Source of the DNA: Massilia sp. H6
GTDB taxonomy: Bacteria > Pseudomonadota > Gammaproteobacteria > Burkholderiales > Burkholderiaceae_D
Length of the DNA: 64,000 nt
Assembly: GCF_024802625.1 (NCBI RefSeq)
Contig: NZ_CP103371.1
Location: 2,418,001 to 2,482,000 of the forward strand
Reading direction: 5' to 3'
The notes below the pieces were generated by a model that was not told where the DNA came from, did not search any database, and saw nothing but the letters and a program-made list of their open reading frames with translations. Made by a program: the position numbers and the translations under genes. Numbering within the stretch: position 1 is the stretch's first letter; the number at the start of each line of letters is the position of its first letter. Positions 1-64,000 of this stretch are shown here, piece by piece.

Positions 1-670
1 AGCCGACCCGGCCCGGCAGGCGGCGCGCCAGTGGGGCGCCGCCAAGCATCAGCGCGCGCGCGCGGTCGACCTCGAAGCGCATCAGCGCGCGCCAGGCCGG
101 ACTGGCCGGGCTGGCCGCCAGGTCGGCCGCCGATACGCCGTGGCGCTCCAGGTCTTCGAGCGGCAGGTAGATGCGGCCCTTGGCGAGATCGATCGCGACG
201 TCCTGCCAGAAGTTGATCAGCTGCAAGGCGGTGCAGATGGCGTCCGAATCGCGCAGGTTGCGCTCGTCCACCGCATCGTAGAGCGCCAGCATCAGCCGTC
301 CGACCGGGTTGGCCGAGCGCCGGCAATAGTCGAGCAAGGTGGCGTAATCGGCGTAGCCGGTGGTGACCACGTCCTGGCGAAAGGCCGACAGCAAGTCGTG
401 CAGCGGCGCCAGCGGCAGGCGAAACTCGGTGACCACGCTGGACAACCGGGCCAGCATCGGTTCCGGAGGTGTTTCTCCACGCCCGATCGCGTCCAGGGCA
501 TGGGCGTAGTGCGCCAGCGCCGCCAGCCGCTCGGGCGCGCTGGCCTCGCCCTCGTCGGCGATATCGTCGGCGCTACGTGCAAAGGCATAGATCGCCTCGA
601 CCGCGGGCACCAGGCGGCGCGGCAGCAAGAAGGACGCAACCGGGAAGTTCTCGTAATGCTCGACGGGCAT
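1..670 (-). CDS. hpnC: Squalene synthase HpnC, 5' part (runs off the window)
   Basis: The reverse strand reads from ATG at 670 to the window edge with no stop, giving the first 223 codons. The protein opens with VEHYENFPVASFLLPRRL, a typical HpnC start. It carries the first aspartate-rich prenyl-diphosphate/Mg motif at about residues 35-40 (DDIADE) and the YCRRSANPVGRL segment near residue 150, both hallmarks of the squalene/phytoene synthase fold. HpnC works with HpnD and HpnE to make squalene from farnesyl diphosphate for hopanoids; those partners would lie beyond the left edge and are not seen. It diverges from the RND efflux operon. The 3' end, including most of the second aspartate-rich motif, is missing only because of the window boundary. 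Confidence 0.9.
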   Translation of the reverse strand, partial: MPVEHYENFPVASFLLPRRLVPAVEAIYAFARSADDIADEGEASAPERLAALAHYAHALDAIGRGETPPEPMLARLSSVVTEFRLPLAPLHDLLSAFRQDVVTTGYADYATLLDYCRRSANPVGRLMLALYDAVDERNLRDSDAICTALQLINFWQDVAIDLAKGRIYLPLEDLERHGVSAADLAASPASPAWRALMRFEVDRARALMLGGAPLARRLPGRVG

Positions 671-696
671 ATTTGACTGTTGCCTCTAAAGCGGGG

Positions 697-722
697 TTGA
701 CATGGTTTTCCACGATTATAAT
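697..722 (+). promoter_or_regulatory. Possible promoter in the hpnC / RND efflux divergent region
   Basis: A perfect TTGACA (697-702) is followed by a perfect TATAAT (717-722), but the spacer is only 14 bases, shorter than the usual 16-18. The reverse strand also carries AT-rich -10-like sequence here. The elements are clear; whether this pair works as a sigma-70 promoter, perhaps helped by a MerR-type activator that untwists short or long spacers, is inference. Confidence 0.4.
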
Positions 723-801
723 TGCTCAGTAACAAATACAAATTACAAAATGCCGACACCGATTGCCCATGCCCGGGCATCGCCACGACAAAGGGTCCAC
801 C

Positions 802-1953
802 GTGTTCCAGTCTTTCCGTCTTTCACTGACCGTACCGCTGGCAGCGCTGGCTGTGGCCATGCTCGCCGGCTGCGACAAGCCAGCCCCCAAGGCCGACGAC
901 GTGCGCCCGGTGCGCGTGATCGAGCTGGCTCGCGATAACGGCACCGAACGGGTTGAATTTTCGGGGGACGTGCGCCCGCGCTACGAATCGCGCCTGGGCT
1001 TCAGGGTCGGCGGCAAGATCGTCGAGCGCAAGGTCGACGTCGGCGCCAGCGTGAATCGGGGCCAGGTACTGATGCGACTCGACCCGCAAGACCTGCGCCT
1101 GGCCGAAGCGCAGGCGCAGGCCGCGCTGCGCGCCGCCGAGACCGAGCGCGAACTGGCCCAGGCCGATTACCGGCGCCACCAGGACTTGCGTGCCCAGAAT
1201 TTCGTCAGCCAGTCGGCACTCGAGGCCAAGGCGTCCGCGCTGAAGGCGGCCCAGGCCCGGGTCGATGCGGCGCGCGCCGGCTTGCGCGGGCAGTCGAACC
1301 AGACCGGCTACGCCAATCTCGAAGCAGACGCCGACGGCGTGGTGACCGCGATCGAGGCCGAAGTCGGCCAGGTGGTCGGCGCCGGCACCCCGGTAGTGCG
1401 GGTGGCGCGCACCGACGAGAAAGAAGTCGTGATCGGCATCCCCGAAAGCCGGATCGGCCAGTTGCGCAATGTCAGTCAGGTCAGCGTGCGCCTGTGGGCC
1501 GACCGTGACCGTGTCATTCCAGGCAAGATCCGCGAAGTCTCACCGGTGGCCGATCCGGCCACCCGCACCTATGCCGTCAAGGTGGCCTTGCCGCCCGGCC
1601 AGGACGTGCGCCTTGGCATGAGCGCCACGGTGGAACTGGCCAGCAACGCCGCCGCCGGCACGGCCGCGCTGCGGGTGCCGCTCAGCGCCCTGGTGCACGA
1701 CCAGGGGGCCACGAGCGTCTGGGTGGTCGCCAAGGACCGTTCGGGCGCCGCCACGGTGCAGCTGCGCCCGGTCCAGGTGGCGGGCCAGTCCGGCAACGAC
1801 CTGCTGCTCTCGGGCGGCGTGCAGCCGGGCCAGACTGTGGTCACTGCCGGCGTGCACCTGCTCAAGCCGGGCCAGCGGGTGCGCATCCTCACGGCCGACA
1901 TCGCGCGCCGTGCCGATACCGAGGCTGCGGCAGCAAAAGGTGGCGCTCGATGA
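802..1953 (+). CDS. RND efflux periplasmic adaptor (membrane fusion) lipoprotein
   Basis: This is the membrane-fusion subunit linking an inner-membrane RND pump to an outer-membrane channel. I chose the GTG at 802 because AAAGG lies about 8 bases upstream and the signal peptide then starts cleanly (VFQSFRLSL), ending in a lipobox LAGC with the acylated Cys near residue 24; an upstream in-frame ATG at 763 would add 13 residues. After it come a barrel-sandwich segment, an alpha-helical hairpin rich in Ala/Gln/Glu (about residues 80-160), a second lipoyl half-motif (about 170-210) and beta-barrel domains. Length (383 aa) is normal for the family. Its stop overlaps the start of the pump gene by 4 bases (ATGA), so the two are translationally coupled. 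The substrate is unknown. Confidence 0.88.
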   Translation: MFQSFRLSLTVPLAALAVAMLAGCDKPAPKADDVRPVRVIELARDNGTERVEFSGDVRPRYESRLGFRVGGKIVERKVDVGASVNRGQVLMRLDPQDLRLAEAQAQAALRAAETERELAQADYRRHQDLRAQNFVSQSALEAKASALKAAQARVDAARAGLRGQSNQTGYANLEADADGVVTAIEAEVGQVVGAGTPVVRVARTDEKEVVIGIPESRIGQLRNVSQVSVRLWADRDRVIPGKIREVSPVADPATRTYAVKVALPPGQDVRLGMSATVELASNAAAGTAALRVPLSALVHDQGATSVWVVAKDRSGAATVQLRPVQVAGQSGNDLLLSGGVQPGQTVVTAGVHLLKPGQRVRILTADIARRADTEAAAAKGGAR

Positions 1954-4900
1954 AGGGCTTCAACCTGTCGCGCTGGGCGCTCGAACACATTCCGCTGACG
2001 CGCTACCTGATCGCCGCGCTGCTCATCGGCGGCATCCTGAGCTATCAGCAGCTGGGCCAGGACGAAGACCCGCCGTTTACCTTCCGCGCCATGGTGATCA
2101 GCGCTGTCTGGCCAGGCGCCACCGCGGTGCAGATGGCCGAGCAGGTGACCGATCCGATCGAGCGCCGGCTGCAGGAAACGCCCTACATCGACCGCATCCG
2201 CAGCTTTTCCAAGCCGGGCGAAACCACCATCATCATCGAGCTGCGCGAATCGACGCCGGCCGCCGACACCGCCCCGACCTGGTACCAGGTCAGAAAAAAA
2301 ATCGGCGACATGGCTGGCAGCCTGCCGCAAGGCGTGATCGGGCCGTTCTTCAACGACGAATTCGGCGACACCTTTGGCTCGATCTTCGCCTTGTCGGGCG
2401 ACGGCTTCAGCCAGGCCGAGATGCGCGACTACGCCGACTTCGTGCGCCAGCAGCTGCTCGCGGTGCCGCTGGTGTCGAAGGTGGAGCAGTTCGGCGTGCA
2501 GGAAGAAAAAGTCTATATCGAGTTCTCGAGCAAGAAGTTCGCCCAGTTGGGAATTCCGTTCGAGCAGATCGTCAACCAGATCGCGACCCAGAACCAGGTC
2601 GAGGCCAGCGGCATGCTGGTCACGCCGACGGACTACCTGCAGGTGCGTGTGAGCGGCGCCTTCAAGACCGTCGAGCTGCTGGAAAACCTGCAGCTGCGCG
2701 CGGCTGGCACTACCTTCCGCCTGGGCGACTTCGCGGCCGTCAAGCGCGGCTACCAGGACCCGCCCAAGGACAAGATGCGCTTTAACGGCAAGGAAGTCAT
2801 TGGCCTGGGCGTGTCGATGGAAAAGGGCGGCAACATCATCCGCCTGGGCGAAGGGCTTGACGCCACCGTCGCCCGCATCCGCGCCCAGCTGCCGGTCGGG
2901 ATCGAGCTCGAGCGCGTGACCGACCAGCCGGCCGCCGTCACCGCCTCGGTCGACGAATTCATCAAGGTCTTGATCGAGGCAGTCATCATCGTGCTGGCGG
3001 TGTCTTTCATTGCCCTCGGACTGCATACCAAGCCCAGGCTGCGCATCGACGTGCGCCCCGGGCTGGTGGTGGCATTGACGATTCCGCTGGTGTTGGCGAT
3101 TACCTTTTTGTTCATGCGCCTGCTGGACATCTCGCTGCACAAGATTTCGCTCGGCGCGCTGATCATCGCGCTGGGCCTGCTGGTCGACGATGCGATCATC
3201 GCGGTTGAAATGATGGTGCGCAAAATGGAAGAGGGCATGTCGCGCCTGGACGCGGCCACCTTCGCCTATACCTCCACCGCCATGCCGATGCTGACCGGCA
3301 CCCTGATCACGGCCGCCGGCTTCCTGCCGATCGGCCTGGCCAAGTCGGCAGCTGGCGAATACACCTTCACGATGTTCTCGGTCAACGCGCTGGCGCTCCT
3401 GATTTCCTGGGTGGCGGCCGTCGTGTTCACGCCTTATATCGGCTACGTGCTGCTGCGGGTAAAACCGCATGGCCAGGACGGATCGGCGCACGACGTATTC
3501 GACAGTCCGGGCTATGTACGCTTCCGGCGCACGGTGAACTGGTGCGTGGAGTGGCGCAAGACCACGATCGCGCTGAGCCTGGGCGTGTTCGCGCTAGGCG
3601 TGTTCGGCTTTAACTTTATTGAAAAGCAGTTCTTTCCGGATTCGAGCCGCCCCGAGCTGATGGTCGAGATGTGGTCGCCCGAGGGCAGCAGCTTTGCCGC
3701 CAACGAGGCCGCGGTCAAGCGCTTCGAGGCTTTCCTGAAGCAGCAGCAGGGCGTGCAGAGCGTGACCAGCTACGTCGGTACCGGCAGTCCGCGCTTCTAC
3801 CTGCCGCTGGACCAGATTTTTCCGCAGTCGAATGTCTCGCAGCTGGTGGTGTTGCCAATCGATGCGGCAGCGCGCGAAGCGCTGCGCCTGAAGATCGAGG
3901 ACGCCTTCCGCAACGATTTTCCGGAAGTGCGCGGCCGCGTCAAGCTGCTGCCGAACGGTCCGCCGGTGGCCTATCCGGTGCAGTTCCAGGTGCTCGGCCC
4001 GGATATCGCCATCGTGCGCACCCTGGCCGACGGCGTCAAGCAGGCCCTGCGCGCCAATCCGAACACGGTTGGCGTCAACGACAACTGGAACGAGGCGGTC
4101 AAGGTGCTGCGCCTGGACCTCGACCAGGACAAGCTGCGCGCACTTGGGGTGACCTCGCAGGCGGTACGCCGGGTGCTCAACACCACGCTCACCGGCACCC
4201 CGGTGGGACAGTTCCGCGAGACCAACCGCCTGATCGACATCGTGGTGCGCCAGCCGCTCGACGAGCGCTCCACCATCTCGCGCTTGACTGAAGCGCTGGT
4301 GCCCACCAGCGGCGGCGGCGCGGTGCCGCTGGGCCAGGTGGCGCGGGTGCAGTTCGCGTGGGAGCCGGGCGTGGTCTGGCGCGAAGGGCGCGAGTGGGCC
4401 ATCATGGTGCAGTCGGACGTGGTCGAGGGCATCCAGGGACCAACCGTCACCGCGCAGGTCGATGCGCAGCTGGCGGCCTTGCGTGCCGGGCTGCCGGCTG
4501 GCTATCAGGTCACGGTCGAAGGCGTGGCGGCCGACAGCTCGGATGCCGAAGCTTCGATCATGGCCAACGTACCGTTGGTGCTGTTCATCGTGTTTACCCT
4601 CTTGATGCTCCAGCTGCACAGTTTCTCGCGCGCGCTGCTGGTCTTTCTCACCGGGCCGCTCGGAATCGCTGGCGCGGCCATGGCGCTGCTGGTGTTCGAC
4701 CGGCCGTTCGGCTTTGTCGCCAACCTGGGCGTGATCGCGCTGTTCGGCATGATCATCCGAAATTCGGTGATCCTGGTCGACCAGATCGAGCATGACATCG
4801 CCAGTGGCACCGAAGCCTGGGATGCGATCGTCGAGGCTGCGGTGCGGCGCTGCCGGCCCATCCTGCTGACGGCCGCCGCCGCTGCGCTGGCCATGATTCC

Positions 4901-5048
4901 GCTGTCGCGCTCGGTGTTCTGGGGGCCGATGGCGGTGGCGATCATGGGCGGGCTGCTGGTAGCGACGGCCCTGACGCTGTTATTCCTGCCGGCCTTGTAT
5001 GCGGCCTGGTTCAGGGTCGGCAAGCCGCTCGAGACGAAGGCGCGCTAG
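1950..5048 (+). CDS. RND family efflux pump, inner-membrane permease (HAE1/AcrB-like)
   Basis: A 1032-residue AcrB-type proton antiporter. Sequence features: one N-terminal membrane helix (about residues 15-32), a large periplasmic porter domain, a cluster of helices from about 335, and the proton-relay pair in TM4 within GLLVDDAIIAVE (about 412-423). The whole arrangement then repeats in the second half, which has a second helix cluster from about 870. It starts inside the stop of the adaptor gene (ATGA overlap). No outer-membrane factor gene follows, so the pump probably uses a TolC-like channel encoded elsewhere. It lacks a nearby local regulator in the visible sequence. The transported compound cannot be deduced. 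Confidence 0.9.
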   Translation: MKGFNLSRWALEHIPLTRYLIAALLIGGILSYQQLGQDEDPPFTFRAMVISAVWPGATAVQMAEQVTDPIERRLQETPYIDRIRSFSKPGETTIIIELRESTPAADTAPTWYQVRKKIGDMAGSLPQGVIGPFFNDEFGDTFGSIFALSGDGFSQAEMRDYADFVRQQLLAVPLVSKVEQFGVQEEKVYIEFSSKKFAQLGIPFEQIVNQIATQNQVEASGMLVTPTDYLQVRVSGAFKTVELLENLQLRAAGTTFRLGDFAAVKRGYQDPPKDKMRFNGKEVIGLGVSMEKGGNIIRLGEGLDATVARIRAQLPVGIELERVTDQPAAVTASVDEFIKVLIEAVIIVLAVSFIALGLHTKPRLRIDVRPGLVVALTIPLVLAITFLFMRLLDISLHKISLGALIIALGLLVDDAIIAVEMMVRKMEEGMSRLDAATFAYTSTAMPMLTGTLITAAGFLPIGLAKSAAGEYTFTMFSVNALALLISWVAAVVFTPYIGYVLLRVKPHGQDGSAHDVFDSPGYVRFRRTVNWCVEWRKTTIALSLGVFALGVFGFNFIEKQFFPDSSRPELMVEMWSPEGSSFAANEAAVKRFEAFLKQQQGVQSVTSYVGTGSPRFYLPLDQIFPQSNVSQLVVLPIDAAAREALRLKIEDAFRNDFPEVRGRVKLLPNGPPVAYPVQFQVLGPDIAIVRTLADGVKQALRANPNTVGVNDNWNEAVKVLRLDLDQDKLRALGVTSQAVRRVLNTTLTGTPVGQFRETNRLIDIVVRQPLDERSTISRLTEALVPTSGGGAVPLGQVARVQFAWEPGVVWREGREWAIMVQSDVVEGIQGPTVTAQVDAQLAALRAGLPAGYQVTVEGVAADSSDAEASIMANVPLVLFIVFTLLMLQLHSFSRALLVFLTGPLGIAGAAMALLVFDRPFGFVANLGVIALFGMIIRNSVILVDQIEHDIASGTEAWDAIVEAAVRRCRPILLTAAAAALAMIPLSRSVFWGPMAVAIMGGLLVATALTLLFLPALYAAWFRVGKPLETKAR

Positions 5049-5075
5049 TTTCAGGCCGGATTTGAAGCGGTGCCG

Positions 5076-5114
5076 ATGGGGCTGCGCGTGCCGGTTTGCA
5101 CGCCGCAGCCCCAT
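5076..5114 (+). terminator. Long-stem hairpin after the RND operon
   Basis: An 11-bp outer stem (ATGGGGCTGCG paired with CGCAGCCCCAT) is extended by an inner CGTGC/GCACG stem with a single bulged C and a 6-base loop. It lies 27 bases after the pump stop codon. There is no real U-tract (only GCTGTTT follows), so it is either a weak terminator or an mRNA 3'-end stabiliser. Confidence 0.6.
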
Positions 5115-5229
5115 GCTGTTTATATGGAAGAGCTCACTACCCCCGCACGCCAAGCAAAAAACGCCCAATAGTGACAGAAAATCCAGTAAAATAATTGGCT
5201 GAAGTTGTAGCCCATAAACAGAGGAGTGC

Positions 5230-5268
5230 AGGGCGGCCGGGTTTACTGTCGGGCGCCCTTTGTTTTTG
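5230..5268 (+). terminator. Hairpin plus T-tract just before tRNA-Leu
   Basis: AGGGCG (5230-5235) pairs with CGCCCT (5254-5259), followed by TTGTTTTT. It ends about 22 bases before tRNA-Leu. If it terminates, the tRNA promoter would have to overlap it, so it may instead be an attenuator or a chance hairpin. The rest of 5115-5289 shows no convincing gene. Confidence 0.4.
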
Positions 5269-5289
5269 TGGCAGAAAATGCAATCCTGC

Positions 5290-5376
5290 GCGAGGATGGC
5301 GAAATTGGTAGACGCACCAGGTTTAGGTCCTGACGCCAGCAATGGTGTGGGGGTTCGAGTCCCCCTCCTCGCACCA
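5290..5376 (+). tRNA. tRNA-Leu (anticodon UAG), CCA encoded
   Basis: A class II tRNA of 87 bases. The acceptor stem GCGAGGA (5290-5296) pairs with TCCTCGC (5366-5372), then A and an encoded CCA. The D-arm has the GGCGAAATTGGTAGACGC pattern, the anticodon loop is TTTAGGT giving UAG, a long variable arm follows, and the T-loop is GTTCGAGT. It reads CUA and other CUN leucine codons. It precedes the trigger factor gene by 31 bases, which are very AT-rich. Confidence 0.97.
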
Positions 5377-5407
5377 CGAATAATTATTTTTTTGGACGAT
5401 TTTTATA

Positions 5408-6748
5408 ATGGCAACTGCAGTCGAAACCCTGGGTACACTCGAGCGTCGCCTGACGATCTCCTTTCCGGTAGCTGAAGTCCGTACAGAGGTCGAAAAGCGC
5501 CTCAGGCAGCAGGCCAAGACGGCAAAAGCGCCTGGCTTCCGTCCGGGTAAAGTGCCGCTCAAGATGGTCGCGGCGCAATACGGTTACCAGATCGAATCGG
5601 ACGTGCTCAACGACAAAGTCGGCCGCGCGTTCAACCAAGCCGCCAACGAGAACCAGCTGCGCGTTGCCGGCTTCCCGAAAATCGAACCGAAGGCCGATGC
5701 TCCTGAAGGCGTGCTCGAATTCGACGCTACCTTCGAAGTCTATCCGGACGTCGTGCTGGCCGACCTGGCCACCGTCGAGGTCGAGACCGTCGCTGCCGAC
5801 GTGACCGATACCGAAATCGACAAGACCATCGACATCCTGCGCAAGCAGCGCGTGCACTACCACACCAAGGGCGTGGCTGGCGAGCACGGCGACGGCGGCG
5901 AGCCGGTGGCCGCTAATGGCGACCGCGTCACCGTCGACTTCGTCGGCAAGATCGACGGCGTCGAGTTCGACGGCGGCAAGGCCGAGAACTACGCATTCGT
6001 GCTGGGCGAAGGCCGCATGCTGCCAGAATTCGAAGCCGCGACCATCGGCCTGAAGACCGGCGAGAGCAAGACCTTCCCGCTGGCCTTCCCCGAGGACTAC
6101 CACGGCAAGGACGTGGCCGGCAAGACCGCCGACTTCACGATCACGCTCAACGAGCTCGAGTGGGCGCACCTGCCTGAGATCGACGCCGAGTTCGCCCAGT
6201 CGCTGGGCATCGAAGACGGCGCCATCGAAAAAATGCGCGACGACATCAAGGCCAATCTCGAGCGTGAAGTCACCGCCCGCGTCAAGGCCCGCAACAAGGA
6301 AGCCGTGATGGACGCGCTGGTCAAGGCGACCGACATGGAAGTGCCGAAAGCCATGATCCAGCAGGATTCGGAGCGTCTGGCCGACATGACCCGCCAAGAC
6401 ATGATGCAGCGCGGCATGGACGTCAAGGCGATGCCTTTCCCGGCCGAGATGTTCGCCGACAAGGCTGAGCGCCGCGTGCGTTTGGGCCTGATCCTGTCGC
6501 AATTGGTCAGTGAAAACAATCTGCAGGCAACGCAAGAGCAGGTCAAGGCGCAGATCGAAGACTTCTCGCAAAGTTACGAAGATCCGAAAGAAGTGCTCAA
6601 GTACTACTACAGCGACCGTCGTCGCCTGGCTGAAGTCGAAGCACTTGTTTTGGAAGAAAACGTCGTCAACTATGTGCTTGGCAAGGCCAAGGTCAGCACC
6701 AAGACCATTGCTTTCGATGAACTGATGGGTGGCAACGCTCAAGCTTAA
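5408..6748 (+). CDS. tig: Trigger factor (ribosome-associated chaperone and prolyl isomerase)
   Basis: Trigger factor binds the ribosome exit tunnel and shields nascent chains. Three domains are visible: the N-terminal ribosome-binding domain with the GFRPGKVP signature at about residues 42-49, the FKBP-type isomerase domain at about 150-255 ([13 protein letters not shown], then the LPEF and LKTGE segments), and the helical C-terminal substrate cradle. The length of 446 residues fits the family (432 in E. coli). The clpP gene follows, as in many Proteobacteria, with a good intrinsic terminator between them. The upstream gene is tRNA-Leu. Confidence 0.97.
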
Positions 6749-6754
6749 GACGAT

Positions 6755-6780
6755 GCCGGCCTTCAGGGCCGGCTTTTTCT
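6755..6780 (+). terminator. Intrinsic terminator / attenuator after tig
   Basis: A perfect 7-bp GC stem GCCGGCC (6755-6761) / GGCCGGC (6767-6773) with a 5-base loop is followed by TTTTTC. It lies 7 bases after the tig stop and 32 bases before clpP. Confidence 0.85.
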
Positions 6781-6811
6781 TCAGGCCTCATTTACAAGGA
6801 ACCAGACAGGT

Positions 6812-7429
6812 ATGATTCATAATCCGGCATTGGATACCCAAGCCCTCGGCCTCGTGCCGATGGTGGTCGAGCAAAGCGGTCGCGGCGAGCGCGCTTATGA
6901 CATCTATTCGCGACTCCTGAAGGAGCGCGTGATCTTCCTGGTCGGTCCTGTCAACGACCAGATGGCCAACCTCATCGTGGCCCAGATGCTGTTCCTGGAA
7001 AGCGAGAATCCGGACAAGGACATCTCGCTGTACATTAACTCGCCTGGCGGCTCGGTGTCGGCAGGCCTGGCGATCTTCGATACGATGAATTTCATCAAGC
7101 CAGACGTCTCCACGCTGTGCACCGGCCTGGCCGCCTCGATGGGCGCCTTCCTGCTGGCGGCGGGCACCAAGGGCAAGCGTTTCTCGCTGCCTAACTCGCG
7201 CGTCATGATCCACCAGCCTTCCGGTGGCTCGCAGGGCATGGCCTCGGATATCGAAATCCAGGCCAAGGAAATCCTTTACCTGCGCGAGCGCCTGGCACGC
7301 ATCATGTCCGAAAAGACCGGCCAGACCATCGAGCAGATCCACAAGGATACCGACCGCGACCGCTTCATGTCGGCGGACGAATCGGTGGAGTATGGCCTGA
7401 TCGACCGCGTCCTGACCACCCGCGCCTAA
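6812..7429 (+). CDS. clpP: ATP-dependent Clp protease proteolytic subunit
   Basis: ClpP forms the tetradecameric serine-protease chamber that degrades proteins fed by ClpX or ClpA. The catalytic triad is visible: Ser109 in GLAASMGAF, His134 in [10 protein letters not shown], Asp183 in DRDRF. The oxyanion-region glycines (SPGGSV) are near 78-82. The 205-residue length is typical, and a short N-terminal propeptide is likely cleaved. It sits between tig and clpX in the standard order. Only 32 bases separate the tig terminator from its start, so it probably depends on read-through or on a promoter inside tig. Confidence 0.98.
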
Positions 7430-7467
7430 GCGAATCGCTTGCAGCGCCGGTCGAAGGTGTTGCCAAA

Positions 7468-7505
7468 AAACGCCCGAGCGCATGACGTTCGGGCGTTTCG
7501 TTTTT
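7468..7505 (+). terminator. Intrinsic terminator after clpP
   Basis: A 10-bp stem AAACGCCCGA (7468-7477) / TCGGGCGTTT (7489-7498) with an 11-base loop, then TTTCGTTTTT. It separates clpP from clpX, which has its own promoter just downstream. Confidence 0.88.
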
Positions 7506-7533
7506 ATTTCGGGTAGCATGTTCGTATGCGCAC

Positions 7534-7562
7534 TTGTTGCGCGTCCGTATTAGCGTTATATT
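7534..7562 (+). promoter_or_regulatory. Sigma-70-type promoter for clpX
   Basis: TTGTTG (7534-7539), a 17-base spacer, then TATATT (7557-7562). Start of transcription would be near 7569, giving a leader of about 36 bases before the clpX ATG. It lies immediately after the clpP terminator, which supports separate transcription of clpX. Confidence 0.6.
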
Positions 7563-7604
7563 CAAGCAACTTATTAGCCAGCAACTCTCTAGATAACCTG
7601 CCCC

Positions 7605-8873
7605 ATGTCTGACAAAAAATCCTCCAGCGGCGAAAAACTTCTGTATTGCTCGTTCTGCGGAAAGAGCCAGCACGAAGTCAAGAAGCTGATCGCGGGACCG
7701 TCGGTGTTCATCTGCGATGAATGCATCGATCTGTGCAACGACATCATCCGCGACGAAACTTCCAATGTCGAGTCGGTGGCGGGCGCCAAGTCCGACCTGC
7801 CGACGCCACACGAAATCACCGAACTGCTCGACCAGTATGTGATCGGCCAGCAGACGGCCAAGCGCATCTTGTCGGTGGCGGTGTACAACCATTACAAGCG
7901 CCTCAAGCACCTGGGCAAGAAAGACGATATCGAGCTTGCCAAGAGCAATATCCTGCTCGTGGGTCCGACCGGCTCCGGCAAGACCCTGCTGGCCCAGACC
8001 CTGGCACGCATGCTCAATGTCCCGTTCGTGATCGCCGATGCGACCACGCTCACCGAAGCCGGATATGTTGGCGAAGACGTCGAGAACATCATCCAGAAGC
8101 TGCTGCAAAGCTGCAACTACGAAGTCGACAAGGCCCAGCGCGGCATCGTCTACATCGACGAGATCGACAAGATTTCGCGCAAATCCGACAACCCGTCGAT
8201 TACGCGCGATGTATCGGGCGAGGGCGTGCAGCAGGCACTGCTGAAACTGATCGAAGGCACCATGGCGTCGGTTCCGCCACAGGGCGGCCGCAAGCATCCG
8301 AACCAGGACTTCGTCCAGATCGACACGACCAACATCATGTTCATCTGCGGCGGCGCCTTCGACGGCCTGGCCAAGATCGTGCAGAACCGTTCTGAAAAGG
8401 GCGGTATCGGTTTCGGCGCCACGGTCAAGAGCAAGACCCAGCGTGCGGCCAGCGAGATCATGATGGAAGCCGAGCCCGAAGACCTGATCAAGTTCGGCCT
8501 GATTCCCGAACTGGTGGGCCGCCTGCCGGTGGTCGCCACGCTCAACGAGCTGACCGAGGAAGCGCTGATCCAGATCCTGATCGAGCCGAAGAACGCCCTG
8601 ATCAAACAGTACTCGAAGCTGCTTGAAATGGAAGGCGCCGAACTCGAAATACGTCCTGCGGCGCTGCACGCGATTGCCCGCAAGGCCTTGGCACGCAAGA
8701 CCGGCGCCCGGGGCCTGCGCTCGATCCTGGAACACGCGCTGCTCGATGTCATGTATGAGTTGCCGAGCCAGCAAAACGTCGTGAAGGTCGTTATCGATGA
8801 AAATACGATCACGAATGCCGCGAAACCATTGCTCATTTATAGTGAATCGCCTAAAGCGTCGGGCGAAAACTAA
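7605..8873 (+). CDS. clpX: ATP-dependent Clp protease ATP-binding subunit ClpX
   Basis: ClpX is the hexameric AAA+ unfoldase that recognises tagged substrates and passes them to ClpP. The N-terminal zinc-binding domain has Cys15, Cys18, Cys37 and Cys40 (YCSFCGK and ICDEC). The AAA+ module shows Walker A GPTGSGKT near 121-128, Walker B VYIDEIDK, and the [18 protein letters not shown] segment. The GFGA pore-loop region follows near 267. The length of 422 residues is normal. It has its own promoter after the clpP terminator and is followed by lon. Confidence 0.98.
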
Positions 8874-8901
8874 AAAAGCGCGCACGCTTGCAACAAAACT
8901 C

Positions 8902-8929
8902 TTGCCGTACGGATTCTTGAAGGTACAAT
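8902..8929 (+). promoter_or_regulatory. Promoter-like element between clpX and lon
   Basis: TTGCCG (8902-8907), a 16-base spacer and TACAAT (8924-8929). A start near 8936 would make a transcript that meets the terminator at 8965-8999 after only about 65 bases, so this promoter cannot simply serve lon unless there is read-through. Confidence 0.45.
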
Positions 8930-8935
8930 TTACCT

Positions 8936-9000
8936 CAATAAAAGACGCAGGCTTCATTCGAAAAGCCACTCGCCGGGGTTACCCGGGCGGTGGCTTTTTC
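8936..9000 (+). ncRNA. Candidate short RNA or attenuated leader between clpX and lon
   Basis: The promoter-like pair at 8902-8929 and the terminator at 8965-8999 define a possible transcript of about 65 bases with an unstructured 5' part (about 29 bases) and a strong 3' hairpin with U-tail. That layout resembles many small RNAs. It could equally be the terminator of clpX with a chance promoter upstream. No known RNA family is recognised. Confidence 0.3.
8965..8999 (+). terminator. Intrinsic terminator in the clpX-lon gap
   Basis: The outer stem GCCAC (8965-8969) / GTGGC (8990-8994) and the inner stem CCGGG / CCCGG around a GTTA loop form a long interrupted hairpin, followed by TTTTTC. It lies about 90 bases after the clpX stop. 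Confidence 0.8.
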
Positions 9001-9043
9001 ATTTGAAAGCGGATTTTATTGGAACGGCTATATTCTTCTTTAA

Positions 9044-9072
9044 TTGATAAACTTTTACGTGAAGAAAATATT
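9044..9072 (+). promoter_or_regulatory. Possible sigma-70 promoter upstream of lon
   Basis: TTGATA (9044-9049), a 17-base spacer and AATATT (9067-9072) in a locally AT-rich stretch. The -10 match is weak; it may provide basal lon expression beside the heat-shock-like promoter just downstream. Confidence 0.35.
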
Positions 9073-9083
9073 TTCGCAGCGGC

Positions 9084-9112
9084 CTTGAGATTCACGCTGC
9101 GGATGCCCAAGT
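9084..9112 (+). promoter_or_regulatory. Heat-shock (sigma-32-like) promoter for lon
   Basis: CTTGAGA (9084-9090), a 14-base spacer and GCCCAAGT (9105-9112) resemble the sigma-32 consensus CTTGAAA / CCCCATNT. The predicted start lies about 20 bases before the lon ATG. lon is a classical heat-shock gene, which supports the assignment. The -10 box matches at about five of eight positions. Confidence 0.5.
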
Positions 9113-9140
9113 TCAGCAACACGCTTTTATAAGGTACGCC

Positions 9141-11549
<2,409 letters not shown>

Positions 11550-11570
11550 CCGAGGCAGGTGATCGGCCAG

Positions 11571-11598
11571 ACAGGCGCCTGCGGGCGCCTGTTTTTTT
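11571..11598 (+). terminator. Intrinsic terminator after lon
   Basis: A 9-bp stem ACAGGCGCC (11571-11579) / GGCGCCTGT (11584-11592) with a TGCG loop, followed by a run of T, 21 bases after the lon stop. Confidence 0.92.
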
Positions 11599-11690
11599 GC
11601 GGCAGCGCGCCCGATCGGTGCGCGCGGACCCTTACTGTGCACAAACAACACCGGCGGCGCCCCGGCAGGGCGGTCGGCAACGCATGTCAC

Positions 11691-11719
11691 TTGACATACG
11701 AATGTTGCCCTTGTTTAAT
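11691..11719 (+). promoter_or_regulatory. Strong sigma-70 promoter for the HU gene
   Basis: A perfect TTGACA (11691-11696), an optimal 17-base spacer and TTTAAT (11714-11719). The predicted start near 11726 leaves a leader of about 53 bases. The strength fits a highly expressed nucleoid protein. Confidence 0.75.
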
Positions 11720-11778
11720 ACGCGCTTGCACTTTTGCATGCAGACGCGCCAGCGTCGAACGAATCAACGAGGGTTAAA

Positions 11779-12051
11779 GTGAACAAGACAGAACTGATCG
11801 AAGAAATCGCGAAGTCCGCGGACATCACCAAGGCGTCGGCCACGCGCGCACTCGATGCGATGATCATCGCTGTGACGGAAAGCCTCAAGAAGAACGACAG
11901 CGTCACGCTGGTCGGCTTCGGCACCTTCACCGTGGGCGATCGCGCCGCACGTATCGGCCGCGATCCACGCACCAAGGAACCCATCAAGATCAAGGCTGCC
12001 AAGGTTCCAAAATTTAAGGCTGGTAAAGCTCTGAAAGATGCTGTAAACTAA
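11779..12051 (+). CDS. hupB: DNA-binding protein HU (beta-type)
   Basis: HU is an abundant nucleoid protein that bends DNA and compacts the chromosome. I chose the GTG at 11779 because it is preceded by GAGGG and gives the standard 90-residue protein starting [12 protein letters not shown]; the longer open frame from 11734 only adds leader sequence. The conserved [20 protein letters not shown] arm region with the DNA-intercalating RxxRxGRNP-type loop is present at about residues 46-65 (here GRDP), and the C-terminus is the usual Lys-rich helix. It is followed by two tRNA-Asp genes. Confidence 0.96.
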
Positions 12052-12117
12052 TGCCTTCTCTGCAGTGACATGCGGGGAGCACTGCCTGAAAAGGTAATGC
12101 GATGACGTGTTTTTGTT

Positions 12118-12194
12118 GGAGCGGTAGTTCAGTTGGTTAGAATACCGGCCTGTCACGCCGGGGGTCGCGGGTTCGAGTCCCGTCCGCTCCGCCA
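12118..12194 (+). tRNA. tRNA-Asp (anticodon GUC), copy 1
   Basis: 77 bases including encoded CCA. The acceptor GGAGCGG pairs with CCGCTCC, the anticodon loop CTGTCAC gives GUC, and the T-arm is CGGGTTCGAGTCCCG. It starts 66 bases after the HU stop codon. Confidence 0.98.
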
Positions 12195-12213
12195 ACATCC
12201 ACAACATTATTCT

Positions 12214-12290
12214 GGAGCGGTAGTTCAGTTGGTTAGAATACCGGCCTGTCACGCCGGGGGTCGCGGGTTCGAGTCCCGTCCGCTCCGCCA
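12214..12290 (+). tRNA. tRNA-Asp (anticodon GUC), copy 2
   Basis: Identical over all 77 bases to copy 1, separated from it by 19 bases, so it is a tandem duplicate transcribed with it. A strong terminator follows at 12338. Confidence 0.98.
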
Positions 12291-12337
12291 GAATTGAGTT
12301 AAGTCCGTCGCTTCTCTAGCGGCGGGATACAAGAAGG

Positions 12338-12364
12338 GGCGAACGCGAGTTCGCCTTTTTTTTT
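12338..12364 (+). terminator. Intrinsic terminator after the tRNA-Asp pair
   Basis: A 7-bp stem GGCGAAC (12338-12344) / GTTCGCC (12349-12355) with a GCGA tetraloop, followed by nine T. Confidence 0.93.
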
Positions 12365-12406
12365 AACATGTGCTGTTAAAGCATTATCAACCTTGAATGG
12401 CTGACC

Positions 12407-14329
12407 ATGTTTGAATTCGTTCGTAACAACAAGCGCGTGATGCAGGGTGTCCTGCTCGTGATTATCGTGCCGTCGTTTGTCTTAGTCGGTGTCGACAGCT
12501 ATCAGGACCGCGGCGACGCTGCCACGAGCGTCGCGACCGTTGCCGGCCAAAAGGTCACGCAGCAGGAATGGGAAGAAGCCCAGCGCCGCCAGATCGACCA
12601 GGCCCGCCGCATGATGGGCGCACAATTCGACCAGAAGATGTTCGAGAGCCCGGAAGCGAAGCAGGCAATCCTGAACAACCTGGTGGCCGAGCGCGCCGTT
12701 GCAGCCGAGATCGCGCGTAGCGATATCACCATCGGCGACGCTGCCCTGCAGAAGAACATCCTTGCCATCGAGGCCTTCCGCAAGCCCGACGGCAGCTTCG
12801 ACATGGAGCAGTACAAGGCCGCGCTGGCCGCGCAAGGCATGACGCCGGCGATGTTCGACCAGCGCCTGCGCCGCGACCTGGCAGTGCAGCAGGTCTCCAG
12901 TTCGATCGAGGCGAGCGCCTTTGCGCCACGCAGCGTCACGGCGCGCCTGTCCGACATCAACGACCAGGAACGCGAAGTCCAGGAACTGGTGTTCCCGGTT
13001 GCCGCCTACCTGCCGCAAGTGCAGGTAACCGATGCGATGGTCAAGGCGTATTACGACAAGAACGCGCAGCAGTTCACCACCCCCGAGCAGGTCAAGGCCG
13101 AATACGTCGTATTCGACGCCGACGTCGTGGCCAGCCAGGTCCAGGTCAGCGATGCCGAGGTGAGCGAGTACTACAACAAGAACCTCAAGAACTACACCAC
13201 GCCAGAGCAGCGTAGCGCCAGCCATATCCTGATCAACCTGGCGCGCGATGCCAAGCCGGCCGACGTGGCAGCAGCCAAGGCGAAAGCCGAAGCCGCACTG
13301 GCCGAGGTGCGCGCGAACCCGGCCAACTTCGCCGACATCGCCCGCGCGCAATCGCAAGATGCAGGTTCGGCCCAGGCCGGCGGCGACCTTGGCGTGGTCG
13401 AGAAGGGCACCTTCGTCAAGCCAGTGGAAGACGCCATCTTTGCCCTCAAAGAGGGCGAGACGAGCGCACTGGTGCAGTCCGAATTCGGCTACCACATCAT
13501 CAAGGTGACCGAAGTCAAGCCAGCCGAGCAAAAGCCGCTGGAAAGCGCCAAGGCCGACATCGCCGCCGATCTGAAGAAGCAGAAGATGTCGAAGAAGTAT
13601 TCGGAGCTTGCCGAGGTCTTCACCAATATGGTGTACGAGCAGTCGGACAGCCTCAAGCCGGTTGCCGACAAGCTGGGCCTGAAGATCGAGACCGTCGATG
13701 CGCTCACCCGTACCCCGAGCCCGCAGATGGCGCAGGCGCCGTTCAATCATCCGAAATTCCTGACCGCGATCTTCGGGGCCGATGCGGTCAAGAACAAGCG
13801 CAACACCGATGCCATCGAAGTGGCGCCGAGCGTGCTCATTGCCGGACGTGTGGCCGAGTTCAAGCCGGCCACCAAGCGTCCGCTGGCTGAAGTCGAGGCC
13901 GCCATCCGCCAGCGCGTGACGCTCGAAGAAGCGGCCCGCCTGGCGCGCCAGGCCGGCGAGGCCAAGCTGGCTGCCGCCAGGACCTCGGGCGATGTCAGCG
14001 GCTTTGGCGAAGCCAAGGTGGTCTCGCGCACCAAGGAACCAGGCATCAACACCACCGCGGCGATCGCCGTGCTCAAGGCGGACGTCTCGAAGCTGCCGGC
14101 CTACGTGGGTGTGGAGCTGCCGGGCCAGGGTTATGGCGTCTACCGCATCGGCAAGGTCTCGCAGGCGGCCCAGCCAGACGCTGCGCGCCGTCAGCAAGAA
14201 GCGCAGCAGATCTCGACCCTGGTGGGCCAGGCCGAGATGTTCAACTATGTCGAAGCACTCAAGAGCAAGGCCAAGGCCAAGATCAATGTGCAGCCGTCGC
14301 AGCTGGGCGTGACGAGCGACGCCCAGTAA
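12407..14329 (+). CDS. ppiD: Periplasmic folding chaperone PpiD (SurA-N / parvulin domains)
   Basis: PpiD is an inner-membrane-anchored periplasmic chaperone located near the Sec translocon. It has a short cytoplasmic start, one membrane helix (about residues 13-30, GVLLVIIVPSFVLVGV), a SurA-like N-terminal domain, one PpiC/parvulin domain at about 268-370 (ASHILINL through FGYHIIKV), and a long C-terminal chaperone region. The length of 640 residues is usual (623 in E. coli). It follows lon-HU-tRNA-Asp as in other Burkholderiales. It is one of three parvulin-type proteins in this window. Confidence 0.94.
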   Translation: MFEFVRNNKRVMQGVLLVIIVPSFVLVGVDSYQDRGDAATSVATVAGQKVTQQEWEEAQRRQIDQARRMMGAQFDQKMFESPEAKQAILNNLVAERAVAAEIARSDITIGDAALQKNILAIEAFRKPDGSFDMEQYKAALAAQGMTPAMFDQRLRRDLAVQQVSSSIEASAFAPRSVTARLSDINDQEREVQELVFPVAAYLPQVQVTDAMVKAYYDKNAQQFTTPEQVKAEYVVFDADVVASQVQVSDAEVSEYYNKNLKNYTTPEQRSASHILINLARDAKPADVAAAKAKAEAALAEVRANPANFADIARAQSQDAGSAQAGGDLGVVEKGTFVKPVEDAIFALKEGETSALVQSEFGYHIIKVTEVKPAEQKPLESAKADIAADLKKQKMSKKYSELAEVFTNMVYEQSDSLKPVADKLGLKIETVDALTRTPSPQMAQAPFNHPKFLTAIFGADAVKNKRNTDAIEVAPSVLIAGRVAEFKPATKRPLAEVEAAIRQRVTLEEAARLARQAGEAKLAAARTSGDVSGFGEAKVVSRTKEPGINTTAAIAVLKADVSKLPAYVGVELPGQGYGVYRIGKVSQAAQPDAARRQQEAQQISTLVGQAEMFNYVEALKSKAKAKINVQPSQLGVTSDAQ

Positions 14330-14340
14330 TCGGGGGTGTT

Positions 14341-14376
14341 AAAAAAGCCCGGCTGCGCTTGCAGCCGGGCTTTTTT
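14341..14376. terminator. Bidirectional terminator between ppiD and mnmH
   Basis: A perfect 16-bp stem (14341-14356 with 14361-14376) with a GCTT loop, A-run on one side and T-run on the other, so it can stop transcription in both directions. It lies between the convergent genes ppiD and mnmH. Confidence 0.95.
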
Positions 14377-14422
14377 GCATTCTACGTCCATTCACGCTCG
14401 GGGCAAGTCTCTTGCCCGCCGT

Positions 14423-15496
14423 TCAACAAGCTACCCGTTCGCCAGCCGCATGCAAGCGCCGCGCCAAGGCCACGAAATCGTCTTGCGCGATACCGTGTAG
14501 CTCCACCACCTCGCCCTGCGCCACCTGCACGAAATTGCGGTCGATCGAGCGCAGATAGGCTGGATCGTAATGCTGCTCCAGCAGTTCGGCCACCAGCTCG
14601 GGCATGGCGCCGCCCTTGGCCATGGCATGCCAGGCGTCGATCCTGGCGCGGCCGTGCAGCTGCACCAGGTGATCGAGCTGGGTGTTGAGCGCGTCAGGGT
14701 CGACGCAGAAGTGATCGTAGTCTTCCATCAGCAGGCGTACCCGGTTCTCGCGCGAGAGCGCCAGCGAGATGCACGTCGAGGCGCGCATGCGCTGCATCAC
14801 GGCGTCCGGTACCCGCAGGTTGCCGACCTTCTTGCTCTCCGATTCCACGAACACCGGCTTGGAGGGGTCGAAACGGCGGAGCTTGTCCCAGATCAGGCTC
14901 TCGAACATTTTCTGGGACGGCTGGGGCTCGTTCGGCAGGTGGCCCAGCACCGAGCCGCGGTGGGCGGCCAGGCGTTCCAGGTCGAGCACCTGGGCGCCAA
15001 TGCCTTCGAGTGTCTCGAGCAGGCGGCTCTTGCCGCTGCCGGTGGTGCCGCACACGACCCGGAAATTCAGCGCAGGCGGGGTTTCCAGGCTGCTTGCAAC
15101 GTGCGCGCGATAGGCCTTGTAGCCGCCATCGAGCTGGATGGCCGGCCAGCCGATCCGGGCCAGGACATGTGCCATTGCGCCGCTGCGGTTGCCACCGCGC
15201 CAGCAATACACCAGCGGCTTCCAGCCCTTGGGTTTGTCGCCCCATAAGGTCTCGACATGGCGCGCCACATTCGCGGCCACCAGCGGTGCGCCGACCTTCT
15301 TGGCGTCGAAGGCGCCTACCTGCTTGTACAAGGTACCGACGCGAATGCGCTGCTCGTCGTCAAGCACCGGCGCATTGATCGCGCCCGGGATGCGATCCAG
15401 GGCGAACTCCGACTCGCTGCGCACGTCGATGATGGCATCGAAGGTGTCGAGTGCGGGAAGGATGTCGGCAAAACTCAGAACGGCAGGGTATTTCAT
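14423..15496 (-). CDS. mnmH: tRNA 2-selenouridine synthase (MnmH/SelU/YbbB)
   Basis: MnmH replaces sulfur with selenium at the wobble 2-thiouridine of some tRNAs, going through a geranylated intermediate. The N-terminal rhodanese domain holds the catalytic Cys in VYCWRGGNRSGAMA (about residues 91-105). The C-terminal P-loop domain has GTTGSGKSRLLE (about 149-160). The 357-residue length is typical. Its ATG overlaps the tesA stop by 4 bases, so the two minus-strand genes form an operon. Selenophosphate synthetase (selD), needed to supply selenium, is not in this window. Confidence 0.95.
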   Translation of the reverse strand: MKYPAVLSFADILPALDTFDAIIDVRSESEFALDRIPGAINAPVLDDEQRIRVGTLYKQVGAFDAKKVGAPLVAANVARHVETLWGDKPKGWKPLVYCWRGGNRSGAMAHVLARIGWPAIQLDGGYKAYRAHVASSLETPPALNFRVVCGTTGSGKSRLLETLEGIGAQVLDLERLAAHRGSVLGHLPNEPQPSQKMFESLIWDKLRRFDPSKPVFVESESKKVGNLRVPDAVMQRMRASTCISLALSRENRVRLLMEDYDHFCVDPDALNTQLDHLVQLHGRARIDAWHAMAKGGAMPELVAELLEQHYDPAYLRSIDRNFVQVAQGEVVELHGIAQDDFVALARRLHAAGERVAC

Positions 15497-16122
15497 TGTT
15501 TCTTCACGAGGGTGGCGAACTGTGGCCAGATGTTATTCAGGATAATCGGGTGCGCGGCAGCCAGCGGGTGCAGGCGGTCTTGCTGGAACAGGGCCGGCTT
15601 GTCGGCCACGCCTTCGAGCATGAAGGGCACCAGCGGCGAACGGGTGTCGCGCGCGACCCGTTTGAACATGTTGAAGAAGCTTTCGGTGTAGGCGCGGCCA
15701 TAGTTGGGCGGCATGCGCATCCCCACCAGCACCACCCGGGCCTGGTTCTTGTGGGCCATGCCGATCATTGCGCGCAGGTTGCTCTCGGCCGAGGCCACCG
15801 GCAGACCGCGCAAGCCGTCGTTAGCGCCCAGTTCAATCACCACTACCTCTGGCTTGTGCTGCTGGAGCAGGGCGGGCAGGCGGGTGCGTCCGCCGATCGT
15901 GGTTTCGCCGCTGATGCTGGCGTTGACGACGTTGGCCTGGATTTTCTCGGCTTTGAGTTTTTGTTCGAGCAGGGCCACCCAGCCGGTGCCGCGCGCGATG
16001 CCGTATTCGGCCGACAGGCTGTCGCCCACCACCAGTACGGTTTTTGGTGCAGAATAGGCGCTCGCCGACGCTGCCAGCGTCAGGATTGCAACAAACATCA
16101 ATTTTTTAAGAACAGCTAGCAT
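15493..16122 (-). CDS. tesA: Secreted SGNH arylesterase / thioesterase (TesA-like)
   Basis: An SGNH-fold hydrolase exported to the periplasm. A signal peptide of about 25 residues (MLAVLKKLMFVAIL... ending near SAYSA) is followed by the nucleophile motif GDSLSAEYG, the block III GANDGLRG and the catalytic DRLHPLAAAH near the C-terminus. The length of 209 residues matches E. coli TesA. The start at 16122 overlaps the divergent ABC ATPase start: both ATGs lie in one CATG. A second ATG at 16098 would also give a signal peptide. The same tesA/ybbA divergent pair exists in E. coli. Confidence 0.93.
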   Translation of the reverse strand: MLAVLKKLMFVAILTLAASASAYSAPKTVLVVGDSLSAEYGIARGTGWVALLEQKLKAEKIQANVVNASISGETTIGGRTRLPALLQQHKPEVVVIELGANDGLRGLPVASAESNLRAMIGMAHKNQARVVLVGMRMPPNYGRAYTESFFNMFKRVARDTRSPLVPFMLEGVADKPALFQQDRLHPLAAAHPIILNNIWPQFATLVKKQ

Positions 16123-16861
16123 GCGTGATAATCCCGAGGTTTCCCAGATTGGTGCGACGACTGCGGGCGCCAGTGCCGATAACAACACGGCTGGACGGCC
16201 GCCCGCGATCGCAGTGCGTGGATTGTCCAAGCGGGTGGCGGACGCCAGCGGCGAACTCACCATCCTGCAAGACATCGATTTTACCGTGCAACCGGCCGAG
16301 ACGCTTGCCCTTGTCGGCGCTTCCGGGTCCGGCAAGTCGACCCTGCTCGGCCTGCTGGCCGGCCTGGACACACCATCCGACGGCAGCGTACTGCTCGATG
16401 GCACCGATATCTTCGCCCTCGACGAAGATGGGCGGGCCGCCCTGCGCAAGGCCAAGCTCGGCTTCGTGTTCCAGTCCTTCCAGCTGCTGGCGCACCTGAG
16501 TGCACTGGAAAACGTGATGCTGCCGCTGGAATTGCGGGGCGATACCGATGCCCGTGCCAGGGCCGAGGCCATGCTGGGCCGCGTCGGTTTGTCCAGTCGT
16601 CTCAGGCATTATCCCAAATACCTGTCCGGAGGCGAGCAGCAGCGCGTAGCCTTGGCGCGCGCCTTCGTCACCCAGCCGCCACTGCTGTTCGCGGACGAAC
16701 CGACTGGCAGCCTGGACGCCGCCACGGGCGAATCGATCATCCAGCTGATGTTCGAGCTTAACCGCGAGCGTGGCTCGACGCTGGTGTTGGTCACACACGA
16801 CCCGGCCATGGCGGCGCGCTGCGGCCGCACCATCACCATCGCCGCAGGCCGCCTGGTCTAA
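16121..16861 (+). CDS. ABC transporter ATP-binding protein (YbbA/LolD type), no permease partner
   Basis: An ABC ATPase of the MacB/LolD family. Visible: Walker A GASGSGKST (about residues 67-75), Q-loop FVFQSFQLL, signature LSGGEQQRVALARA, Walker B LLFADEPTGSLD and the H-loop VTHD. The N-terminus carries about 28 extra low-complexity residues before the domain begins. In E. coli ybbA is followed by the permease ybbP; here the next gene is convergent on the other strand 7 bases away, so no permease is encoded beside it. It may energise a permease located elsewhere. No clear ribosome-binding site precedes the ATG at 16121. Confidence 0.88.
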   Translation: MRDNPEVSQIGATTAGASADNNTAGRPPAIAVRGLSKRVADASGELTILQDIDFTVQPAETLALVGASGSGKSTLLGLLAGLDTPSDGSVLLDGTDIFALDEDGRAALRKAKLGFVFQSFQLLAHLSALENVMLPLELRGDTDARARAEAMLGRVGLSSRLRHYPKYLSGGEQQRVALARAFVTQPPLLFADEPTGSLDAATGESIIQLMFELNRERGSTLVLVTHDPAMAARCGRTITIAAGRLV

Positions 16862-16868
16862 ACCGTCT

Positions 16869-18371
16869 TTATCTGGCGTCGGCGGCCTGCGCCACCAGCA
16901 TATTGAGCACTGCCCGCGCCGCTGGCGGCAGTTCGCCGGCGGTCAAGCCGATTGGGCCGGCACCGTTGGCCACCAGCAGGTCTGCCGCGGCGCCATGAAT
17001 CCATGCGGCGCCGTTGGCCGCCTCCCACGCCGGCCAGCCCTGCGCCAGCAATGCCCCGCAGATTCCCGCCAGCACGTCGCCGCTGCCGGCCGTGGCCAGC
17101 CCCGCATTGCCGGTCGGGTTGATCACCAGCTCGCCATCGGGCTGCGCCAGCACCGAGCCCGATCCTTTCAGGAGAATGGTCGCCCCGGTGCGCCGCGCCA
17201 TCTCGCGCGCTGCCCCCAGGCGATCGGCCTGGACCGCGACGGCGTCCAGGCCGAGCAGGCGCGCGCCTTCCAGCGGATGTGGCGTGAGCACGGTGGGCGC
17301 CTTGCGCGCCGCCAGCCGCGCCAGCAGCTCGACACTGGCGCCGATCAGGGTGATGGCATCGGCGTCGATGACCAGCGCACTATCGCTCTCCAGGGCCCTG
17401 GCCAGCATGCGCATCGCGCCGGCCGAGCCGCCCATGCCGGGACCGATGACCAGGGTGCGCTGGTCCATGTCGACGTCGTCGGCCGGACGAAACATGATTT
17501 CGGGTTGTACGCTGTCGTAGCCGGGTCCGGGGTCGAGCATTGCCACGACAACCCGGCCGGCGCCGGCGAATAATGCACCGCGCGCCGCCAGCACGGGCGC
17601 CCCGGCCATGCCCTGGGCGCCGCCGACGATGACCACGTCGCCAAAGCTCCCCTTGTGGGTGTTCTGGCGGCGCGGCGCCAGCCGGTGGGCAAAGACGGCG
17701 TCGGTGCCAAGCCGCGCCTGCGACGCCGGCACATGCGCGGGACCCACGCCGAGCATGTCCACGTGTACCAGGCCGGCATGGTCGCGGCCGTCGGCCGTGT
17801 GCAGGCCGGGCTTGTCGCCCAGAAAGGTGATGGTGTGGGTGGCGCGCACCGCGACCCCGTCCGGCCCGACGACGGCGCCGGTATCGGCATCGAGCCCGCT
17901 CGGCACGTCCAGCGCCAGGACAGGGCAGCGCAGCTTCGCCAGCGCGGCGATGATTTCGCGGTATTCGTCGTCAATGGGGCGGCTCAAGCCAATGCCGAAC
18001 AAGCCGTCCACGACCAGGCCCCAGTCGCCGTCGGGCGGCAGCATGTCGATGAAACCGACGCTGCCGGCCCGGGCCCGCTCGTGGGCGCTGGCGGTCTCGT
18101 TCGAGGCATCGCGCTGTCCGGGCAGGTGCAGCACCAGCGCATCGACGCCGTCGTCGGCGAGCTTGGCCGCCATCTCGAGCGCATCGCCGCCGTTGTTGCC
18201 GGGGCCGGCCAACACCAGGACCGGCTTGTCGCGCCGCTGGCCCAGCAGTTCCATGGCGAATGCCGCGGCAGCGGCGCCGGCGCGCTGCATCAAGGTTCCG
18301 GGTGCCAGCTCGGCATAGGCCGACGCTTCGATGGCGCACAGTTGCGCGACGGTATAAAGATGATTGTCCAT
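16869..18371 (-). CDS. nnr: Bifunctional NAD(P)H-hydrate epimerase / dehydratase
   Basis: This enzyme repairs hydrated NAD(P)H: the N-terminal YjeF_N domain epimerises it and the C-terminal carbohydrate-kinase-like domain dehydrates it using ADP or ATP. Markers are [14 protein letters not shown] (about residues 55-68) and [13 protein letters not shown] for the epimerase, and GPGMGG and [16 protein letters not shown] for the dehydratase. I start at the ATG at 18371 ([11 protein letters not shown]), giving 500 residues; the frame is open 21 codons further up, but that part is not protein-like. It ends 7 bases from the convergent ABC ATPase gene, with no terminator visible. Confidence 0.95.
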
Positions 18372-18456
18372 GCGCCCGATTGTGCTGCATTTTCGCCAAC
18401 GTGGTCGCGCGCGCGCCTTACAATACCGGGTCAACAGCTTCGGCAGGAGTACTTAC

Positions 18457-22056
<3,600 letters not shown>

Positions 22057-22106
22057 CCCGGGCATGTGAGTGCGGGCTGGGCGCTGGGCCAAGCTGCCAC
22101 CTGCGC

Positions 22107-23720
22107 TTACGATCTCTTGAGCAGCATGGTTTGCGTTGGAAAGGCAATGTCCGCTCCCGCGGCAGCGATCGTTTCCATGATTTTCAGCAGAATAGCTTCA
22201 CGCAAGATCAGGAAAGCCGGATAGTCGATCGTGAGCACATAGGCGAATATTTCGATGTTGAGCGCACTTTGTCCCAGGCCGATAAACTGCACGCGGGCGT
22301 CCTCGTCTATATAGACATCGTCCGCCAACAAGGTCCGCAGGGCGTCCAGCACCGTGGTCATTTGCGCCGCCGAGGTGTCGTAGGTCAGTCCGATGATCGG
22401 ATTGAACAAGAAACGGTCGCGCCGCGAATAATTCTCGATTTGCTGCGAAGAGAAATAGCCGTTTGGAATAGTCACCACGGTACGCTCGTTTGTGCGCAGG
22501 CGTGTCGAGCGCATGCCGATATCCTCCACGGTTCCGGTGACGTCGCCCACCTTGCAGTAATCGCCGACCCGCACTGGCTGGTCGAGGATGACGGTCAAGC
22601 TGCCGACCAGGTTTTCAATCGTCTTCTGGGCGCCCAGGGCAATGGCCAGGCCGCCCAATCCCAAGGCTGCGATGCCGGTTGTAACGTTGATGTTCATCGT
22701 GTCGAGCACGGCGACAAAGGCCGCTATCACCAGTACGCTCTTCGCGGCGCGGCGCACGAAGGTCAATGCCGACATTGCCTGGCGCCGGTCGGTACGGGCC
22801 ATCCTGATCGACCACAGGTCTGCCACCATATCGATCAGGCGCCACAACAGCCACACAAAAGCGATCCAGGCAACAATCGTCGCATAGCGCGCCAGCACCT
22901 GGCGGGCGACGATCGCCACCTGAAGATGCTGGGTCGCAAAGAAGAACAGGATCGCCGCAAGATACAGTCCGAGCGGTGGAAACGACGCCTCGGCAAACTG
23001 ATAGCCGCGATGGGTAGCCGGGTGGGTAACTACCGCATGCGCTATTTTTAGCAAGATCGCAAAGGCAAGCCGGATCGCCAGGAAGGCGATCACCGCAACG
23101 ATCACCAGGATGAGCCAGTCGGCCATCGGCGCTCCCGCAACGCTGATGCCGGACAGCGCTTCGGGCACCATGTTTTCCTGGGGCGCGACGACCGCTTCCT
23201 GTTTTTTCTTGGCCAGCGCCTTGAGGCTTTCGGTGGCGATCACCCAATATGGTGCGCCGTCGGCAGGTGCCAGACGCCGCGCTATCAAGGGAAGCTCTTC
23301 TGTCTGCGTACGCAAACTTCCTATCCGCTCTTGATCGATGGGAAGCCCATCGTTCGTCTCTCCTTCGGACTCGCTGGACAGGCTCGGAAACGGCACCAGC
23401 GTACCGCCGCTGTCGAGCCGGCGCTGCAGTTCCTGCGCAAGCTCGGCCATTCGTTCTGGTGCGGAAGCCCGTTCTCCGGCCGGCGGCTCAAGATAGTGAG
23501 CAGCTCTGCGATAGTCGCCGCTGGCAAAGGCGCGTACCAGGCCTGTTGCCAGGCCGCGCGGGGTTTCGCGCCCGTAAGGATCTTCGGCGGCGGGCGCGCT
23601 GGCGGCATTGTCCGCTCCCTGCGTGACAGACTGACCCCTCGCCCCGGAACAGAACAGCAAGGCCAAGAGTAAAAAGGCAACGAGCAAGGCGCTGCGCCAT
23701 TGCTTCTCGGGTTGAATCAT
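22107..23720 (-). CDS. Mechanosensitive ion channel, MscS family, with periplasmic N-terminal domain
   Basis: A channel protein of 537 residues. It begins with a signal-like helix (residues 12-30) and an extracytoplasmic region of about 170 residues, then has helices from about 205 onward. The MscS core pore helix and beta domain are clear: TGIAALGLGGLAIALGAQ followed by IENLVGSL, then DQPVRVGDYCKVGDVTGTVEDIG and VTIPNG. MscS proteins open under membrane tension to release solutes. The long N-terminal extension resembles plant-like/YbdG-type family members rather than the 286-residue E. coli MscS. It is convergent with the oxoprolinase gene and has no operon partner. Confidence 0.9.
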   Translation of the reverse strand: MIQPEKQWRSALLVAFLLLALLFCSGARGQSVTQGADNAASAPAAEDPYGRETPRGLATGLVRAFASGDYRRAAHYLEPPAGERASAPERMAELAQELQRRLDSGGTLVPFPSLSSESEGETNDGLPIDQERIGSLRTQTEELPLIARRLAPADGAPYWVIATESLKALAKKKQEAVVAPQENMVPEALSGISVAGAPMADWLILVIVAVIAFLAIRLAFAILLKIAHAVVTHPATHRGYQFAEASFPPLGLYLAAILFFFATQHLQVAIVARQVLARYATIVAWIAFVWLLWRLIDMVADLWSIRMARTDRRQAMSALTFVRRAAKSVLVIAAFVAVLDTMNINVTTGIAALGLGGLAIALGAQKTIENLVGSLTVILDQPVRVGDYCKVGDVTGTVEDIGMRSTRLRTNERTVVTIPNGYFSSQQIENYSRRDRFLFNPIIGLTYDTSAAQMTTVLDALRTLLADDVYIDEDARVQFIGLGQSALNIEIFAYVLTIDYPAFLILREAILLKIMETIAAAGADIAFPTQTMLLKRS

Positions 23721-23897
23721 GGTGCGAGCCTAATGAAAATAAAACGATGATGAAAGCGGGGCGCACGGCGTGCTGGCGCCTTCAAGAACAATGGAGCTCC
23801 GTATGGTGCCACCCGTGCAAACCCGCCTCGACAGTTTAACCGGGGTGGCATGGTCTATCCAATGCTGGCTGGCCGGCAATGTACGTGAAGGCAACCG

Positions 23898-24908
23898 TCA
23901 CATGTTCTTGAAAAACGCCAGCACGCTGGCATTCATCCTGGCATGGAAGACGGCTCGGTCGAAATCGCCCGGGTCGGCGCACAGCAGCGGCGGGCGCAGA
24001 ATGCCGCATGGCGCGAGAAAAGCGACATGTCCCGCGCCAGGCACGGAATGAAACTCGGCCCTGGCACCAAGTGCCTGGCGCACCGGCTTCATATTGGTGG
24101 AATAGGGGACGATGCGATCTTCCTCGCCGCTCCACAGCTGCACGGGTATGCGGATGTCATCGAGCGTGCCCGGTCCCATCAGAAAACCCAGGCCCGGCGC
24201 CGCCACGACCTCCGCCTTGATTCTGGGGTCATGCAAATAGTTGTTTCCCTTGCCTGCCAGGGCCGGGTCGAGCAAGGGCGACTTGCCTTCTTTGAACAAC
24301 TGGCAAATAAACTCGGGCGTTGCGGCGCAATGCGGACCAATGCGGCGCAGATCGGGTCGGGCTCCTACCGCCGCCAGTACCGTGGCGCCGCCGGCGGAAA
24401 ATCCGAAAGCGCCGATGCGCTCGGGATCGATGTGCCCTTGCCCGACCCATTGCCCGAGCATGTAGTCGATGGTGAGGCTGACTTGCTCAGTGCGTCCACT
24501 TAGCCAGGGCAGCGTTCCCGCCGCGCTCTGGTCGGCATGGTTATCGCCCGGATGCATCGGGGCCGCAACGACATGGCCAGCGCCCGCCAGCGCAAGCGCC
24601 AGGTCTGCATGACTGCCGGGGCCGCCAGCATTGCCGTGCGATATGACCACCAGCGGCAAGTTGCGCCCGGCGACAGGGGCGTCGCGGGCGACGTTCATCA
24701 TCCGCAGATCCAGCCAGGTGACGGGCCAGGACCTGGCCTCGGTCGGATACCAGATTCCGACCGTAAACGGCTGCCCATCCGTATGGAGCGCTTGCCCGAG
24801 CTGAAAGCCCACTGGACGTGCGGGGCGTAGAGCGGTCCAGACGAGCGCGATACCAAGCGCGCAGACCAGGACGAGGATGGTCAACAGGATCCGGCGACTC
24901 CATGTCAT
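23898..24908 (-). CDS. Membrane-anchored or exported alpha/beta hydrolase (PAF-acetylhydrolase/dienelactone hydrolase-like)
   Basis: The start is the ATG at 24908, set by a strong GGAGGG 6 bases upstream; the open frame extends 35 codons further without support. A hydrophobic N-terminus (residues 6-27, LLTILVLVCALGIALVW) acts as signal or anchor. The hydrolase shows the oxyanion segment VVISHGNAGGPG, the nucleophile elbow GAFGFSAGGAT, the acid in EEDRIVPY and the final His in GAGHVAFLAPCG, giving a complete Ser-Asp-His triad. Two Cys pairs near 210-220 and the C-terminus may form disulfides in the periplasm. It diverges from the ABC/M1 operon. The substrate is unknown. Confidence 0.85.
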   Translation of the reverse strand: MTWSRRILLTILVLVCALGIALVWTALRPARPVGFQLGQALHTDGQPFTVGIWYPTEARSWPVTWLDLRMMNVARDAPVAGRNLPLVVISHGNAGGPGSHADLALALAGAGHVVAAPMHPGDNHADQSAAGTLPWLSGRTEQVSLTIDYMLGQWVGQGHIDPERIGAFGFSAGGATVLAAVGARPDLRRIGPHCAATPEFICQLFKEGKSPLLDPALAGKGNNYLHDPRIKAEVVAAPGLGFLMGPGTLDDIRIPVQLWSGEEDRIVPYSTNMKPVRQALGARAEFHSVPGAGHVAFLAPCGILRPPLLCADPGDFDRAVFHARMNASVLAFFKNM

Positions 24909-25077
24909 GTTTATTCCCTCCAGAAAGAATTGTATGCGTCGATCTTCCCGAGAAAAATCCGGGAATGCAAGAAAATACGCAAACGCACGCTGCTGTCGAA
25001 TCGAGAGCGGCATGCTTGATGCATATACCGCGTATTACGTCGTTCATCCCCGTTTTCACGCAGCCTGTCACATCACG

Positions 25078-25106
25078 CTGACATTACATTTCGTAAACGC
25101 TATATT
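25078..25106 (+). promoter_or_regulatory. Sigma-70-type promoter for the ABC/M1 operon
   Basis: CTGACA (25078-25083), an optimal 17-base spacer and TATATT (25101-25106). The predicted start near 25113 leaves a leader of about 77 bases before the ABC gene ATG at 25190, which has GGAG 9 bases upstream. The remainder of 24909-25189 holds no gene that I can support. Confidence 0.6.
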
Positions 25107-25189
25107 GACTATAAGGAAATAGTTGCCCTCGGTTTGCGCATGCGCGCTAAGGGCAGACCTCCCCCTACTACATTCTGGAGAGACACACA

Positions 25190-26113
25190 ATGCTATCGAT
25201 CAAGCAGCTCAACAAGACGTATGCCAATGGCGTCAAGGCCATCAACAATGTCAGTCTCGAGATTCCGAACGGCATGTTCGGCCTGCTCGGACCTAACGGC
25301 GCCGGCAAGTCGTCCTTGATGCGGACCATCGCGACGCTGCAGGATCCCGATAGCGGCAGTATCCATTTCCACGGCCTCGACGTCCTGAAAGAAAAGCAGG
25401 CGCTGCGCCGCCAGCTCGGCTACCTGCCCCAGGACTTCGGCGTGTACGCGAAAGTCAGCGCCGAGAAGCTGCTGAATCACTTCGCCGTGCTCAAGGGACT
25501 CACCAACAAGGGCGAGCGCAAGGAAGCGGTCGAGGCGTTGCTGCACCAGACCAACCTGTGGGAAGCGCGCAAACGCGGCCTGGGCACCTATTCGGGTGGC
25601 ATGCGCCAGCGCTTCGGCATCGCCCAGGCGCTGCTCGGCGCGCCGCGCCTGGTGATCGTCGACGAGCCGACCGCCGGACTCGATCCGGACGAACGGAACC
25701 GCTTTCTCAATCTGCTGGCCAAGATCGGCGAGCAGGTGGTGGTCATCCTGTCGACCCATATCGTCGAAGACGTCACCGACCTGTGCCCGCGCATGGCCAT
25801 GATCGCCAAGGGCACGGTGCTGCTGCAGGGCGAACCGCAGGCCGCGATCGACACGCTCAAGAACCACGTCTGGCGCCGCACGGTGAGCCAGGAAGCCCTC
25901 AGCGGCTACCAGGAGCGCTTCAATGTCCTGTCCACCCGCCTGGTGGCGGGCCGGCCCCAGATCAATGTGTTCTCCGAGTCGCAGCCAGACGAAGGCTTCA
26001 CCAGCGTGGAACCGGACCTCGAAGACGTTTACTTCTTGCAGATCCGCAACGCCGGCCGTACCACGGGCACCAAGCCTCCGGTGGCGGCCCCCGGCGCACC
26101 GGTCCTGGCGTAA
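25190..26113 (+). CDS. ABC transporter ATP-binding protein (paired with an ABC-M1 fusion permease)
   Basis: An ABC-2-type ATPase of 307 residues. Walker A is GPNGAGKSS (about residues 35-43), Q-loop LPQDFG, signature YSGGMRQRFGIAQ, Walker B LVIVDEPTAGLD and the H-loop STHIVEDV. A C-terminal extension of about 85 residues follows the nucleotide-binding domain. The gene for the permease-peptidase fusion starts 9 bases after its stop, with AAGGAG between, so the pair forms one complex. Related pairs of this ATPase with a permease/M1 fusion exist in Xanthomonas, Shewanella and Massilia relatives (family knowledge), with no established substrate that I know of. Confidence 0.92.
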   Translation: MLSIKQLNKTYANGVKAINNVSLEIPNGMFGLLGPNGAGKSSLMRTIATLQDPDSGSIHFHGLDVLKEKQALRRQLGYLPQDFGVYAKVSAEKLLNHFAVLKGLTNKGERKEAVEALLHQTNLWEARKRGLGTYSGGMRQRFGIAQALLGAPRLVIVDEPTAGLDPDERNRFLNLLAKIGEQVVVILSTHIVEDVTDLCPRMAMIAKGTVLLQGEPQAAIDTLKNHVWRRTVSQEALSGYQERFNVLSTRLVAGRPQINVFSESQPDEGFTSVEPDLEDVYFLQIRNAGRTTGTKPPVAAPGAPVLA

Positions 26114-26122
26114 GGAGCGGAC

Positions 26123-29100
26123 ATGCTTAGAGAATTCTTCAGCTTCGAGCTCGCTACCCAGCTGCGCCAGCCATTGCTGTGGGTGTGCGCACTGCTGCTC
26201 GGCGCGCTCGCCTTTGGCGCCACCACCACCGACGCGATCCAGGTCGGCGGCGCCATCGGCAACGTCAACCGCAATGCCCCTCTGGTCGTGGCCCAGCTGC
26301 TCGGTGCCTTCAGCCTGATGTCGATGTTGGTCGTCACCATCTTCATTGCCGGCACCGTACTGCGTGACAGCGAGGTCGGCATTTCCGACATGCTGTTCGC
26401 CACCCCGATGAAAAAGCACGACTACCTGATCGGGCGCTTTGCCGCCGGCCTGGTGGCCTGCCTGGTCATCTTCGCCATGATCGTGGCGGGCATGATGCTT
26501 GGGCCCCTGATGCCCTGGGTCGACGCCGAGCGCGTCGGCGCCTTCCCCGGCGCGGCCTACCTGTGGGCGCTGGGCGTGCTGGTGGTGCCCAACCTGTTCT
26601 TTATTGGCGCCTTGCTGATGCTGCTGGCCTCGACCACGCGCTCGATCATGCTGGTGTATGTCGGCGTGCTGGCTTTCATCGTCCTGTGGATCGTCGCTGG
26701 CAGCTTCACCTCGGACATCGACAACGAATGGATCGCGGTGCTGACCGATCCTTTCGGGATCCGGGCGCTGAGCCGCGCATCCCGCTACTTCTCGACCGCC
26801 GAAGCCAATGCGGGCCTGCCCGCCATCGGCGGCTACCTGCTGGCCAACCGCCTGCTCTGGGGCGCGGTTGCTCTTGCGCTGTTTGGCCTGACCCTGCTGC
26901 TGTTCAAGCCGCAGCGCGCCGGCACCGCCAAACGCCTGTTCCGCAAGGCCAAGGTGGCGGCGCCGAGCGCGCCAGCGTTGGCGCCGCGCGCGCTGCCGCG
27001 CATTGCGCCGCGCTTTACCGGCGCGACCGGTGCGATCCAGTGCTGGCACATCCTGGCCTTCGATGCCGCAGCGGTGTTCAGGAGCGTGCCTTTCCTGGTC
27101 ATGCTGCTGTTTGGCATGATGAACATGGTGGGTAGCTCGATCCGGATGGGCGACATGTTCGGCACCACCGTCTATCCAATGACCCACCTGATGGTGGAGC
27201 TGCTCAACGGCAGCTTCAACTTCATGCTGGTCATCATCGTGACCTTCTACTCGGGCGAGCTGATCTTCAAGGAGCGCCAGGCAAAAATCGCCGACGTCAG
27301 CGATGCCATGCCGATGCCGTCCTGGGCGCCGCTGGTGGCCAAGAGCCTGGCCCTGGCGGGCGTGGTGCTGGCCTTCATGCTGGCGGGCGTGCTGACCGCG
27401 ATCGCGATCCAGCTGATCAAGGGCGGTGCACCGGTCGAGCCGCTGGTCTACCTCAAGGGCGTGCTGCTAACCGGACTGCCGTTCATCATGCTGGGCCTGT
27501 TCGCGACCGTGCTGCAGGTGCTCACCAATTACAAGTTCATCGGCTACCTGCTGGTGATCCTGCTGATGGTGTCGCAGATCGTCGCTGGCGTGATGCACTT
27601 CGACCACAACCTCTACAACATCGGCGGCCTGCCGCGCACGCCGTACTCGGACATGAACGGCTATGGCCATTTCATCGCGGGCTGGTCGTGGTTCGCGCTG
27701 TACTGGACCTTGTTCACGGTGGCGGCGCTGATCGTGGCCCAGGCTTTCTGGGTGCGCGGCCTGTCGACCCAATGGCGCACCCGCGTGCGCGAGGCGGGCC
27801 GCCGCCTGAAGGGCCCGTCCGGCGTGGCGCTGGCAGCCTGCCTGGTGGCGTTCGCTGGCGTGGGGGGCTGGATCTTCCACAACACGGTGAACCTGGCGCA
27901 CTACGAACCCGGCAACGTGACAATGGACAAGCAGGCTAGGTACGAAAAGACCTACCGCAAATACAAGGACTTGCCGCACGCGAAAATCACCGACGTGCGC
28001 GCCGCGGTCGACATCTATCCGGACGAGCGCCGCGTGACGATCGAGGGCAGCTACGTACTGGAAAACAAGACCAGCCAGGCGCTCGACACCTTGCGCCTGC
28101 AGCTCAATCCCGACGTCGTCACGCGCTTGTCCGGGCTGCCGGCGCATCAGGTCGAGCTCGACGACAAGGACCTGGGCTTCAAGGTAATCAAGCTGGCGCA
28201 GGCCTTGCCCCCGGGCGCGCGCTTGCCGCTCGCATTCAGCGTCGAAGTGCGCCGTCCCGGCTTCTCGAACGCCGGCACCGCCGATACGATCAACCACAAC
28301 GGCAGCTTCTTCGACAACCGCGCGTTCTTCCCGCAGATCGGCTACCAGTCATTCTATGAACTGACCGACCGCAACGAGCGCCGCAAGCGCGGCCTGGGCG
28401 AACCGGAGCGCATGGCCAAACTCGAAGACCAGGCAGCCCGCGCCGATTCGATGTTCGGTCAGTCAGCGGACTGGATCAATTTCGAGACGGTTGTCTCGAC
28501 CAGCGGCGACCAGCGCGCGCTGGCGCCGGGCAGATTGCAGAAATCGTGGAAGGAGAACGGCCGCAACTACTACCACTACAAGATGGACCAGAAGATGATG
28601 CCGTTTTTTGCCTACCTGTCGGCCGACTGGCAAGTGAAGAAGGGGCAGTGGAAGGGCATTCCGATCGAGATCTACCACGACCCCAAGCACGCGTATAACG
28701 TGGACCGGATGATCGCCAGCACCCAGAAGTCGCTCGATTATTTCACGACCCATTTCACGCCTTACCAGCACAAGCAGGTGCGCATCCTGGAATTCCCGAA
28801 CTACAGCGCGTTTGCGCAGTCGTTCGCGGGCACGATACCGTTTTCGGAAGCGATCGGCTTCATTGCCGACCTGCGCGACAAGCAGGACATCGACTATGTG
28901 TTCTACGTGACGGCCCACGAGCTGGCGCACCAGTGGTGGGGCCACCAGGTGACCGCTGCCAACGTGCAGGGCGCGAGCATGCTGATCGAGTCGCTGTCGC
29001 AGTATTCGGCGCTGATGGTGATGGAAAAGGAATACGGCCGCCACCAGATGCGCCGCTTCCTGCGCTATGAACTGGATCGTTACCTGCGCTCGCGCGGCGG

Positions 29101-29704
29101 CGAGCTGATCGAGGAGCTGCCGCTGGTGCGCGTGGAGAACCAGGATTACATCCACTACCGCAAGGGCAGCCTGGTGTTCTACCGCCTGCGCGACGAAATC
29201 GGCGAGGAAGCGCTCAATCGCGCACTCAAGCGTTTCTTGATGGACAAGGGCTACCAGGAGTCGCCGTTTACCACATCGGCCGAGCTGCTCGACTATATCC
29301 GCGCCGAGGCACCACCCGCCAAGCATGCGCTGATCAACGACCTGTTCGAGAAGATCGTGTTTTACGATAATCGCGTGCTCGAAGCCAGTGCCAAGAAGCG
29401 GCCCGATGGCCAGTGGGACGTGACCATGAAGCTGCACCTGGCCAAGATGGAAGCCGACGGCAAGGGCAAGGAAACGCCGCGCGTCTACGACGAACCGGTG
29501 GAAATCGGTATCTTTGCGCGCGCCAAGGGCGCCAAGGAAGCGGACGAACGCGTGCTGCTGCTCGACAAGCGCGTGCTCAGCGGCGACAAGCCGGAGCTGA
29601 TCATTACCGTCAAGGAGCAGCCATTCGAGGTCGGCGTCGATCCCTACAACAAGATGATCGACCGCGTCTCGCGCGACAACCGCAAGGAAGTCAGCGTGGA
29701 ATAA
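26123..29704 (+). CDS. ABC-2 permease fused to an M1 family zinc metallopeptidase
   Basis: A 1193-residue fusion. Residues 1 to about 575 form two sets of membrane helices typical of ABC-2 permeases (helices near 15-35, 55-80, 105-130, 145-170, 180-195, then 320-560). Residues from about 590 make an aminopeptidase-N-like domain with the zinc motif HELAH at 932-936 followed by QWWGHQ. The next candidate zinc ligand is Glu956, one residue further than the HEXXH-X18-E spacing of classical M1 enzymes. Membrane topology suggests the peptidase sits on the periplasmic face. It follows its ATPase by 9 bases. The role is probably peptide export coupled to trimming, but the substrate is unknown. Confidence 0.9.
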   Translation: MLREFFSFELATQLRQPLLWVCALLLGALAFGATTTDAIQVGGAIGNVNRNAPLVVAQLLGAFSLMSMLVVTIFIAGTVLRDSEVGISDMLFATPMKKHDYLIGRFAAGLVACLVIFAMIVAGMMLGPLMPWVDAERVGAFPGAAYLWALGVLVVPNLFFIGALLMLLASTTRSIMLVYVGVLAFIVLWIVAGSFTSDIDNEWIAVLTDPFGIRALSRASRYFSTAEANAGLPAIGGYLLANRLLWGAVALALFGLTLLLFKPQRAGTAKRLFRKAKVAAPSAPALAPRALPRIAPRFTGATGAIQCWHILAFDAAAVFRSVPFLVMLLFGMMNMVGSSIRMGDMFGTTVYPMTHLMVELLNGSFNFMLVIIVTFYSGELIFKERQAKIADVSDAMPMPSWAPLVAKSLALAGVVLAFMLAGVLTAIAIQLIKGGAPVEPLVYLKGVLLTGLPFIMLGLFATVLQVLTNYKFIGYLLVILLMVSQIVAGVMHFDHNLYNIGGLPRTPYSDMNGYGHFIAGWSWFALYWTLFTVAALIVAQAFWVRGLSTQWRTRVREAGRRLKGPSGVALAACLVAFAGVGGWIFHNTVNLAHYEPGNVTMDKQARYEKTYRKYKDLPHAKITDVRAAVDIYPDERRVTIEGSYVLENKTSQALDTLRLQLNPDVVTRLSGLPAHQVELDDKDLGFKVIKLAQALPPGARLPLAFSVEVRRPGFSNAGTADTINHNGSFFDNRAFFPQIGYQSFYELTDRNERRKRGLGEPERMAKLEDQAARADSMFGQSADWINFETVVSTSGDQRALAPGRLQKSWKENGRNYYHYKMDQKMMPFFAYLSADWQVKKGQWKGIPIEIYHDPKHAYNVDRMIASTQKSLDYFTTHFTPYQHKQVRILEFPNYSAFAQSFAGTIPFSEAIGFIADLRDKQDIDYVFYVTAHELAHQWWGHQVTAANVQGASMLIESLSQYSALMVMEKEYGRHQMRRFLRYELDRYLRSRGGELIEELPLVRVENQDYIHYRKGSLVFYRLRDEIGEEALNRALKRFLMDKGYQESPFTTSAELLDYIRAEAPPAKHALINDLFEKIVFYDNRVLEASAKKRPDGQWDVTMKLHLAKMEADGKGKETPRVYDEPVEIGIFARAKGAKEADERVLLLDKRVLSGDKPELIITVKEQPFEVGVDPYNKMIDRVSRDNRKEVSVE

Positions 29705-29706
29705 GC

Positions 29707-29740
29707 AGGCCGCTGCAAGGCGCCGCACTTGCAGCGGCCT
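29707..29740 (+). terminator. 13-bp hairpin after the ABC/M1 gene, no U-tract
   Basis: AGGCCGCTGCAAG (29707-29719) pairs perfectly with CTTGCAGCGGCCT (29728-29740) around an 8-base loop, two bases after the stop codon. There is no T-run, so it may stabilise the mRNA end or aid termination rather than act as a classical intrinsic terminator. Confidence 0.6.
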
Positions 29741-29834
29741 CTTGCAGCAGCATGTGCCGTGCATAACTTGCACGCAGAGCTTGCTCATTCGATAACGCAC
29801 CTTTAGGCTGGAGGTATTTCCTAGAATAAAATCT

Positions 29835-32800
29835 ATGCGCTACCTCCCGCTTGCCCTTGCCATCCAGCTTGCCGTTCTTGCCGGCTCCCATACCGTCCTG
29901 GCCGCGCCTGGCCAGGCCCTCATCGACAAGGCTGGCCCGGTACAGGGCGCGAAGGCGGAATTGCAACGGTCCGCGCCTCTGCCCGCCTGGGCGCAGCCGC
30001 TGGCGGACATTCCCGAAACCGGACGCACCGACGCCGTCGTGTTGCGCCTGCATGAAACCCAGGCCTTGGCGGGCGATACGCCAGCTTACCTGGTCAATCG
30101 TGCGATCCAGGTGAATGACAGCAGCGCGCTCGCCGCGATCGGGCAACCGAGCCTGAATTACTTCCCCAGCTACCAGACATTGAGCCTGCACCGCGTCGTC
30201 ATCCTGCGCGGCGGCAAGGTACTGGATCGAACCGCCAGTGTCTCGGCGCGCGTGCTGCAACGCGAGACGGCTATCGAGCAGGGTGTCTATGGCGGCGCGA
30301 GCACGATCCAGCTTTTGCTGGAAGACGTGCGGGTAGGCGACACCTTGTGGATGACCTATAGCGTGACGGGCGCCAACCCTGTATTCGGAAAGAAATGGTT
30401 TGACGAATATAACTGGGACCAGCTGGCGCCGATCGAACTGCGCCGCGTGACCGTCTTGTCTCCCAGGCAGCGCAAGCTGGCATGGCGCCAGCTGGGCGAT
30501 TTTCGCACCGACAAAATCGCCGTGCGCAGCAGCGCGGTGGGCCCGTATGACCTGTTGGTATTCGAGGGCAAGGGCATCGAAGCGCTCGACGACGAAGCGT
30601 CGATCCCGAGCGACTACCTGGCTGCGAGGAGCTTGCAGTTTTCCGAATTTGCCGACTGGGCCTCGGTGGCCGAGTGGGCGGGCAGCTTATTTGCGCCCAT
30701 GGCTGGCAACCCTGCCGTCAAAGCACAGGCCGATCAGTTCCGCAAGCTGGCAACGCCACTGGCACGCGCCTCCGCGGCCCTGCGTTGGGTGCAGGACGAA
30801 ATCCGTTATTTCAGCGTCTCGATCGGCGAGAATTCACACCGGCCGCAAGCGCCCGGCACCGTGCTCAAACGCCGCTACGGGGACTGCAAGGATAAAAGCT
30901 ACCTATTGATGTCACTGCTGGGCGAGCTTGGCATCGCAGCCAAGCCAGTCTTGCTATCTACCGGTGCGCCGGGCCTGCCGGCCAGGGTCGGTCCGTCGCC
31001 AGGATGGTTCGACCATGTGATCGTCGAAATTCTCGTCGACGGCAAACGCTACTACGTCGATCCGACCCGTAGCGGCCAGCAGGTAGGGCTCGATGCGCTC
31101 TCCACTGCCTTCCCCGGCGCATCGGCCCTCGTGGTCGCCCCTGGCACAACCGCATTGACCGTCCTTCCGGAGTCTGGCCAGCGCGAGCCAAACTACGAAG
31201 TCAATGAGACCATCGCCATCGCCGGCTACGACGGCGATGCCACCCTGGAAACGCGTGTGCTGTTCCGCGCAGAGCTGGCGGAAATCTGGCGCCAGCGCCT
31301 GGGCGCGCTGTCTCCCCTTGAGCTGAAGAAAGTTGCCACTGGGGATTACCAAAAACGCTATCCTGGCATCTTTCCCGTCGATGCCCCGGTCGTGGTCGAC
31401 GACAAGCAGACCAACCGGGTGGAACTGCGGTCACGCTATCGCTTGCCCAAGGCGGTCAAGCTGGCCGATGGTGCCTTGTCGATCGAGTATCGGGTCGGGA
31501 TGCTCGACGGCGTCGTGGGCCTGCCCGACAAGCTGCAACGCAGCTATCCGCTGGATATGCCAGCGGCAAGATTCCACGGCCGTTACCGCCTGAACATCCA
31601 GTGGCCCGAGGATGTCCGCGCGAACGAAGCGCCGTGGTCGCGCAACGTTGACAACCGATTTTTCCACGCGCATGAAGCTTATGTGTTCCGCGGCAACCAG
31701 CTGCAGCATATGGTCGACTACCGCACCAGGGCGCACACGGTGCCGGCATCCGAAGTAGCCGAACTGCACGCAGCGGCCAAGCAAATTGACGACCTGGGCT
31801 ATGGCCGTTACACCTCGCGGCCGGAGCAGAGGATCGAGAAGCAGGCAGCTGGCTACAGCGCACGCGACGTCGACCTGGTGCGCATGACCGCCAAGGCAAA
31901 TGAACTTGCGCAGTCGATGGCCGGCCAGGACGACGCTGCCATGAAGCGCGGCCAGGCTTGCCTGCTGCTGCAACTGGCCAGTGCTGCGGACGGGATCGTC
32001 CTGCCGGCCAACAAGAAAGTCGTTACCCAGGCCTGGCGCGTTATCAAGGACGATGCCAGCGACCGGACGGCGCGGGCATGCCGCGCGCGCATGGCATTCG
32101 AGAGAGGCGACTTTGCCGCCAGCGCCCGCCTGTACCAAGAGCTGGGCGCCGCCCCGGCCGCAGGGCAAGCGGACGAATTGCGCAATCTGGCCTGGGCGCA
32201 GTTCTTCCAGGGCCAGAGCGAACTGGCACTGGCAACGATGCAACAGTACGAAGATGCGCAGGCCGGGCTCGCGGTACGCTCGGGCGCCGAGCTCGACCTG
32301 ATCGACAGGATCGCGCTCTTGCAGCGCAGCGGGCAGGGACTGCTGCCCGGGATGCGCGAGCGCGCCGCCCATGCGCCGGACGGCCCGTGGCCGCGCCCGC
32401 TGCTCGCCATGCAGGCAGGTCTGATCAGCCCGGAGGCGCTGCTGACCCAGGTTGACGCAATGCCCGATCACGCCCGCGCCTATGCCCTGACCGAAGCCCT
32501 GTTCTATTTGGGGCAGATGCGGTTGGCGTCCCGTGACACGGCCGGTGCGGTGGCCGTCTTGCGCAGGCTGGAAGAAAGCGGCATCCGCAGCTCCCATTTG
32601 TATCTGCAGGGCGTGGCGGAACTGCGCATGCTGGACAAGGTGACAGCGGATTCGCGGACCCTGGGTCAGGGCATCGCGGCCGACCCGGCCCAGGCCGCGC
32701 AGCGGTACAGCCTGGCCGCCGACAATGGCGATGCCCAGGCCAGCCTCGCGCTGTCCGAGCGCTATCGCACGGGTAAGGGCGTTTCCAGGGACGAGCAGAG

Positions 32801-35087
32801 GGCCACCGCGCTGCTGCGCCGCAGCGCTGAACTGGGTAACGCGACCGCCATGAGCCTGGTTGGCTGGCGTTATTTCGAGGGGGCCGGCTACCCGCAGGAC
32901 CATGCCTATGCAGCGCTGTGGTTCCAGCGTGCTGCGATGCGCGGCAACCTGTACGCCATGTACGGCCTCGGGCGGCTGCTGTCCGCTGGACAAGGGGTGC
33001 CGCGCGACCTCGAAGCGGCGGCGGTACTGTACCGGGCCGCGGCGGACAAGGGACAGGCCGAAGCCCAGCTCGACCTGGGCTATGCCTACGAAATGGGGCA
33101 GGGCGTCGCCAAGGACATTCGCGAAGCGGCCGCCTGGTACCGCAAGTCGGCCGAGCAGGGCAATGCGATTGCGCAGGCCAACCTGGGCCAGTTCCATGCG
33201 AATGGCACAGGTGTTCCCAAGGACGAGAACGCCGCGATTTCCTGGTACCGCAAAGCGGCCGATCAGGGATATGCACCGGCAATGATGAAGTACGGCTACC
33301 TTCTTGAGTACCCCACGACCATCAAGCCTGATCCGGCCCAGGCGCACGGGTGGTACCTGAAAGCGGCGGAGCTGGACGAGCCGATCGCGCAATACAATCT
33401 CGCCCAGCAGTTCAAGCAGGGCAGGGGCGTGGCAGCGGATTCGGGCCTGGCCGTCAAGTGGTTCACCCGGGCTGCGCAGAACGGCGACCTCGATGCGATG
33501 GTCCTGCTCGCCGATGCCTATCAGGACGGCGAAGGGGTTGCGCAGGACTTGGCCGCGGCCGTGCGCTGGTACACGGCTGCAGCCGACGGTGGCGATGCGG
33601 TTGGCGCACTGCGGCTGGGCATCATGGCTTTCACCGGGAACGGCCTGCCGCAGGATTACGCGCTCGCCGCCAGGCGTTTTGAACAGGCAATCTCGGCAGG
33701 CAATGATGGCGGAAACTACTGGCTTGGCCTGTTGTACGAACGCGGCCTGGGCCGGCCCAGGGACGTGAATCGGGCACGCGCCCTGTATGCGCTGGCCGAC
33801 TCGCTATGGGATGCCGACATCCGGCTCGCCGTGATGGACGCCCATGGCAATGGCGCGCCGCGCGACTCTGCCCGTTTCGAGAAATTCCTGGAGGACTGGG
33901 GCCGCAACGGCGAATTGTCGTTGCTAAAAAAGCTGGCGCAGGCATTCGACGCCGCCATCGATGGAGAACGCGCGCTGCGGGCTTATGAGCGCTTGCTCCA
34001 GGCAGCGGAAAAAGACGAACGGGCAGACGTTTTCAAGGCGGCGCTTGGTCAGCTGGCCGACAACTATGTCAAATACGAGAAGCACCTGAAGGCGGAGCCG
34101 CACTATCTGCGCCTGCTGTCCATGAAAGAAAAAGCCCTTGGCCCGCAGCATGCTGACGTCTCCGATACGCTCGAGGATCTCGCATCGGTGTATGCGGCCA
34201 CGGCACGTCTCGCACAGGCGGAAGCGGCGCAACGGCGTGCACTCGCGATACGCCTTGCGAGCTCCGGCTCCACCAACCCCATGACGCGGCGCGCCATGCT
34301 CAAGCTCGCTGGCCTGGTCGGCGCACGCGGCGACCTGGCGTCGGCGCGCCACTACCTGAACGAAGCGCAGTCCGGCGCCGAACGCGCCCTGGGCGCGGCC
34401 GATGCCGGGCTCCCCGACGAGTTGTCGGTGATCGCGCAGGAGTACTACGAGCTGGGGCAGTATGAGGATGCCGAAGCGCTCAACCGGCGCGCGTTGGCCA
34501 TGGTCGAGGCACGGGAAGCTCCCGGTATTGCGCTGGAATCCCCGCTCAATGGCTTGGCATGGACGCTCGCTGCGCGCGGCAAGCATGCCGAATCCGAGCG
34601 CTTGTTCCGGCGTGCCGTCGAGATCCGCGAGCAGTGCTATGGCAAGGAGCATCACCTGTACGCTGCCTCGCTTGGCGGCCTGGGGCTGCAGCTGTCGAAG
34701 CTGAACCGTCATGAGCAAGCCGAGCAGGCCCTGCGCCAGGCCCTGGCCTTGCGCGAGGTCTTCCTAGGTAGATTCGATAGCGAGGTTGCTTTGGCCCTGA
34801 ATCAATCTGGAATGGGTTGGGCAAGGCAGGGGAAACTGGCTGAGGCCGAGGCTGCGTTCGAGCAGGCCCTGGCTTTGCGCGAGCGCGTCTACACGCCCGT
34901 GCATGTCGAGATTGCCGATTCCCTGCACGAGCTTGGCGCGCTTTACCTTGGACAGCAACGCCTCGACAAGGCGCAGCCGCTCTTGCTGCGTGCCGTGGCA
35001 ATCCGCAGGCAGTTGATGCCCTTGCACCCGGCTACCCGTGCGAGCGAGGCATTGGTCGACGAATTGACGCAGAAAGCCCGGCGCTGA
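29835..35087 (+). CDS. Giant periplasmic DUF3857 / transglutaminase-like / Sel1-repeat / TPR protein
   Basis: A 1750-residue secreted protein with a signal peptide (cleavage near VLA-A, residue 23). A DUF3857-type beta domain (about 55-230) is followed by a transglutaminase-like core with a full triad: Cys351 (RRYGDCKDKSYL), His394 (WFDHVIVE), Asp409 (YYVDPT). A linker then leads to about ten Sel1 repeats (about 950-1340, e.g. AAAWYRKSAEQGNAIAQANLG) and kinesin-light-chain-like TPRs (about 1360-1745). A TAGAAT 7 bases before the ATG and GGAGG 20 bases away give no normal leader; it may be leaderless or start from an unseen promoter. It follows the ABC/M1 fusion by 130 bases. The likely role is peptide or isopeptide processing or crosslinking with a large protein-interaction scaffold. 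Confidence 0.88.
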   Translation: MRYLPLALAIQLAVLAGSHTVLAAPGQALIDKAGPVQGAKAELQRSAPLPAWAQPLADIPETGRTDAVVLRLHETQALAGDTPAYLVNRAIQVNDSSALAAIGQPSLNYFPSYQTLSLHRVVILRGGKVLDRTASVSARVLQRETAIEQGVYGGASTIQLLLEDVRVGDTLWMTYSVTGANPVFGKKWFDEYNWDQLAPIELRRVTVLSPRQRKLAWRQLGDFRTDKIAVRSSAVGPYDLLVFEGKGIEALDDEASIPSDYLAARSLQFSEFADWASVAEWAGSLFAPMAGNPAVKAQADQFRKLATPLARASAALRWVQDEIRYFSVSIGENSHRPQAPGTVLKRRYGDCKDKSYLLMSLLGELGIAAKPVLLSTGAPGLPARVGPSPGWFDHVIVEILVDGKRYYVDPTRSGQQVGLDALSTAFPGASALVVAPGTTALTVLPESGQREPNYEVNETIAIAGYDGDATLETRVLFRAELAEIWRQRLGALSPLELKKVATGDYQKRYPGIFPVDAPVVVDDKQTNRVELRSRYRLPKAVKLADGALSIEYRVGMLDGVVGLPDKLQRSYPLDMPAARFHGRYRLNIQWPEDVRANEAPWSRNVDNRFFHAHEAYVFRGNQLQHMVDYRTRAHTVPASEVAELHAAAKQIDDLGYGRYTSRPEQRIEKQAAGYSARDVDLVRMTAKANELAQSMAGQDDAAMKRGQACLLLQLASAADGIVLPANKKVVTQAWRVIKDDASDRTARACRARMAFERGDFAASARLYQELGAAPAAGQADELRNLAWAQFFQGQSELALATMQQYEDAQAGLAVRSGAELDLIDRIALLQRSGQGLLPGMRERAAHAPDGPWPRPLLAMQAGLISPEALLTQVDAMPDHARAYALTEALFYLGQMRLASRDTAGAVAVLRRLEESGIRSSHLYLQGVAELRMLDKVTADSRTLGQGIAADPAQAAQRYSLAADNGDAQASLALSERYRTGKGVSRDEQRATALLRRSAELGNATAMSLVGWRYFEGAGYPQDHAYAALWFQRAAMRGNLYAMYGLGRLLSAGQGVPRDLEAAAVLYRAAADKGQAEAQLDLGYAYEMGQGVAKDIREAAAWYRKSAEQGNAIAQANLGQFHANGTGVPKDENAAISWYRKAADQGYAPAMMKYGYLLEYPTTIKPDPAQAHGWYLKAAELDEPIAQYNLAQQFKQGRGVAADSGLAVKWFTRAAQNGDLDAMVLLADAYQDGEGVAQDLAAAVRWYTAAADGGDAVGALRLGIMAFTGNGLPQDYALAARRFEQAISAGNDGGNYWLGLLYERGLGRPRDVNRARALYALADSLWDADIRLAVMDAHGNGAPRDSARFEKFLEDWGRNGELSLLKKLAQAFDAAIDGERALRAYERLLQAAEKDERADVFKAALGQLADNYVKYEKHLKAEPHYLRLLSMKEKALGPQHADVSDTLEDLASVYAATARLAQAEAAQRRALAIRLASSGSTNPMTRRAMLKLAGLVGARGDLASARHYLNEAQSGAERALGAADAGLPDELSVIAQEYYELGQYEDAEALNRRALAMVEAREAPGIALESPLNGLAWTLAARGKHAESERLFRRAVEIREQCYGKEHHLYAASLGGLGLQLSKLNRHEQAEQALRQALALREVFLGRFDSEVALALNQSGMGWARQGKLAEAEAAFEQALALRERVYTPVHVEIADSLHELGALYLGQQRLDKAQPLLLRAVAIRRQLMPLHPATRASEALVDELTQKARR

Positions 35088-35103
35088 CGAGTATCCCGAA
35101 CGG

Positions 35104-36738
35104 CTAGGCCGACATACCGTAGCTGCGCCGGGCTTGCTGGAACTGCTCGGTCAGCGCCGCCAGCCGCGGGTGGCTGGCATCGAGCGCGCGCAGGCGTTCG
35201 ATCTGCTCGAGCGCCACGTCGCCGAGGGCGTGGTCCCAGCCCAGTTCGTTAATCTGGCGCAGGATGGCGCCGGCCACCGCCACCATCACCTGCTGGTTGC
35301 CGGGAGCCATGTGGAGCGCTTCGATGAGCGTATGCACCGCGCCGCGCAGGTCGCCCATGTTGCGTTTTTCGTCGGCCACGCCCAGCAGGATCTGGGCCTG
35401 GGCGCGCAGCTGCTGGCCCATGCCGTCGGCCAGGTCGGGCCGGCCGGCGCGCACGAACACGCCGATCGCCTGGTCGAGCGTGACCGTACTGGACGAATTA
35501 TTCATCACCGTCATCATGACGGCCGAGGCCTGCTCGTCGAGCTGGTAGGCGAGGCAGGACTGGGCCAGCCCGATCTTCAGCTGCGACGACAGCGCGCTGC
35601 TCGCGCGCGTAGCGTTGACCGCCATCTGCAGTTCGGCAATGGCGGCGCCTGCATTACCGGTTTTTTCGTGCAGCAAGGCATTCGCGTAGGCCTTGCAGGC
35701 ATCGGCTTCGGCGCTGCCGCGCAGCGAGCGCTCGAGGTCGCGGATCGCGCCACCCGCGCCCTGGACGTCGCCGCGCGTGACCAGCGCCCGCACCAGGTTG
35801 ACATGGTCTTCCGGGTCGCGAAACTCCGAGTAGCGCGCCTTGCCAACCACCGACTTGAACGATTTCTCGGCGGCTTCGGCGTCGCCGTTCTCGAGCGCGA
35901 CTGCGCCGAGCTTGCGCAAGCGGCGCACCATGTGCGGGGAGATAGCCACCGCTTCTTCGAGAATCTTTTGCGCCGCATCGCCGGCGCCGAGCTGCTCGTG
36001 GCAGCGCGCCAGCAAGTCGTAGGCGCCCATCAAGCGTGGATGGCCCTGCACCAGGCGTTCGAGCGTCTCGCGCGCCTGGTCGAACTGCCCTTGCGCAACC
36101 ATCGTGCGCGCCAGCCCCAGGCCGGCCCATCCCAGCGGACGCTCGCCGAGCACGTCGGCATAGAGCGCGCCGGCTTCGCGGTGCTCGTTGACCGAGATAT
36201 GCAGCTCGGCCTTCAGGCGCAGGAAGTCGAGCGCGTAGCGCGGGTGGACCAGGGTCGCCGTGGCGCAGGCGCGGATCGCTTCGGACGGCTTGCCCTGCGC
36301 GGCCAGCTGCCAGACCGGAAGCAGGGCGCTGCGGCGCTCAAGTGCGCGCTTGATGCGGCCGCTGAGCATGTCGACGGTGAAGGGTTTGAGCACGTAGTCA
36401 GTCGGGCTCAGTTCAGCTGCGCTGACGACCTTGCCGTAGACGCCTTCAGAGGTGAGCATGATGAAAATGGTCGATGCCGTGATCAGGCGGTGGTGGCGCA
36501 GGTCTTCCAGCAATTGCTGTCCATCCTGGCCGTCGCCAGTGCTGCTCGAACCGGCCAGGTCGTACTCGCACAGGATCACGTCGTAGCTGCGCTTGGCCAG
36601 CTGTTTGATCGCGGTACTGGCATTGACCGCCGACTCTACCTTGGCGATACCGGCCTGGTTCAGCATGTTCTGCAAGCTGGCGCGCATGCCGGCATTCGGG
36701 TCGACCACCAGCACCGACAGGTTCGCATTTTCTTGCAT
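35104..36738 (-). CDS. Response regulator with C-terminal TPR scaffold, unusual phosphoacceptor
   Basis: Residues 7 to about 130 form a receiver (REC) domain (VLVVDPNAGMR at the acidic start, LKPFT with the conserved Lys near 116). The rest (about 140-544) is TPR-like helical repeats. The position expected for the phosphorylated Asp, after strand beta-3 VILC, is Glu58 (VILCEYDL), encoded at 36565-36567. The start at 36738 gives a domain-exact N-terminus; the open frame upstream is not protein-like. It has no DNA-binding output domain, so it probably acts through protein partners. It diverges from purL and converges on the giant Sel1/TPR protein gene. Confidence 0.85.
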   Translation of the reverse strand: MQENANLSVLVVDPNAGMRASLQNMLNQAGIAKVESAVNASTAIKQLAKRSYDVILCEYDLAGSSSTGDGQDGQQLLEDLRHHRLITASTIFIMLTSEGVYGKVVSAAELSPTDYVLKPFTVDMLSGRIKRALERRSALLPVWQLAAQGKPSEAIRACATATLVHPRYALDFLRLKAELHISVNEHREAGALYADVLGERPLGWAGLGLARTMVAQGQFDQARETLERLVQGHPRLMGAYDLLARCHEQLGAGDAAQKILEEAVAISPHMVRRLRKLGAVALENGDAEAAEKSFKSVVGKARYSEFRDPEDHVNLVRALVTRGDVQGAGGAIRDLERSLRGSAEADACKAYANALLHEKTGNAGAAIAELQMAVNATRASSALSSQLKIGLAQSCLAYQLDEQASAVMMTVMNNSSSTVTLDQAIGVFVRAGRPDLADGMGQQLRAQAQILLGVADEKRNMGDLRGAVHTLIEALHMAPGNQQVMVAVAGAILRQINELGWDHALGDVALEQIERLRALDASHPRLAALTEQFQQARRSYGMSA

Positions 36739-36907
36739 TGTCTCGTTTCCCGTATCGTCTCGGTCAGCGTGCGTAGCCCGCAAGGAGTAGCGCGCAGTTT
36801 TTATAATAATGTTCCCATTACAATACCGATAACTGCTCTCAGGATCAAGAAATGTCCGTACTACAAGTTCGGCATCCCCAGGAATGCAGCGCTGCATTGC
36901 AACACTG

Positions 36908-36913
36908 TATAAT
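36908..36913 (+). promoter_or_regulatory. Candidate -10 box for purL
   Basis: A perfect TATAAT lies 53 bases before the purL ATG. No good -35 sits at the right distance (TGCAGC at 36885-36890 is poor), so the promoter assignment is weak. The other part of 36739-36966 is AT-rich and should also hold the response-regulator promoter. Confidence 0.4.
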
Positions 36914-36966
36914 GACGCGCTATCTTCCACCCAAGCAGCGACGCTGCATCAACCGACTTCTCAGCC

Positions 36967-39900
36967 ATGTTGATTCTGCCGGGTTCCAATGCCCTGTCCG
37001 CCTTCCGTAGCCAACGCCTCCTGGCGCAACTCCAAGCCGTCGCCCCCACGATCGCCGCAGTCCAGGCCCGCTTTTTCCACTTCATCGACGCCAGCGCACC
37101 GCTGACCAGCGCCGATACCGAGCGCTTGACCGCCATGCTCACCTATGGCGAACCGGCGGCGCAATCATTGTACGAAGGCGTGACCGAAGAATTCTTCGTC
37201 ATTCCGCGGCTGGGCACGATTTCACCGTGGGCCTCGAAGGCCACCGACATCGCCCACAACTGCGGCATGGCGCAGGTGCATCGGATCGAGCGCGGCGTTG
37301 GCTATACCGTGGTGCTCAAGAGTGGCATCCTGGGCACCGGCCTGGGCGCGCCCAAGCGGCTGGCCGAAGAAGAACTCGCTGCGGTGGCGGCTTTGCTGCA
37401 CGACCGCATGACCGAGACCGTCTTGCGCAATGCCGACGGCGCCGCGCGCCTGTTCGACGAACTCGAAGGCAAGCCGCTCGAGACCGTGGATGTGCTGGGC
37501 CAGGGCGTCGACGCGCTGCTGCGCGCCAATACCGAACTGGGCCTGGCAATGTCGGGCGACGAGATCGACTACCTGCACGACGCCTTTACCCGGGCCGCGC
37601 GCAATCCGACCGATGTCGAACTGATGATGTTCGCCCAGGCCAACAGCGAACACTGCCGCCACAAGATCTTCAATGCCGACTGGATCATCGATGGCGTGCG
37701 GCAGGACAAGTCGCTGTTTGGCATGATCAAGAACACCCACCAGCTCAACCCGCGCGGCACCGTGGTCGCCTACAGCGACAACTCGTCGATCATCGAGGGC
37801 GCCAGCGTAACGCGCTTCTTCCCGCGCGGCGCGGGACAGGAATATGCGCCGGCGACCGACCTGACCCATATCCTGATGAAGGTGGAGACCCACAACCACC
37901 CGACCGCGATTTCACCGTTCCCGGGCGCTTCCACCGGCGCCGGCGGCGAGATTCGCGACGAAGGCGCGACCGGCCGCGGCGCCAAGCCCAAGGCTGGCCT
38001 GGCCGGATTTACGGTATCGAACCTCTACCTGCCCGATGCCCACCGCCCGTGGGAAAACGCCTCGGACGTGACCGGCGGCCAGGCCGGCCGGGTCGACGCC
38101 ATCACCGGCAAGCCCGAGCGCATCGCCTCGGCGCTGCAGATCATGACCGACGGCCCGCTTGGCGGAGCCGCGTTCAGCAATGAATTCGGGCGCCCGGTGC
38201 TGGGCGGCTATTTCCGCAGCTACGAGCAGAATGTTGGTGCCGCAGGCGACCAGGGTGGAACCGTGTACGGCTACCACAAGCCGATCATGATTGCCGGCGG
38301 TATCGGCAGCATCTCGGGCGCGCACACCCACAAGGATGACATTCCGGTCGGCAGCCTGCTGGTGCAGCTCGGTGGTCCCGGCATGCGGATCGGCATGGGC
38401 GGCTCGGCCGCCTCGTCGATGGCGACCGGTACCAATACTGCCGACCTGGATTTCGATTCGGTCCAGCGCGGCAATCCGGAAATGGAACGCCGGGCCCAGG
38501 AAGTCATCAACGGCTGCTGGCAGATGGGAGAGGACAACCCGATCATCTCGATCCATGACGTCGGTGCCGGCGGCCTGTCCAATGCCTTCCCGGAAATCGT
38601 CAACGATGCCAAGCGCGGCGCGCTGTTCGACCTGCGCAAGGTGCCACTCGAAGAGAGTGGTATGGCGCCGAAGGAAATTTGGTCAAACGAGTCTCAAGAG
38701 AGATATGTGTTGGCTATTTCTCCAATGGACCTTGATAAATTTGCATCGCTGTGCGAGCGCGAGCGCTGCCCTTACGCCGTGGTCGGTACCGCCACCGAAG
38801 AGCGCCAGCTGCGCGTGATCGACCAGGAATCAAACGGCACCTCGCCAGTCGACATGCCGATGGATGTCTTGCTGGGCAAACCGCCCAAGATGCTGCGCGA
38901 AGTCGAGCATGTGCGCTACGCTTTCCCGGCGCTCGACCTGACCGGCATCGAGCTCGAAGAAGCCGCGCGCCGCGTGCTGCTGCTACCGGCCGTGGCCGAC
39001 AAATCCTTCCTGATTACGATTGGCGACCGCAGCGTCGGCGGCATGAGCGTGCGCGACCAGATGGTCGGGCCATGGCAGGTGCCGGTCGCCGACTGCGCCG
39101 TCACCGCGATGTCTTTCGACGGCTTCGTCGGCGAAGCGATGGCGATGGGCGAGCGTACTCCGCTGGCCGTGATCGACGCCGCCGCCTCGGGCCGCATGGC
39201 GGTGGGCGAGGCGATCACCAATATCGCCGCCGCCGCCATCGACGACATTTCCGACATCAAGCTGTCGGCCAACTGGATGGCGGCCTGCGGCCAGCCGGGC
39301 CAGGATGCCGCACTGTTCGATACGGTCAAGGCAGTGGGCATGGAGCTGTGCCCGGCGCTGGGCGTGTCGATCCCGGTCGGCAAGGATTCGCTGTCGATGC
39401 GTACCACCTGGAACCAGGACGGAAAACACCAGGCCGTGATCTCCCCGGTATCGCTGATCGTGTCCTCGTTCGCACCTGTCGCCGATGTGCGCCGCACGCT
39501 GACCCCGCAACTGCGCACGGACCTGGGCGAGACCGCCCTGATCCTGGTCGACCTGGGGCGCGGCAAGAACCGCATGGGTGCCTCGGCGCTGGCGCAAGTG
39601 ACCCAGCAACTGGGCGACAGCGTGCCGGACGTCGATTCGCCGCAAGACCTGAAAGCATTCTTCGCGGTGATCCAGCAGCTCAACCGCGACGGCAAGCTGC
39701 TGGCCTACCACGACCGTTCGGACGGCGGACTGTTCGCCACCCTGGCCGAGATGGCCTTTGCCGGCCGCGCCGGCGTGACGGTCAATCTCGACATCCTGGC
39801 GATGGAAGAAGGCCATGGCGCCGATTGGGGCGATGCCAAGAACTGGGCCGGCCAGGTGGCCGAACGCCGCAACGAACTGACGCTGCGCGCGCTGTTCAAC

Positions 39901-41010
39901 GAAGAACTCGGCGCCGTGGTCCAGGTGCGGGGCGAGGACAAGCAGGCGGTCATGGCGGTGCTGCGCGAGCACGGGCTCGGCGCATGCAGCCACATCATCG
40001 GCAAGCCCAACGAGCGCGGCGCCATCGAGTTCACGCGCGACGCCAAGGTGATCTACAAGCAGCAGCGCGCCGACCTGCACCGCCTGTGGAGCGACACCAG
40101 CTGGCGCATTGCGCGCCTGCGCGACAACCCGGACTGCGCCGACCAGGAATTCGACCGCCTGCTCGACGAGACCGATCCCGGCATCTCGCCGAAAGTGACG
40201 TTCGACCTGCGTGACAATGTCGCCGCGCCGTTCATCGCGACGGGCGTGCGTCCGCGCGTGGCGATCCTGCGCGAGCAGGGCGTGAATTCGCATATCGAAA
40301 CTGCCTGGGCAATGCACCAGGCCGGCTTTGCGGCAATCGACGTCCACATGAGCGACCTGATCGCGGGCCGCGTCAAGCTCGACGACTTCCAGGGCGTGAT
40401 CGCCGTGGGCGGCTTCTCGTACGGCGATGTGCTGGGCGCGGGCGAAGGCTGGGCCAAGACCATCTTGTTCAACCCGCGCCTGAGCGACGCCTTTGCCAGC
40501 TTCTTCGCGCGCCAGGACACCTTTGGCCTTGGCGTGTGCAATGGCTGCCAGATGCTGAGCAACCTGAAGTCCATCATTCCGGGCGCGCATGCCTGGCCCA
40601 AGTTCACCCGCAACAAGTCGGAACAGTTCGAGGCGCGCTTCGGCATGGTCGAGGTACTGGACTCGCCGTCGATCTTCTTCGACGGCATGGCCGGCACCAT
40701 GGCGCCGATCGCGATCGCCCACGGCGAAGGCTTTGCCGACTTCTCGCTTACCGGCGACGCCGCCGCCGCGATCGGATCGCTGCGCTATGTCGACAACCGC
40801 GGCCAGGCCACCGAAACCTATCCGTTCAATCCGAACGGCTCGCCCGGCGGCCTGACCGCAGTGACGACCAGCGATGGCCGCTTCACCGCGATGATGCCGC
40901 ATGCCGAGCGGGTGCTGCGCAGCGTCGTGCATTCGTGGGCACCGGACACCTGGCCGGACGAGTCGCCATGGATGCGCATGTTCCGCAATGCGCGCAAGTG
41001 GGTAGCTTGA
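36967..41010 (+). CDS. purL: Phosphoribosylformylglycinamidine synthase (FGAM synthetase)
   Basis: PurL converts FGAR to FGAM with ATP and glutamine in de novo purine synthesis. It is the long single-chain form (1347 residues; 1295 in E. coli) with an N-terminal PurS-like domain, two AIR-synthase-like halves ([17 protein letters not shown] near 302-318; ANSEHCRH near 219) and a C-terminal class I glutaminase domain with the nucleophile Cys in GVCNGCQML (near 1190) and a His/Glu pair near the end. It stands alone with its own terminator. Bases 38671-38750 are only 39% G/C (31 of 80) and use codons such as AGA, TCA, TCT, CTT and TTG that are rare elsewhere here, although the peptide ([14 protein letters not shown]) is conserved in the family. 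Confidence 0.98.
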
Positions 41011-41030
41011 CCGCTTGACCGTGTTAGTCA

Positions 41031-41059
41031 AGGCGCCTCTTCGGAGGCGCTTTTTTTTT
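41031..41059 (+). terminator. Intrinsic terminator after purL
   Basis: A 7-bp stem GCGCCTC (41033-41039) / GAGGCGC (41044-41050) closed by a UUCG tetraloop, followed by nine T. Confidence 0.95.
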
Positions 41060-41206
41060 GCGGGAGACATCAAGCTTTGCCTGGGAAAGTCTTCCTCGAA
41101 ATCGAACCGCTCGCCGCAATGCGGCGACGCAAAGCACAGGGCAGGGCTGCGCGCATCATGAATGCTATGACGGACTCAACCGCCATAAATTTCTTTGGAG
41201 GATCAC

Positions 41207-41782
41207 ATGACTTACCGACAGCGTATTTCCCGGATCGCCGCCCGCATTGTGCTTGCCAGCGGCCTCACATTCGTGCTTAGTCCCGGCGCCTTCGCAGCCG
41301 AGGCTGCCCTGACGCAGGCGGGGACCAGTGCCGCTTGCGGCGAAGTAACGACTGTCGCGGCTGTCACGCCGGACGCAGCATTGGCGGACTGCGGATGTCC
41401 GCCGAAAGGCTGCGTGCGCACCCAGGGCTATTGGGGCAACAAGCCAGGTGTCGCCTGGCCGGCGCCCTACGACCGCGACGCCCCCTTCTTCAACAGCAGC
41501 TTGAGCTGGCAGCAGGTAATGGACAGCCCGGTACGGGGCGATGCCTATGTCATGCTGGCGCATCAGTACATCGCGGCCGTACTCAATGGCAGGGCTGGCG
41601 CATCGGCGCCCAACAGCCTGCGCGCGATCCTGCTAGCGGCGGGCAGCTGGTTCAAGACGGCCACCCCCGGCACCTGCCTGCGCGGCGCTTGCCAGCTGCA
41701 GCGGTCCTGGGCCGGCATGCTGGACGAGTACAATAATGGCGACTATCCGGGCGCGCCGCCACACTGCGCCGAAGACGACTGA
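41207..41782 (+). CDS. Small secreted protein of unknown function with TQGYW domain
   Basis: The start is the ATG at 41207, with GGAGG 5 bases upstream. A signal peptide of about 28 residues (ending GAFA) leads to a short linker and a Cys-rich patch (DCGCPPKGC), then the segment VRTQGYWGNKPGVAWP, a helix with LAHQYIAAVLNG, and CLRGACQLQ near the end. The arrangement GC-x-TQGYW...WP...LAHQxIAAxLN recurs in secreted or surface proteins of various bacteria, as far as I recall, without a known function. At least six Cys suggest disulfides. Length 191 residues. It has no operon partner: purL terminates upstream and a convergent terminator follows at once. Confidence 0.75.
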   Translation: MTYRQRISRIAARIVLASGLTFVLSPGAFAAEAALTQAGTSAACGEVTTVAAVTPDAALADCGCPPKGCVRTQGYWGNKPGVAWPAPYDRDAPFFNSSLSWQQVMDSPVRGDAYVMLAHQYIAAVLNGRAGASAPNSLRAILLAAGSWFKTATPGTCLRGACQLQRSWAGMLDEYNNGDYPGAPPHCAEDD

Positions 41783-41785
41783 ACA

Positions 41786-41813
41786 GTAAAAAAGCGCTCC
41801 CTGGGGAGCGCTT
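41786..41813 (-). terminator. Terminator of the selO-msrB-parvulin strand (minus)
   Basis: A 9-bp stem AAGCGCTCC (41792-41800) / GGAGCGCTT (41805-41813). Read on the minus strand it is followed by six T, so it stops transcription of the parvulin gene ending at 41835; on the plus strand only CTTCTT follows. Confidence 0.88.
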
Positions 41814-41834
41814 CTTGGCGAGGCTGAATCCAGA

Positions 41835-42611
41835 TTACTGGATCTTGGCCTTCTTCACCAGGCTTTCGCGGTACTGGGCCAGCTGACGCTGTTGCAGTTG
41901 TTCCGCGACCTGCTGCTTGACTTCTTCCAGGGCCGGCACCTTCGCGGCGCGCACGTCTTCGAGCTTGATCACGTGGTAACCGTACTGGGTCTTGACCGGG
42001 GTCTCGGTGATGGCGCCTTTTTGCAGGGCGGTCATGGCCTTGGAAAACTCGGGCACGTAGTTGGCCGGGCTAGCCCAGTCCAGATCACCACCATTGGCTG
42101 CCGAACCGTCTTTCGACTGCTTGGCCAGCTCCTCGAACTTGGCGCCGGCCTTGAGCTTGCTGATCATGGCCTTGGCTTCGTCTTCGGTGGTCACCAGGAT
42201 ATGGCGTGCGCGGTATTCTTTCTCGCCCACCTGGGACTTGTACTTGTCGTACTCGGCCTTGATTTCGGCGTCCTTGATCGGGTTCTTCTTGACGTAGTCG
42301 GCCAGCATGGCGTTGATGATGATGCTCTGGCGCGCATTGTCGATCGCTGCCTTGACGTCGGCGCGGGCGCCAATGTTCTGCTTGTCGGCTTCCTGGATCA
42401 GGACTTCACGACCGATCAGGTCTTTCTTGATGGCGTCGCGCAACTGCGGCGAATCGGTGGCGCGGCCCTGGGCGACAACTTGCTTGACCATCTGGTCAAC
42501 CTTGGCCGCCGGGATGGGTTTGCCATTGACGGTCGCAACGTTTTGCGCGAACGCAGGCGCGGCAACCAGGGTCATCATGGCTAACAACAGGCGGGCTGGC
42601 TTCGAAATCAT
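41835..42611 (-). CDS. Secreted parvulin-type peptidyl-prolyl isomerase (copy 1)
   Basis: A periplasmic PpiC/PrsA-type foldase of 258 residues. It has a cleavable signal peptide (ALVAAPAFAQN, cut near residue 22), a helical N-terminal arm, a parvulin domain at about residues 130-225 (ARHILVTTEDEAKAMISKL through YGYHVIKLEDVRA) and a Lys-rich C-terminal helix. It is closely related to the next upstream gene and ends at a minus-strand terminator. Its own leader holds two hairpins that look like the terminator of the upstream copy. The likely role is folding of outer-membrane or secreted proteins. Confidence 0.92.
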   Translation of the reverse strand: MISKPARLLLAMMTLVAAPAFAQNVATVNGKPIPAAKVDQMVKQVVAQGRATDSPQLRDAIKKDLIGREVLIQEADKQNIGARADVKAAIDNARQSIIINAMLADYVKKNPIKDAEIKAEYDKYKSQVGEKEYRARHILVTTEDEAKAMISKLKAGAKFEELAKQSKDGSAANGGDLDWASPANYVPEFSKAMTALQKGAITETPVKTQYGYHVIKLEDVRAAKVPALEEVKQQVAEQLQQRQLAQYRESLVKKAKIQ

Positions 42612-42642
42612 TGTTGAGGTCCTATCTAAACACGAAAAAGTT

Positions 42643-42681
42643 CGCCGCAGGCGGCAAAAACCGGTACTGACTCAGCACCGG
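42643..42681 (-). terminator. Two tandem minus-strand terminators between the parvulin genes
   Basis: On the minus strand a CCGGT/ACCGG hairpin (42661-42681) is followed by five T (42656-42660), then a GCCGC/GCGGC hairpin (42644-42655) is followed by GAACTTTTT. Both lie just after the stop of the upstream parvulin gene at 42694, so the two copies may be partly uncoupled. Confidence 0.75.
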
Positions 42682-42693
42682 CGGTAACCTATA

Positions 42694-43473
42694 TTACTGC
42701 ACCTTTGCCTTTTTGACCATTTGGTCTTTGTACTCTTCGAGCTTCTTCTGGGCCAGGGCGTCGGCGATCTGCGGCTTGACTTCGGCCAGCGTCGGCAGCT
42801 TGGCGGCGCGGGTGTCATCGAGCTTGATGACGTGGAAGCCATTGGCGGTCTTGACCGGGGTCTCGCTGACCGCGCCTTTTTGCAGGCCAGTGAAGCCAGC
42901 GGCGAATTCCGGCGGGAACGAAGACGGGCTGGCCCATTCCAGGTCGCCACCCGTGCTGGCGGTGCCGGTATCTTTCGAGCCCTTGGCCAGCTCTTCGAAC
43001 TTGGCACCGGCCTTGATCTTGGCGATCACCGCCTTGGCCTCGGCTTCAGTCTCGAGCAGGATATGGCGCACGTGGTATTCCTTGTCGCCGGTCTGCTTGG
43101 TGAAACGGTCGTACTCGGCCTTGATCTCGGCATCGGTCACCGGGTTCTTGGCGATGTAGTCGCGCGCCAGCTGGTTGACAACGATCGCCTGGCGGGCGTT
43201 GTCGAGCGCCGCCTTGACTTCCGGCTTCTTGTCGTAGCCCTGCTTGACGGCTTCTTGCATCAGCACTTCGCGCGCGATCAGGTCGCGCTTGATCACTTCG
43301 CGCATTTCGGGCGAATCCTGGCCCTGGCCGGCGGCGACCACCTGCTTGACGACGGCGTCGACGCGCGACGACGGGATCGGCTTGCCGTTGACCACGGCGA
43401 GGTTCTGCGCATGGGCAGGGATGGCGACAACGGCGATCAGGGCGAACAGCAGGCGTGCTGGCTTCAAAGTCAT
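42694..43473 (-). CDS. Secreted parvulin-type peptidyl-prolyl isomerase (copy 2)
   Basis: A 259-residue paralogue of the neighbouring gene with the same plan: signal peptide (LIAVVAIPAHAQN), N-terminal helical arm, parvulin domain at about 130-226 (VRHILLETEAEAKAVIAKI through NGFHVIKLDDTRA) and a basic C-terminal helix ending MVKKAKVQ. I start at the ATG at 43473 because the signal peptide begins there. The frame is open upstream for 54 codons to the bolA stop but has no ATG, GTG or TTG. The gene follows bolA by 162 bases, the usual Burkholderiales order. Confidence 0.92.
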   Translation of the reverse strand: MTLKPARLLFALIAVVAIPAHAQNLAVVNGKPIPSSRVDAVVKQVVAAGQGQDSPEMREVIKRDLIAREVLMQEAVKQGYDKKPEVKAALDNARQAIVVNQLARDYIAKNPVTDAEIKAEYDRFTKQTGDKEYHVRHILLETEAEAKAVIAKIKAGAKFEELAKGSKDTGTASTGGDLEWASPSSFPPEFAAGFTGLQKGAVSETPVKTANGFHVIKLDDTRAAKLPTLAEVKPQIADALAQKKLEEYKDQMVKKAKVQ

Positions 43474-43635
43474 TTCTGGAATTCCTGTGGGAAGAGTTGC
43501 TTGGACGAGATTGCTCAGTTCTTGTACGTGGTTGTTTTTGTGTACGTCTTCTACTACAGCTTCTTTTACTTCTAGCGAAAGATTGTCTGCGATGATACTT
43601 AAAGCTGGCTGAAGGTGCTTGCCTCTAGCGAGCCG

Positions 43636-43914
43636 TCAGCCGGCATCGGACGGGGCGATGGCCGTGATGGCCAGGGCATGGATTTCCGCCTTGTTAATCA
43701 TTTCGTGCACGGCATCATACACAAGACGATGACGCATGACCAGCGACAGCCCGGCGAACTTGTCGGAGGCAATCTTGACGCTGTAATGGCTGCCGCCAGA
43801 GGCTGCGCCAGCGTGTCCGGCGTGCAGGTGTGAATCGTCGCTGATCTCGAGCAGGCTGGGGGCCAGCGCGGCCTGCAACTGCGCGCGCAGGCGTTCGGTA
43901 CGGTTAGTTTCCAT
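43636..43914 (-). CDS. bolA: BolA family protein
   Basis: A 92-residue BolA-type protein. BolA proteins partner with monothiol glutaredoxins on [2Fe-2S] clusters and influence morphology and stress. The start is the ATG at 43914: AGGAGG ends 9 bases upstream, whereas the in-frame ATG at 43923 touches the AGGAGG directly. The core SHYSVKIASDKFAGLSLVMRHRLVYDAV contains the conserved FxGxxxxxRHRLVY signature and His residues (HLHAGHAG) that can bind metal. It overlaps the end of yciB by 11 bases, so the two are translationally coupled. Confidence 0.93.
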   Translation of the reverse strand: METNRTERLRAQLQAALAPSLLEISDDSHLHAGHAGAASGGSHYSVKIASDKFAGLSLVMRHRLVYDAVHEMINKAEIHALAITAIAPSDAG

Positions 43915-44548
43915 TCGGTGCATCCTCCTGAATATGTTTGGACAGCATGAGCGATTGAATGATGATAAAGGCGAACAGGATGCCAGAGATGCCGAACAGC
44001 TTGAAGCTGACCCAGGCCCCGGTGTCACCTTCGAAGACCACAAAGGCCATCAGCAGGTTCAGCACGCCCAGCGCGACGAAGAAGGCGACCCAGGCGTAGA
44101 GCACGCGGGTCCAGACCGCTTCGGGCAGGCTCATGGCGCCCCCGAGCGCCGAGCGCATCAGGTTCTTGCGATAGACCAGGTGGGCGAACAGCAGGGCAGC
44201 GCCAAAGGCCCAGTACAGGATGGTCGGCTTCCACTTGATGAAGGTATCGTCATGAAAATAGATCGTGGCGCCACCGGCGACCGCCACGACCCCAAGCGAC
44301 ACCCACAGCATGCCATCGACCTTGCGCCGGCGCGCCAGCAGGTAGGCGATCTGGAGCACCGTGGCCAGGATCGTGACTGCCGTGGCCAGCAGGATCGGCG
44401 ACTGCGATGCCGGCACCGCGCCGCCCGAGATCAGTACGCCGAGGTAATCGGTGACCAGTCCGTGGGCCCATTCCTGGTGGCTTTCGCCGTATTTATAGAT
44501 GCCGAAGAACAGGATTACCGGCAGCATGTCGAACAAAAACTTGATCAT
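43904..44548 (-). CDS. yciB: Inner-membrane septation protein A family (YciB/IspZ)
   Basis: A 214-residue integral membrane protein with five to six helices. The start [19 protein letters not shown] is typical of YciB. YciB affects cell-envelope integrity and septation and interacts with division and cell-wall elongation proteins. The ATG at 44548 overlaps the msrB stop by 4 bases (ATGA), and its own 3' end overlaps bolA by 11 bases, so msrB-yciB-bolA form a tight operon. Confidence 0.94.
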
Positions 44549-44952
44549 GCGTCGCCTCGGGCCGGTTCGAAACGCAGCGAGGCCGAATTGATGCAGTAAC
44601 GCAGGCCAGTAGGCGGCGGACCGTCGGGAAAGACGTGGCCAAGGTGGGCATCGCACACCGCGCAAATGATTTCGGTGCGCAGCATGCCGTGGGTGCGGTC
44701 GGTCTTTTCAATGACATTGGCCGGATCGAGCGCCCGGAAATAGCTCGGCCAGCCGCAGCCCGAATCGAACTTGGCGTCGGATTCGAACAGCGGCGTATCG
44801 CAGCACACGCAGGTATAGATGCCGTGCTCGTGGTGGTCCCAGAATTTGCCGGTGAACGCGCGCTCGGTGGCGGCGTGGCGGGTCACCTGGTATTGCATCG
44901 GGTCGAGCTGGTCGCGCCATTCGGCGTCCGTTTTGGTCAGTTTGTCGGTCAT
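44545..44952 (-). CDS. msrB: Peptide-methionine (R)-S-oxide reductase MsrB
   Basis: MsrB reduces methionine-R-sulfoxide in proteins. Four zinc-binding Cys are seen as two CxxC-type pairs (CVCCDTPL and CAVCDAH), the GCGWPSYF block precedes FRAL, and the catalytic Cys is in [11 protein letters not shown] near residue 124. The length is 135 residues. I use the ATG at 44952 ([12 protein letters not shown]); a GTG at 44994 overlaps the selO stop (GTGA) and would add 14 residues, so that start remains possible. selO and yciB flank it in the same direction. Confidence 0.95.
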
Positions 44953-44990
44953 ATTGGTCTCGCGGGTAGCAATGCGGGTTCGGAACAGGC

Positions 44991-46433
44991 TCACGACGAG
45001 CAGCTCACTTCGAGGTGAGCGGCCCAGTCGGGCGGCAGGGCCGCGTAGGCGTCGTGTTCGGGTTGTTCGTCGAACGGACGCTCGAGCACGGCGAGCAGCG
45101 TCTGCACGCCGCTGTAGTCGCCACGCTGCGCCTGTTCGATTGCGGTCTGGGCCAGGTAGTTGCGCAGCACATATTTCGGGTTGGCGCGATGCATGGCGGC
45201 GCGCCGCACGTCATCGCGGCTAGCCTCGGCGCGCAGCCGGGCGCGGTACTGCACCGCCCAGCCATCGAAGGCTTCGCGCTCGAGGAACAGGTCGCGCACC
45301 AGGGCGTCCTCGCCTGGTCCGCCGTCCAGGCGCAGTTCGCCCAGTCGCCGGAAGAACAAGGTGAAGTCGGCGTGGTTCGCCTGCAGCAGCTGGAACATGG
45401 CGTCGAACAATTCTTCGTCGCCGGGGCGCACGTCGCGCAGGCCGAGCTTGGCGTGCAGGTGCTCGTCCATGCTGGCGCCAAAGGCCGGGCGATACACGGC
45501 GAGCGCCTCTTCGGCTTCGTCGGTCGTGCCGATCAGGGGCAGCAGGGCATTGGCGAGCGCGTAGCAGTTCCAGTGACCGACCGCAACCTGGTTGGCATAG
45601 GAATAGCGTCCGCCCTGGTCGGTGTGATTGCAGATGTGATTGGCGTCGAAGGCTTCCATGAAGCCGAACGGTCCGTAGTCGAGCGTCAAGCCCAGGATCG
45701 ACATATTGTCGGTGTTCATGACGCCATGCATGAAGCCGACCGCCTGCCACCCGGCGATGGTGCGCGCCGTGCGGCGGGTGACTTCCGCCAGCAGTTCCTT
45801 GTAGGGATTGGCGGCCCCGGCCAATTCCGGATACCAGTTGGCGATGACGTAGTCGGCCAGGATACGCAGCTCGTCCTGCTTGCCGCGCTGGGCCCAGTGC
45901 TCGAACGAGCCGAAGCGCACAAAGGTCGGCGCCATGCGGGTCACGACGGCAGCGGTCTCGACGCTCTCGCGGATCACCGGCTGGTGCGAGCCGGTCACCA
46001 TCAGGGCGCGCGTGGTCGGGATGCCGAGCGCCGCCATTGCTTCGGAGCAGAGAAATTCGCGCAGCGACGAGCGCAGCACCGCACGGCCGTCGCCCATGCG
46101 CGAATACGGCGTCAGGCCAGCGCCCTTGAGCTGGATTTCCATCCGGCCATGGCCATCACCCATGGGAAGGTCGCCCAGGGTGATCGCGCGACCGTCGCCG
46201 AGCTGGCCAGCCCAGACCCCGAACTGGTGTCCGGAGTACACCGCAGCCAGAGGCTGCGAGCGCACTGCCACCTTGTTGCCGGTGAAAACCTCGACGAAAT
46301 CCGGCTGCGCCAGCGTCTGCAGGTCGAGCCCGACCAATGCCGCGGCGGGCCCACTGGCGGCAATGAAGCTCGGCGCCGGCAAGGGCGTCGGCATCAGCCG
46401 GGTATAGAACGCCGGCGGTAATTCGGCAAACAC
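44991..46433 (-). CDS. selO: Protein adenylyltransferase SelO (YdiU)
   Basis: A pseudokinase-fold enzyme that transfers AMP to protein Ser/Thr/Tyr in redox control. Markers include [49 protein letters not shown] and the segment around [26 protein letters not shown], and it ends VSCSS. That C-terminal CSS end is usual for bacterial SelO and corresponds to the selenocysteine-containing tail of mitochondrial homologues. The start is uncertain: GTG at 46433 has no ribosome-binding site, while the in-frame codons upstream (DELPFDN) resemble the family N-terminus but contain no ATG, GTG or TTG before a stop. msrB follows directly. Confidence 0.93.
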
Positions 46434-46558
46434 GTTGTCGAAAGGAAGTTCGTCAGCAGTAATGGCAATTCCAGTACAAGTAATCGGGTGAGCACAAAGG
46501 CGGGCGATATTGGCGGAATTCTACCGTACCCGCCCGATTCTCACCGCGCACCGGTGAA

Positions 46559-46738
46559 GGACAACTGGTGCTGGAGCGTGCTGGCATGGAGGTTAGCAGC
46601 AAAGAATTGCTGGCCTTCATCGATAAAAAAGTGGCAAAGTGGTGGATTCCGGACGATGTCGTGTTTCCCGAGGCGCTCCAGGTGGGCGGCACCGGCAAGT
46701 TCCAGAAAAACAAGCTGCGTGAGCTGTATCACGAACAA
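46559..46738 (+). pseudogene. Remnant 3' end of an AMP-dependent acyl-CoA synthetase gene
   Basis: In one frame this stretch encodes the last about 60 residues of a fatty-acyl-CoA ligase: EVSSKELLAFIDKKVAKWWI, PDDVVFPEAL and the catalytic-Lys region GGTGKFQKNKLRELYHEQ. No AMP-binding domain, start or Walker-like motif precedes it; upstream the frame reads into unrelated sequence, and downstream it runs on past the expected end. It is a relic left by deletion of most of the gene. It fills most of the 333-base gap 46434-46766 between selO and the amidohydrolase; the rest shows no gene. Confidence 0.75.
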
Positions 46739-46766
46739 TGTATGCCATTTGCCCCACCAGGACCCC

Positions 46767-48089
46767 ATGACCAAGACTCTGCTTTCCATACTACTGGCCG
46801 CCAGCGTGCTGCCGGGCGCCGTTCACGCGACTGAGCTGTCCAGGGCTGTCGCCAAAGACTATGACACCCACCTGGCGCCACTGCTCGATTACCTGCACCG
46901 CAATCCCGAGCTGTCCTTTCTAGAGGTGAAGACCGCGGCGCGCATGGCCAAGGAGTTGCGCGCGGCCGGCTTTAGCGTTACCGAGGGCGTGGGCGGCACC
47001 GGGGTGGTGGCGATCCTGAAGAACGGTCCCGGACCGCTGGTGATGATGCGGGCCGACATGGATGGCTTGCCGATGATCGAGAAATCCGGCTTGCCCAATG
47101 CCTCGACCGCCACCCAGAAAGACATGGAAGGCAATGTCACGCCGGTGGCACACGCCTGTGGCCACGACATCCACATGACCAGCCTGGTGGGCACGGCGCG
47201 CCGCATGGCGGCCGAACGCTCGGCCTGGTCGGGCACCCTGATGCTGGTGGGCCAACCGGCCGAGGAAAGGATCGGCGGCGCGCTGGCCATGATGAAAGAT
47301 GGGCTCTATCAACGCTTCGGCCAGCCGGATGTCGCGCTGGGCTTGCACGTCAAGGCCGACATGGCCACCGGCAAGGTGCACGCGTCCGAGGTCTCGCCGT
47401 ATTCCGGCGCCGACACGGTCGAGATCGCGATCAAGGGCGTCGGCGCCCACGGCGCCCAGCCGCACCGCGGCAAGGACCCGATCGTGCTGGGCGCGATGAT
47501 CGTGATGGGCCTGCAAACCATCGTCAGTCGCGAGCTGGGCCCGCGCGAACCGGGCCTGATCACGGTTGGCTCTTTCCACGGCGGCACCAAGGCCAATATC
47601 ATTGGCGACAACGCCAGGCTGCAACTGACCGTGCGCAGCGAAAGCCCGAAAACGCGCGAGCTGCTGCTCGGCGCCATCAAGCGCATGGCCGAGCACACCG
47701 CGCGCGCCGCCGGCATGGCCGACAACGAACTGCCCGAAGTGAAGCTGGTGGACACCCCGGCGCCGCCGGTGCTGAACAATGTCGAGCTGGTGCGGCGCCT
47801 GCGCGCGGCCTGGATCGGCAAGCTGGGGCCAGATGCCTTTGGTGCCGAAGAATTCCGCGAAGGCATGGGCTCGGAAGACTTCCCGATGTTCGTGACCGAC
47901 CCGTATATCCCGAGTGTGTACTTCACGATCGGCGGCACCGCCCCCGAGACCATCGCCGCAGCCAAGGCCGGCAAGCTGCGCCTGCCGAGTCATCACAGCC
48001 CGCTGTTCAAGGTCGAGCACGGGCCGGCGGTGCGGATGGGGGTGGAAGCGACGGTTGTGGCCTTGCGCGAGTTGATGGGCAAGCCTTGA
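46767..48089 (+). CDS. Exported M20 family amidohydrolase / metallopeptidase
   Basis: The start at 46767 is followed by a signal peptide (ending VHA, about residue 21); AGGA lies 6 bases upstream. The open frame before it belongs to the acyl-CoA ligase relic and is not part of this protein. M20 metal-ligand motifs are present: ADMDGLPM, HACGHDIHM (about 121-129), PAEERIGGA and GMGSEDFPMF. The dimerisation domain occupies about 200-310. Length 440 residues. M20D enzymes cleave N-acyl amino acids, indole conjugates or small peptides; the exported form implies a periplasmic substrate. A related cytosolic hippuricase-like role cannot be excluded. Confidence 0.92.
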   Translation: MTKTLLSILLAASVLPGAVHATELSRAVAKDYDTHLAPLLDYLHRNPELSFLEVKTAARMAKELRAAGFSVTEGVGGTGVVAILKNGPGPLVMMRADMDGLPMIEKSGLPNASTATQKDMEGNVTPVAHACGHDIHMTSLVGTARRMAAERSAWSGTLMLVGQPAEERIGGALAMMKDGLYQRFGQPDVALGLHVKADMATGKVHASEVSPYSGADTVEIAIKGVGAHGAQPHRGKDPIVLGAMIVMGLQTIVSRELGPREPGLITVGSFHGGTKANIIGDNARLQLTVRSESPKTRELLLGAIKRMAEHTARAAGMADNELPEVKLVDTPAPPVLNNVELVRRLRAAWIGKLGPDAFGAEEFREGMGSEDFPMFVTDPYIPSVYFTIGGTAPETIAAAKAGKLRLPSHHSPLFKVEHGPAVRMGVEATVVALRELMGKP

Positions 48090-48109
48090 GCTGCGCTGCC
48101 TTCGATCAC

Positions 48110-48131
48110 GCCGGTTAATGAACCAACCGGC
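48110..48131 (+). other. Hairpin after the M20 gene
   Basis: GCCGGTT (48110-48116) pairs with AACCGGC (48125-48131), loop of 8 bases, 20 bases after the stop, with no T-run. A second inverted repeat GCAGTG/CACTGC lies at 48214-48229. The gap 48090-48298 otherwise holds no gene I can support. Confidence 0.45.
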
Positions 48132-48298
48132 AGCCGCAGCTAAGTGCTCGACCGGAAATCAATGTGAATTTTGGCAAACAGAACCGGATGCGGGGCAAGG
48201 CGGCGAGTGTGCCGCAGTGCGAGCACTGCAAGCGCGAGCCAACGCAGCAACGCGCCGGTTATGGCAGCCAAAAACACATTTATTTAAGGGTGAGTACT

Positions 48299-49060
48299 TT
48301 AGTCGCGTGGTGGCAGCACATGGCGCAAGGTCGGCTCGATGCCCAGCGCCTGCAAGTGACGGACAATGTCCTCTAGCGTAGCGTCCTTGAGCAACAGGCC
48401 GTCGGGCCCTGCGCGGCGGGGCTCGAATGCGGGCCCCGGCGCCGGCATCGGGGCTGCCGCCGTGGTGGCCGTTTCGCTCTGCTTCATCGACACCAGCGCA
48501 TCAAAAAACTGCGCCTTGCCGATGCTGTCCAGGCCCTCCAGAAAGCCCACCTGCGCCGTCACGGGCGGCGTCATTTCCAGTCCGGCCTCATCGGCAAACG
48601 ACGCGCCCATGCCCGGGTGGATGAAAGCCGCCCACTTGCCGCTGGCCGTGCTCAACGATGGCGGCAAGGCCACTTCCACTGCCACCTGCAGGTCGAGCTC
48701 GGGGAAATGCGCGTCGCGCAGCATCGAGACGAAGCGGCGCACGTCGCCCAGCGGTACCGCTTCTTCGAGCGACAGCCAGAGCTGGTAGCCGCTGCCGCCG
48801 TCGATGCTGACGGCGGGCGGCGCAAAGCCAAACGACTCCTGCAGCCGGTTGGCCACCTCGCACAGGTTGGTCCAGTGCTGGGCCGGAGCGGCGCCACGCA
48901 CCTTTGGAAAGTCGATCACGATCGCCCGCATCAGGTCGTCGCGCGAGGCCAGTCCGACGCGCAGGGCCTGCATGCCCTGGAAGTGCTGGGCGAGCGCATC
49001 GGGCGAAGCCAGTTCGGGCATCAGGTAGAGCCGGTAAAGTTGCGCGATCAGTTTTTCCAT
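48299..49060 (-). CDS. Uncharacterised protein with primase-like SIDGGSGYQLWLSL motif
   Basis: A 253-residue protein with no signal peptide. The N-terminus (KLIAQLYRLYLMPELASPDALA) is helical; the middle has SIDGGSGYQLWLSLEEAVP, reminiscent of the SGGKGxHxW strand of archaeo-eukaryotic primase and LigD-polymerase folds, but the catalytic Asp residues expected of those enzymes are not evident. The C-terminal 60 residues are Ala/Pro-rich then helical. It is probably a conserved Burkholderiales protein of unknown function. It diverges from the beta-oxidation gene with 136 bases between their starts. Confidence 0.75.
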   Translation of the reverse strand: MEKLIAQLYRLYLMPELASPDALAQHFQGMQALRVGLASRDDLMRAIVIDFPKVRGAAPAQHWTNLCEVANRLQESFGFAPPAVSIDGGSGYQLWLSLEEAVPLGDVRRFVSMLRDAHFPELDLQVAVEVALPPSLSTASGKWAAFIHPGMGASFADEAGLEMTPPVTAQVGFLEGLDSIGKAQFFDALVSMKQSETATTAAAPMPAPGPAFEPRRAGPDGLLLKDATLEDIVRHLQALGIEPTLRHVLPPRD

Positions 49061-49124
49061 GGAAATCAGTTTGCTTGTCTCAAGAGGGCGCTATTCTGGC
49101 ACAGCCTGTCCTCGCAAGAAAATA

Positions 49125-49140
49125 AGACGAACGTTCTTTT
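49125..49140 (+). promoter_or_regulatory. Palindromic operator candidate (GAACGTTC) upstream of the beta-oxidation gene
   Basis: The 8-base palindrome GAACGTTC (49129-49136) lies within a longer imperfect dyad (49125-49140) 60-70 bases before the ATG at 49197, and TATAGTTTTATAG follows. TetR-type regulators of fatty-acid degradation often bind palindromes of this sort in proteobacteria (family knowledge). No regulator gene lies in the window. Confidence 0.4.
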
Positions 49141-49196
49141 AGTTGGGGTATAGTTTTATAGATAAGCAGCATCAATCACAAGGAGATAAGACAGAC

Positions 49197-51284
<2,088 letters not shown>

Positions 51285-51303
51285 ATCTTGGCTTGAATAC
51301 CCG

Positions 51304-51341
51304 GGCGGGGTAATGCGCCGTGCCGCGCGCATTACCCCGCC
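51304..51341. terminator. 15-bp hairpin between convergent genes, no U-tract
   Basis: GGCGGGGTAATGCGC (51304-51318) pairs perfectly with GCGCATTACCCCGCC (51327-51341), loop of 8 bases, between the convergent beta-oxidation and transporter genes. It lacks a T-run on either strand. Confidence 0.65.
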
Positions 51342-51371
51342 GTACCTTGCATTAGCTATCCGGGCTGATGG

Positions 51372-53072
51372 TCAATCGTCGGCGTAGATATTGTTGTCCT
51401 TCGTCTCACGGACGAACAGCCCGCCGATGAGCACGGTGGCCAGCGCGATGACGATCGGGTACCACAGGCCGTAGTAGATGTCGCCCTTGAAGGCCACCAG
51501 GGCGAAGCTGACCGTCGGCAGCATGCCGCCGAACCAGCCGTTGCCGATGTGATAGGGCAGCGACATCGAGGTATACCGGATACGGGTCGGAAACATCTCG
51601 ACCAGCATGGCTGCGATCGGCCCATACACCATCGTCACATACAGCACCAGGATGAACAGCAGCAGCACCAGCATCGGCTTGTTGATCGCGGCCGTGTCGG
51701 CTTTCTCTGGATAGCCTGCCGCCTTCAGGGCGGCGGTCACGTCGCCCTTGAACGCGGTCTCCCTGGCCTTGGAGGCAGCATCGAAGTTCAGGTTATCCGG
51801 CGTCATGACCGCGTTGAAGGACGGGAAGGTGGTGTCGCCGACCTTGACCGTGGCCACGGTGCCGGCGGGCGCTTCCTGGATGTTGTAGCTCACCGAGGCG
51901 GCCGTGAGCATGCGGGTGGCGATGTCGCACGACGACGGGAATTTCTTGGTGCCGGTCGGGTCGACCTGGAAGTGGCAGGTGGCCGGGTCGGCCACGACCA
52001 CCACTGGCGAAGTCTGGATCGCACGCTCCAGCGCCGGGTTGCCGTAATGCGTGATCGCCTTGAAGATCGGGAAATACGTTGCCGCGGCGATCAGGCAGCC
52101 GCCCAGGATGATCCATTTGCGGCCGATACGGTCCGACAGCGAACCGAACACGATAAAGAAAGGCGTGGCCAGGGCCAGCGCGATCGCGATCAGGATGTTG
52201 GCAAGCGGCTCGTCGATCTTCAGGGTCTTGGTCAGGAAGAACAGGGCGTAGAACTGGCCGGTGTACCAGACCACTGCCTGGCCCATGGTCAAACCGGCCA
52301 GCGCCAGGAAGGCGACCTTGGCGTTCTTCGGCTTGAGGAAGGCTTCCGACAGCGGTGCCTTCGAGGTCTTGCCTTCGGCTTTCATCTTGGCAAAGGCCGG
52401 CGATTCGGACATCGACATCCGGATCCAGACCGACACGCCCAGCAGCAGCACCGAGATCAGGAAGGGAATGCGCCAGCCCCAGGCCTGGAACTGTTCTTCG
52501 CCCATGGCGGTGCGGGTGGCCAGGATCACCATCAGCGACAGGAACAGGCCGATTGTGGCAGTGGTCTGGATGTAAGAGGTGAACAGGCCGCGCTTGCCTT
52601 CGGGCGCGTGTTCGGCCACATAGGTGGCCGCGCCGCCGTATTCGCCGCCAAGCGCCAGGCCTTGCAGGATGCGCAGCGACACCAGGATGATCGGCGCGGC
52701 GATGCCGATCGTGGCATAACTCGGCAGCAGGCCAACCAGGAAGGTCGAAGCCCCCATGATCACGATGGTAACCAGGAAGGTGTATTTGCGGCCGATCATG
52801 TCGCCCAGGCGGCCGAACACCAGCGCGCCGAACGGGCGCACGATGAAGCCGGCGGCAAATGCCATCAAGGCGAAGATGAAGGTGGTAGTGGGGTCGCCGA
52901 TGAAGAACTGCTTGGCGATGATGGTGGCGAGCGAACCGTACAGGTAGAAGTCGTACCACTCGAATACCGTGCCGAGTGAAGATGCGAAGATGACCTTTTT
53001 CTCTTCTTTGGTCAGTCCAGAGGAAGAAGGCGCCGCCTTTCCTCCCGCTGTTGTGCCGGGTGTGATTGCCAT
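51372..53072 (-). CDS. MFS transporter, metabolite:H+ symporter (MHS) family, with long periplasmic insertion
   Basis: A 566-residue, 12-helix major facilitator of the MHS (shikimate/proline/alpha-ketoglutarate) group. GGAGA precedes the ATG. The N-terminal signature TVFEWYDFYLYG and the loop motif GRLGDMIGRKYTFL are typical of MHS sugar/acid symporters. An unusually long loop (about residues 342-465) containing two Cys separates helices in the C-terminal half; canonical members are about 430-500 residues. It is convergent with the beta-oxidation gene. The substrate is likely a carboxylate or betaine-like solute, but cannot be fixed. Confidence 0.92.
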   Translation of the reverse strand: MAITPGTTAGGKAAPSSSGLTKEEKKVIFASSLGTVFEWYDFYLYGSLATIIAKQFFIGDPTTTFIFALMAFAAGFIVRPFGALVFGRLGDMIGRKYTFLVTIVIMGASTFLVGLLPSYATIGIAAPIILVSLRILQGLALGGEYGGAATYVAEHAPEGKRGLFTSYIQTTATIGLFLSLMVILATRTAMGEEQFQAWGWRIPFLISVLLLGVSVWIRMSMSESPAFAKMKAEGKTSKAPLSEAFLKPKNAKVAFLALAGLTMGQAVVWYTGQFYALFFLTKTLKIDEPLANILIAIALALATPFFIVFGSLSDRIGRKWIILGGCLIAAATYFPIFKAITHYGNPALERAIQTSPVVVVADPATCHFQVDPTGTKKFPSSCDIATRMLTAASVSYNIQEAPAGTVATVKVGDTTFPSFNAVMTPDNLNFDAASKARETAFKGDVTAALKAAGYPEKADTAAINKPMLVLLLFILVLYVTMVYGPIAAMLVEMFPTRIRYTSMSLPYHIGNGWFGGMLPTVSFALVAFKGDIYYGLWYPIVIALATVLIGGLFVRETKDNNIYADD

Positions 53073-53181
53073 GGGTGTCTCCGAATAGATTTTGGTGTTG
53101 TCGGATCGCTGATGGTTGGTCAGCTAAGGCGCAGTGTGGGCCGCTATCCTTACACGGTGCTTGCTCCCACTGGAAGGTGAG

Positions 53182-53216
53182 CGAACGACCGTGCTTGATC
53201 ATGCTATTCTCGTTCG
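53182..53216 (+). promoter_or_regulatory. Inverted repeat CGAACGA...TCGTTCG around a -10-like box
   Basis: CGAACGA (53182-53188) and TCGTTCG (53210-53216) form an exact 7-base inverted repeat with 21 bases between, flanking a TATTCT (-10-like) at 53205-53210. It lies upstream of the Dabb/SDR genes and of the divergent transporter gene. The core shares CGAACG with the palindrome before the beta-oxidation gene, suggesting one regulator. Confidence 0.4.
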
Positions 53217-53274
53217 TTGGCGCAGCCCCGCCAGGGAGCCATGGATGGCGCGACATTCACCTACAGGAGCAGCA

Positions 53275-53577
53275 ATGATCAAGCATATCGTGATGTGGAA
53301 ACTGAAGGACCAAGCCGAAGGCGCGGACCGGGCCGCCAATGCGCGCGAAATGAAGCGCCGTCTGGACGAGTGCGCGCAGATCGTGCCAGGCATGCTGGCC
53401 TTCGAAGTGTCGCTGGCGCAGCCCGGGCTGGAAGCGACCTATGATGTCGTGCTGTACTCGGAGTTTGCCGACAAGGCGGCACTGGCCGCCTACGCCGCGC
53501 ACCCGACCCACCAGGCGCTGGTGCCCTTCATCGGTGCGGTGCGCGAAGCGCGCCAGTGCATGGATTACGCGGTGTAA
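53275..53577 (+). CDS. Dabb (stress-responsive A/B barrel) domain protein
   Basis: A 100-residue dimeric alpha/beta-barrel protein starting MIKHIVMWKLKD, the usual Dabb start. AGGAG lies 5 bases before the ATG at 53275. The conserved EVS...DVVLYSEFADKAALAAYAAHPTHQAL pattern with HPxH is present near residues 60-80. Such proteins have varied roles including polyketide cyclisation and stress response; here the role is unknown. The two SDR genes follow. The last bases form part of a 13-bp tandem repeat that contains the stop codon. Confidence 0.9.
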   Translation: MIKHIVMWKLKDQAEGADRAANAREMKRRLDECAQIVPGMLAFEVSLAQPGLEATYDVVLYSEFADKAALAAYAAHPTHQALVPFIGAVREARQCMDYAV

Positions 53578-53600
53578 ACACGCTTTATAAACACGCTTTA
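53575..53600 (+). repeat. Exact 13-bp tandem duplication spanning a stop codon
   Basis: TAAACACGCTTTA occurs twice in tandem (53575-53587 and 53588-53600). The first TAA is the stop codon of the Dabb gene; the duplicate supplies a second in-frame-independent copy downstream. No other sequence around it is repeated. Confidence 0.9.
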
Positions 53601-53670
53601 GAGTTGCCGGGCATGAAGCACGCGCTGCTAGCGGCGGCAAGCAACCAGGAACACAAACGGAGACTATGTA

Positions 53671-54453
53671 ATGCGCACCACCGAGGAACTTTTTTCGTTA
53701 AAGAACAAGACCGCCATCGTCACCGGTGGCTCGCGCGGCCTCGGGCTGCAGATGGCCGAGGCGCTGGGCGAGCAGGGCGCGCGCGTCTTGGTCTCGTCGC
53801 GCAAGCAAGAAGAGCTCGATGAAGCCGTGGCCCACCTGCAGGCGCGCGGCATCGATGCCTCGAGCATCGCTGCCGACCTGTCCGACCCGGCCCAGGCCCA
53901 TGCATTTGCCGAGGCCGCCGTTGCCCGGCTCGGCCATGTCGACATCCTGGTCAACAATGCCGGGGCCAGCTGGGGGGCGCCGGCCGAAGACTACCCGCTC
54001 GAAGCCTGGGACAAGGTGATGGACCTGAACGTGCGCAGTATCTTTTTGGTGACGCAGGCGATCGGCAAGCTGTCCATGATCCCGCGCGGCTACGGGCGTA
54101 TCATCAGTATCTCGTCGATCGCCGGACTGGCCGGCAATCCGCCGGGCACGATGCAGACCATCGCCTACAATACCTCGAAGGGTGCGGTCGTGAACTTCAC
54201 GCGCGCGCTGGCCGGCGAATGGGGCCGCTACGGCATCACGGTCAATTCGATCGCGCCGGGGTTCTTCCCGTCGAAGATGACCAAGGGTGTGCTGGCCGCG
54301 TTGGGCGCCGAACACCTGGCCAAGGATGCGCCTTTGAATCGCCTGGGCGACGGCGAAGACCTGAAAGGAGCGGTGGTGCTGTTCGCTTCCGACGCCGGCA
54401 AGCATATTACCGGGCAGACGCTGGCCGTCGACGGCGGCGTATCGGCAGTCTGA
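53671..54453 (+). CDS. Short-chain dehydrogenase/reductase (SDR), classical type, 1
   Basis: A 260-residue NAD(P)-dependent oxidoreductase. The cofactor motif TGGSRGLGLQMAEALGEQG (about 19-37) is followed by NNAG at about 94 and the catalytic Ser-Tyr-Lys set ISSIAG...YNTSKGAV (Tyr near 170, Lys near 174). The C-terminal LAVDGGVSAV is typical of the FabG/gluconate dehydrogenase group. It follows the Dabb gene by 93 bases and precedes a second SDR by 22 bases, so the two SDRs form an operon. Confidence 0.93.
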   Translation: MRTTEELFSLKNKTAIVTGGSRGLGLQMAEALGEQGARVLVSSRKQEELDEAVAHLQARGIDASSIAADLSDPAQAHAFAEAAVARLGHVDILVNNAGASWGAPAEDYPLEAWDKVMDLNVRSIFLVTQAIGKLSMIPRGYGRIISISSIAGLAGNPPGTMQTIAYNTSKGAVVNFTRALAGEWGRYGITVNSIAPGFFPSKMTKGVLAALGAEHLAKDAPLNRLGDGEDLKGAVVLFASDAGKHITGQTLAVDGGVSAV

Positions 54454-54475
54454 TGTCATTCCAGGGGAGAAGCAC

Positions 54476-55384
54476 ATGAAGGATTTTCTAGGCAAGGTTG
54501 CCGTCATTACCGGCGCTGCGAGCGGCCTGGGCCGTGAGTTCGCCAATATGGCGGCCGGCCTGGGTATGAAACTGGTGCTGGCCGATGTGCAGGCCAAGCA
54601 ACTCGAACACGCGACCGAAGAGTTGCTGGCGACCGGCACCGAGGTGCTGTCGATGGTGTGCGACGTCAGCAAGGGCTCGCACGTGCAGGAGCTGGCCGAT
54701 TCGGCAATCGCCCGCTTCGGCGCCGTTCACCTGGTGTTCAACAACGCCGGCGTCGGTGCCGGTGGCCTGATCTGGGAAAACTCCGAGAAGGACTGGGAGT
54801 GGGTGCTGGGTGTGAACTTGTGGGGCGTGATCAATGGCGTACGGATTTTTACCCGGGTAATGCTCGAGTGCGCCCGGCGCGACGCCGACTACCAGGGTCA
54901 TATCGTCAATACGGCATCGATGGCCGGCCTCCTGACGCCGCCGGTGATGGGCGTGTACAACGTGAGCAAGCATGCCGTGGTAGCGCTCACCGAAACCCTG
55001 TATCACGACCTGCGCCTGGTTGACGCGCCGATCGGGGCCTCGGTGCTGTGCCCGTTCTTCGTGCCGACCGCGATCGCCCAGTCGCACCGCAACCGCCCCG
55101 AGGAGCTCGCCAGCGACGAGCGCATTACCGCCAGCCAGGCGACCTCGCAAAGCATGACCGAGCGGGCGGTCGAGTCGGGCAAGGTAACGGCCCAGGACGT
55201 GGCCCGAATGGCCTTCGACGCGATTCAGGATGGGCAGTTCTATGTGTATTCGCATCCGCAGGCACTGGCCTCGGTTGGCGAGCGCTTCGATGCAATCGTG
55301 CAGGGCAAGCTACCCGCCGATCCTTATGCGGCCACGCCCCAGGTGTGGAATGGTCTGAAGGCGGGGGTCAAGGGGCGGCGCTGA
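54476..55384 (+). CDS. Short-chain dehydrogenase/reductase (SDR), 2
   Basis: A 302-residue SDR with AGGGGAGA upstream of its ATG. The cofactor motif TGAASGLGREFANMAAG is at about 12-28 and the active site is NTASMAGLL followed by YNVSKHAVVALTE. Length and the C-terminal extension match the group annotated as SDR oxidoreductases acting on acyl or steroid-like substrates. It is co-directional with SDR 1, 22 bases apart. The substrate is unknown. Confidence 0.93.
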   Translation: MKDFLGKVAVITGAASGLGREFANMAAGLGMKLVLADVQAKQLEHATEELLATGTEVLSMVCDVSKGSHVQELADSAIARFGAVHLVFNNAGVGAGGLIWENSEKDWEWVLGVNLWGVINGVRIFTRVMLECARRDADYQGHIVNTASMAGLLTPPVMGVYNVSKHAVVALTETLYHDLRLVDAPIGASVLCPFFVPTAIAQSHRNRPEELASDERITASQATSQSMTERAVESGKVTAQDVARMAFDAIQDGQFYVYSHPQALASVGERFDAIVQGKLPADPYAATPQVWNGLKAGVKGRR

Positions 55385-55398
55385 GCTCGATGCGAGCC

Positions 55399-55418
55399 GG
55401 ACAGGGCAGGACAGGGCA
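55399..55418 (+). repeat. Exact 10-bp tandem duplication
   Basis: GGACAGGGCA occurs twice in tandem (55399-55408, 55409-55418) in the 55-base gap between the convergent SDR 2 and NRDE genes. Confidence 0.85.
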
Positions 55419-55439
55419 GGCAGCGTCCTTGGGGCGCTG

Positions 55440-56201
55440 TTACGCCGCTTCCTGGTTCTCGGGATGCACCACCCGCTCATGCAGCTCGGGTTCGCCCGCG
55501 TGGTACAGCTTGACCACGGTCGAGGTGCGGGTACCGTAGCCGGGCGACTCGATGCACACCGGCGAGAGCATGCGCTCGAGCTCGATCGGCATGCCGGTTT
55601 CGGGCAGGCGCAGGTCGGGGGCGCGGGTGGTGTCGGCCAACATCTCGAAATAGGCGTCTTCCGGGGCGCCCTGGCACAGCAGGCTCGCGAACTGCGCCTT
55701 GGTGCGCAGCACCTTGGGCCAGGGCGCATCGAGCAGGCCGTTCGAGATGCCATAGATGCGTCCCGGTTCCAGGGCTAGTCCATTGCGCGGGTCGCCGCCG
55801 CCGCGGTTCGAATACCAGTACAGCGTATCGCGGTCGCCAAGCACCAGGTTATAGCCGTTATAGACGTCGCCGCGCGCGATCACCTGCGCCAGATAGTCGG
55901 CGGCATCGAGCGTGCCTGCCAGGAAGCCGGCCACCAGGTCGCCGCGGGTCGGCGCGTTATCGCGGCGCTCGTGCGGGCCGCGGATATTGGTCAGGGCGGC
56001 GAACTTCGGGCCGTTCGGGCCTTCGGTGCTCACACCCATCCAGCTGCCGCCGCCACGCAGGTCACGCCCTGCGATGACGTGCGGATGCTCGGGCCAGGGG
56101 GCGGCCGGGCTGGCGGGGCGGTCATAGAACTCATCGCGGTTGGCGGCGGCGATGACGGGCACGCCCGGCATCACATGCCAGGCAAAGACGATCAGGCACA
56201 T
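55440..56201 (-). CDS. NRDE family protein (TANGO2-like)
   Basis: A 253-residue member of the NRDE/TANGO2 family. It starts MCLIVFAWHVMP (Cys2 next to Met) and carries the eponymous AAANRDEFYDRP and WPEHPHVIAGRD. Eukaryotic TANGO2 has been linked to heme and lipid metabolism; the bacterial role is unclear. The start at 56201 overlaps the end of the DUF4936-like gene by 10 bases. The region just before the ATG is a 15-bp tandem duplication and has no good ribosome-binding site, so translation may depend on coupling. Confidence 0.9.
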   Translation of the reverse strand: MCLIVFAWHVMPGVPVIAAANRDEFYDRPASPAAPWPEHPHVIAGRDLRGGGSWMGVSTEGPNGPKFAALTNIRGPHERRDNAPTRGDLVAGFLAGTLDAADYLAQVIARGDVYNGYNLVLGDRDTLYWYSNRGGGDPRNGLALEPGRIYGISNGLLDAPWPKVLRTKAQFASLLCQGAPEDAYFEMLADTTRAPDLRLPETGMPIELERMLSPVCIESPGYGTRTSTVVKLYHAGEPELHERVVHPENQEAA

Positions 56202-56494
56202 GGTGGCAGGTCCATAGGTGGCAGGTCCATAAAGATCTCGGACCGGCGCGGGCCCTGGGTGTAGGCGTCGAGGCCGGCCGCGCACGCGGCGGCGCTGACC
56301 ACGCTATCGAAGCCGTCGGCGGCGCCGGGATAGACTTCCATCCAGGTCTGCAGGCCGTCGCGCGCATCGGGACGACACTTGAGCTGGGCCGCGGTGCCCC
56401 CGTGGGCGAGCTGCGCCTGCATGGCGCGCACCCGCGCCGCCAGTGCGGCGCCATCTTCGGTGCGCACCTTGTAATAGACGTACAGGTCGATCAT
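56192..56494 (-). CDS. Small DUF4936-like protein
   Basis: A 100-residue protein starting MIDLYVYYKVRTEDGAALA. The C-terminus ends MDLPPMDLPPCA, produced by a 15-bp tandem duplication of the coding sequence. It starts 2 bases after ygfZ ends and overlaps the NRDE gene, so ygfZ, this gene and the NRDE gene are one operon. It resembles the DUF4936 family; this assignment is from pattern recall, and the function is unknown. Confidence 0.75.
   Translation of the reverse strand: MIDLYVYYKVRTEDGAALAARVRAMQAQLAHGGTAAQLKCRPDARDGLQTWMEVYPGAADGFDSVVSAAACAAGLDAYTQGPRRSEIFMDLPPMDLPPCA
56202..56231 (-). repeat. Exact 15-bp tandem duplication at the gene end, before NRDE
   Basis: GGTGGCAGGTCCATA (plus strand) occurs at 56202-56216 and 56217-56231. 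It adds five codons (MDLPP) to the DUF4936-like protein and lies directly upstream of the NRDE ATG. Confidence 0.9.
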
Positions 56495-56496
56495 CG

Positions 56497-57555
56497 CTAG
56501 ATGTCGAGCGCGTCGAGATGGTAGGGCATCTGCTCGAAGCGCAGCTGCGGGCCGCCGGCGGTGCCCAGGCGCACGTCTTCGCCCAGCGCCGCCAGTTTCA
56601 TTTCCACCAGCAGGTCGGCGCCGCCAAGGCCGTTCGGCGCGGCATTGACGACCATGCCGCAAGGCTGGCCGGGATCGCTCATCGAGACCGCTTCGTCGCC
56701 GGCGCGCGCGCCCGCATGCCCGACCGTGGCCAGCACCGTGCGGCGTTTGAGCTTACCGAGATACTGGCTGCGGGCGACGATCTCCTGACCCGGGTAGCAA
56801 CCCTTCTTGAAGTTCACACCACCGAGCAGCTCGAGGTTGATCATCTGCGGCACGAACTGTTCCTGGGTGACGGCAGTGATCTGCGGCACGCCGGCATGGA
56901 TGGCCGCCAGTAGCCAGGCCTGGTTGCCGCCCAGTGCCAGCTGGTCGGCCAGCAGCGGTAGGGCGGCGCTGGCGGCTTCTTCACTCGCCAGCCACAACCA
57001 GCGCGGCGCGCCAAAGGCGTCGGCCAGCCGGATCACGGTGCCGAAGCTGCCCTCGGTCTTGCCGTTGACCGTATCTGGCAGGGTAGCGACGTGACGCTCC
57101 AGCGCACTGCCGGCGCGCGCCCCGCCCAGTCCCAGCACGGCCGCGAACGGCGCCTCGAAGCTGGCGTCGCGCAGCTTGGCCTTGGCGCGCAGCACGAACA
57201 TGGACAGGCGCTTTTGCAGCGGCGGCTGGATTGCACGCGGCAGCTGCAGATACACCGCCTCGGCGTCGCGCCAGACCAGAAAGGTAGCCTGCAGACGTCC
57301 TTTGGGCGTACAGAAGCCGGCCAGGCGGGCTTCGCCCTGGCCAAGGTGCTCGACGTCGTTGGTCAGCTGCTTGTGCAGGAAACTGGCCGCTTCGTCGCCG
57401 GCCACGGCAATGATGCCGAGATCGGTAACCGGGGCCACGAAGCCCGCGCTCAGCTCGGCCGCGGTAAGCGGGCGGCCGAAGTCGTCGGCCTGGGAGGCGT
57501 CGTCGGCATCGAAGCGGGCGCCGAGTGCAGCAAGAGTGTCTGTCCAGTTAGGCAT
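56497..57555 (-). CDS. ygfZ: tRNA-modifying / folate-binding Fe-S cluster maintenance protein YgfZ
   Basis: A 352-residue YgfZ/GcvT-like protein. It contains the signature KGCYPGQEIVARSQYLGKLKRR (about residues 230-251), where the conserved Cys lies in KGCYPGQEI, plus TNDVEHL near 65. YgfZ binds folate and helps with Fe-S clusters and some tRNA modification. I start at the ATG at 57555 (MPNWTDTLAALG), with a TTG at 57576 as an unlikely alternative. It diverges from mltG (113 bases between starts). Confidence 0.94.
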   Translation of the reverse strand: MPNWTDTLAALGARFDADDASQADDFGRPLTAAELSAGFVAPVTDLGIIAVAGDEAASFLHKQLTNDVEHLGQGEARLAGFCTPKGRLQATFLVWRDAEAVYLQLPRAIQPPLQKRLSMFVLRAKAKLRDASFEAPFAAVLGLGGARAGSALERHVATLPDTVNGKTEGSFGTVIRLADAFGAPRWLWLASEEAASAALPLLADQLALGGNQAWLLAAIHAGVPQITAVTQEQFVPQMINLELLGGVNFKKGCYPGQEIVARSQYLGKLKRRTVLATVGHAGARAGDEAVSMSDPGQPCGMVVNAAPNGLGGADLLVEMKLAALGEDVRLGTAGGPQLRFEQMPYHLDALDI

Positions 57556-57668
57556 AAATCCAGTTAGTATTAGCAATTAGGCTTTATCATTACGGGCTCA
57601 TTATAAAGATGTCGGCGAAATCGCGCCGGGGACGTCGAAACCCCCGGCAACACACCAAGCAAAAACAC

Positions 57669-58676
57669 ATGGCATTCATCAAAAAACTCCTGGTCACCGG
57701 CGTCGTCGTTTCCGTCGCCGCAGTCGCAGGCTTCTCATGGTGGGCCAAGACCCCCCTCGACACCGGAGCGGGCACGGAGCCGGCCATCGAATTCACGATC
57801 AACCCGGGTAGCGGGGTGGGCGCGGCCGCGCAGCAGATGGTGGCAGCCGGGGTGCCGGTCAATCCGCAGCTGTTCAACCTGCTGGCGCGCGTCACCGGCA
57901 AGGCTGGCCGGATCAAGGCCGGCAGCTACGAGCTCAAGCCGGGCACGTCGCCACGTCGCCTGCTGACCCAGATCGTGCGCGGCGAATTCGCGCAAGAGGC
58001 GGTGACGATCATCGAAGGCTGGACCTTCCGCCAGATGCGCGCGACCCTGGCCGCGCACGCGCGCCTCAAGCACGATACCGTGAAGCTGAGCGACCAGGAG
58101 TTGATGGCGAAGATCTCCAAAGAGTACACCTCGCCAGAAGGCCTGTTCTTCCCGGATACTTACCTGTTCGCCAAGGGCTCGTCCGAACTCGACATCTACA
58201 AGCAGGCGCATGCGGCAATGCTCAAGCACCTGCATGCCGCCTGGGAGAGCCGTGACAGCAGCCTGCCGTACAAGACGCCTTACGAAGCACTGATCATGGC
58301 CTCGATCGTCGAGAAGGAAACCGGCCAGAAGAGCGAACGCACGATGATCGCGGGCGTATTCGTCAACCGCCTGCGCACCGGCATGCTGTTGCAGACCGAT
58401 CCGACCGTGGTCTACGGCATGGGCGAGCGCTTTGCCGGCGATATCCGCAAGAAAGACCTGGAAACCGATACGCCCTACAATACCTATACCCGCAGCGGCC
58501 TGCCACCCACCCCGATCTCGTTGCCAGGGGTGGAGTCGCTCGCCGCGGCGCTGGCGCCGGCCAAGACCGAAGCGCTGTATTTCGTCTCGCGCGGGGACGG
58601 TACCAGCCAGTTCTCGACCAACCTGCCGGATCATAACCGGGCGGTGAACCAGTACCAGCGGCGGATCAAGCAATGA
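57669..58676 (+). CDS. mltG: Endolytic transglycosylase MltG
   Basis: MltG cuts nascent peptidoglycan within glycan strands and sets strand length. One membrane helix (about residues 5-24 of [14 protein letters not shown]...) anchors a periplasmic domain; a LysM-like N-terminal part is followed by the YceG catalytic domain with the conserved Glu in [10 protein letters not shown] (Glu215 from this start). The frame extends to an ATG at 57609 that would add 20 basic residues; neither start has a strong ribosome-binding site. The tmk start overlaps its stop (ATGA). This begins the mltG-tmk-holB-pilZ operon, the order found in Pseudomonas. Confidence 0.95.
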
Positions 58677-59323
58677 ATCAGGGCGTGGAAGTGGAATCTG
58701 CGACGACACCGGCACCCAGGGGCAAGTTCATCAGCTTCGAAGGCATCGATGGCGCCGGCAAATCGACCCATATCGGCTTTGTAAAGAATTTCCTGGAGTC
58801 GCGCGGCAAGACCGTGGTGTCGTCGCGTGAACCGGGCGGCACCGCGCTGGGCGAAAAGCTGCGCGCTTTGCTGCTGCACGAGAAAATGCACCTGGAAACC
58901 GAAGCCCTGCTGATGTTCGCCAGCCGCCGCGAGCACCTGGCGCAGCTGATCGAACCCGGGCTGGCGCAGGGGCACTGGGTATTGTCGGACCGGTTTACCG
59001 ATGCCAGTTTTGCCTACCAGAGCGGCGGCCGTGGCTTGCCGCGCTCTAAGATGGAAGCGCTCGAAGCATGGGTCCATCCGTCGCTGCAGCCCGACCTGAC
59101 GCTGCTGTTCGACCTGCCGCTCGAGGTCGCGCGCGAGCGGCTGGACGCCACCCGCACGCTCGACAAGTTCGAGCGCGAGCAGGCCGACTTCTTCAGTAAA
59201 TGCCGCGACGAATACCTGCGCCGTGCACAGCAGTTCCCGCAACGCATCGTCGTGATCGATTCGACGCAGTCGATCGACGCCATCCGGGTGCGCCTGGGCG
59301 AGGTGCTGGAGAAGCTGCTGTGA
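58673..59323 (+). CDS. tmk: Thymidylate kinase
   Basis: dTMP kinase, 216 residues, with an N-terminal extension of about 15 residues. The P-loop [15 protein letters not shown] is at about 18-32, the DRX motif in [18 protein letters not shown] and [13 protein letters not shown] follow. It converts dTMP to dTDP for DNA synthesis. It overlaps mltG upstream (ATGA) and holB downstream (GTGA), so all three are translationally coupled. Confidence 0.97.
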
Positions 59324-60345
59324 CGATCTATCCATGGCAGGGCGAGGCCTGGACCCAGTTGCAGGCGATGCGCGCGCGCTTGCCGCACGCGATCCTGTTC
59401 CACGGCCCGGCGGGCGTGGGCAAGGCCGATTTCCTGGAAAGCGTGGCGCAAGCGCTGCTGTGCGAAAACGTGCGCGCCGACGGCCACGCCTGCCAGGCCT
59501 GCGCCTCGTGCGGCTGGTTCGCGCAGAATAACCATCCGGATTACCGCCGCGTGCGGCCGGAAATGCTCGAAGACGAGCCGGGAAGCGATGCCGAGGAGGG
59601 CGCCGAGCCCGCCGCCAAGTCGAAATCTGCCAAGGCGCCCTCGAAAGAGATCAAGATCGAGCAGATCCGCGCCTTGGGCGACTTCATGAATATCTCGACC
59701 CACCGCCAGGGCCTGCGGGTGGTGGTGCTGTACCCGGCCGAGGCACTGAACATGCCGGCCTCGAATGCGCTACTCAAGACGCTCGAAGAGCCGCCCCCTG
59801 GCACCGTGTTCCTGCTCGCCTCGAACAGCCTGGACCGCCTGCTGCCGACCATCCTGTCGCGCTGCCGCAAGTTTGCGCTCCCGATGCCGTCGCAGCAGCA
59901 GGCGCTGGCCTGGCTCGACGCCCAGGGCGTGGCCGACGCCGGCAGTTGGCTGAGCGAACAGGGCGGGGCGCCGCTGGCTGCGCTGAGCGAGGCCGAGAGC
60001 GGCAACCGCGAGGAGATGGAGGCGCTGCTGCAATTCCTGGCCAATCCGGCCACCGACGGCGCATTGCGGGTGGCCGACAAACTGGCCAAAACGCCGCTGG
60101 CGACGCTGGTGGCCTGGCAGCAGCGCTGGCTGTACGACCTGGTGTCGGTGAAACTGGCCGGCCGGGTACGCTATTATCCGCGCTACCAGAAGCAGCTTGC
60201 GGCGCTCGCGGGGCGGGTGCACACTGCCAACTTGAACCGTGCGGTGAAGGCGGCCAACGAGCGCCGGGCGGTGGCCGACCACCCCTTGTCGGCAAAATTA
60301 TTTGTCGAAGATATGTTGCTTGAGTACACTTCGTGCTGCGCATGA
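59320..60345 (+). CDS. holB: DNA polymerase III subunit delta prime
   Basis: A clamp-loader subunit of 341 residues. The start is the GTG at 59320 that overlaps the tmk stop ([11 protein letters not shown]); the open frame before it is tmk sequence. It has a Walker A-like [12 protein letters not shown] (about 27-38), zinc-binding cysteines at about 49-66 (ALLCENV, CQACASC) and the SRC motif [12 protein letters not shown] near 180. The insertion [14 protein letters not shown] is low complexity. It works with the tau/gamma and delta subunits to load the beta clamp. pilZ follows. Confidence 0.95.
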
Positions 60346-60355
60346 AAGGAAGCCG

Positions 60356-60733
60356 ATGACCGCCACTACCAACGATCCGAATGCCCCGCAGCTGCCGCGG
60401 CCGTCGGTGCTGTCGTTGGCGATCAAGGAAAAGGCGGCCCTGTACGCGGCTTACATGCCTTTCATGAAGAACGGCGGCATCTTCGTACCGACCAACAAGC
60501 CCTACAAGATTGGCGACGAGATCTACCTGATCCTGTCGCTGATGGACGACCCCAACAAGTTCCCGATCGCCGGCAAGGTGGCCTGGATCACGCCGGCGGG
60601 CGCCAATAACAACAAGGCGCAGGGCATTGGCGTGCATTTTCCGGAAGACGAAGCCGGCCTGCGCGCCAAGTCCCGCATCGAAGAAATTCTCGGCGCCGCA
60701 CTGCGTTCGGCGCGCGCCACGCATACCCTGTAG
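60356..60733 (+). CDS. pilZ: Type IV pilus assembly protein PilZ
   Basis: A 125-residue PilZ of the type IV pilus kind. The ATG at 60356 has AAAGGA 5 bases upstream and the sequence SLAIKEKAALYAAYMPFMKN matches Pseudomonas PilZ closely. It lacks the RxxxR and D/NxSxxG motifs needed for cyclic di-GMP binding, as does P. aeruginosa PilZ. It is needed for pilus formation through FimX/PilB. The holB-pilZ linkage is also found in Pseudomonas. Confidence 0.94.
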   Translation: MTATTNDPNAPQLPRPSVLSLAIKEKAALYAAYMPFMKNGGIFVPTNKPYKIGDEIYLILSLMDDPNKFPIAGKVAWITPAGANNNKAQGIGVHFPEDEAGLRAKSRIEEILGAALRSARATHTL

Positions 60734-60774
60734 ATCACACCGCGCTCACTGACCCTTTGCACCCTTCGCACCCT

Positions 60775-61293
60775 ATGCCGTCTTACGTCCATCGCCTCGC
60801 CACCCGTGCCGACCTGCCGCGCATCGTCGACATCTACAATTCCACCGTGGCCTCGCGCGAAGTCACCGCCGATACCGAACCGGTCACCGTGCAATCGCGC
60901 GAGCAATGGTTTGCCGACCATACGCCGGAACGCCGGCCGCTGTGGGTGATCCACGCGGCTGGCGACATCAGCGCGCAGCCCGACGTGCTGGGCTGGCTGT
61001 CGTATTCGAATTTCTACGGCCGTCCAGCCTATTCGGGCACCGCCGAGCTGTCGATCTATATCGCCGAGCACGCGCGCGGCCGGGGAATCGGGCGCTATTG
61101 CCTGGAGCAGGCAATTGCTTTCGCGCCGAACGTGAACGTACACACGCTGCTGGGCTTCATCTTCGGCCACAACGCGGCCAGCCTGGCTCTGTTCGACCGC
61201 TACGGTTTCGAGAAATGGGCGCATTTCCCGCGCGTGGCCAATCTCGACGGAATCGAACGCGACCTGATTATCCTCGGCAAGCGGGTGGCCTAG
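60775..61293 (+). CDS. GNAT family N-acetyltransferase (phosphinothricin acetyltransferase-like)
   Basis: A 172-residue acetyltransferase. The ATG at 60775 fits the domain start PSYVHRLATRADLPRIVDIYN; a TTG at 60757 is the upper limit of the frame. The acetyl-CoA-binding loop ARGRGIGRYCLEQAI (Q/RxxGxG/A pattern) lies near residues 102-116 and IFGHNAASLALFDRYGFEKW follows. It resembles Pat/YncA acetyltransferases for amino acids or phosphinothricin-like compounds. It sits between pilZ and tatD, an insertion relative to the Pseudomonas order. Confidence 0.9.
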   Translation: MPSYVHRLATRADLPRIVDIYNSTVASREVTADTEPVTVQSREQWFADHTPERRPLWVIHAAGDISAQPDVLGWLSYSNFYGRPAYSGTAELSIYIAEHARGRGIGRYCLEQAIAFAPNVNVHTLLGFIFGHNAASLALFDRYGFEKWAHFPRVANLDGIERDLIILGKRVA

Positions 61294-61358
61294 CTGCCGC
61301 CGGTGGGGAGCATGGTGGGCGGTAGCTGTGCCGCAAACGCCTCGGTTACAATACCGCC

Positions 61359-62141
61359 ATGTTCATCGATTCCCACTGCCATATCAATTTCCCGGAACTC
61401 GCCGTCCGGATGCCCGAGATCCTGGCCAAGATGGCCGAGAACGGGGTGACCCATGCCTTGTGCGTGTCGGTCGACCTGCCGGACTTTCCGCAGGTGCTCG
61501 CGCTGGCCGAACAGTACCCCCATATTTTTGCTTCGGTCGGGGTCCATCCCGATTACGAAGACACGCCGGAACCGAGTGTCGAGCAACTGGTCACCCTGGC
61601 GAACCATCCGAAGATCGTCGCCATCGGCGAGACCGGTCTCGATTACTACCGGCTCCAGGGCGACCTGGAATGGCAGCGCGAGCGTTTCCGCACCCATATC
61701 CGCGCCTCGCGCGAGACCCGCAAGCCGCTGATCATCCATACCCGGGCATCCAGCGCCGACACCATCCGCATCATGCGGGAAGAGGGCGCCGGCACCAATG
61801 CGGGCGGGGTGGCCGGCGTCATGCATTGCTTTACCGAGTCGCTCGAGGTGGCGCAGGCCGCCATGGAGCAGGGCTTTTATATCTCGTTCTCGGGCATCGT
61901 CACCTTCAAGAGCGCGAAAGAGCTGCACGAAGTGGCCAGGGCGGTGCCGCTCGAGCGCATGCTGATCGAGACCGATTCGCCCTACCTGGCGCCGGTACCC
62001 TTTCGCGGCCGCATGAACGAGCCGGGCTATGTAGCCCATGTTGCCGAATACATCGCCACGCTCAAGGGCGTATCCCTGCGCGAGGTGGCGGACCGAACCA
62101 GCGAGAACTTCTTTACCTTGTTCAGTACGGCGAAGGCTTGA
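61359..62141 (+). CDS. tatD: TatD family metal-dependent hydrolase / DNase
   Basis: A 260-residue TatD hydrolase. Metal ligands appear in FIDSHCHINF, IGETGLDYYR, IIHTRASS, MHCFTES and ETDSPYLAPVP. TatD proteins are Mg-dependent exonucleases involved in DNA repair or fragment removal. The ankyrin gene starts 5 bases after its stop, so the two are likely co-transcribed. Upstream is the GNAT gene, 65 bases away. Confidence 0.93.
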   Translation: MFIDSHCHINFPELAVRMPEILAKMAENGVTHALCVSVDLPDFPQVLALAEQYPHIFASVGVHPDYEDTPEPSVEQLVTLANHPKIVAIGETGLDYYRLQGDLEWQRERFRTHIRASRETRKPLIIHTRASSADTIRIMREEGAGTNAGGVAGVMHCFTESLEVAQAAMEQGFYISFSGIVTFKSAKELHEVARAVPLERMLIETDSPYLAPVPFRGRMNEPGYVAHVAEYIATLKGVSLREVADRTSENFFTLFSTAKA

Positions 62142-62145
62142 TGCC

Positions 62146-62856
62146 ATGCTGGCGCGCCGCCGCAGCCTTTTTTATTACGGTGTGCTCGCTGCCTGCCTGG
62201 GCGCCGCCGCACCTACTGCTGCTGCTTCTGCTGCTGCTTCTGCTACTGCTGCTGCTGCTGCGGCGGCAACGCCCGCCCAGCTCGCGGCCTTTTTCCGCGC
62301 AGTCGAACTCGACGACGTGAACAAGGTCGAGCGCCTGCTCGCAGGGGGAATCGATCCGAACGAGATCAATCCGGTCGGCGGTGAGCCGGCGCTGGTCATT
62401 GCCGTGCGCGAAGATGCGATGCGGGTGCTGGCGACGCTGGTCGCCCAACCCGGCATCGACTTGCAGGCGCAGGCCATGAACGGCAACACCGCGCTGATGA
62501 TGGCAGCCTACAAGGACAGGCGGCAGGCCGCCGCCATCCTGCTGGCGCGCGGGGCCACGATCAAGCGCAGCGGCTGGACCGCGCTGCACTATGCCGCGGC
62601 CAGCGGCAGCGCGCCGATCGCGCGCCTGCTGATCAAACAGGCGGCCAACCTCGATGCCGTGTCGCCGCGCGGGAGCGGCGCGTATACTCCCCTGATGATG
62701 GCGGCGCGCGAAGGCAAGGCCCAGGTGGCAAGGCTGTTGCTCGAGGAAGGGGCCGACCCTGCGCGCACGAATGGCGAAGGGCTCAGCGCGGCCCGGATCG
62801 CCGAACGGGCCGGCCATACCGATCTCGCGGCCGCCATCGACGCCTTCCAGCCTTGA
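62146..62856 (+). CDS. Exported ankyrin-repeat protein
   Basis: A 236-residue secreted ankyrin protein. The ATG at 62146 (MLARRRSLFYYGVLAACLGAAAPT) begins a basic-hydrophobic signal peptide followed by an Ala/Thr/Ser tract (about residues 21-43). Four to five ankyrin repeats follow, with helices such as GNTALMMAAYKDRRQAAAILLARGA, WTALHYAAASGSAPIARLLIK and YTPLMMAAREGKAQVARLLL. It starts 5 bases after the tatD stop. Periplasmic ankyrin proteins serve as inhibitors or adaptors; the partner is unknown. Confidence 0.88.
   Translation: MLARRRSLFYYGVLAACLGAAAPTAAASAAASATAAAAAAATPAQLAAFFRAVELDDVNKVERLLAGGIDPNEINPVGGEPALVIAVREDAMRVLATLVAQPGIDLQAQAMNGNTALMMAAYKDRRQAAAILLARGATIKRSGWTALHYAAASGSAPIARLLIKQAANLDAVSPRGSGAYTPLMMAAREGKAQVARLLLEEGADPARTNGEGLSAARIAERAGHTDLAAAIDAFQP
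62206..62270 (+). repeat. Low-complexity GCT/GCN tract coding for alanine
   Basis: A run of GCT-type triplets with periodic TCT and ACT gives an Ala/Ser/Thr-rich stretch after the signal peptide of the ankyrin protein. Such tracts can change length by slippage in steps of three bases and leave the frame intact. Confidence 0.8.
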
Positions 62857-62864
62857 GAGTTTCA

Positions 62865-62914
62865 CCATTGCCCCGCGGAACTAAGAGGTAAACACCCCGC
62901 AGCTCGGGCAATGG
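62865..62914. other. Structured intergenic element (50 bases)
   Basis: CCATTGCCC (62865-62873) pairs with GGGCAATGG (62906-62914), with an inner GCGG/CCGC pairing. It lies just after the ankyrin stop, before the methyltransferase gene. There is no T-run, and no known riboswitch family is recognised. Confidence 0.4.
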
Positions 62915-62982
62915 CCAGCGTGCATCCTTGTCCATAATGGTTCCACGCTTAAACACGACCACCTTGGTCATCGGGGAAAACC

Positions 62983-63897
62983 ATGCTGAACGAACGCGAA
63001 ATCGAAAGCTGCTACCTGGGGCAGTTCATTCCAGTCCATTACCATCACAATATGTTGATGGACCAGAACCGGATGCACAGCTTCAAGTCCGCCATCCACT
63101 ACGCGGTCAAGCCGGGCGCGAAAGTGCTGGAACTGGGCGGCGGCACCGGCGTGCTGTCGTTCTTCGCGGCGCAGGCGGCCAGCAAGGTCTATTGCGTGGA
63201 GTTCAATCCCGACATGGTGCAGGAAGCGCGCAAGTTCCTGGCGATGAACCCGAACGGCCACAAGGTCGAAGTCATCCACGCCGACGCCTTCGATTACCTG
63301 CCGCCCGAGCCGGTCGACATCGTCATCTGCGAAATGATTCATGTCGCCATGCTGCGCGAAAAGCAGGTCGAAGTCATCGAATCGTTCAAGCGCCGCTACC
63401 TGGCCAAATTCGGCGGGCCGCTGCCGATCTTCCTGCCGGAAGCCGTGATCATGGCGGCCCAGCCAGTCGAGCACGAATACGATTTCGAAGGTTTTTACGC
63501 ACCGATCGTGCAGTTCCAGGAGACCAACGTGATCTATCCCGGCACGGTCGAGCTGGCGCAGCCGGCGGTATACAGCGTGATCGACTTCAGCCAGCCGGTT
63601 GATAACGTGTTTTCGTGGGAAGGCGCGCTCGTGGTCGAGACCAGCGGCACGCTCAACGCGATGCGCTTCATTACCAAGAACGTGCTGGCGATCGTACCGG
63701 AAGAATCGAACACGATCGACTGGCTCAACCACTACATGACACTGCCACTGGCCCAGCCGATCAAGGTGGTGGCGGGTGACATGCTGCACATCGCCTTCCA
63801 GTACCGGGCCGGCGGCTCGATTCCTTCACTGCAGGCTTCGCTGCGCGCGCAGGTCGTCAACCAGCGCGTGACGCAAGAGGCCCCCGCCTACGCGTAA
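62983..63897 (+). CDS. Class I SAM methyltransferase resembling protein arginine methyltransferases
   Basis: A 304-residue SAM-dependent methyltransferase. Motif I is VLELGGGTGVLSFFAAQAA (about 48-66), with post-I VEFNP. The helix before it, HNMLMDQNRMHSFKSAI, resembles the PRMT segment HxxMLxDxxRxxxYxxAI. The two acidic residues Glu117 and Glu126 (CEMIHVAMLRE) have the exact 9-residue spacing of the PRMT double-E loop, and a beta-barrel-like C-terminal half (IYPGTVELAQPAV to KVVAGDMLHIAF) follows. The PRMT THW motif corresponds here to IDW (245-247). Arginine methylation is suggested but not proven. Confidence 0.8.
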   Translation: MLNEREIESCYLGQFIPVHYHHNMLMDQNRMHSFKSAIHYAVKPGAKVLELGGGTGVLSFFAAQAASKVYCVEFNPDMVQEARKFLAMNPNGHKVEVIHADAFDYLPPEPVDIVICEMIHVAMLREKQVEVIESFKRRYLAKFGGPLPIFLPEAVIMAAQPVEHEYDFEGFYAPIVQFQETNVIYPGTVELAQPAVYSVIDFSQPVDNVFSWEGALVVETSGTLNAMRFITKNVLAIVPEESNTIDWLNHYMTLPLAQPIKVVAGDMLHIAFQYRAGGSIPSLQASLRAQVVNQRVTQEAPAYA

Positions 63898-63904
63898 GGC
63901 TTTT

Positions 63905-63928
63905 CCGCCCGGCCGAGCGCGGTTTTTT
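63905..63928 (+). terminator. Weak terminator candidate after the methyltransferase
   Basis: A 4-bp CCGC/GCGG stem with a 10-base GC-rich loop that may form extra pairs, followed by six T. It lies 8 bases after the stop codon. The remaining 63929-64000 shows no gene. Confidence 0.4.
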
Positions 63929-64000
63929 CGGTCGAGCCTGCTTTTCGATGACATTTCTATCGGCTCAGTGTGGGTCAGTTAACAGACGACAGCGTTTCAA

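Follow-up and report, generated by a model that had tools for sequence, protein, structure and literature searches.

In Escherichia coli the cell-wall endopeptidase MepS reaches the protease Prc through an adaptor, NlpI, which docks MepS as a homodimer. In the NlpI-Prc complex the adaptor binds the protease through four acidic residues, and modelling has it dock the substrate as well (PMC5686067). NlpI holds cell-wall hydrolases as clients (PMC11211486, PMC7049810), its role towards peptidoglycan hydrolases being described as that of a general adaptor (PMC7049810), and LbcA-CtpA forms an analogous, non-orthologous adaptor-protease complex (PMC12569750). DUF3857 is an uncharacterised domain, which the literature searched mentions in one paper, only as the name of a neighbouring gene. 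No publication was found on DUF3857 together with transglutaminase or Sel1, broader searches listed nothing on a DUF3857-transglutaminase-Sel1-TPR architecture, and the literature linking NlpI and transglutaminase contained, judged by titles, nothing on such a fusion.

The gene described here lies in a stretch of 64,000 nucleotides (the window), part of the 4.5-Mb genome of Massilia sp. H6. Its product combines a DUF3857 and transglutaminase-type head with a domain that, by profile comparison and predicted fold, is distantly related to NlpI, and with two arrays of helical repeats. The NlpI-like domain, which belongs to the core of the family, is considered the most informative and most interesting part of the protein.

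Gene and domain features

In the open-frame reading of the window, the frame runs through all its codons with no interruption (Table 1), and together with the Pfam matches this bears out the original prediction of a single exported chain comprising DUF3857, a transglutaminase core, Sel1 repeats and TPRs. The scores exceeded the curated Pfam cut-offs for DUF3857 (85.6 bits, cut-off 24.6) and Transglut_core (33.4 bits, cut-off 23). The tandem Sel1 repeats reached 224.7 bits (cut-off 30.7), and TPR_12/TPR_10 were above cut-off in the C-terminal part, where the 42-residue spacing between most TPR units is that of the kinesin-light-chain type. Local profiles counted at least seven TPR units in addition to the 11 Sel1 units. 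A PDZ-serine protease domain of the Prc/CtpA type was not found in the chain (Pfam, E 0.001).

By eye, the N-terminus looks like a Sec signal peptide, and signal-like N-termini were also seen in the relatives among the 30 rows, window included, on which the tree and the conservation counts are based. The first Cys of the chain is residue 351, hence the signal peptide contains no lipobox; a lipobox-like pattern was present in 2 of the 30 rows. To judge from its sequence, the 1750-aa protein is probably exported. The triad had been predicted to be intact as Cys351-His394-Asp409, a numbering that proved exact, and it is conserved among the relatives (Table 1).

Table 1. Features of the gene and its predicted product (positions in the window).
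Feature	Residues	Positions	Strand	Basis
Whole gene, predicted exported DUF3857-transglutaminase-NlpI-like-Sel1-TPR protein	1750 aa	29835..35087	+	Open frame, Pfam, full-length relative
Putative signal peptide	1-24	29835..29906	+	By eye; N-termini of 30 rows viewed
DUF3857 beta domain	87-221	30093..30497	+	Pfam match; predicted fold match to 3KD4
Transglut_core domain	299-407	30729..31055	+	Pfam match; predicted fold match to 3KD4
Predicted catalytic Cys codon	351	30885..30887	+	Conserved in 30/30 rows
Predicted catalytic His codon	394	31014..31016	+	Conserved in 30/30 rows
Predicted catalytic Asp codon	409	31059..31061	+	Conserved in 29/30 rows; Glu in L043
NlpI-like helical domain	675-940	31857..32654	+	Predicted fold, profile matches and controls
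First Cys of the conserved pair in the NlpI-like domain	709	31959..31961	+	28/28 rows of alignment A3
Second Cys of the conserved pair in the NlpI-like domain	749	32079..32081	+	28/28 rows of alignment A3
Sel1 repeats (11)	944-1321	32664..33797	+	Local profile, Pfam, model, fold match
Kinesin-light-chain-type TPR array	1403-1725	34041..35009	+	Local profile, Pfam, sequence matches, model

The gene had also been described as lacking a normal leader, with a TAGAAT only 7 bases before the ATG, a claim that found no support. TAGAAT occurs six times in the window (5.83 copies expected), the sequence of the relative Telluria aromaticivorans differs at the aligned position, and a promoter scan of 29600-29900 returned no site; a leaderless start from TAGAAT is therefore unsupported. 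A GGAGG is located about 20 bases 5' of the ATG. By eye, the window gene taken as purL and the two which we take to be tig and ppiD are likewise without an obvious close ribosome site. A strong hairpin (-30.7 kcal/mol, z -3.5) lies between the upstream gene and the gene at 29835, and the scan called no terminator T-run there.

The NlpI-like domain

According to the original prediction, the triad is followed by more than 800 residues of Sel1 and TPR repeats. The repeats are present, but some 530 residues between the triad and the Sel1 array had been overlooked; these contain a beta region and the NlpI-like domain. In the core model (residues 27-940, 8 sequences, pLDDT 76.6, pTM 0.46), residues 675-940 matched seven NlpI entries with Z-scores of 18.9-19.5 over 241-247 residues (rmsd 3.5-3.7), whereas the next helical row after NlpI reached a Z-score of 10.5. 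In a Foldseek search with the same model, the NlpI chains had E-values of 4e-6 to 2e-5 and target TM-scores of 0.67-0.70, the first of them at rank 19; the rows ahead were M1 aminopeptidases and oligosaccharyltransferase chains, long chains with poor TM-scores.

Among the NCBIfam families, NlpI (NF008391) was the best in all six rows tested, with E-values from 2.7e-4 (window) to 1.2e-20, and the commonest among 28 members (19 matches; nine members without a match at 0.001). The scores of 20.5 bits in the window and 74.2 bits in the best of the six rows stay below the curated cut-off of 250. A profile of 28 sequences, searched against the PDB, matched NlpI end to end (E 1e-22), covering positions 38-285 of 290. 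Higher scores went to three designed TPR proteins, which matched over several repeats; for the remaining natural chains the matches were shorter and partial (best 60 of 122 PDB matches). Alignment to E. coli NlpI with hhalign gave 98.2%, E 3e-14 and 240 columns at 13% identity. Regarding the controls, the 28-row profile scored 83.7 bits to NlpI, compared with at most 6.8 bits to five other TPR/Sel1 stretches; a different family supplied two DUF3857-TPR proteins, one without an NlpI match at 0.001 and the other with a partial one (profile positions 90-161 of 297). The profile controls and these two proteins speak against a mere general-TPR effect as the source of the similarity. To judge from the profiles and the predicted fold, residues 675-940 are thus best described as a distant relative of NlpI, NlpI-like rather than NlpI.

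Regarding the 97 family genomes searched, none contained an NlpI match over the cut-off, which the E. coli control passed, apparently as the one among 14 controls to do so. Some NlpI-profile match at 0.001 was obtained in 92 of the 97 genomes; these matches were weak, of general TPR type and, among the matches listed, mostly partial. The matches listed reach an E-value of about 1.4e-5, with weaker ones, such as that of the window's own genome (1.8e-4), falling outside; among them, eight of the nine that cover at least 200 of the 297 profile positions are located in DUF3857 frames. The ninth lies in a 365-aa frame in G050, on a contig other than that of the DUF3857 frame of this genome, which is near a contig end. 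Prc-family proteases elsewhere in the window genome were represented by three matches over the cut-off.

Cys709, Cys749, Trp852 and Ala905 are present in 28 of 28 rows of alignment A3, which comprises 28 of the 30 rows, L045 and L072 being out; the absence of L045, the one row without the Cys pair, favours this Cys count, and over all rows the pair is found in 29 of 30. In the 30-row alignment the first Cys falls into two columns eight residues apart, which A3 unites. The sequences suggest a Cys709-Cys749 disulfide beside one catalytic thiol; such a conserved pair in addition to the catalytic residue would be in keeping with an oxidising compartment. The Prc-binding acidic positions D113, E117, D120 and E124 of NlpI correspond to A, R, Q and A in the window and are acidic in 5, 3, 2 and 2 of 28 rows, respectively, in an alignment of 13% identity that carries a risk of register shifts. 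With these acidic residues and the lipid anchor absent, the partners of NlpI cannot be assumed for the window protein.

Relatives, distribution and history

The fusion had been called unusual, which holds in the sense of rare but not of unique. In the family sample, where DUF3857 was detected in 54 of 190 genomes (70 matches), three matches showed the full order with Sel1 and TPR, and nine lay in Sel1-bearing frames of more than 1200 aa (G160, G069, G000, G166, G070, G045, G107, G177 and G094); two further matches belong to one frame with two DUF3857 domains. The length is unusual as well, as had been claimed against a usual 600-700 residues: in the genus (DUF3857 in 52 of 62 genomes), 48 of 58 matches were in frames of 586-758 aa and six in frames over 1200 aa, and in the phylum sample (37 of 398 genomes) the window's own was the single one of 40 matches over 1200 aa. 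Matches to residues 1-935 at E <=1e-40 were obtained in seven of 62 genus genomes (one in two pieces) and in 10 of 300 genomes of the order, the window's being included in both counts. Nine of 72,556 plasmid records had partial matches, all of them with less than 80% coverage of residues 1-935.

Two genomes have irregular frames. G067 (L109 1828-5478) has a single 1216-aa frame with two DUF3857 stretches and one transglutaminase stretch, and in G514 (L110 2384-4707) DUF3857 and transglutaminase lie in two successive, overlapping frames, which is either a broken copy or a sequencing error.

The 30 rows analysed comprise 16 core-only rows, 10 with core and Sel1 (6-17 units) and four with core, Sel1 and TPR (window, L038, L059 and L061), two of these four being more distant than T. 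aromaticivorans. Core-only rows measure 935-1026 aa from stop to stop, with the exception of L043, the frame of which extends upstream. The Pfam search covered 24 rows (window, 13 Sel1-bearing rows, with T. aromaticivorans as L055, and 10 core-only rows). L055, L075, L077, L080, L081 and L042 were left out as duplicate, broken or cut off; further rows outside are the weaker core matches L025-L035 (eleven) and L051-L054 (four) and one place in G107 (C34). The excluded weaker matches have frames of at most 1009 aa, so that by length none should carry a Sel1 array.

In the core tree (892 columns) the 14 Sel1-bearing rows together with L071 and L072 form one branch (support 100/100), and the grouping of the four Sel1+TPR rows is moderately supported (74/87; recovered in 76% of 200 bootstrap trees). 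The changes among the three architecture types number 3 on the tree, compared with an average of 12.0 in shuffles. The simplest history would be stepwise C-terminal growth, starting from a core of about 935 aa, with one gain of Sel1 (and its loss in L071/L072) and one gain of TPR; two separate TPR gains are a possible alternative. The fusion is a rare yet real branch of an existing family.

The copy in T. aromaticivorans (L038), the closest relative with the gene and from the same genus as the window, is colinear, 75% identical and of equal length, the alignment having one gap on one side and two on the other. Between these two sequences dN was lower than dS in every segment: 0.154 vs 0.656 for the whole protein, 0.066 vs 0.66 for the transglutaminase segment, 0.16 vs 0.59 for Sel1, 0.28 vs 0.66 for the linker (residues 1331-1440) and 0.18 vs 1.15 for the TPR segment. 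This indicates that the reading frame has been maintained by selection across all junctions; as far as the substitution rates tell, the gene is under purifying selection.

In the tail model (residues 930-1750, 2 sequences, pLDDT 76.2, pTM 0.43) helical repeats are predicted throughout. Its Sel1 part matched LceB (8SXQ, Z 32.4), c5321 (4BWR, Z 30.3) and LpnE (6DEH, Z 27.1), and its second part matched TPR domains such as those of LGN and kinesin light chain. At the DNA level the repeat copies have diverged, with two weak families only (71% and 77%), and a recent DNA-level repeat expansion is therefore not favoured. L056 (6967-11832) has 17 Sel1 repeats and no TPR tail in 1622 aa, an alternative route to a longer scaffold.

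Gene neighbourhood

The stretch 25190-29704 of the window holds an ABC ATPase gene, followed by a gene whose 1193-aa product weakly matches an ABC-2 permease and has an M1 peptidase domain at its C-terminus; a relative of this product was found in 21 of 21 genus genomes searched. On the other side, at 35104-36930 (-), a frame of 608 aa, in which TPRs come after a response regulator domain, is convergent with the 29835 gene. When the loci were compared side by side, no neighbour gene conserved across relatives was found. The ABC and M1-permease neighbours of the window copy are common only to T. aromaticivorans among the loci compared, so that the context offers no client; other neighbours are common within close pairs or groups of relatives (L039/L062; L040, L041 and L044; L071/L072). 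Nine other genus genomes have a close M1 copy, but the roughly 12 kb downstream of it contain neither the 29835 gene nor the response regulator nor purL.

In T. aromaticivorans (L038 13247-15436) the copy overlaps (ATGA) a DsbD-like thiol-disulfide gene, which is followed by a redoxin gene. Neither of the two is adjacent to the window copy. A search of the window genome, run without a positive control, returned no match to the DsbD-like gene, and redox support of the thiol by such a gene was for this reason dropped as general evidence.

Predicted function

The protein is best read as an exported, soluble thiol enzyme of the cell envelope, most likely a peptidase, with targeting parts of its own, including an NlpI-like adaptor; we assign this reading a probability of about 0.55. 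The thiol-peptidase reading derives from the conservation of the triad, the fold matches to 3KD4 and NlpI, the NlpI profile matches and the signal-like N-termini, and the peptidase chemistry and the location in the envelope are putative, as are the holding of clients and the link to the cell wall. The signal peptide would lead to export across the inner membrane, and DUF3857 and the transglutaminase fold would form the catalytic head with Cys351-His394-Asp409. The triad would hydrolyse peptide bonds in envelope clients. The NlpI-like domain may hold a client beside the Cys351 cleft rather than bring in a second protein as protease; the Sel1 and later the TPR arrays at the C-terminus may have provided a wider set of partners. 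The earlier description as an exported enzyme with a very large interaction scaffold is supported by the sequence, the enzyme activity being predicted.

A more specific proposal is tentative, with the odds clearly against it. In the window's family, the sampled genomes of which are without genuine NlpI, an NlpI-like adaptor may persist inside a transglutaminase-fold protease, as a one-chain counterpart of NlpI-Prc in which a thiol head replaces the serine protease; one branch would later have acquired the Sel1 and TPR arrays, and one exported chain would thus select, hold and cut envelope clients such as cell-wall hydrolases.

Regarding the head, the core model matched 3KD4 with a Z-score of 27.7 over 479 residues (rmsd 10.4), far above 4xz7 ('a TGase', Z 10.1), the cysteine protease LapG (Z 10.0) and human transglutaminases (about 9.3). 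Rows of M1 aminopeptidases (Z about 9.5) were taken as sharing a beta-sandwich only, and when residues 1-935 were compared with solved structures by phmmer, the two matches obtained were poor (E 0.19 and 0.76). The resemblance to transglutaminases would fit a transamidase, a true cross-linker of envelope or matrix proteins with repeats that align acceptor and donor, and long repeat scaffolds would suit the pairing of two partners. Such an enzyme is unlikely, however, given that the far closer 3KD4, the nearest solved relative, is titled putative protease and that LapG scores like the transglutaminases.

It is likewise improbable that the enzyme cuts peptidoglycan stem peptides directly, with the NlpI-like, Sel1 and TPR parts docking to cell-wall synthesis complexes. 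The general adaptor role of NlpI towards peptidoglycan hydrolases (PMC7049810) and the mention of Sel1 repeats among peptidoglycan-associating domains (PMC7159879) are consistent with it, whereas no other murein-binding Pfam domain was detected in the chain at E 0.001 and the relatives share no conserved gene neighbour.

A protein that is mainly scaffold, with its catalytic head folded but serving as an idle anchor, is very hard to credit. In its favour, the two repeat arrays account for almost half of the chain, and the number of Sel1 units ranges from 6 to 17 among relatives. Against it, C and H are kept in all 30 rows and D in 29, and of the segments measured none has a lower dN than the transglutaminase segment. 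That an assembly error fused two separate genes, an objection raised along with the original prediction, is practically ruled out by the independent full-length copies, one of them in a second species, and by the same full domain order in four genomes.

The joining of an NlpI-related domain to DUF3857 in relatives of several genera would provide a concrete clue to the role of the family, namely adaptor-controlled envelope proteolysis. Enzyme and targeting parts, usually separate proteins, appear here fused in one chain, and the growth of the tail from core to Sel1 to TPR would be a readable case of the stepwise building of a scaffolded enzyme.

Comparison with known systems

The DUF3857/Transglut_core protein BDI_1141 (3KD4) has the same beta domain and transglutaminase fold as predicted for the window protein; its chain comprises 505 residues and the match stops before the helical part, whereas the window protein adds the NlpI-like, Sel1 and TPR parts. 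The Sel1 proteins LceB, c5321 and LpnE have a fold like that predicted for the Sel1 part, which in the window protein is fused to a transglutaminase-type enzyme and in these entries, by titles and lengths, is not. The C-terminal TPRs match those of kinesin light chain and of the bacterial BKLC (5O01) in sequence but, unlike these, are part of a putatively exported enzyme chain.

With E. coli NlpI (1XNF, 5WQL, 8XUD), residues 675-940 have the predicted fold and the end-to-end profile similarity in common. In contrast to NlpI, the window domain is fused to an enzyme, is without the lipid anchor and the Prc-binding acidic residues, has its own conserved Cys pair and Trp, and scores far below the NlpI cut-off. 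NlpI-Prc (PMC5686067) and LbcA-CtpA (PMC12569750) are teams of an adaptor with an envelope protease, to which the window protein may be compared in its way of working; these teams consist of two proteins and employ a C-terminal-processing protease, whereas the window protein would unite both roles in one chain with a thiol head of transglutaminase fold.

Follow-up and report, generated by a model that had tools for sequence, protein, structure and literature searches.

The 304-amino acid (aa) protein encoded at positions 62983-63897 of the window (the whole 64,000-nucleotide stretch of Massilia sp. H6 DNA that was analysed) is homologous to the protein arginine methyltransferases (PRMTs), shares with them both an overall fold and a set of conserved residues, and is specified by a gene that is itself conserved among related bacteria. 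A SAM-dependent methyltransferase of PRMT fold served best to explain the data as a whole, and was accorded about an even chance of being correct. To judge from its sequence, the protein would most likely be an active guanidino-N-methyltransferase of arginine, protein-bound arginine being considered the more likely acceptor, with its prospects finely balanced, and free arginine a less likely one, weighted low. The sequence-only reading, which had described the gene as a bacterial PRMT-like methyltransferase, was supported overall, the match to PRMTs extending to the fold, the barrel, the double-E loop and the residues of the SAM site. The relevant features of the window are as follows.

62146..62856, + strand: upstream neighbour, an ankyrin-repeat protein with a signal-like N terminus; start codon uncertain.
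62983..63897, + strand: PRMT-like methyltransferase gene, 304 aa, ATG to TAA (open frame, orthologues, dN/dS).
63043..63072, + strand: N-terminal helix motif HHNMLMDQNR, residues 21-30 (alignment to PRMTs, conservation).
63124..63150, + strand: motif I VLELGGGTG, residues 48-56, predicted to bind SAM (alignment to PRMTs, family alignment).
63199..63201, + strand: E73, the post-motif-I acid, SAM-binding in PRMTs (alignment, conservation).
63331..63360, + strand: double-E loop EMIHVAMLRE, residues 117-126, with E117, E126 and the invariant H120 (alignment, conservation).
63463..63552, + strand: shortened dimerisation-arm region, residues 161-190 (profile-profile gap, low-confidence model stretch).
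63550..63858, + strand: C-terminal beta-barrel, residues 190-292 (profile-profile match of the C-terminal half, model strands, structural alignment).
63715..63723, + strand: IDW (residues 245-247), occupying the position of the THW loop in PRMTs (alignment, profile-profile comparison).

The open reading frame at 62983-63897 is a real gene subject to purifying selection: comparisons with four relatives gave dN/dS values of 0.08-0.21, and orthologues 77-93% identical to its product were located in at least 80 genomes, mostly of Massilia, Telluria, Duganella, Janthinobacterium and Rugamonas. Within the genus the gene was present in 58 of 62 genomes (56 of the 58 good ones), and occurred as a single copy in all assemblies but one, in which it seems to be split over two contigs. 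Throughout the wider family it was recorded in 54 of 145 genomes and 14 of 44 genera, being widespread in the Oxalobacteraceae; more sporadically, at 37-63% identity, it occurs in other Burkholderiales and elsewhere in the Proteobacteria. Since the gene is missing from a few genomes of the genus that are listed as near complete, and one truncated copy was encountered (L160:1126-1755, - strand), it is conserved but probably non-essential; the reading frame of the truncated copy enters unrelated sequence just past the Rossmann half, suggesting that the gene has been disrupted there. No relative was detected on viral contigs and no match in phage records, and plasmid records yielded only four partial matches of less than 33% identity, of which three carry the annotation L11 methyltransferase and the fourth that of a peptide synthetase.

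When solved structures were searched with phmmer, the top 58 matches were all PRMTs or PRMT-type chains in which both Glu residues were aligned, the best being plant PRMT10 (E 2e-14) followed by PRMT6, with PrmA far weaker (4.5e-4). An HMM search against the PRMT family had been proposed in the sequence-only reading as a check, and with a profile built from 22 diverse members of the family, whose identity to the Massilia H6 protein ranges over 45-83%, the best 60 matches among solved structures were all PRMTs (best E 1.1e-20). Because these structure-database alignments span mainly the Rossmann half, the barrel half was tested separately. Comparison by hhalign of a 24-member family profile with 16 bacterial PRMT-like proteins gave a match of 99.95% over residues 18-275, in which the DW of IDW fell on the HW of THW; the C-terminal half alone gave 94.9% with a score of 56.7, for which 30 column shuffles reached at most 21.3 and a reversed profile 14.8. 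Deployment of the barrel half alone in an hmmsearch of solved structures returned no PRMT, the match being apparent only by profile-profile comparison. One of the 16 bacterial proteins, L118, matches PRMT1/Hmt1 over approximately its whole length (E 1e-41) and is, to judge by that match, a bona fide PRMT; used in turn as a query on the Massilia genome, its only full-length match was the gene at 62983-63897 (positions 13-277, E 1.6e-16).

Pfam recognised generic methyltransferase domains only, PRMT5 scoring 17.0 bits and thus falling below its cut-off of 22.9. Two more specific identities were considered and rejected. The best NCBIfam match, CpaM (NF043040), scored 53 bits over residues 20-138 when the cut-off is 180 bits, and is limited to the Rossmann part of a model of 216 positions; PrmA, the ribosomal protein L11 methyltransferase (TIGR00406), scored 24.6 bits over the core only, with a cut-off of 183 bits.

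Alignments generated both by phmmer and by profile comparison placed E117, E126, E73, D27 and R30 column for column on the corresponding PRMT residues, and M24 likewise. The two Glu residues nine apart that had been recognised as following the PRMT plan (CEMIHVAMLRE) thus proved to align with the double-E and to be invariant, not only in the 22 diverse members but in 80 close orthologues, and the HxxMLxDxxR...AI helix held up equally well, the protein containing the segment H21-x-x-M24-L25-x-D27-x-x-R30 ... A37-I38, of which M24, D27 and R30 are aligned and conserved. These three residues are the equivalents of M48, D51 and R54, respectively, of PRMT1. Among the 22 members, E117, E126, R30, E73, H120, D246, W247 and M24 are invariant, and D27 nearly so. 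No pair of Glu residues at the exact PRMT spacing was seen among the non-PRMT class I methyltransferase matches, the nearest case (L136) having two Glu ten apart as against nine in PRMTs.

The THW motif with its active-site His is absent, as is the TSP segment that precedes it in PRMTs: the family reads I/V-D-W at this place, with one member reading E-W by a single-residue shift. The replacement of THW by IDW noted previously was accordingly borne out, with I245-D246-W247 aligned there. H120 may have assumed a role that belongs to the THW His in PRMTs, a suggestion offered as a hypothesis because generic class I methyltransferases often carry a His nearby, at the L-H position after strand 4, as does the generic class I methyltransferase L136.

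That same resemblance forms part of the case for regarding the protein as one of PRMT fold that methylates some other group (another side chain, a nucleotide or a small molecule), H120 then being the common class I His; also consistent with such a function are the replacement of THW by IDW and the fact that generic methyltransferase models perform best in Pfam. However, the invariant Glu pair at exact PRMT spacing, D27, R30, M24 and the barrel would be difficult to account for unless the substrate were of guanidinium type, and this alternative was judged improbable. Much more improbable still is a non-catalytic, PRMT-like partner or scaffold protein: the altered THW loop would suit it, as would the divergent L117 with its lack of both Glu residues, but the SAM-site and double-E residues tested are invariant in the main family, the gene is under purifying selection, and the genome contains no other PRMT-like gene that could serve as its partner. 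L117 itself (37% identity) has lost both Glu residues of the double-E loop together with part of motif I and retains IDW, losses that point to a possible change of function in that protein.

Structure prediction, also proposed beforehand as a check, gave an AlphaFold2 model of residues 10-292 with a pLDDT of 68.5 and a pTM of 0.66 when built from a trimmed 80-sequence alignment, an earlier model from 49 close sequences having been poorer (pLDDT 61.4). The closest structural counterparts of the better model were PRMTs, which made up all 50 of the entries listed (Z 15.2-16.4, rmsd 3.1-4.0, 230-243 residues); the alignment spanned both halves of the model, and Foldseek agreed. The barrel-like C-terminal half claimed from the sequence was thereby confirmed, by this structural alignment and by the profile-profile score of 56.7 alike. 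Of the dimerisation arm and barrel expected in a predicted PRMT structure, the barrel was present, and the arm region is shortened and modelled with low confidence: the profile-profile gap indicated that the protein lacks approximately 16 of the arm residues of PRMTs, the GFD segment among them, and the arm region fell below a pLDDT of 50 in the better model, as did the double-E loop in both models. Since the arm is shortened, and since THW was sought and the His found to be replaced by Asp, the protein is described as PRMT-like, a member of a PRMT-fold sister clade rather than a canonical PRMT.

As to activity, the identity of arginine as the acceptor and of a protein as the substrate, and the type of product formed, we infer the following scheme. 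SAM would be held in the N-terminal Rossmann domain. The substrate, most likely an arginine residue of one of the bacterium's own proteins, would lie with its guanidinium between this domain and the C-terminal barrel, clasped by E117 and E126, so that the methyl group could be transferred to a terminal guanidino nitrogen. A Met at the PRMT1 M48 position, a residue that influences product type in that enzyme (PMC8619983), would favour mono- and asymmetric dimethylation over symmetric dimethylation. Activity could survive without the THW His because the PRMT1 H293S substitution by itself leaves MMA and ADMA formation unaffected (PMC8619983). Against reading the protein as a PRMT stand the conversion of the THW His to an invariant Asp, the loss of TSP, an arm that is shortened even though that of PRMT1 is required for dimerisation and activity (PMC8619983), matches in Pfam that are generic only, and the want of a conserved partner or substrate gene outside the Oxalobacteraceae. 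On the sequence evidence, the sister clade probably works like a PRMT. The fuller proposal, that it is a bacterial PRMT-fold clade which methylates arginine in endogenous proteins as a conserved function of the Oxalobacteraceae, with Asp in place of the THW His, a His in the double-E loop and a reduced arm, is advanced tentatively as a possibility.

With the type I PRMTs (PRMT1/3/6, CARM1 and plant PRMT10) and PRMT7/9 the family shares the Rossmann core, the post-motif-I Glu, the double-E at exact spacing, the N-terminal helix residues and the barrel; it differs from them in having IDW for THW, an invariant His in the double-E loop, an arm some 16 residues shorter, a total length of 304 aa, and a bacterial origin. 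Canonical PRMT-like proteins of bacteria (for example L118 and, among longer ones, L122, L124, L125 and L127) match the family over the full length of the profile and have in common with it the residues D27 and R30, the acid after motif I and, for the most part, the double E, whereas most have HW where the family has DW, carry G, D, S or N at the place of H120, and keep the GFD arm segment. An unrooted tree confined to bacterial sequences, namely 25 rows of the family and the 16 bacterial PRMT-like rows, divided the two sets by a branch with support of 100/100 and a long stem of 2.29, so placing the family as one clade separate from the canonical bacterial proteins.

Synteny was scored by tblastn with the neighbours present in the Massilia window. 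The ankyrin-repeat gene and tatD accompanied the gene in 81 of the 82 close loci examined, within a tmk-holB-pilZ-tatD neighbourhood, and an lpxO gene followed in 30 of the 82; outside the Oxalobacteraceae none of these neighbours was shared, and no conserved partner or substrate gene was apparent. A functional linkage to the ankyrin-repeat gene was considered and not accepted as proven, the two occurring together in 81 of the 82 close loci and in none outside the Oxalobacteraceae. Near the start of the ankyrin-repeat gene, a CTG trinucleotide repeat of approximately 15 copies (62216-62261) codes for an Ala-rich stretch.

These surroundings bear on whether the acceptor might be free arginine or another small guanidine compound rather than a protein. 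A precedent is provided by SznE/StzE of streptozotocin biosynthesis, a bacterial arginine-guanidino methyltransferase that forms N-omega-methyl-L-arginine (PMC11705231), a likeness drawn by description, and a small substrate would suit the shortened arm. Moreover, in one lineage of two genomes (L141:7028-9538, - strand; L142:6085-8562, + strand) the methyltransferase forms the C-terminal domain of a protein of 825-837 aa, the first 540 or so residues of which resemble a PLP-dependent enzyme by eye only, and a group II PLP decarboxylase gene adjoins the fused gene. The PLP-like nature of the fused domain is a matter of appearance because, in L141, it matches no model in Pfam or NCBIfam and no solved structure (PDB); a small-molecule role in this lineage is at most hinted at. 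However, SznE/StzE resides in a biosynthetic cluster and the Massilia gene does not, being surrounded in the Oxalobacteraceae by housekeeping genes, and neither an arginine deiminase gene nor one of DDAH type (PF02274) occurs in the genome. Methylation of a small guanidine compound was consequently thought rather unlikely, and protein-bound arginine retained as the preferred acceptor.

PRMT-like genes are already known in bacteria, as exemplified by SznE and the predicted PRMTs of Legionella; for arginine in proteins, the known bacterial cases are Rv1988 and these predicted Legionella PRMTs (PMC10117894). Arginine methylation in bacteria is nonetheless little explored, and few such bacterial enzymes have known targets. 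No description of the present clade was found in the open-access literature searched on bacterial PRMT-like families, and it is apparently undescribed so far. With the gene conserved in culturable genera (Massilia, Duganella and Janthinobacterium), the question of its function is directly testable; if the enzyme is active, PRMT chemistry would be seen to tolerate both a missing THW His and a dimerisation arm much of which has been lost.

Other bacterial relatives displayed further variations. L094, L129 and L132 form a bacterial PRMT-like group of their own, which lacks HW and in which Asp and Tyr occupy the positions of the two Glu residues. In L119, L122, L124, L125 and L127, canonical PRMT-like domains (HW) are located at the C-terminal end of longer bacterial proteins, plasmid relatives being annotated as ribosomal L11 methyltransferase; L119, at least, has N-terminal repeats that appear TPR-like by eye, recalling the architecture of PRMT9.
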